DNA of 17,844 nt from Candidatus Bathyarchaeota archaeon (GTDB lineage: Archaea > Thermoproteota > Bathyarchaeia > Bathyarchaeales > Bathyarchaeaceae). Position numbers and translations under genes: made by a program. Under the pieces are notes generated by a model. That model had not been told where the DNA came from and searched no databases. It saw only the letters and a program-made list of their open reading frames with translations. Positions within the stretch are counted from its first letter, which is position 1, and each line of letters starts with the position of its first letter. Below are positions 1 to 17,844 of this stretch, piece after piece. Location: positions 1-17,844 of the forward strand of contig QMYO01000006.1 of assembly GCA_003662715.1 (NCBI GenBank), in the 5' to 3' direction.

Positions 1-13
1 TTCGCATTGTCAT
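1..13 (-). CDS. Start of a gene running off the left edge
   Basis: Only the first four codons (M-T-M-R) lie in the window. The ATG at 13-11 has a GGAGGG ribosome binding site a few bases upstream and lies just after the stop of the 38-residue membrane protein gene, so it is probably the next gene of the same minus-strand unit. Nothing can be said about its product. Confidence 0.4.
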
Positions 14-44
14 TTCCCTCCTTGTGGGCTTTGGGTGTCGGTGT

Positions 45-161
45 TTAGCTGCCGAAGCCTTCGAACATTTTCATTAGCATCTTCAATACTGCTATGGTTA
101 CGATGAGGGGTACCACCGCCAGCACTACATTCACAACAGATGAAAGATCAACGCTTGACAT
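45..161 (-). CDS. 38-residue single-span membrane protein, candidate major coat protein
   Basis: This short gene has an ATG at 161-159 and a TAA at 47-45, with GGAGG and AGGGG sequences upstream of the start. The product has a short polar N-terminus (MSSVDLSS), one hydrophobic helix at about residues 9-26, and a short amphipathic tail with two lysines ending in EGFGS. Inference: a small, abundant structural protein is plausible. Single-span coat proteins of about 30-60 residues are typical of membrane-extruded filamentous viruses, and small hydrophobic capsid proteins occur in archaeal spindle viruses. The gene is divergent from the spike-like and Zot-like ATPase genes, which supports a virion role. 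It could equally be another small membrane protein such as a holin or an assembly helper. The coding call rests on start, ribosome binding site and hydrophobic pattern, not on homology. Confidence 0.6.
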   Translation of the reverse strand: MSSVDLSSVVNVVLAVVPLIVTIAVLKMLMKMFEGFGS

Positions 162-299
162 TTTCCCCTTTTACACCTCCATTCTGCTTTCGTATTTAGA
201 GTGAGGTTTTTCTATGGATAAATTTATTCGAGGGCAGAATTCTTTGGATTTTAACCATAATTTATAGAGTATACCTGCCGAGTATAGTCATATAGAATT

Positions 300-310
300 C
301 TTTTAAATAT
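300..310 (+). promoter_or_regulatory. TATA box of the plus-strand structural operon
   Basis: The stretch TTTTAAATAT at 301-310 fits an archaeal TATA element. A transcription start about 26 bases downstream (near 331) would leave a leader of about 17 bases before the TTG at 348, containing a GGTAGGTGG ribosome binding site. The rest of the gene-free stretch 162-347 is AT-rich and presumably also carries the promoter for the divergent minus-strand genes; AAATTTATCC on the minus strand near 219-229 is a weak candidate. Confidence 0.5.
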
Positions 311-347
311 TCCCTTCGATATTTGTATAGTTTGGTAGGTGGCTGGC

Positions 348-659
348 TTGGCGAAGGCTGAAGGCGGATCCTTCGCTCTTAAAATCAGTATTGTACGGAT
401 AAGTTCTAAGGCGAATGATGATCCGGATGTTATTGACAGCATAACCTTGACGAGAGACAGCTATGGCAGACCATATTATAATCAGCTTAAGCTTTTGATG
501 GACGCTGGCTTCTGGGTTAAAAGCAAGAGGATTGAACTGCAAAATAGGGGTCTTGACCCAAGAGATTTCAGAATTTTGGTGACCGAAGTTGCTGGTTATA
601 GGAAGCCTCAGTGGCTTTTTGATAGGATAAAGAAGATTATGGGAGTAACTGTTGTATGA
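348..659 (+). CDS. Small basic protein of unknown function, first gene of the structural operon
   Basis: The product is about 103 residues and I do not recognise a family. The start is taken as the TTG at 348 because GGTAGGTGG lies about six bases upstream; a GTG at 339 is an alternative. The protein begins MAKAEGG, is rich in lysine, arginine and aspartate, has no membrane segment and no cysteines, and looks mixed alpha/beta, with the helix-like segment YYNQLKLLMDAGFW and a basic C-terminal stretch (WLFDRIKKIMG). It overlaps the next gene by four bases (ATGA), so the two are probably translationally coupled. Its place as first gene before a secreted spike-like protein suggests a structural or assembly role, but that is inference only. 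Confidence 0.6.
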   Translation: MAKAEGGSFALKISIVRISSKANDDPDVIDSITLTRDSYGRPYYNQLKLLMDAGFWVKSKRIELQNRGLDPRDFRILVTEVAGYRKPQWLFDRIKKIMGVTVV

Positions 660-1675
660 AAGTTAAGGCTTTAGCCTTCATTGCAGCCTTTCTTGCCGCT
701 TTTTTAGTGTTTTCCAGCTTCGAATCTGCCTTTGCACAGTCAAGCCCAGAGGGCAGCTGGCAAGAGGTTGCAAGGGGGGCTGAAGCAATCTGGGAAAGAG
801 ACCATTATGGCTTTTATTCGACTTTTGATGATGATAGGGACGGATGGATTCTCTGGGAGTATTCGGAGCCTTTCAGCTTCTCTATGTGGGAGCAATGCTA
901 CTGCGACGAAAACAGCTGGATTGACGCATGCTTGAGTGCTGGTCTTAAGCATAAACGTCAATATCAGCTTTACAGTTCAAGTTCAAACTGGACGATCACA
1001 TGTGAAGTCATTCATTGTTTTGAGTCTTGGTTCTGGCAGAGAACAGGGCATATTGAGATGGCACTCTATAATGGAACTGAAGAGAAAGAGTGGTATGAGT
1101 TTACGCCAAGGAAAGGCGCCACTGACTACCGCTATTATGTTTGGATTTGGAATAATGGCTCAAAGCTTTACTTTAGGCTGAGATGGAAAACATCTGGGCT
1201 GTTTGGAGAAAGAATATGGACTAACACATTTTCGATTGATGTTCCAAGCAATTTCTTCGCTAATGTTACTTTAAGGATGAAAGCCATTAAGGAGTATGGT
1301 TCCGGAAAAATAAGTTGCAGAATAATTTATGAGAAACTATATGAAGGTGGAGCCAATCCTGAGCCAGAGAATATTAAGCCTTTGCCAAGCTGGATTCAAA
1401 GCGCCGTCGATTTCGTTTTGACTCTTTTTTATATGCTTAGCAGTATTGTTATTGGTGTTGCTCCTTATGCGGGAGTCGGTTTTGCCATCTGGATTCTCAG
1501 CGGAGTCGTTACGGCAGCCGAAACTGGAGAATTCTCCAAAATCTGGGAGCCCTTCATTAAAATCTACAGTCTATTTACTGGGATTATCAGTATAGTAGTG
1601 AAGGCTATCAAGACTATCTGGGACTACATCATCAAATTTCTTGAGTGGATCGGCATTGTCGGGGTGGCGGCATGA
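656..1675 (+). CDS. Secreted, membrane-anchored spike-like protein
   Basis: The 339-residue product begins with a classic signal peptide (MKVK, hydrophobic core, AFA|QS cleavage site near residue 27). It continues with an exported domain of about 210 residues that is rich in Trp, Tyr and Phe and carries several cysteines able to form disulfides (including CYC and C-x4-C patterns near residues 80-125). At least four N-glycosylation sequons are visible (NWT, NGT, NGS, NVT). From about residue 245 to the end there are two or three long hydrophobic or amphipathic helices. This is the layout of a viral surface or receptor-binding protein anchored by its C-terminus, such as spikes of pleomorphic archaeal viruses or minor coat proteins of filamentous viruses. 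The role is inferred from architecture and from the Zot-like ATPase downstream; no family was recognised. It overlaps the previous gene by four bases. Confidence 0.75.
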   Translation: MKVKALAFIAAFLAAFLVFSSFESAFAQSSPEGSWQEVARGAEAIWERDHYGFYSTFDDDRDGWILWEYSEPFSFSMWEQCYCDENSWIDACLSAGLKHKRQYQLYSSSSNWTITCEVIHCFESWFWQRTGHIEMALYNGTEEKEWYEFTPRKGATDYRYYVWIWNNGSKLYFRLRWKTSGLFGERIWTNTFSIDVPSNFFANVTLRMKAIKEYGSGKISCRIIYEKLYEGGANPEPENIKPLPSWIQSAVDFVLTLFYMLSSIVIGVAPYAGVGFAIWILSGVVTAAETGEFSKIWEPFIKIYSLFTGIISIVVKAIKTIWDYIIKFLEWIGIVGVAA

Positions 1676-2166
1676 AGCTCAACATGATTCTTCTCTATGG
1701 CAATAACATGGAGATTAAGAGGGGAGAGTATGATCCAGACGAGGGAATTGCATTTTTGCGTGGAAGAAAGCATTTCAGGAAGGGGATTGTGAGCAGATTC
1801 ATCGTTGACCAACAGGACATTTTCTATTTGATGAAGAAAGGAAAGTCTGTTCCATACGTTATTATAGATCGTAACAGCAGGAGAAGCGTGAAGCCAGTCT
1901 ATGTTGTTCCAGAATCAAATAACCCTGGAAATAATAAGTCAGATAATGAGTCAGAGGATTCATTTCCGGCTTTGCAATTGTATGCTGATCCTGACCCCAG
2001 CATTGAGCGTAGGCTTGACTATCTAAGCGAGAAAAGCTTTTGGAAAAGCTTTCTTGAAGCCGTGATTATTCCTCCAAGAGTTGTTGTGGCTTATTTGCTG
2101 GCTGGAGCCGGAACATACGCCATTATCAGAATGCTGTTTGCAGCCGCTGGCTTTAACATTCCATAG
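1672..2166 (+). CDS. C-terminally anchored membrane protein, virion module
   Basis: The product is about 164 residues. The start is taken as the ATG at 1672, which overlaps the upstream stop and follows GGGGTGGCGG; an upstream in-frame start at 1645 lies inside the spike gene and has no better signal. The N-terminal ~80 residues are a basic, soluble-looking alpha/beta domain. They are followed by a polar Asn/Ser/Asp linker (about residues 88-108) and one hydrophobic helix near the C-terminus (VVVAYLLAGAGTYAIIRMLF). Most of the chain therefore lies on one side of the membrane, and without a signal peptide that side is probably cytoplasmic. It could link a membrane-embedded coat to DNA or to the ATPase encoded further downstream. 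No family recognised. Confidence 0.7.
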   Translation: MKLNMILLYGNNMEIKRGEYDPDEGIAFLRGRKHFRKGIVSRFIVDQQDIFYLMKKGKSVPYVIIDRNSRRSVKPVYVVPESNNPGNNKSDNESEDSFPALQLYADPDPSIERRLDYLSEKSFWKSFLEAVIIPPRVVVAYLLAGAGTYAIIRMLFAAAGFNIP

Positions 2167-2175
2167 GTGATTACA

Positions 2176-2577
2176 TTGGCTAAAAGCGTTGAGGTAGATA
2201 GGGCGGTTGACCAAATCCTCAAGAGTTTGGGTCTTGTAAGTACTGAGGAGGCTCTTGGAAAGGCTGTAGACAGCCTAACAGAAACCGAAAATGATGAGGC
2301 AATTAAGATTCTGAGCGACATAAGCGTTCCTGAAGCGTCCAGATATGCCTTGCTCTTGACAATTGCCAAAAGGTACAAGCTTAACTGGCTGAGAGATTAT
2401 GTAATTGAACTTTTGAAGTTGCGCTGCAGCGTGAATAGGCTTGGCAGACGCGAGATTGTCCGCATGGTTAGCGGAATGGAAGTCCGCGAGCATGCAGGCT
2501 TGAGGGCTTGGCTTGCAAGAAAGTTTGGAAGAGGAAAGAAAGAGAAGGAGTCAGCAATAGGCTATGCACCATTCTAA
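2176..2577 (+). CDS. Helical soluble protein of unknown function, virion module
   Basis: The product is about 133 residues from the TTG at 2176, chosen because AGGTGAT lies just upstream; a GTG at 2167 in the same frame is the alternative. The sequence is almost wholly helical and highly charged, with repeated heptad-like segments and a very basic tail (RKFGRGKKEKES) that could contact nucleic acid or phospholipid. There are no membrane segments and only one cysteine. It lies directly between a membrane-anchored protein and the small gene preceding the ATPase, all on one strand with short gaps, so it probably belongs to the same assembly unit. I do not recognise a family. Confidence 0.65.
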   Translation: MAKSVEVDRAVDQILKSLGLVSTEEALGKAVDSLTETENDEAIKILSDISVPEASRYALLLTIAKRYKLNWLRDYVIELLKLRCSVNRLGRREIVRMVSGMEVREHAGLRAWLARKFGRGKKEKESAIGYAPF

Positions 2578-2588
2578 GGAGGTAGAAT

Positions 2589-2897
2589 ATGCCACGATAC
2601 AAAAGTCCGTTTGACGAGTTTCGGCATTTTCAGCTTTTGGCGCAGAGATGGGCTGAGAAAGACAAGAAGCTTAAAGACTATGCATGTAATTTGCTGGCTC
2701 CTAAACTTGTCATTCTTGATAATGTCATAGAGAAACTACCTGAAGGCCACCCTGTCAGAACTCGGCTTTCAGAAATTAGAGAAATCTTGAAGCGTATAGG
2801 AGAGGTTCAGTGGATTCTTAATGCGGATATTGTGACTAATTTGGCATTGAAGGTTGGGAAGACGGGAATTGAGATTTCTGCTGTGGAGGAGAGTTGA
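2589..2897 (+). CDS. Small helical protein preceding the Zot-like ATPase
   Basis: This 102-residue product starts at an ATG with AAGGAGG eight bases upstream. It is predicted helical, with an N-terminal charged segment (PFDEFRHFQLLAQRWAEKDKK) and a central helical hairpin, and has no transmembrane segment. Its stop codon overlaps the ATPase start (TGATG), so the two are likely made in fixed proportion and may interact; a partner or adaptor of the ATPase is a reasonable guess. No family is recognised from sequence alone. Confidence 0.65.
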   Translation: MPRYKSPFDEFRHFQLLAQRWAEKDKKLKDYACNLLAPKLVILDNVIEKLPEGHPVRTRLSEIREILKRIGEVQWILNADIVTNLALKVGKTGIEISAVEES

Positions 2898-3721
2898 TGA
2901 GCGTTTTTAACTCTAAATTTGTGAAGGTTCTGGAAAGGCTGTTTGGAGTTCCAGCGCCTATCATCTTTGTTACTGGAAGAATGGGAAGGGGAAAAACAGA
3001 CTTTTGCCTGCTTATTGGAGAGTTGGCTCTGCAATATGGATGGGTTAAGCATGTAGCCACCAACATTAAAGTATTTGATGAGAGGTTTCTGCATATTACG
3101 AGCTGGGCTGAACTTGAGAATTGGCTTAAACTTGACAAGCGAAAGAAACTTTACATTTTTGATGAGGCAAGCAGCAACATCAGCCGCAGAACACCCATGG
3201 CACAGCTAAACAGAAAAATCATCGACTTAGCATTCAAGCTTAGAAAGTATCGTGCCCACCTATTGTTGGCTGCAGTTAGCAGAGGACTTGTAGACAGCAC
3301 TTTCGAGGCTATACCAGACTTGGTGCTTGGAGAATTCCAGAAGATTTCACGTGAAACAGCCATTCTTCAAAGCGACTTATTCGATGATTTAATCGTCATC
3401 CGGAATATTCCGCCGACAACCGTTAAATTCGACACCTATGACATTGCACCCTTCAGCCTAACGCCGCCAGACGAGGGCCTACAATTCCTATGCTGTAAAG
3501 TAGCAAAGAGATACTATGAACTAAAGAACTACAGCAAAGTTGCACAGGAATTCGGTATCCATCGACAACAAGTCAAAGACTTGGTTTTAAAGCATTTGCA
3601 ACATACATTTGGACAAGTCAAAATGTCAGAGGAGGAACATATTAAGATACAAAATTCCGACAAAGAAAAGGAAAATGATGTTGATTTTACGTTAGATTGT
3701 AACGTAAAATGGAGAAAATGA
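2897..3721 (+). CDS. Zot/FtsK-like P-loop ATPase with C-terminal helix-turn-helix
   Basis: The 274-residue product has a Walker A motif at residues 27-34 (GRMGRGKT), a Walker B at 85-90 (LYIFDE), and a following segment with RKYRAHLLLAAVSRG, matching the layout of Zot-type (zonular occludens toxin family, filamentous phage morphogenesis) and related FtsK/HerA ATPases. Such ATPases power DNA packaging or extrusion through a membrane. Beyond about residue 180 it differs from Zot. Residues 202-236 read as a helix-turn-helix (YYELKNYSKVAQEFGIHRQQ and following) and the tail is acidic and lysine-rich. No membrane helix is evident, whereas many inovirus Zot proteins have one. The start ATG overlaps the upstream stop, with GGAGGAGAG before it. 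The neighbouring secreted and membrane genes support a virion-assembly role. It might alternatively be a DNA translocase used in conjugation. Confidence 0.75.
   Translation: MSVFNSKFVKVLERLFGVPAPIIFVTGRMGRGKTDFCLLIGELALQYGWVKHVATNIKVFDERFLHITSWAELENWLKLDKRKKLYIFDEASSNISRRTPMAQLNRKIIDLAFKLRKYRAHLLLAAVSRGLVDSTFEAIPDLVLGEFQKISRETAILQSDLFDDLIVIRNIPPTTVKFDTYDIAPFSLTPPDEGLQFLCCKVAKRYYELKNYSKVAQEFGIHRQQVKDLVLKHLQHTFGQVKMSEEEHIKIQNSDKEKENDVDFTLDCNVKWRK
3684..3710. promoter_or_regulatory. Perfect inverted repeat overlapping the first possible recombinase start
   Basis: The arms ATTTTACGTTA (3684-3694) and TAACGTAAAAT (3700-3710) are perfect reverse complements separated by five bases. The element lies in the last codons of the ATPase gene and reaches into the ATG at 3709. 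It is a candidate operator for the recombinase gene or a recombinase-binding (att-type) site. As RNA it would form a hairpin hiding the first start codon. Confidence 0.5.
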
Positions 3722-4497
3722 AAATGGGAAAGCGTGGAGGCGCTAAGCGGAGAAGCACGAAGGATTTGCCTCCGGTTAGCCGTCAATATATACTTAATTT
3801 GATTAAGAAGGTTGATTCGCTTCATTATGATGATTTTTGGAAGAAATGGGTTAAGGCTTTAATTGCCTTGCTCTATTTGAGTGGTAGGCGTATTAGCGAG
3901 ATTATTGGTCGGAAATATCCTGAGAGGGGGCAGCCAATTGACATTTATGAAGGCGTGAAAATGGAAGATTTTGAAATAGTTTCAGTTGCTGGTCGTAGAG
4001 TTCTCAAGATGCATTGTAGGATCCTGAAGAAGGGAAGGTTGAAGATTGTTTGTCCGAGATGTGGAATGTTGAACGCGAAGGAAAACCAGTTCTGCAGTAA
4101 ATGCGGTTTAGAGCTTGCACCACTGAATCTTCAGGAAATTGAGAAGGGAGGAATTCGTCAAGTTTGGGCTGACATTCACATGCGTTTGGATGATCCGCTT
4201 ATAGATTATGTTTTAGACTGGCTTAAATACTTGAAGAGTATTGGGCATAAGGGCCGTGTTTTTCCGATTACTACCAGGCAGAGGGCCTGGCAAATTATGA
4301 AGGAAATAGATCCGAACATTTGGAATCACTGGTTCCGACATCAAAGATTTACTCACATTAGCGAGGTTATGGATCCTTACGAGTTGAAGGAGTTTGCTCA
4401 TTGGGAAACCATAGAGCCTGCAGTAGCCTATGTGCATAGAAGCCCCAGAAGAATTTTAGAAAAAATTGAGAGGGCTGACAAAATATGGGAGGAATAA
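3709..4497 (+). CDS. Tyrosine recombinase (integrase) with an inserted zinc ribbon
   Basis: The 262-residue product carries the catalytic set of tyrosine recombinases: Arg61 in LSGRRISEI, the H-x-x-R motif at 207-210 (HWFR), His231-Trp232, and the nucleophile Tyr241 in AVAYVH. Between the first Arg block and the second half it has a zinc ribbon at residues 115-132 (C-x2-C ... C-x2-C). The N-terminus is short and basic, so no full core-binding SAM-like domain is present. The likely job is site-specific integration and excision of this element, or resolution of dimers. The start may be 3709, 3718 or 3724; the last has GGAGA at the best spacing. The gene overlaps the ATPase gene by 13 bases, so it may share its transcript. 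No tRNA gene or obvious att duplication is visible in the window. Confidence 0.88.
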   Translation: MEKMKMGKRGGAKRRSTKDLPPVSRQYILNLIKKVDSLHYDDFWKKWVKALIALLYLSGRRISEIIGRKYPERGQPIDIYEGVKMEDFEIVSVAGRRVLKMHCRILKKGRLKIVCPRCGMLNAKENQFCSKCGLELAPLNLQEIEKGGIRQVWADIHMRLDDPLIDYVLDWLKYLKSIGHKGRVFPITTRQRAWQIMKEIDPNIWNHWFRHQRFTHISEVMDPYELKEFAHWETIEPAVAYVHRSPRRILEKIERADKIWEE

Positions 4498-4499
4498 TT

Positions 4500-4985
4500 A
4501 TGAAAAATTCAAAAAATATTATTGAAAAAATAGATTTTACTCCCAAAAATGAGAAAGGTGTTTTTTATTTATTTTCAAGAATTCATGAAAAAATAGGGTT
4601 TGAAAAAATTATTTCTTTTCAGCAATGGCCAGATATTATCGCGAAAAGAAATGGAAAGACTGTGAGAATTGAATTGGAATTTAAACTAAGTGATTTTCTT
4701 CGGCATCATTATCGAATAACAAAACCGTTAGTTATGGGTCATTGGAAAAAGGTCCAGAATAAATGGATTCTCGTAGTCGGAACTAACATAGTTGATGAAA
4801 TTTCAGATCCTGAAAATAATATTTGGCTGAATAGAGATGACAATGCATTATATCTAAAAACCTTAGGCGATAAAAAGGTTGATGTTGTTATTTGTTGGGT
4901 CAAGGATATAGAACTTTCCAAACTCATTAACGATAATGTACAGGTTGTAGAGTTATCTTGTTTAATAAAATATAAGGGGGTGTAG
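4500..4985 (+). CDS. PD-(D/E)XK nuclease-like protein
   Basis: The 161-residue product contains Pro44-Asp45 followed by E60-F-K62 in the segment QWPDIIAK...RIELEFKLSDF. This is the spacing and hydrophobic setting of the PD-(D/E)XK active site shared by restriction endonucleases and Holliday-junction resolvases. Later strands (WILVVG, VDVVICWVKDI) fit the same alpha/beta fold. The start ATG at 4500 is three bases past the recombinase stop and has GGAGGAATAATT upstream. The gene is clearly richer in A and T (many AAA, ATT, AAT codons) than the genes on either side, which suggests a separate origin. It may process DNA ends during integration or replication, or act in defence against rival elements. 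No methyltransferase partner is seen, which argues against a classical restriction system. Confidence 0.65.
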   Translation: MKNSKNIIEKIDFTPKNEKGVFYLFSRIHEKIGFEKIISFQQWPDIIAKRNGKTVRIELEFKLSDFLRHHYRITKPLVMGHWKKVQNKWILVVGTNIVDEISDPENNIWLNRDDNALYLKTLGDKKVDVVICWVKDIELSKLINDNVQVVELSCLIKYKGV

Positions 4986-4988
4986 GCT

Positions 4989-5381
4989 GTGTTTGAGTGG
5001 ATATTTCTGGGTTTGGTGTTTGCTGGCATCGGCTATTTAGTCTATAAGAGTTGGCGTCGTAAGAAGTTGGGGATTGTGCCTTTGAATGTTAGTGATTTTA
5101 AGGCTACTGTGCTTGGGTCTGGCGAGGCCATGTTCAGCTTTAGGGTTTCCAGGAAGGAGTTGGAGAAGCTTGTTAAGACTATGGCTTTGCATCCTGGCAG
5201 TTCATCTATGATTAGCTTGCCTAAGCGTAGGCGTGGAAGACCTCCAAAACATGCGAAGCTTGAGGAGGCTATGCCTTCTGGCGAGAAGCCTGAATGTTTT
5301 GGTGAGTTGGCTGCTGGGCTTCCGGAAAAGCAGGAATGTGCCACGTGTCCATGGAAGAAGTACTGTAAGAGGGAAGCTTGA
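4989..5381 (+). CDS. Membrane protein with an AT-hook and a C-terminal cysteine cluster
   Basis: The 130-residue product starts at a GTG with GGGGGTG upstream. It has an N-terminal membrane helix (residues 2-19) followed by a basic stop-transfer stretch (SWRRKK), then a soluble segment. An AT-hook-like motif at residues 79-88 (KRRRGRPPKH, with the RGRP core) would bind the minor groove of AT-rich DNA. The tail holds C103, C117, C120 and C126 (CATCPWKKYC), a likely metal site. The topology puts the DNA-binding part in the cytoplasm, so the protein could tether the element's DNA to the membrane for packaging, extrusion or partition. No family recognised; the AT-hook is read from the short motif only. 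Confidence 0.65.
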   Translation: MFEWIFLGLVFAGIGYLVYKSWRRKKLGIVPLNVSDFKATVLGSGEAMFSFRVSRKELEKLVKTMALHPGSSSMISLPKRRRGRPPKHAKLEEAMPSGEKPECFGELAAGLPEKQECATCPWKKYCKREA

Positions 5382-5614
5382 TGGTTTATATTCGTATGGA
5401 AATTCAGAATGTTGAGTCTGGCGAGAAAAAGACTATTGAAAGTAAGGGCAAGAAGGAGACTTGGGTTTTAATGAAGTTTATGGCTAAGGCAGGCAGGTAT
5501 GCTAATCCTAAGTGGAAGATTTTGAGGATTGAGACTGACAGTTTAATGGTTTACAGCTATATTAAGGAGCATAAGCCAGAGTTGCCGATTGAAGCAGTAG
5601 CAGACGAGCAATGA
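5381..5614 (+). CDS. Small protein of unknown function
   Basis: The 77-residue product begins with an ATG that follows GAGGGA by about seven bases and overlaps the stop of the previous gene (TGATG). It is alpha/beta-like: a beta hairpin at the N-terminus (MVYIRMEIQNVESGEKKTIE), a helix (ETWVLMKFMAKAG), then a strand and an acidic tail. It has no cysteines and no membrane segment. It is the last gene of the plus-strand run and converges on the minus operon with only nine bases between stop codons. Confidence 0.6.
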   Translation: MVYIRMEIQNVESGEKKTIESKGKKETWVLMKFMAKAGRYANPKWKILRIETDSLMVYSYIKEHKPELPIEAVADEQ

Positions 5615-5645
5615 AATTTAACGCTATCTTTTTCTGTCTATTTTG
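5615..5645 (+). terminator. Possible T-rich transcription end of the plus-strand operon
   Basis: Just after the last plus-strand stop there are two pyrimidine tracts (ATCTTTTTCTGTC and CTATTTT) with no strong hairpin, which is the form of many archaeal terminators. They lie inside the 3' end of the converging gene. The call is weak and based on composition only. Confidence 0.25.
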
Positions 5646-5926
5646 GGGCCTTTCGGCGGCTTAGTAGTTATCTTTACTCCTCTTGTTGTTTTGGCTCTTC
5701 CGAGATGAATGTCTCTAACTCGTATGCGTTTGACTTTCTTGCCGTTTCTTAGCGTATAGACTTGCGGCGCCTTGATGGTAACCCATAAGTCTCCGCCCTG
5801 AATTCTTTTATCAACAATTTTTGGTCTGCCTTCTACGTTGCGAATTTTTCTTACGCGAATTCTTGGCTTAATTTTGCCATTTCGGTAGCGTTGAAGTCCT
5901 CTGTAAACGATGTAGTAGGTTTTCAC
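5624..5926 (-). CDS. Very basic small protein, unknown function
   Basis: The 100-residue product is unusually rich in Lys and Arg (for example RNGKIKPRIRVRKIRN and KKVKRIRVRDIHLGR) with regularly alternating hydrophobic residues. This suggests a small beta-barrel that binds RNA or DNA. It starts with a GTG that overlaps the stop of the upstream gene (GTGA) and has GGGTGAT before it. It is the last gene of the long minus-strand series. With the similarly basic gene just upstream it forms a pair that may work together. No family recognised, and no cysteine is present. Confidence 0.6.
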   Translation of the reverse strand: MKTYYIVYRGLQRYRNGKIKPRIRVRKIRNVEGRPKIVDKRIQGGDLWVTIKAPQVYTLRNGKKVKRIRVRDIHLGRAKTTRGVKITTKPPKGPKIDRKR

Positions 5927-6225
5927 TTGACTATCACCCTTTTAATGGTGTTTGGAGAAAGGTCTCGGAGTGGATACTGCTCTTTTGGAACGAGAAGTCG
6001 GCTTCCGTGGCTCCACTTCTTAACCGTGCATGGAATCTTCTTCCTTCCAATCTGCACAGTTTTCGTAGATCCTACCTTAAGCCCCTTAGCATCCTTCTTT
6101 GGAACTATGAAGCATCTGGCCTGCCTCAAATCTGCAGTTGGCGTTCGGGCCTCTTTTTTGCCTCTGTAGCCTATAGTTTGTAGGGTTACTCGTCTTCTTC
6201 CAAGTTTAGCCTTAACCTTACACAT
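5923..6225 (-). CDS. Basic small protein, possible nucleic-acid binder
   Basis: The 100-residue product is basic and appears rich in beta strands, with segments such as KVGSTKTVQIGRKKIPCTVK that resemble small beta-barrel nucleic-acid-binding proteins, though no family can be named. The ATG at 6225 is preferred because GGATGGAGA lies just upstream. A TTG at 6237 in the same frame would fit a nearly leaderless transcript and cannot be excluded. It overlaps the next gene by four bases. The gap 6226-6299 is AT-rich and may carry a promoter. Confidence 0.6.
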   Translation of the reverse strand: MCKVKAKLGRRRVTLQTIGYRGKKEARTPTADLRQARCFIVPKKDAKGLKVGSTKTVQIGRKKIPCTVKKWSHGSRLLVPKEQYPLRDLSPNTIKRVIVK

Positions 6226-6299
6226 TCTCCATCCCAAGAAAAATGAAGGCCGAATTTTGATTTAGAATTATTCGAAGATACTATACTCCGCATGTATTC

Positions 6300-7004
6300 T
6301 CAGATTAGCAGATCAATTAAACCTACGACCATCAAGTAAATCCATGGAAGAATCATTAAGAAGTATCCTGTCCATTGCCATTTTGACTCTATTCTGTATT
6401 TCCAAAGAAACATGACTGCGCCCACGAAGCTAAGAAATAGGAAACATATAAACATAATAAGATCTAAAGCGATTTTTCCTGCAACGAGAAAGGGAATCAG
6501 AATCCATATGAGATAAGCATTGATTCCTAAAATTAGGCCTACAATAATGCCAACTGAAAATGGGATGGATTGAGGGTCTTCATCAGATTGTACTAACTTT
6601 CTTAGGCTTTTTAAGTTGTAGATCATCATTAGAAACAAAACGAGCCCGAAGATAAAGGTATACGCCTCAAGTGACGCCAATTCTGGGAAGTGGAGATAAT
6701 CAACAGCGACACGGGATATGACTGCTATTAAAAAGAGAATTCCAGAACCAAACGCAAGCTGGAGTGTGTCTTCAAGGGAGGTTATTGACTGTTCACTTTC
6801 CTGATATAAGGAAGCAATTTTCCTTAAACTTTCTTTGCTTATACTCTCTTCCTTGCTACAAATATCTATTATCAAATTGCGGGTTCTTGATAACAACTTC
6901 TTTCTTCTTTCACGTGCTTTTGGGCCATATGTGCGTTCTATTTCAAACCAAGTGCTAAAAGAAAAGATTGCAAAGCCTAAGGCAACCTGCCACAGCTCTA
7001 TCAT
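6300..7004 (-). CDS. Multi-span membrane protein
   Basis: The product of about 234 residues has an N-terminal hydrophobic helix, a cytoplasmic-looking charged and partly coiled segment of about 70 residues (containing RERRKKLLSRTRNL and SLYQESEQSITSLEDTL), then at least five membrane helices, ending in IYLMVVGLIDLLI. The start is taken at the ATG at 7004, since TTTTATT at about 7043-7050 would place transcription start near 7020; a TTG at 7040 would add 12 residues. No transporter or channel motif is recognisable. In a mobile element such proteins can act in superinfection exclusion or lysis, but that is only a possibility. It is more AT-rich than the zinc-ribbon genes upstream. Confidence 0.65.
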   Translation of the reverse strand: MIELWQVALGFAIFSFSTWFEIERTYGPKARERRKKLLSRTRNLIIDICSKEESISKESLRKIASLYQESEQSITSLEDTLQLAFGSGILFLIAVISRVAVDYLHFPELASLEAYTFIFGLVLFLMMIYNLKSLRKLVQSDEDPQSIPFSVGIIVGLILGINAYLIWILIPFLVAGKIALDLIMFICFLFLSFVGAVMFLWKYRIESKWQWTGYFLMILPWIYLMVVGLIDLLI

Positions 7005-7064
7005 AACAATTCCGCAAGTATCTAAGTATTTTAGAATCAATAAAAGGATATCGAAAGACGATAA

Positions 7065-7238
7065 TTACTTTATCACAACTTTTCCTATGGCTTTTTGGTA
7101 GTCTGGGCATGTTTTGTAGTATTGTGATTTGCATAGTTTTGCTATGTGTGTAGCTAATTCTTTATAGTGAGCTCTGGCTTTGCAAATGTATCTGTCATTA
7201 AATTCATCGAATTCAAGGAAAGGACATTTATCAGCCAT
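7065..7238 (-). CDS. Small four-cysteine protein
   Basis: This 57-residue gene uses an ATG at 7238 with AGGTTGTGG upstream and stops with TAA at 7065. The product begins MADKCPFLEF and has cysteines at 5, 19, 36 and 44 (CPDYQKA near the end). The spacing suggests a small metal- or Fe-S-binding domain rather than a CxxC zinc ribbon. It resembles the style of the other small cysteine-rich proteins of this operon, but no named family is recognised. Confidence 0.6.
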   Translation of the reverse strand: MADKCPFLEFDEFNDRYICKARAHYKELATHIAKLCKSQYYKTCPDYQKAIGKVVIK

Positions 7239-7259
7239 TTTTTACGCCACAACCTTCTT

Positions 7260-7466
7260 TTATATTTGAGATTCAATTGGAAAAATGACATAAACAACAA
7301 AAAAAGCGTATAATACTGTAACGATGTAGATGATTGTTGGAATTAAGTCGTTTGTCATTATATAGATTGAGATAACGCTTGCAAGAATGATGAGGGTAGT
7401 TACTGTCAGTTCGATTATGGCTTTCCATTCCATCTTTTTTCTATCTATTTTTATACATCCTCCCAT
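7260..7466 (-). CDS. Small membrane protein with two helices
   Basis: The product is 57-68 residues depending on start. Two hydrophobic helices are evident (IIELTVTTLIILASVISIYI and IPTIIYIVTVLYAFFVVYVIF) with a short loop between. The ATG at 7466 overlaps the upstream gene by 16 bases; the ATG at 7433 begins MEWKAI just after the upstream stop and is equally plausible, with GGAGGAT about 20 bases before it. Function unknown; holin-like or membrane-accessory roles are possible. Confidence 0.55.
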   Translation of the reverse strand: MGGCIKIDRKKMEWKAIIELTVTTLIILASVISIYIMTNDLIPTIIYIVTVLYAFFVVYVIFPIESQI

Positions 7467-7723
7467 GTGAATTTGAATCCTTTCTTTTCAAGCCAAGCCA
7501 TATAGTCGAGTCTTTCGAGCATTTTGTTCCATTTTTCTCCGAATGGGATGCGTTTGTATCCCCAATGCTTATAGTAGAAATGGTCAATTTTACCCCATAT
7601 GTCCTCTGCGATTAGGACAATGAGGGGTCCATGGTCTGTTGGCATTAATAGCAGAAATATTATTGCCGCTATAGGTATTAAGTAAGGCATGAGAAGTGAA
7701 ATTATTTCTTGAAGTTCATTCAT
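7451..7723 (-). CDS. Small membrane-anchored protein
   Basis: The 90-residue product has one or two N-terminal hydrophobic helices (residues 8-27, MPYLIPIAAIIFLLLM, then GPLIVLIAEDIW) and a soluble charged C-terminal half (YYKHWGYKRIPFGEKWNKML...). The ATG overlaps the stop of the upstream gene (ATGA), so the two are translationally coupled. It is followed by another small membrane protein gene, giving a pair of membrane proteins near the end of the operon. No family recognised. Confidence 0.6.
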   Translation of the reverse strand: MNELQEIISLLMPYLIPIAAIIFLLLMPTDHGPLIVLIAEDIWGKIDHFYYKHWGYKRIPFGEKWNKMLERLDYMAWLEKKGFKFTWEDV

Positions 7724-7929
7724 TTTGGTTTTTCCTCCTCGTAGACTTCGAGGTAGGTTAGGATTGTGGCTTTTCGGTTGACGTAGATTGTTGTCATGCC
7801 GTAGAGTTTGATGTAGTCGTCTGTTACCTCCATCAGTTTGCCGGCTATTGAGAAGCCGTCCTGAGAAGTTTCAAATACTAAGCGAACATTCTTGCCGATA
7901 AGGCTCCTAAGCAAATTTTCAAGCTTCAT
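7720..7929 (-). CDS. Small Sm-like or SH3-like beta-barrel protein
   Basis: The 69-residue product starts MKLENLLRSLIGKNVRLVFE and continues with strands and turns in the order expected of an Sm/Hfq-type barrel: an N-terminal helix, then VRLVFE, SIAGKLMEVTDDYIKLYG, TIYVNRKATILTYLEV. The G-K-L-x-E-V-T-D-D-Y-I-K-L run resembles the Sm1 motif region. Known Sm-like archaeal proteins bind RNA as rings. This assignment is from pattern only and other small barrels fit as well. The gene overlaps its neighbours on both sides by 4-11 bases. Confidence 0.6.
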   Translation of the reverse strand: MKLENLLRSLIGKNVRLVFETSQDGFSIAGKLMEVTDDYIKLYGMTTIYVNRKATILTYLEVYEEEKPK

Positions 7930-8344
7930 TTATTAGCCTCCATTTCGGATGATTCTTCAATTCTTCCGCATGCTTACTGCAGACTGGATATTGACGGTTT
8001 GTCGGCGCAAAAATGGCTGTGGTTACGGCTATGTTCTCACAGAAGAAGCATTTCGGCGCCGAAACTTTATTTTGGATTAGAACTGTGCTGTGTGGCTCTG
8101 CCTTGATGAATTGGATGAGTGTAGGCTGTTGCTTTCGACTTTCGCATTCCTGGTTGAACCTTTCAATTAGCATGTCGATGGCTTGGGAGAGAGACAGCCT
8201 CGTGTATTTGCGGACGTTGTCCTTGAAAAGTTCCATTTGTCCTACGCGAAGATAGAAAGTATAGCATTTACGGTATTCATTATTTAAATTATTTAAATTA
8301 TTTAATGAGTCTTTAACATTTTTATTGTTCGGAGCGTAGGACAT
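7919..8344 (-). CDS. Protein with RHH-like segment and C-terminal zinc finger
   Basis: The 141-residue product has an Asn-rich N-terminus containing three L-N-N units encoded by a 9-bp repeat, a middle helical region (YTRLSLSQAIDMLIERFNQE) resembling part of an RHH fold, and a C-terminal C99-x2-C102 ... C122-x2-H125 zinc finger (CFFCEN...VCSKHAEELK). An internal ATG at 8236 (residue 37) has GTAGGACAA before it. An AT-rich TATA-like stretch lies about 45-65 bases upstream of that codon, so a shorter protein of 105 residues could also be made. It probably binds nucleic acid, as regulator or accessory factor. No family recognised. Confidence 0.6.
   Translation of the reverse strand: MSYAPNNKNVKDSLNNLNNLNNEYRKCYTFYLRVGQMELFKDNVRKYTRLSLSQAIDMLIERFNQECESRKQQPTLIQFIKAEPHSTVLIQNKVSAPKCFFCENIAVTTAIFAPTNRQYPVCSKHAEELKNHPKWRLINEA
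8279..8305. repeat. Three tandem copies of a 9-bp AT-only repeat
   Basis: ATTATTTAA is repeated exactly three times in frame inside a coding sequence, giving L-N-N units in the product. The AT-only run also contains TTTAAATAA on the minus strand, which looks like an archaeal TATA element. Confidence 0.85.
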
Positions 8345-8516
8345 TTTCTTTTCTCTCCTTTCTTAACTTTTCATAAATCATGCGCCTCAACAACTCGCTG
8401 ACAGTTCTTCCCTTACGCTTAGCCAACTCTTCAAACTGCTCTTTCACTCGCTTGCTGACTCTAACTCTTATAACGCAGTCTTTACGCTCATGAAAAACAC
8501 CAGCTTTACTCACCAT
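8322..8516 (-). CDS. Ribbon-helix-helix DNA-binding protein
   Basis: The 64-residue product has the RHH (CopG/Arc-type) pattern. A short strand (CVIRVRVS) is followed by helix A (KRVKEQFEELAKRKG), the turn RTVSELL, and helix B (RRMIYEKLRKERKE). Proteins of this type bind DNA as dimers with the strand in the major groove and act as repressors or copy-number and partition regulators. The ATG at 8516 is chosen because AAGGAGG lies upstream; a TTG at 8570 would add 18 residues that look like translated leader. It overlaps the zinc-finger gene downstream by 23 bases. The 63 bases between it and the radical SAM gene have no clear gene. Confidence 0.8.
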   Translation of the reverse strand: MVSKAGVFHERKDCVIRVRVSKRVKEQFEELAKRKGRTVSELLRRMIYEKLRKERKENVLRSEQ

Positions 8517-8579
8517 TCTGCTTTTCAGCCTCCTTGATTTCTTTCCATATGTCTGTGAGCAAGCAGCCAAGCCAAAATC

Positions 8580-9284
8580 TCAGCAATCATCTTCGCCATA
8601 AACCTCCTTTTTGAGCTCTTTTTTGATATGGAACGGTTTTCCAAGCCTTTCAAGAAACGAGATTACTGCTGGAAGATGAGATTTATAGTAGTCTTTAGGT
8701 ATTTTGAAGCCGAATTTCCCAGCATAGTTAAGTCTGCCTATCACGTAAAAGTCTACGTAGTTTTGGGTTTCCTTGATTATTTCAATTGGAGCTGTAACGT
8801 ATGGGATCCAAGGTTCAATGCTAACCCAGGTTTTGACTCCTTTTTCATGGGCTTGTCTAAGCCAGTATACTCTTTCATCGTTTCCTGGAGCCTTCGGCTC
8901 AGCTCCTATATGCCATAAAGCCGTTATTGTAGAGCCAAGCCAGAAACCTCCAACCCTAAACAATTCAAGATCTCTTTCAACCGCAAGCTTGGGATTCTTA
9001 GTCAGAACATAAACTTCATGCCTGGACCCCAACAATATGGAAAGAACAAGCTGAGTAAGCTTCTCATTTAATTCACGAGGCTGATAAGGATCGCTTGTAA
9101 AGCTAACAACAACCCTCAACGACTTTTTAGCATTTAGAAGTTTACGGGCCTCTTCCAGAGGCCTCGGATTTTGCGTTCTATACCTAAACAAAGGCGTATT
9201 AGCCCAACAATAACGGCAATTGTAGGGGCAGGTTGGATAAACGGTTATTTGCCAATCAGCATACTCAACATTAGTCCTTGCCAT
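8580..9284 (-). CDS. Radical SAM protein of the spore photoproduct lyase (SPL) type
   Basis: The 234-residue product has the radical SAM iron-sulfur motif C19-x3-C23-x2-C26 in TVYPTCPYNCRYCW, followed by a TIM-barrel-like series (VVVSFTSDPYQPRE, VYVLTKNPKLAVERD, WVSIEPWIPYV). The SDPYQP and TKN segments match the SPL/SplB-like family, whose founding member repairs the spore photoproduct thymine dimer in DNA. The protein is much shorter than bacterial SplB (around 340 residues), so it may be a minimal form or act on another substrate, such as a base in DNA or RNA. The ATG has GGAGG eleven bases upstream. It sits directly after the HerA-like ATPase in the operon. Family confident, substrate unknown. 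Confidence 0.8.
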   Translation of the reverse strand: MARTNVEYADWQITVYPTCPYNCRYCWANTPLFRYRTQNPRPLEEARKLLNAKKSLRVVVSFTSDPYQPRELNEKLTQLVLSILLGSRHEVYVLTKNPKLAVERDLELFRVGGFWLGSTITALWHIGAEPKAPGNDERVYWLRQAHEKGVKTWVSIEPWIPYVTAPIEIIKETQNYVDFYVIGRLNYAGKFGFKIPKDYYKSHLPAVISFLERLGKPFHIKKELKKEVYGEDDC

Positions 9285-9290
9285 TAGAAC

Positions 9291-10961
9291 TCAGCCTCCT
9301 AAAACGAGTTGTTTTAGTTGTTCGTGAATTTGGTCTATGGCTTCATCTGGAGCCAAGGGCTTGATTTTACGGATGTTTTCGGCTACCCACTGTCTGAAGC
9401 GGTTGCGGAAGGCTTTACGATTACCTTTCTTTGTTTCCCAGAGCAGTCGTTTTTCTGCAAGAATATTGCAGTATTGCAGGTTTGTTGCTGATGTCACGCC
9501 TGTTTCGAGTTCTTCTGGCCAGAACGTGTATTCTGGATCCATGCGTATGGCCTGCTTGAAAACCAGGCTTAGGGCTCCTCTTCCAGACTTCAAGTTATAA
9601 AGCATGCGTCTGGCGTCTTGAATCCAACTCTGCACGTTGGGATCGTTAAGCACTTCCTGGACAAGTTCCTTCTTTAATTGTTCTTCTCGCTTGTAGCGTT
9701 CCAGCTCCTCTTTTAGGCTGTCACGTTCCTTGATGACTTGCTGAATGTCCTTTGGAACAAGCTCTAAATCGAAGATTTCGCTTATCTCTATCAGCACATC
9801 CTTGAGGCTTTGAATTGCTTCTCTGGCATTCTCAAATTTAGATTCAATCTCCCAAATTTCCTTTCTTGCCTCTTCTGTTTCTGCAAGTTTGCGCCGCAAC
9901 TCTTCATTTTCGGCTTGTAACTCTGCATTTCGACTGTTTAACTCAAAAATTTGCTGTTCAAGTTGTCTAATTCTATCCTCATAGGTTTTCTTTAGCTCTT
10001 CCATTTGAGTTAGAAGCGTCTTTCTTTCACGCTCAAACCTTTCAGCCAGAATCTGCGAAGTTTCAGCTTTACCTTCTGCAAGTTTCGGCGTAGCCTTCAT
10101 TAATTCTGAAAATTCCTTGATTGCCTTAGCTAAGTCTGGCGTTTCTACTGGCTTGGCTAAGGGAGTTTCGGCGCCATGACTGCAAAGTCTCTCCTTGACA
10201 TGAATTATGATTGGCTCCTCTAAGCCTATGACTACGGCGTCTCCAGGCTTGAATAGGCGAACCTTCTCAATCAAATCATTAGATAAGCCGTATTCTCTAA
10301 GCCGGTCGAGGTCTATTGGATCCACAGTTTTATGCACTATTTTCAATTCGCATTGGCTAAGCGTCATCTTGCTTATTTCAGCTGGACGCCTCGCAACTGC
10401 AATAAAGCCAATACCATAATGCCTTCCTGTAGCTCCAATCTCATAAACCCAATATTCCACTTTCTGCTGAACACGAGTAACTTCCTTAAGCTTGATAACT
10501 CCCTTCTCTGGCGTAATACGGTGAGCCTCATCCATGATCAGAACATAGGGCTTCTTCAGCTTCTCCTCAATATGATAAAAGCCTTCAAGGAAAGCAGCCA
10601 GGAAATTGTAGCGTTCAAGCATGGTTCCAAACTTCAAATCCAAAACCGCACTAATTCCAAGCTGAACAATCTTCTCGGCTAAAAGCTTGGCTTGTTCAGC
10701 ACTAACATTCTTGATGTCTGCATAGTCTGGATTGCCTAAAGCAACAATCAAAACTGGAAAACGTTCACGAAGCGTCTTGTATTCTCCCATTAAATCCACA
10801 ATTAAAAACGGAAACTTATGCAAGGCTAACTCTTCAGCGATAACGCCTGTAGTCCAGCTTTTGCCTCCGCCACGCATGCCAAGAACTGCTAAGCCTCGAT
10901 CAACCAGGTGCCTATGAACATCCAAACAGAAATTCTCAGACAAACAAACTTTAACCTTCAT
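9291..10961 (-). CDS. HerA/VirB4-like ATPase with long coiled-coil C-terminus
   Basis: The 556-residue product begins with a HerA-type motor. Walker A is at residues 28-35 (GMRGGGKS), the hallmark FLIVDLMGEY follows, Walker B is at 140-147 (VLIMDEAH), and the downstream GATGRHYGIGFIAVARRPAE block supplies the arginine and sensor residues seen in HerA-family DNA pumps. From about residue 300 to 480 there is a long, highly charged coiled coil (repeated E, K, R, L heptads), then a globular C-terminal domain rich in Trp, Tyr and Arg. The start at 10961 is chosen because GGAGGG lies seven bases upstream. It probably moves or anchors the element's DNA, in replication, partition or transfer. No NurA nuclease partner is seen, unlike host HerA operons. 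It overlaps the small gene upstream by 11 bases. Confidence 0.85.
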   Translation of the reverse strand: MKVKVCLSENFCLDVHRHLVDRGLAVLGMRGGGKSWTTGVIAEELALHKFPFLIVDLMGEYKTLRERFPVLIVALGNPDYADIKNVSAEQAKLLAEKIVQLGISAVLDLKFGTMLERYNFLAAFLEGFYHIEEKLKKPYVLIMDEAHRITPEKGVIKLKEVTRVQQKVEYWVYEIGATGRHYGIGFIAVARRPAEISKMTLSQCELKIVHKTVDPIDLDRLREYGLSNDLIEKVRLFKPGDAVVIGLEEPIIIHVKERLCSHGAETPLAKPVETPDLAKAIKEFSELMKATPKLAEGKAETSQILAERFERERKTLLTQMEELKKTYEDRIRQLEQQIFELNSRNAELQAENEELRRKLAETEEARKEIWEIESKFENAREAIQSLKDVLIEISEIFDLELVPKDIQQVIKERDSLKEELERYKREEQLKKELVQEVLNDPNVQSWIQDARRMLYNLKSGRGALSLVFKQAIRMDPEYTFWPEELETGVTSATNLQYCNILAEKRLLWETKKGNRKAFRNRFRQWVAENIRKIKPLAPDEAIDQIHEQLKQLVLGG

Positions 10962-11094
10962 TTTTAACCCTCCATTTTGTTCCATTTTCGGATTCAATAT
11001 CCAGAATTTTGACTTGCTTCCATCTTGTAAGATACCAGACAAGATGATTAGCGAGTTCTCGACCATCAACTTCAAACAAAATTTTAAACTTCAT
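10951..11094 (-). CDS. Small protein upstream of the HerA-like ATPase
   Basis: This 47-residue gene runs from the ATG at 11094 (AAAGGAGTTG upstream) to a TAA at 10951, overlapping the ATPase start by 11 bases. The product reads MKFKILFEVDGRELANHLVW and continues with a basic and hydrophobic second half (TRWKQVKILDIESENG, WRVKNEG). The pattern is beta-alpha-beta, and its overlap with the ATPase gene suggests a coupled partner. No family recognised. Confidence 0.6.
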   Translation of the reverse strand: MKFKILFEVDGRELANHLVWYLTRWKQVKILDIESENGTKWRVKNEG

Positions 11095-11332
11095 TTTTCC
11101 GCAACAACTCCTTTTGGTTATACTGTGGGTGATTTGCAGTCGACTGCAAATTAATTAAATTATTACAATTCTTGGTTTGTTTCTGATTATTTTCTTCGAA
11201 ACGGTCTCTTTTGTTTGCGGAGCTATTTTTATGTCTTTTCAGACAACTTGGGCAAACCATTAAGGTTGAATCAATTCTTATTGGGACAAAAGGCTGCCCA
11301 CATCTACTGCAAAATCTAACTTTCCTTCCCAT
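11084..11332 (-). CDS. Zinc-ribbon protein with low-complexity tail
   Basis: The 82-residue product has an N-terminal zinc ribbon at residues 8-30 (FCSRCG ... VCPSCLK) and then a polar, Asn/Gln/Lys-rich tail with no predicted fold. The ATG at 11332 follows GGAGTTGAT and overlaps the stop of the previous gene by 17 bases. The tail carries a perfect 20-bp palindrome at 11132-11151. The low-complexity tail may be under little protein-level constraint, leaving room for DNA-level signals. Likely a nucleic-acid-binding or protein-contact module; exact role unknown. Confidence 0.65.
   Translation of the reverse strand: MGRKVRFCSRCGQPFVPIRIDSTLMVCPSCLKRHKNSSANKRDRFEENNQKQTKNCNNLINLQSTANHPQYNQKELLRKNEV
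11132..11151. repeat. Perfect 20-bp palindrome centred on GTCGAC
   Basis: The half-site ATTTGCAGTC is followed directly by its reverse complement, without a spacer. It lies in the low-complexity tail of a zinc-ribbon gene, about 300 bp from two further long palindromes. Confidence 0.85.
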
Positions 11333-11684
11333 TTTTTATCAACTCCTTCAAGAATCTTTCAAAACATGATGTTCCAGCTTCGCAATCATCATAGTATGGG
11401 CAATCAAAGCATACTGCTTGTCTTGCCTTCTCAATTCTTTGCGATCGCAAAGAATTTAACAAATGCCCCCGATCGGGGGCATTTTGTTGAAGTTTCCTTA
11501 ACTCAGAAAGAACATCCTCAAGCTTAACCCATTTGCTTAGCATCCATTTTAGCATCCGTCTGTTATATATAGAAGCATCTGATGCTACCTTTTTTACTTC
11601 TGAATCTCGCATATCCACAATTTGAGCAAGTGTTTTGGCTTTTTGTTTGAGCCTCTCCATCAACTCACGCCAAACATCACTCAT
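11316..11684 (-). CDS. Helical protein with C-terminal four-cysteine cluster, host of twin palindromes
   Basis: The product is 122 residues from the ATG at 11684, which begins MSDVWRELME, overlaps the upstream gene by eight bases and has GAGGGG upstream. The first ~65 residues are helical (MERLKQKAKTLAQIV, MLKWMLSKWVKLEDVLSELR). A linker follows at about residues 66-88, then a cysteine cluster C92-x2-C95-x5-C101-x5-C107 (CFDCPYYDDC...C), probably binding an Fe-S cluster or zinc. The linker is where the two 24-bp palindromes lie, so its sequence (QQNAPDRGHLLNSLRSQR) may be dictated by the DNA. No family recognised; the helical part might contact DNA or the ATPase encoded downstream. Confidence 0.65.
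   Translation of the reverse strand: MSDVWRELMERLKQKAKTLAQIVDMRDSEVKKVASDASIYNRRMLKWMLSKWVKLEDVLSELRKLQQNAPDRGHLLNSLRSQRIEKARQAVCFDCPYYDDCEAGTSCFERFLKELIKNGKES
11433..11456. repeat. Perfect 24-bp palindrome A, centre GCGATCGC
   Basis: The half-site AATTCTTTGCGA is followed without spacer by its perfect reverse complement. Its centre is 28 bp from that of palindrome B; the two are separated by only four bases. As single strand it would form a 12-bp stem. Confidence 0.9.
11461..11484. repeat. Perfect 24-bp palindrome B, centre CGATCG
   Basis: The half-site AAATGCCCCCGA is followed by its perfect reverse complement. It shares the CGATCG core with palindrome A but the arms differ. Its run of C and G is unlike the AT-rich surroundings. 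Confidence 0.9.
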
Positions 11685-11826
11685 TTTCAAACCCCTCACA
11701 TACCTGTTGATATGTTCCACATTTAGGGCATCGGTATAATCCATCAATAGTTGTATTACGAACTTCACGCATTTCTGAGCCGCATTTAGGACATTTAACA
11801 ATCTTTTTATGCTTAACATCACTCAT
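11677..11826 (-). CDS. Small zinc-ribbon protein
   Basis: The 49-residue product reads MSDVKHKKIVKCPKCGSEMR and has a second CPKCG about 16 residues after the first, a standard zinc ribbon (C12, C15, C33, C36). The ATG at 11826 is preferred over an upstream in-frame start because it follows GGAGG at good spacing and overlaps the upstream stop by four bases. Proteins of this size often act as transcription or replication accessories in archaeal elements. Confidence 0.7.
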   Translation of the reverse strand: MSDVKHKKIVKCPKCGSEMREVRNTTIDGLYRCPKCGTYQQVCEGFENE

Positions 11827-11844
11827 GGCTTGTTTTCCTCCTTT
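11821..11844. repeat. Translation-start repeat, copy 1
   Basis: This 24-bp stretch matches 11964-11987 with one mismatch. On the minus strand it carries the ribosome binding site and start codon of one small gene (GGAGGAARACAAGCCATGAG, where R is A here and G in the other copy). Confidence 0.85.
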
Positions 11845-11969
11845 CTTTTGTGGAAGAAGAAGCATCCATGTTTGTGCGGGTTTCTAATTTTACGGAAATG
11901 GCGAAAACACCATTTGCCTTTAAGGAAGACACATTCGCTACAGTGTCCCGGATACTTAAACTTACTCAT
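11823..11969 (-). CDS. Small four-cysteine basic protein
   Basis: The 48-residue product has C10-x2-C13-x7-C21 and C36, with many aromatic, His, Lys and Arg residues (HCSECVFLKGKWCFRHFRK). It resembles the cysteine arrangement of the neighbour at 12154-12411 (CSSCAFL...C...C). A metal-binding, nucleic-acid-contacting role is likely. The start at 11969 is chosen from GGAGG upstream and an eight-base overlap with the preceding gene; a longer frame to 12092 lies inside that gene. Confidence 0.65.
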   Translation of the reverse strand: MSKFKYPGHCSECVFLKGKWCFRHFRKIRNPHKHGCFFFHKRKEENKP

Positions 11970-12153
11970 GGCTTGTCTTCCTCCTTTTATGTTTGTCATG
12001 CGATTTTGTCCGCAACTTCCGACCGCATTCCGGACAGACCGGCAAGCCTTTTCCGTTGACTTTATGCTCGCCTTTTCGAATCCACCTTCCACACCAAGGA
12101 CAATAATAATACCAGCGATAACGACTATTCTCAGCCAAAACCAGCTTAGCCAT
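11962..12153 (-). CDS. Small zinc-ribbon protein
   Basis: The 63-residue product has C18-x2-C21 (CPWCGRW) and C40-x2-C43 (CPECGRK), a clear zinc ribbon, with a very basic tail (KLRTKSHDKHKRRKTSHE). The ATG follows AGGAGGAAAAAGTGA. The stop of the previous gene lies directly upstream. The basic tail suggests nucleic-acid binding. Confidence 0.7.
   Translation of the reverse strand: MAKLVLAENSRYRWYYYCPWCGRWIRKGEHKVNGKGLPVCPECGRKLRTKSHDKHKRRKTSHE
11964..11987. repeat. Translation-start repeat, copy 2
   Basis: This 24-bp copy matches 11821-11844 with one mismatch, at an offset of 143 bp. It holds the ribosome binding site and start codon of the next small gene upstream in the operon. Confidence 0.85.
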
Positions 12154-12411
12154 TCACTTTTTCCTCCTTTTACGCTTGTTTTGTTTACGTTTGTAGCCGT
12201 TACATGGCCAGGGCTGATCGAGAAGCTCCTTCGGAATTAGCCAGCCGAACTTTCTGCATTCAGCATATTGGCTGTTCTTTGGGTTAATCAAAAAAGCGCA
12301 TGAACTGCATTTTTTGCGAGTTTTCAGCATGCTTGGATGCAGTATTTCTGTAACTTCAAGCTTCATGTCGGGAAAACGATGATGAGCAACAACCAAATGA
12401 CGCAAAGGCAA
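12154..12411 (-). CDS. Small four-cysteine protein with basic tail
   Basis: The product is 85 residues from a TTG at 12411 with GGAGG about nine bases upstream. An internal ATG at 12366 would give 70 residues. Cysteines at 35, 38, 52 and 70 (CSSCAF...ECRKFG...PCNGYK) form a C-x2-C-x13-C-x17-C pattern, probably an Fe-S or zinc site. The extreme C-terminus is a run of Lys/Arg/Asn (RKQNKRKRRKK). The same cysteine style recurs in the next small genes, suggesting a family that has diversified within this operon. No named family recognised. Confidence 0.6.
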   Translation of the reverse strand: MPLRHLVVAHHRFPDMKLEVTEILHPSMLKTRKKCSSCAFLINPKNSQYAECRKFGWLIPKELLDQPWPCNGYKRKQNKRKRRKK

Positions 12412-12423
12412 AAAATCAACCTC

Positions 12424-12774
12424 CTACATGTAGTGGTGTAGCTTGGTTGACGCGAAAGGGCGTTTTCCGCCCCAGCCAGGCTTACCAATCAGGTCGGCTG
12501 TTAACTCATCGCTTCTCGCTAACGCTTTGCCTATCAGCTCATATTCTTCTTGGTTGATAACCCAGTCAACATAGCCAGGTGGAAGCTGAAAGTCATCATC
12601 TATCTGACTTCTTCTTAGAATGATGTGGAGGCAGACTCCGGCACGCGGATAGACAGCCTTCACCTTTAAAGGCTTAAGCTGGAAAGGCTCAACTCTATCG
12701 AAAACCACAGTCTGATATAGATGATGATAACCATCATAACGTGGAATCAAAAGCATAACCACCCGCCGTGCCAT
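12424..12774 (-). CDS. Unknown protein of the minus operon
   Basis: The product is 116 residues from the ATG at 12774, directly after the upstream stop. A start at 12822 would overlap that gene by 46 bases and add an implausibly basic leader. The sequence begins MARRVVMLLIPRYDGYHHLY and is alpha/beta with strands VKAVYPRAGVCLHIILRR and an acidic middle; there is no cysteine cluster and no membrane helix. No family recognised. It lies among zinc-ribbon genes and is expected to be co-transcribed with them. Confidence 0.6.
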   Translation of the reverse strand: MARRVVMLLIPRYDGYHHLYQTVVFDRVEPFQLKPLKVKAVYPRAGVCLHIILRRSQIDDDFQLPPGYVDWVINQEEYELIGKALARSDELTADLIGKPGWGGKRPFASTKLHHYM

Positions 12775-12776
12775 TT

Positions 12777-13238
12777 TCAGTTTTCGCCTTTTTCTTCGAG
12801 AAGTTCTAATCGATATTCGCATGGAATTAGTCGATATTTTCCGTTTTTAAGCAAATCAACGATTTCTTTATGTCTTTTGACTGCTTCTTGTTTTGTCCAG
12901 TATCGTTCGCAGAAGCTTTCTTGAAGGCATAAGTCTTCTACCCCAAAAATCATGGTTTCAAAGAAGCCACCCGGATGCTCCAGCATAAGGTTTACCGTGC
13001 TTACAAGAACTTTTCCCTCTTTCAATTCGACAACTGTTTGAAGTCGAAATCTTTTATCCCATTGATTGTTTGGATAATAACTGTGTTCTGGGCTTCCACA
13101 ATATGGACAATGTCTAACCTCAATCTTAGTTATGCCTCGCTGTCTTATTGGAGCGTCTGGAGGAGCCTCAAGTATCTTGACTACTGCCTGACTTTCCAGG
13201 TATATTCTCTCGCAATTTCCACAAAGCCGTCTATTCAT
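12777..13238 (-). CDS. Zinc-ribbon protein with C-terminal alpha/beta domain
   Basis: The 153-residue product has C6-x2-C9 (CGNCER) and C44-x2-C47 (CPYCGSPEHSYY) forming an N-terminal zinc ribbon with a long 34-residue loop. Beta-rich and helical segments follow (FRLQTVVELKEGKVLVSTVN, WTKQEAVKRHKEIVDLLKNG) with an acidic tail. The ribbon suggests nucleic-acid or protein contact. The C-terminal part resembles no family I can name. The ATG lies six bases after the upstream stop. Confidence 0.65.
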   Translation of the reverse strand: MNRRLCGNCERIYLESQAVVKILEAPPDAPIRQRGITKIEVRHCPYCGSPEHSYYPNNQWDKRFRLQTVVELKEGKVLVSTVNLMLEHPGGFFETMIFGVEDLCLQESFCERYWTKQEAVKRHKEIVDLLKNGKYRLIPCEYRLELLEEKGEN

Positions 13239-13244
13239 AGCCTT

Positions 13245-13499
13245 TCACTTCTGTTCGATTTTGATTATTCCACGGTCTTCATCAAATTCGAGAGTATCCA
13301 CCTTCCAGCCTTCCGCCCTGATCAGCGCCGCTATTTCCTGAGTTATCTCGCCAGTATAGCGTAGGCCCTTCTCATTGCTGCAGTAAACAACCTCTACGAT
13401 GTTGCCCTGCTCATCTGTGCGATAGAAGAGTCTGCCCAGCTTATGCATGGCGTCGCGGAAAAGCTTCCATTCCTTCACATTACCAACAAGCTCAACCAT
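13245..13499 (-). CDS. Small alpha/beta protein, unknown function
   Basis: The 84-residue product reads MVELVGNVKEWKLFRDAMHK, then LGRLFYRTDEQGNIVEVVYC, and ends with an acidic beta strand (DTLEFDEDRGIIKIEQK). It has one cysteine and no zinc motif. GGAGG lies upstream of the start. No family recognised. Confidence 0.6.
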   Translation of the reverse strand: MVELVGNVKEWKLFRDAMHKLGRLFYRTDEQGNIVEVVYCSNEKGLRYTGEITQEIAALIRAEGWKVDTLEFDEDRGIIKIEQK

Positions 13500-13508
13500 C
13501 TTTAGCCC

Positions 13509-13607
13509 TCAACCTCCTTTGATGCCTTTTTCTAAAGAATCGCAATCAATCCATTTGATATGGAAATGAAGCCACTTTGCCCATCTGATAATTTTAATTC
13601 TCAGCAT
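13509..13607 (-). CDS. Tiny basic amphipathic peptide
   Basis: This 32-codon frame begins with an ATG overlapping the stop of the preceding gene (ATGCTGA), with AGGAGG upstream, and ends with TGA at 13509. The product begins MLRIKIIRWAKWLHFHIKWI, a basic amphipathic helix that could sit on a membrane. It fills what would otherwise be a gap in the operon. Coding is plausible but unproven. Confidence 0.4.
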   Translation of the reverse strand: MLRIKIIRWAKWLHFHIKWIDCDSLEKGIKGG

Positions 13608-13795
13608 TCTTTAGCCTCCTTTTTTAGTTTCTCAAGAAATTCTTCCAGCTTATCTAAGCAGTCTGGGCAAAAGGCTCCATACTCTTCAATAGTATCATAG
13701 GTTCCGTCATCGTTGTCTCTTTCAAGCCAAAGAAGATAGTAATCTTCTCGATCTACTTCTTTTCCGCAATAATCACAATAATAACGCTTAACCAT
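13601..13795 (-). CDS. Small zinc-ribbon protein
   Basis: The 64-residue product has C7-x2-C10 (YYCDYCGKEV) and C43-x2-C46 (AFCPDCLDKLEE) separated by a beta hairpin with an acidic tip, then a charged helix (EEFLEKLKKEAKEC). It is a compact zinc ribbon with a coiled-coil-like tail. GAGGTG lies upstream of the ATG. A protein-contact or regulatory role is likely, without a specific assignment. Confidence 0.7.
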   Translation of the reverse strand: MVKRYYCDYCGKEVDREDYYLLWLERDNDDGTYDTIEEYGAFCPDCLDKLEEFLEKLKKEAKEC

Positions 13796-13802
13796 CTTCT
13801 TT

Positions 13803-14156
13803 TCACCTCAGCCTATACGTGATTTTGACATGCTTGTTTGGAGGAGCTACCGCTTCACATGCCTCTTGCAGGCTGATTTTGCCAGATAGAAACAGCATTT
13901 CAAGAATCTTGATGGCTTCGCAGCCTTCCTTTGGCTCTGAATCGCATAGTCCCTTCAGCCAGCATTTCCCGCAGACTTGGCTTGTTATAACTGGCATGTA
14001 ACGGTCATACGCCTCTTCTGGAGTTAACTCGACAAACACGGAAGTAGCCGCTACGGCTCCACATTTAGGACAAACCCAGAGATTGCTGCCTTTCAAATGC
14101 TTCAACGGAATCTTGCAAGTTGGGCAAGTTAAAACGCTCAAAACCTGCTCAGACAT
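13803..14156 (-). CDS. Double cysteine-cluster protein
   Basis: The 117-residue product has an N-terminal zinc ribbon (C11, C14, C29, C32: LTCPTCKIPL...WVCPKCGAV) and a second cluster at C62, C65, C71 and C79 (CGKCWLKGLCDSEPKEGC) that looks more like an Fe-S or zinc-knuckle site. Its C-terminal part is helical and ends in basic residues. It overlaps the preceding gene by eight bases. The second cluster is of the same CxxCx5C style as that of the gene at 11316-11684 and the tail of the AT-hook membrane protein. Confidence 0.7.
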   Translation of the reverse strand: MSEQVLSVLTCPTCKIPLKHLKGSNLWVCPKCGAVAATSVFVELTPEEAYDRYMPVITSQVCGKCWLKGLCDSEPKEGCEAIKILEMLFLSGKISLQEACEAVAPPNKHVKITYRLR

Positions 14157-14322
14157 TACGCTTCCACTCCGCCAATTTCTTCAAAATTTCTTTCCTGGCT
14201 TCAATTGCAGCCTTCCTATCCAACTTAGTCTCAAGGATAAGCCTGAGAAGAGTAGGCTCCAAGCTTATCATTTTGGCGAGGGCTTCACGAACCCTAAACA
14301 ACCAAAAACCAATATGACTCAA
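14149..14322 (-). CDS. Small helical protein
   Basis: The 57-residue gene uses a TTG at 14322 with GGAGGG ten bases upstream and overlaps neighbours on both sides (TTGA upstream, eight bases downstream). The product is all-helical and basic (LLRLILETKLDRKAAIEARK, LKKLAEWKRN). An amphipathic helical hairpin is likely. No family recognised. Confidence 0.55.
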   Translation of the reverse strand: MSHIGFWLFRVREALAKMISLEPTLLRLILETKLDRKAAIEARKEILKKLAEWKRNV

Positions 14323-14447
14323 CCTTCAGAAACCCTCCTTTTTCGGTGATATTTCCGATAATCCCAGAAATACCAAGTAATAACAGCGTATAGCGAGCAG
14401 GCGAACCAGCCAATAAGGAATGCAGAAAACCACTCAGGAAAACTCAT
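14319..14447 (-). CDS. Tiny single-span membrane protein
   Basis: This 42-residue gene starts at an ATG overlapping the previous stop (ATGA), with AGGAGG upstream. The product has one aromatic-rich membrane helix at about residues 6-27 (WFSAFLIGWFACSLYAVITW) and a basic tail (RKYHRKRR), predicting the tail in the cytoplasm. It is the only membrane protein in the replication end of the operon. Role unknown. Confidence 0.6.
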   Translation of the reverse strand: MSFPEWFSAFLIGWFACSLYAVITWYFWDYRKYHRKRRVSEG

Positions 14448-14674
14448 TCAGAAACCTCCTTAACAGTTTGCTGAATTAGGCTTGTCAGCTTCAAAGCTTC
14501 TTTATCGGTCAAATGAATTCTGAATTCAATGTCTCCGACGGTAAATCTGATTGCAATCAGCTTATTTTTTCCATAGCTGACATCCTCAACTTCGATAAGC
14601 ATTTTGCCTTCAAGTTCAGCCTCATCGATATCCAAGACAGAATAGCCATCTCTAATCACAAGCTTAGAACTCAT
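14444..14674 (-). CDS. Small beta-rich protein, unknown function
   Basis: The 76-residue product reads as beta strands (KLVIRDGYSVLDIDEAEL, KMLIEVEDVSYG, LIAIRFTVGDIEFRIHL) followed by a helix (TDKEALKLTSLIQQTVKEVSE). It has no cysteine. ATGA overlaps join it to the genes on both sides. No family recognised. Confidence 0.6.
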   Translation of the reverse strand: MSSKLVIRDGYSVLDIDEAELEGKMLIEVEDVSYGKNKLIAIRFTVGDIEFRIHLTDKEALKLTSLIQQTVKEVSE

Positions 14675-14883
14675 TCCTCAAAAGCCTCCCATTCCTCCAA
14701 AAACATCTTCTTCAGAAACTTTTCAATCCGGCTAACTCGCCTTTCCAGCCCCTCAAACTCCGAGTAGGTGATGTGCTCCTCGCTTCGGCTTTTAAGCTCT
14801 GCAAGCTCATTGTCAATCTTGACCAATGCACGGTTAAGCTCATAGTCATTCGTGACATACTTGAATCTGGAACGCCTACTCAT
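14671..14883 (-). CDS. Small coiled-coil protein
   Basis: The product is 70 residues from the ATG at 14883 (GAGG ten bases upstream); a TTG at 14892 is the alternative. After a basic N-terminus (MSRRSRFKYV) it is a continuous helix with heptads (LNRALVKIDNELAELKSRSE, FEGLERRVSRIEKFLKKMFL). It follows the primase gene directly and might be a primase or ParB accessory, but no family is recognised. Confidence 0.6.
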   Translation of the reverse strand: MSRRSRFKYVTNDYELNRALVKIDNELAELKSRSEEHITYSEFEGLERRVSRIEKFLKKMFLEEWEAFEE

Positions 14884-14888
14884 CCAAC

Positions 14889-15548
14889 TCAAACCTCAAA
14901 ACCACCCCCTTTAATTGGACAATTTTCAAAAGTGCAAAAACCGGGAGCGTTATAATTGAAAAAGCAGTTTGGCTCGCCATTCTGGTCATATATGCGATGC
15001 TTGCATGTCTGGTATGGTCTTAGCTTGGCTAATGGAGGGCCTTGCAGGAAATAGCTTCTGTTTCCGGTTCTGTGATGTATTCCAAGCGGCAACCTTACGA
15101 AGTTGCCGTATTGCCCCGGCTTTAATTCCCGCTGTTTTGGAAAGATTTCGGCTGTAAGCTCGCTTTTAATTTTGTCCACGAGCATGCTGGCTTGCCAGAG
15201 CGGAGTAGGCTCCAATAGTATCCATACATGCATTCCTCTTCCACCAGTATCTTCAAGCAAAACACAGTTTTCATGGAATAGTTGCCTGGCGAGGCTGTAA
15301 GCCAGCATTGAACGTTTAAAGTCGATGTCTATGCAAATCCATTTCACTATGCCTTTCTCATTGAAGGGATAAACGCCCAAACAATATTTTCCTTCAAGAT
15401 GGTCTGTCACTTGTCTTATAGTCAATGACTCCTTGACTGTCCGCCAGCCCTTCTCAGACTCGACTCCGTAAACGTCTGTTCTTGCAACGAAAAGCTGCAT
15501 AAGCTGCGCCGCAACTTCCCTATTGCCTAATCGCCTCTGACACAACAT
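14889..15548 (-). CDS. Archaeo-eukaryotic primase of the TOTE-type group
   Basis: The 219-residue product has the catalytic D74-x-D76 (WICIDIDFK), the S/T-G-G-R-G-M-H motif at 101-107 (TGGRGMHVWI), and the third block GNFVRLPLGIHHRTGNRSYF, which together define the TOTE-type branch of archaeo-eukaryotic primases. The C-terminus holds C182, C195, C205 and C210 (CKH...CFF...CTFENC), expected to bind an Fe-S cluster or zinc. The upstream LEGKYCLGVYPF segment is also typical. It would prime replication of the element or act in repair. No TOTE helicase or nuclease is fused to it, so it is not a complete TOTE conflict system. It overlaps the ParB-like gene by 29 bases. Confidence 0.85.
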   Translation of the reverse strand: MLCQRRLGNREVAAQLMQLFVARTDVYGVESEKGWRTVKESLTIRQVTDHLEGKYCLGVYPFNEKGIVKWICIDIDFKRSMLAYSLARQLFHENCVLLEDTGGRGMHVWILLEPTPLWQASMLVDKIKSELTAEIFPKQRELKPGQYGNFVRLPLGIHHRTGNRSYFLQGPPLAKLRPYQTCKHRIYDQNGEPNCFFNYNAPGFCTFENCPIKGGGFEV

Positions 15549-16248
15549 TCCTTATCCACTCCTCTCCAAGCTCTTTTTCAATTCGGCTCCAAACAGCCTC
15601 CAGAACCTGCTTCAGCAATTTTGCGCCCTGCTCGGCTGAACTGAACTGATAGAACTCATAAACCCAATCGATGAGGCTGAGAGGATAATAACGCTTAAGC
15701 TTGTCAATAATCCTAACAAGCGGAGGCTCCTCGACTAAGGATTTAGGCTGACTTGAAGGAAGTGTCGGCGCAACAGAACCAGAAGCAGGAACAGAAGACG
15801 GAACAGTAATAGCTTGCTCAGCCTTTCGCTCTTGGGTTTCTTCCGATTTAAGATTCAGTGCACGACGTGCACTGGCAAGTTGTTCAGGCTCTGGCCTTTT
15901 ATACTTTTCAGGAAGATACTTGTAAACCCATCTTTCACTCATTCCAAGAACTTCTGCAATCTGCTTAGGCGACCAACCCGTAAGCTCAGCAATTTGCCCA
16001 AGCAATTCACGCTTCTCTTCAGCCGGAACCCGCCTACGACAAACATTAACAATCAACCTTGCAATAACCAAGTCAACCTTGCTACGAATATGCTCAAGCT
16101 TAATAGAAGGCCAATTAGAATCAACTTCAAGCCTATGAAAACCATCAATAACATTCCCATAAGCATCCTTAATAACCGGAACCAACGCACCAATAGTCCT
16201 ATAAGACTGAGCCAAATCATACTTCTCTTCATGCTCTTCCTCAGACAT
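15520..16248 (-). CDS. ParB-like protein with HTH
   Basis: The 242-residue product has a shortened ParB/Sulfiredoxin-type N-domain (PVIKDAYGNVIDGFHRLEV) followed by a helix-turn-helix (LTGWSPKQIAEVLGMSERWV). A low-complexity Ser/Pro/Thr/Ala linker follows (about residues 125-170) and then a C-terminal helical domain that may dimerise. ParB proteins bind parS sites and CTP and partition plasmids; some relatives are nucleases. The leading ParB box is partly missing, so the CTP-switch is uncertain. A ParA partner is absent in this window. A 19-bp inverted repeat lies in the linker part of its own gene (15856-15874). It overlaps both neighbours and is probably translated together with the primase. 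Confidence 0.8.
   Translation of the reverse strand: MSEEEHEEKYDLAQSYRTIGALVPVIKDAYGNVIDGFHRLEVDSNWPSIKLEHIRSKVDLVIARLIVNVCRRRVPAEEKRELLGQIAELTGWSPKQIAEVLGMSERWVYKYLPEKYKRPEPEQLASARRALNLKSEETQERKAEQAITVPSSVPASGSVAPTLPSSQPKSLVEEPPLVRIIDKLKRYYPLSLIDWVYEFYQFSSAEQGAKLLKQVLEAVWSRIEKELGEEWIRNVVSEAIRQ
15856..15874. repeat. 19-bp inverted repeat in the ParB-like gene
   Basis: CAGTGCACG and CGTGCACTG are perfect reverse complements around a single A. The element lies at the edge of the linker coding region of the ParB-like gene. It is a candidate ParB binding site or an RNA hairpin. Confidence 0.8.
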
Positions 16249-16600
16249 TCTTGGCTTCCTCCTTCAATCGCTCCATCAAATCCACCAAAACACCAAGCTG
16301 CCTGTCAATCGCACCAAGTAAATCAGCAGGAACATGCACAAACCTCACAGACTTAGCCTGCTCTTGACCACCAGACCTAACCAAGCTCTTCAAAGGAATC
16401 CGAAAATGACTAAGCTTGCCATTACTAACATACTCGCCAGCAAACTCCTTAACAACCGAATGAACACTCCCAAAAAGCTCACTACCAAGATACTGCCTTG
16501 GACGAACAATCAAATACTCGCCCTCAACTTCAGAAGTAAAATAGTCGGCTGCATCAATGCCCAAGCGTTTACTCAGCACAGATAGAAAATCAACACTCAT
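16241..16600 (-). CDS. Unknown protein preceding ParB
   Basis: The 119-residue product has an alpha/beta N-terminal half (MSVDFLSVLSKRLGIDAADY, GEYLIVRPRQYLG) and a helical C-terminus (LGAIDRQLGVLVDLMERLKE). It has no cysteines and no membrane segment. The ATG follows GAGGTAGATAT, and the gene overlaps ParB by eight bases. Its position suggests a replication or partition accessory, perhaps binding single-stranded DNA, but no family is recognised. Confidence 0.65.
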   Translation of the reverse strand: MSVDFLSVLSKRLGIDAADYFTSEVEGEYLIVRPRQYLGSELFGSVHSVVKEFAGEYVSNGKLSHFRIPLKSLVRSGGQEQAKSVRFVHVPADLLGAIDRQLGVLVDLMERLKEEAKNV

Positions 16601-16791
16601 TCTATATCTACCTCATCTTGAAGTTCAACGCCGGAAATCTCCAAATTAAGAGAAGGATAGTTGTCTTTTTTCCATTCTTTTGCCTTTTTCACAGCTTCAT
16701 CAAAATTTTCCGCTAAAACCGTCAATTCCTCAAACACACTGTCAATGCTTGCCGCGTCACTTTCCCTAAAGTAAACCTTCCATATCCTCAA
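16597..16791 (-). CDS. Small alpha/beta protein
   Basis: The 64-residue product starts with a TTG at 16791; the GGAGG lies within the end of the upstream RHH gene. The sequence is beta-alpha-beta (MRIWKVYFRESD, LTVLAENFDEAVKKAKEWKK, NLEISGVELQDEV). The shape resembles small DUF-type domains with a central helix, and the partial gene at 17432 has a similar outline. No named family is assigned. Confidence 0.6.
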   Translation of the reverse strand: MRIWKVYFRESDAASIDSVFEELTVLAENFDEAVKKAKEWKKDNYPSLNLEISGVELQDEVDIE

Positions 16792-16792
16792 C

Positions 16793-16948
16793 CTAAGAAC
16801 CAGCCTCCTCTTTTTTGTTCTTGCATTTTTCCAGAATTAGTTCGGTTACAAAGGCTGCAACCGACTTGCCTTGTTCTTTAGCTTTGTCTTCAGCTTTTTT
16901 GTAGATTTCTTCTTTAATAGTTATTGTTTTCTGCCCCGGTTTTGGCAT
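16793..16948 (-). CDS. Ribbon-helix-helix repressor, first gene of the long minus operon
   Basis: The 51-residue product reads MPKPGQKTITIKEEIYKKAE and continues DKAKEQGKSVAAFVTELILE, a standard RHH: strand QKTITI, helix A, the turn GKSV, helix B. It is the first gene after the AAC(C/G)GTT operator array and probably represses its own promoter, as small CopG/Arc-type regulators do. The ATG has GAGGTGA upstream. It is too small to be well scored by length alone, but start, ribosome binding site and fold agree. Confidence 0.75.
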   Translation of the reverse strand: MPKPGQKTITIKEEIYKKAEDKAKEQGKSVAAFVTELILEKCKNKKEEAGS

Positions 16949-16985
16949 GTCTTCACCTCGATTAACCGTTATATTAACGGTTAAA

Positions 16986-16995
16986 GTATATAAAA
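16986..16995 (-). promoter_or_regulatory. TATA box of the long minus operon
   Basis: On the minus strand this reads TTTTATATAC, a good archaeal TATA element. Transcription would begin near 16964, inside the first operator, about 16 bases before the RHH start codon. Confidence 0.6.
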
Positions 16996-17028
16996 TTAAC
17001 GGTTAGCATAACCGTTAGAACCGTTACC

Positions 17029-17037
17029 TTAATATTT
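17029..17037 (+). promoter_or_regulatory. Candidate TATA box of the rightward RHH gene
   Basis: TTAATATTT lies about 27 bases before a likely start near 17060. The gene starts at 17066, so the message would be nearly leaderless, in keeping with the absence of a ribosome binding site. Confidence 0.4.
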
Positions 17038-17065
17038 CTTAGTAACCGTTACTATAACGATAAAA

Positions 17066-17227
17066 ATGCCTCAAGAAGGACAAGTTTCAGTAACCATTCC
17101 GACTTATGTATGGGAAAAGGCTCAAAGATACTTTAAAGAACATGAAAGTGAACTGAGAAAGAAAGGAATCAAATCGCCAACTAAGCTTATCATTTATTGG
17201 ATTGAGGAGAAGTGTTCTCAAGAATGA
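17066..17227 (+). CDS. Ribbon-helix-helix protein, divergent partner
   Basis: The 53-residue product reads MPQEGQVSVTIPTYVWEKAQ, a helix and a basic loop, then IKSPTKLIIYWIEEKCSQE. Strand QVSVTIP, a long helix A and helix B fit an RHH fold, with helix A longer than usual. It reads divergently from the other RHH gene across seven shared operator sites. No ribosome binding site is seen, consistent with leaderless translation. It may compete with the minus-strand RHH in a two-way switch. Its 3' end overlaps an antisense small gene. Confidence 0.7.
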   Translation: MPQEGQVSVTIPTYVWEKAQRYFKEHESELRKKGIKSPTKLIIYWIEEKCSQE

Positions 17228-17315
17228 TTCTACAGACTATACAATCCAACCTCTCCTCGGGATATAATTTCCTTAATTTTTCTGCAAGCTCGGAAGAAAC
17301 CTTAATCTTCCGCAT
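17190..17315 (-). CDS. Possible third small RHH-like protein, antisense overlap
   Basis: This 41-residue frame starts at an ATG with GAGGGAG upstream and a TATA-like TTTTTATAA about 40 bases before it. The product reads MRKIKVSSELAEKLRKLYPE and continues ERLDCIVCRIILENTS, which fits strand, helix A and helix B of an RHH fold. It overlaps the 3' end of the rightward RHH gene by 38 bases. Coding is plausible but unproven. Other parts of the region 17228-17431 show no gene. Confidence 0.4.
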   Translation of the reverse strand: MRKIKVSSELAEKLRKLYPEERLDCIVCRIILENTSPQSNK

Positions 17316-17353
17316 ACTTCTCCCTCGCAAATTGTCACGGTCTGAATCCAACC

Positions 17354-17362
17354 TTATAAAAA
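17354..17362 (-). promoter_or_regulatory. Possible TATA box
   Basis: TTTTTATAA on the minus strand would give a start near 17330 and a leader of about 15 bases for the small antisense RHH-like gene. The same bases read TTATAAAAA on the plus strand and could instead serve the gene at 17432. Confidence 0.3.
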
Positions 17363-17431
17363 TTCACTCCATACAGAAACCAGCCCAACCAGAGAGGTCA
17401 CTTAAAGTATTCAGAAAGGAGGAAATGAAAA

Positions 17432-17844
17432 TTGAGAAATGTTTATGTTGTGTTCTTACACTTGCCTGAGTTTGACTTTATGCCTGTCGCTCTTGGAGTA
17501 TTTACAACTTTTGAGAAAGCCTTAGAATTAAAGGAAAAGTATGAAGTTGAAGTTGGAGGCTCCGTTAGGCCTTTAATCTATGAAGTGCCACTCGACGGAG
17601 TAGCTACTTCTGGAAAACTGAAGTATTGGAGCATGAGCATGACGCCCAACGGAATAAAAGAAGAAAAGAAAGAAATCGACTTGTCCAAAATATGGGCAAA
17701 GGAAAAAACTATAAAATTAACTCCTGAGTTACAGAATAAATTCGAAGAAGTTTCTAAAGCGAAAAATTTCAAAGAAGTAAAGAAAAAATTTGGAGAACTT
17801 TTGAAAAGCGTTGACCCGGAAAAATGGAAAGAGTGGAAAGAGAA
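17432..17844 (+). CDS. Partial gene at right edge, unknown function
   Basis: The start is a TTG at 17432 with AAAGGAGG nine bases upstream; no stop appears before the window ends, so at least 137 residues are coded. The N-terminal domain is beta-alpha-beta (RNVYVVFLHLPEF, ALGVFTTFEKALELKEKYE, RPLIYEVPLDG), a layout seen in small DUF-type domains in which a helix follows an FxT/S-x-EKA segment. The rest is Lys/Glu-rich and helical (KEVKKKFGELLKSVDPEKWK). A short ATG frame at 17425 lies in another register and is probably not used. Its neighbour at 16597-16791 has a similar outline. No family assigned. Confidence 0.65.
   Translation, partial: MRNVYVVFLHLPEFDFMPVALGVFTTFEKALELKEKYEVEVGGSVRPLIYEVPLDGVATSGKLKYWSMSMTPNGIKEEKKEIDLSKIWAKEKTIKLTPELQNKFEEVSKAKNFKEVKKKFGELLKSVDPEKWKEWKE

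Follow-up and report, generated by a model that had tools for sequence, protein, structure and literature searches.

HsdS of type I restriction systems carries two exchangeable segments between conserved ones, which are reassorted by recombination, and hairpin-forming DNA is known to provoke insertions and deletions. The protein family described here likewise has two exchangeable segments between conserved segments, but its members are 68–167 aa long, and the member in the window, by which we mean the whole 17,844-nucleotide stretch of the Candidatus Bathyarchaeota contig QMYO01000006.1 that was analysed, has no Pfam, NCBIfam or PHROG family match. None of the 10 window proteins scanned against Pfam belongs to a restriction family, and we therefore set aside the family's identification as an HsdS-type DNA-specificity subunit. 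Insertions of palindromic DNA that keep the reading frame and are translated are described for the Rickettsia palindromic elements (RPEs); these are about 150 bp long, fall into ten families and number 44, in unrelated genes, in a single genome (PMC10969869). By comparison, the palindromes of the window are also palindromic DNA in frame inside a gene and comparable in effect, but the palindromic stretch spans 52 bp at one locus, and we found no copies of it in unrelated genes in the window, IMG/VR (exact 18-mers), phages, plasmids or 256 genomes. Integron attC sites offer a further comparison, since here too hairpin-forming DNA lies at a cassette border and a GTTAAAT heptamer, noticed by eye, follows the second palindrome. 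Identity with attC was rejected by eye, however, because the inverse core does not fit and the palindromes are perfect and lie mid-gene; the window's integrase gives only weak matches to general integrase profiles.

The locus and the genes around it are made up as follows.

11433–11456: palindrome 1, AATTCTTTGCGATCGCAAAGAATT, perfect, spacerless, 24 bp
11461–11484: palindrome 2, AAATGCCCCCGATCGGGGGCATTT, perfect, spacerless, 24 bp
11132–11151: palindrome 3, ATTTGCAGTCGACTGCAAAT, perfect, spacerless, 20 bp, in the gene after the palindrome gene; absent from the sequence-only reading
11316–11684, minus strand: palindrome gene, 122 aa from its ATG, made of head, middle module M4, core and C module C7
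11084–11332, minus strand: zinc-ribbon-like gene (judged by its cysteines), 82 aa, with no NCBIfam match
10951–11094, minus strand: 47-codon open frame starting inside the constant tail joint, with KNEG at its own end
9291–10961, minus strand: HerA/FtsK-type ATPase, 556 aa from a downstream start (PF01935)
14889–15548, minus strand: archaeo-eukaryotic primase (PF22548)
15520–16248, minus strand: ParB-like N-terminal region with helix-turn-helix (PHROG 2159, E 1.5e-6)

The sequence-only reading had described two perfect 24-bp palindromes inside a small gene, four bases apart and with different arms around a common CGATCG centre, and this description is exact: the four bases are TAAC, the centres lie 28 bp apart and the arms are alike at 6 of 12 positions. 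On the minus strand palindrome 1 codes for NSLRSQRI (residues 77–84), with its dyad on a codon border, whereas palindrome 2 falls within the codons for QNAPDRGHL (residues 67–75) in a different register. Palindrome 3 is centred on a different sequence. The centres of palindromes 1 and 2 are the only CGATCG sites of the window, though two sites are no enrichment, as many being present in 92 of 200 shuffles; and since GATC is under-represented (30 observed vs 49.6 expected), the two GATC centres run against the trend. As a separate observation, CTAG is absent from the window (39.5 expected) and GTAC, GGCC and GATC are scarcer than expected, a pattern like that of genomes exposed to restriction.

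We chose the ATG start of the palindrome gene by the head of its relatives; a GTG start would give a longer open frame, of 168 aa. Its C7 module holds a CxxCxxxxxCxxxxxC cluster. The palindromes do lie in coding sequence, adjoining the conserved core, so that the linker in which they had been placed is plausible, though unproven, as the AlphaFold2 model of the product is poor (pLDDT 59.5). The zinc-ribbon-like gene, in which palindrome 3 lies, starts within the final part of the palindrome gene, and its product terminates in ELLRKNEV. The operon that had been proposed with a ParB-like protein, a primase and a HerA-type ATPase agrees with the shared strand and gene run, from which a single transcription unit may be supposed. 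In the ParB-like protein Pfam recognizes helix-turn-helix domains only, and NCBIfam gives only an IS21 match below its cut-off. A tRNA search found none in the window, and the stretch is probably an archaeal mobile element. At 16955–17060, repeated TAACGGTTA / TAACCGTTA units lie between two small genes that look divergent by eye, and are likely an operator for a small regulator.

Protein searches, in which 7,993 candidates were scored, returned 16 and then 129 relatives of the palindrome gene product at E <= 0.01, and the family analysis covers the 120 of these 129 that were listed, about five in six of which have a longest contig below 5 kb. Among the members are proteins from an Aenigmatarchaeota bin (P0012) and from Bathyarchaeota bins (P0096, P0150); judged by these and by the HerA relatives, the host of the window is probably archaeal. 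The proteins have in common a constant head, MSDVWRELEERLKQKAK, and a core, WVRLEDV, to which many add the tail ELLRKNEG, with two variable stretches in between. After splitting the proteins at these constants with simple regular expressions and clustering the parts by shared words, we counted 39 modules in the middle slot and 37 in the C-terminal slot, paired in 108 different ways among the 120 proteins, numbers that are rough because both the splitting and the sample, which itself follows shared words, are approximate; across clustering settings they range over 39–49 middle and 37–45 C-terminal modules. At the 39/37-module setting, every one of the 26 middle modules with several members, and 23 of 24 such C modules, has more than one partner, and the 108 pairings come close to the mean of 111.6 under random re-pairing. 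Four-way rectangles, numbering 46, fall to 28 and 20 at two stricter clustering settings. As read from these sequences, the family is combinatorial, with a constant head, core and often tail and with a swappable middle and C-part that are nearly freely paired, so that two segments reassort independently between constant ones. It is a larger and more interesting find than the palindromes; a literature search that was not aimed at the family sequence met no published description of it. Some contigs may carry two copies, since P0074 and P0139, and likewise P0129 and P0163, come from contigs of equal length.

At the DNA level the constants form joints, listed here with the segment that we propose as an insertion.

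11631–11687, minus strand: constant head DNA, the start codon plus MSDVWRELMERLKQKAK, 89% over 57 bp to the family member of L045
11511–11531, minus strand: core WVKLEDV of the palindrome gene, between the two exchangeable slots
11433–11484, minus strand: proposed in-frame palindromic insertion of 52 bp at the start of the C-terminal cassette, facing a 14-residue gap in P0088
11087–11112, minus strand: constant tail joint GGAGTTGTTGCGGAAAAATG, sharing 27 columns at 96% with L045 9262–9288

L045 is a 30.6-kb IMG/VR contig whose frames look terminase-, portal- and capsid-like when judged by the reading frames themselves rather than by profile search; it also shares with the window 50 bp at 82% in another small gene (16670–16719). 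The tail joint combines a Shine-Dalgarno-like GGAG with the ATG of the following frame, and this frame runs for 47 codons in the window and for 263 aa in L045. In both, the tail closes the gene after the family gene and not the family gene itself, and the stretch from core to tail can thus apparently carry the end of one protein together with a whole next gene. Palindrome 3 lies about 20 bp from the tail joint, placing palindromes near both ends of this core-to-tail stretch. A distant member, L041/L043, shares 46 bp at 83% over the head. Homologues lacking any palindrome, against which the sequence-only reading had staked its proposal, do occur: L045 has no palindrome of at least 10 bp at 8400–9400, and L041 has none of at least 12 bp. 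Both members carry other C-parts, however, so the comparison is not clean, although it does indicate that palindromes are not needed for a working member. Elsewhere in the window, four stretches of ribosome site plus start (11809–11844, 11952–11987, 11978–11996 and 12161–12179) precede successive small genes and are similar to one another at 86–89%; on their sequences, they look like repeated joints for gene exchange.

The C module that the palindromes open, C7, is found in 4 of the 120 proteins (the window's, P0002, P0003 and P0004), each time with a different middle module. The peptide NAPDRGHLLNSxRSxRI recurs in P0002, P0003 and P0004, with NAPDRGHL identical in all four carriers, and as the contigs involved differ in length, the recurrence speaks against a misassembly. 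Aligning P0002 with P0088, which has a related C module, leaves one gap of 14 residues over NAPDRGHLLNSIRS, and given this clean gap the 52-bp palindromic stretch looks like an in-frame insertion, on the strength of one insertion-free homologue at the protein level. Just before the palindromes the window lacks seven residues of P0002, YVLVRKN, while P0003 and P0004 have 12 extra, length differences that would fit a patch of insertions and deletions such as hairpin-forming DNA provokes. As far as the peptides go, palindrome 2 could be perfectly symmetric in P0002, P0003 and P0004. For palindrome 1 the peptide of P0002, with I-D for L-Q, still permits full symmetry, whereas those of P0003 and P0004 allow no more than 11 of 12 pairs; not every carrier has therefore kept it perfect. 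Since 52 of 400 residue pairs would allow symmetry at the I-D site as background, the replacement in P0002 lends slight support, at the level of peptide sequence, to the idea that symmetry may have been kept.

Looking for other copies in related genomes and elements, as had been suggested, yielded none that was credible. Within 3 mismatches, the window holds no further copy of the inner 14 and 18 palindrome bases, and exact 18-mers of both palindromes are absent from IMG/VR. Distant BLAST searches with the C-part at E <= 10 gave 110 matches in phage records (best E 0.2) and 14 in plasmid records (best E 0.5), which we took as chance. Across 256 genomes of the class of a Bathyarchaeota bin (G001) there were short matches only, 162 of the genomes having one at E <= 1. 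The best, with E 0.003, spans 19 bp that fall almost wholly outside the palindromes; a match in L049 (E 0.013) takes in the greater part of palindrome 1 at 86%, and in the ten loci examined from this search no palindrome exceeds 16 bp. Degenerate DNA for NAPDRGHL matched 4 IMG/VR contigs, near-identical to one another at the site and judged chance on inspection, with no palindrome of at least 16 bp. When two candidates per genome were scored, the whole-window DNA gave short matches in 10 of 256 genomes. With no second copy found, a mobile repeat is not supported.

Relatives of the proteins were similarly sparse. When close relatives were sought in IMG/VR with the HerA and the small protein, and in GTDB contigs with HerA, nothing was returned; phage records had no match for the small protein and 2 weak ones for HerA. 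The family profile A1 and the HerA profile A2 found no relative in IMG/VR. In GTDB contigs A2 found 25 loci, 6 of them clear relatives (L001–L006, 41–48% identity) with no palindrome of at least 18 bp, while 4 of the other 19 do have palindromes of that length (L011, L017, L019, L023). One of these, the Methanoperedens contig L017, has three copies of a perfect 20-bp palindrome, CCCCGTATTTAAATACGGGG, at 3655–3674, 4585–4604 and 11711–11730. Searches of archaeal genome sets with A1 matched 0 of 256, 0 of 6, 0 of 4, 1 of 156 (judged chance from its frame) and 2 of 398, of which one is real (L041/L043) and the other, in a 1,277-aa frame, was taken as chance. A further profile, A4, built from 116 of the 120 family proteins with the window's own row standing for P0001, matched 0 of 256 and 0 of 324 archaeal genomes and led to one useful locus in IMG/VR, L045.

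That the palindromes are a chance product of coding sequence is barely credible, as the sequence-only reading had already argued on simpler grounds. Only 0.0015 spacerless palindromes of at least 24 bp are expected at the base composition of the window. With codons drawn from window usage, the probability of the palindrome given the protein is 2.5e-4 for palindrome 1, 7.8e-6 for palindrome 2 and 2.2e-4 for the 20 bp of palindrome 3, the product of the first two being a joint value of about 2e-9. When the codons of 38 predicted genes, hand-picked from the list of open reading frames, were resampled with the proteins held fixed, none of 300 sets contained a 24-bp palindrome, and the longest, of 20 bp, appeared in 2 of 300. 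Chance is helped to the extent that octamers which a 24-bp palindrome with its dyad on a codon border could encode are no great rarity, at 20 of 26,983 in 50 HerA-family proteins; an apparent excess of them in the small-protein family (29 of 12,405) was dropped because it mostly counts the same modules repeatedly. A test of codon constraint also came out in favour of the palindromes, which are partly built from infrequent codons (TCG for 5.6% of serines, CGG and CGA for 6.1% and 10.1% of arginines, CCC for 9.6% of prolines and GGG for 10.4% of glycines), the remaining codons being common. It is unlikely that what was built are paired RNA hairpins acting on the operon through ribosome pausing, coupling or cleavage, even though no other fold is as strong as that of the pair, either in a scan of both strands in 8,892 windows of 64 nt, where the plus strand gives the best value, or on the mRNA strand alone. 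The 71 nt of mRNA over the pair fold at -32.3 kcal/mol (z -6.5, equalled by 0 of 200 shuffles) into two 10-bp stems with identical GAUC loops, about 100 nt upstream of the start codon, at 11332, of the following gene that overlaps the end of the palindrome gene. Yet the L045 homologue has no palindromes although an overlapping gene follows there too, and no Rfam family reaches threshold, the single match below it being Phe_leader (31.6 bits vs 55). Self-complementary loops are, moreover, unnecessary for RNA: scanning the whole window for stems of at least 9 bp with loops of 0–15, we found all three at the palindrome locus to be spacerless, whereas five elsewhere have loops of 1–5 bases. Three self-complementary four-base loops would arise by chance about once in 4,096 (1/16 each), a figure that is post hoc, the locus having been picked as spacerless; with this reservation, the argument speaks more for duplex DNA, or for a process that generates perfect palindromes, than for a role in RNA.

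Duplex DNA could mean a partition, operator or origin site for a dimeric protein such as the ParB-like or a ribbon-helix-helix protein, a reading suggested by the perfect dyads, the common centre and the presence of ParB-like and Arc/RHH-like genes on the same element, but we consider it improbable. Like parS sites the palindromes accompany a ParB-like gene, but they lack a repeated common motif, and the arms alike at 6 of 12 positions, the missing further copies and the other centre of palindrome 3 all count against a parS, an origin or one dimeric-protein site, as had been proposed. The supposed near-integer helical spacing was mistaken, as 28 bp amounts to 2.67 turns and puts the centres out of phase. 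A match to the chromosomal parS consensus sits elsewhere (GATTTCACGTGAAACA at 3343–3358, 14 of 16 positions, in a coding region of this ParB-bearing element), and 11 of 200 shuffles contain a match within 3 mismatches. A somewhat unlikely alternative is that the palindromes are functionless debris, left by a single event of snap-back or template-switch synthesis where cassettes join and passively inherited since. This would explain relatives that differ in length just upstream, P0003 and P0004 in which palindrome 1 cannot be perfect, and L045 and L041 homologues that manage without; it sits less well with the identity of NAPDRGHL in all four carriers, even if the module is well conserved elsewhere too, and with the I-D for L-Q replacement in P0002 that still permits a perfect palindrome. 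We tentatively prefer to see in the palindrome pair a short in-frame palindromic insertion at the 5′ border of an exchangeable C-terminal cassette. Its position directly after the constant core and the slot exchange evident in the pairings support this preference, and against it the absence in P0088 is one case that could be a deletion.

Under the preferred insertion reading, the segment would have entered as a palindrome or become perfect by template switching, and would since have been carried along with its cassette. The palindromes may then act as an indel- and recombination-prone joint, like other hairpin-forming DNA, for which a dedicated binding protein would be unnecessary. It is a doubtful extension that the constant joints (start-codon head, WVRLEDV core and SD-ATG tail) are used for cassette exchange in a small-protein gene of archaeal viruses and plasmids, promoted by the hairpin palindromes at the C border; such a system would generate diversity without a tie to a known integrase or reverse transcriptase.

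Perfect 24-bp palindromes are unusual in coding DNA, and if they mark recombination joints they would offer a way to test how archaeal mobile elements assemble new genes from exchangeable pieces. The nearly free pairing of modules points to selection for variants, as in host-interaction or anti-defence proteins, and the family thereby raises the question of what the binding partners of its modules may be.
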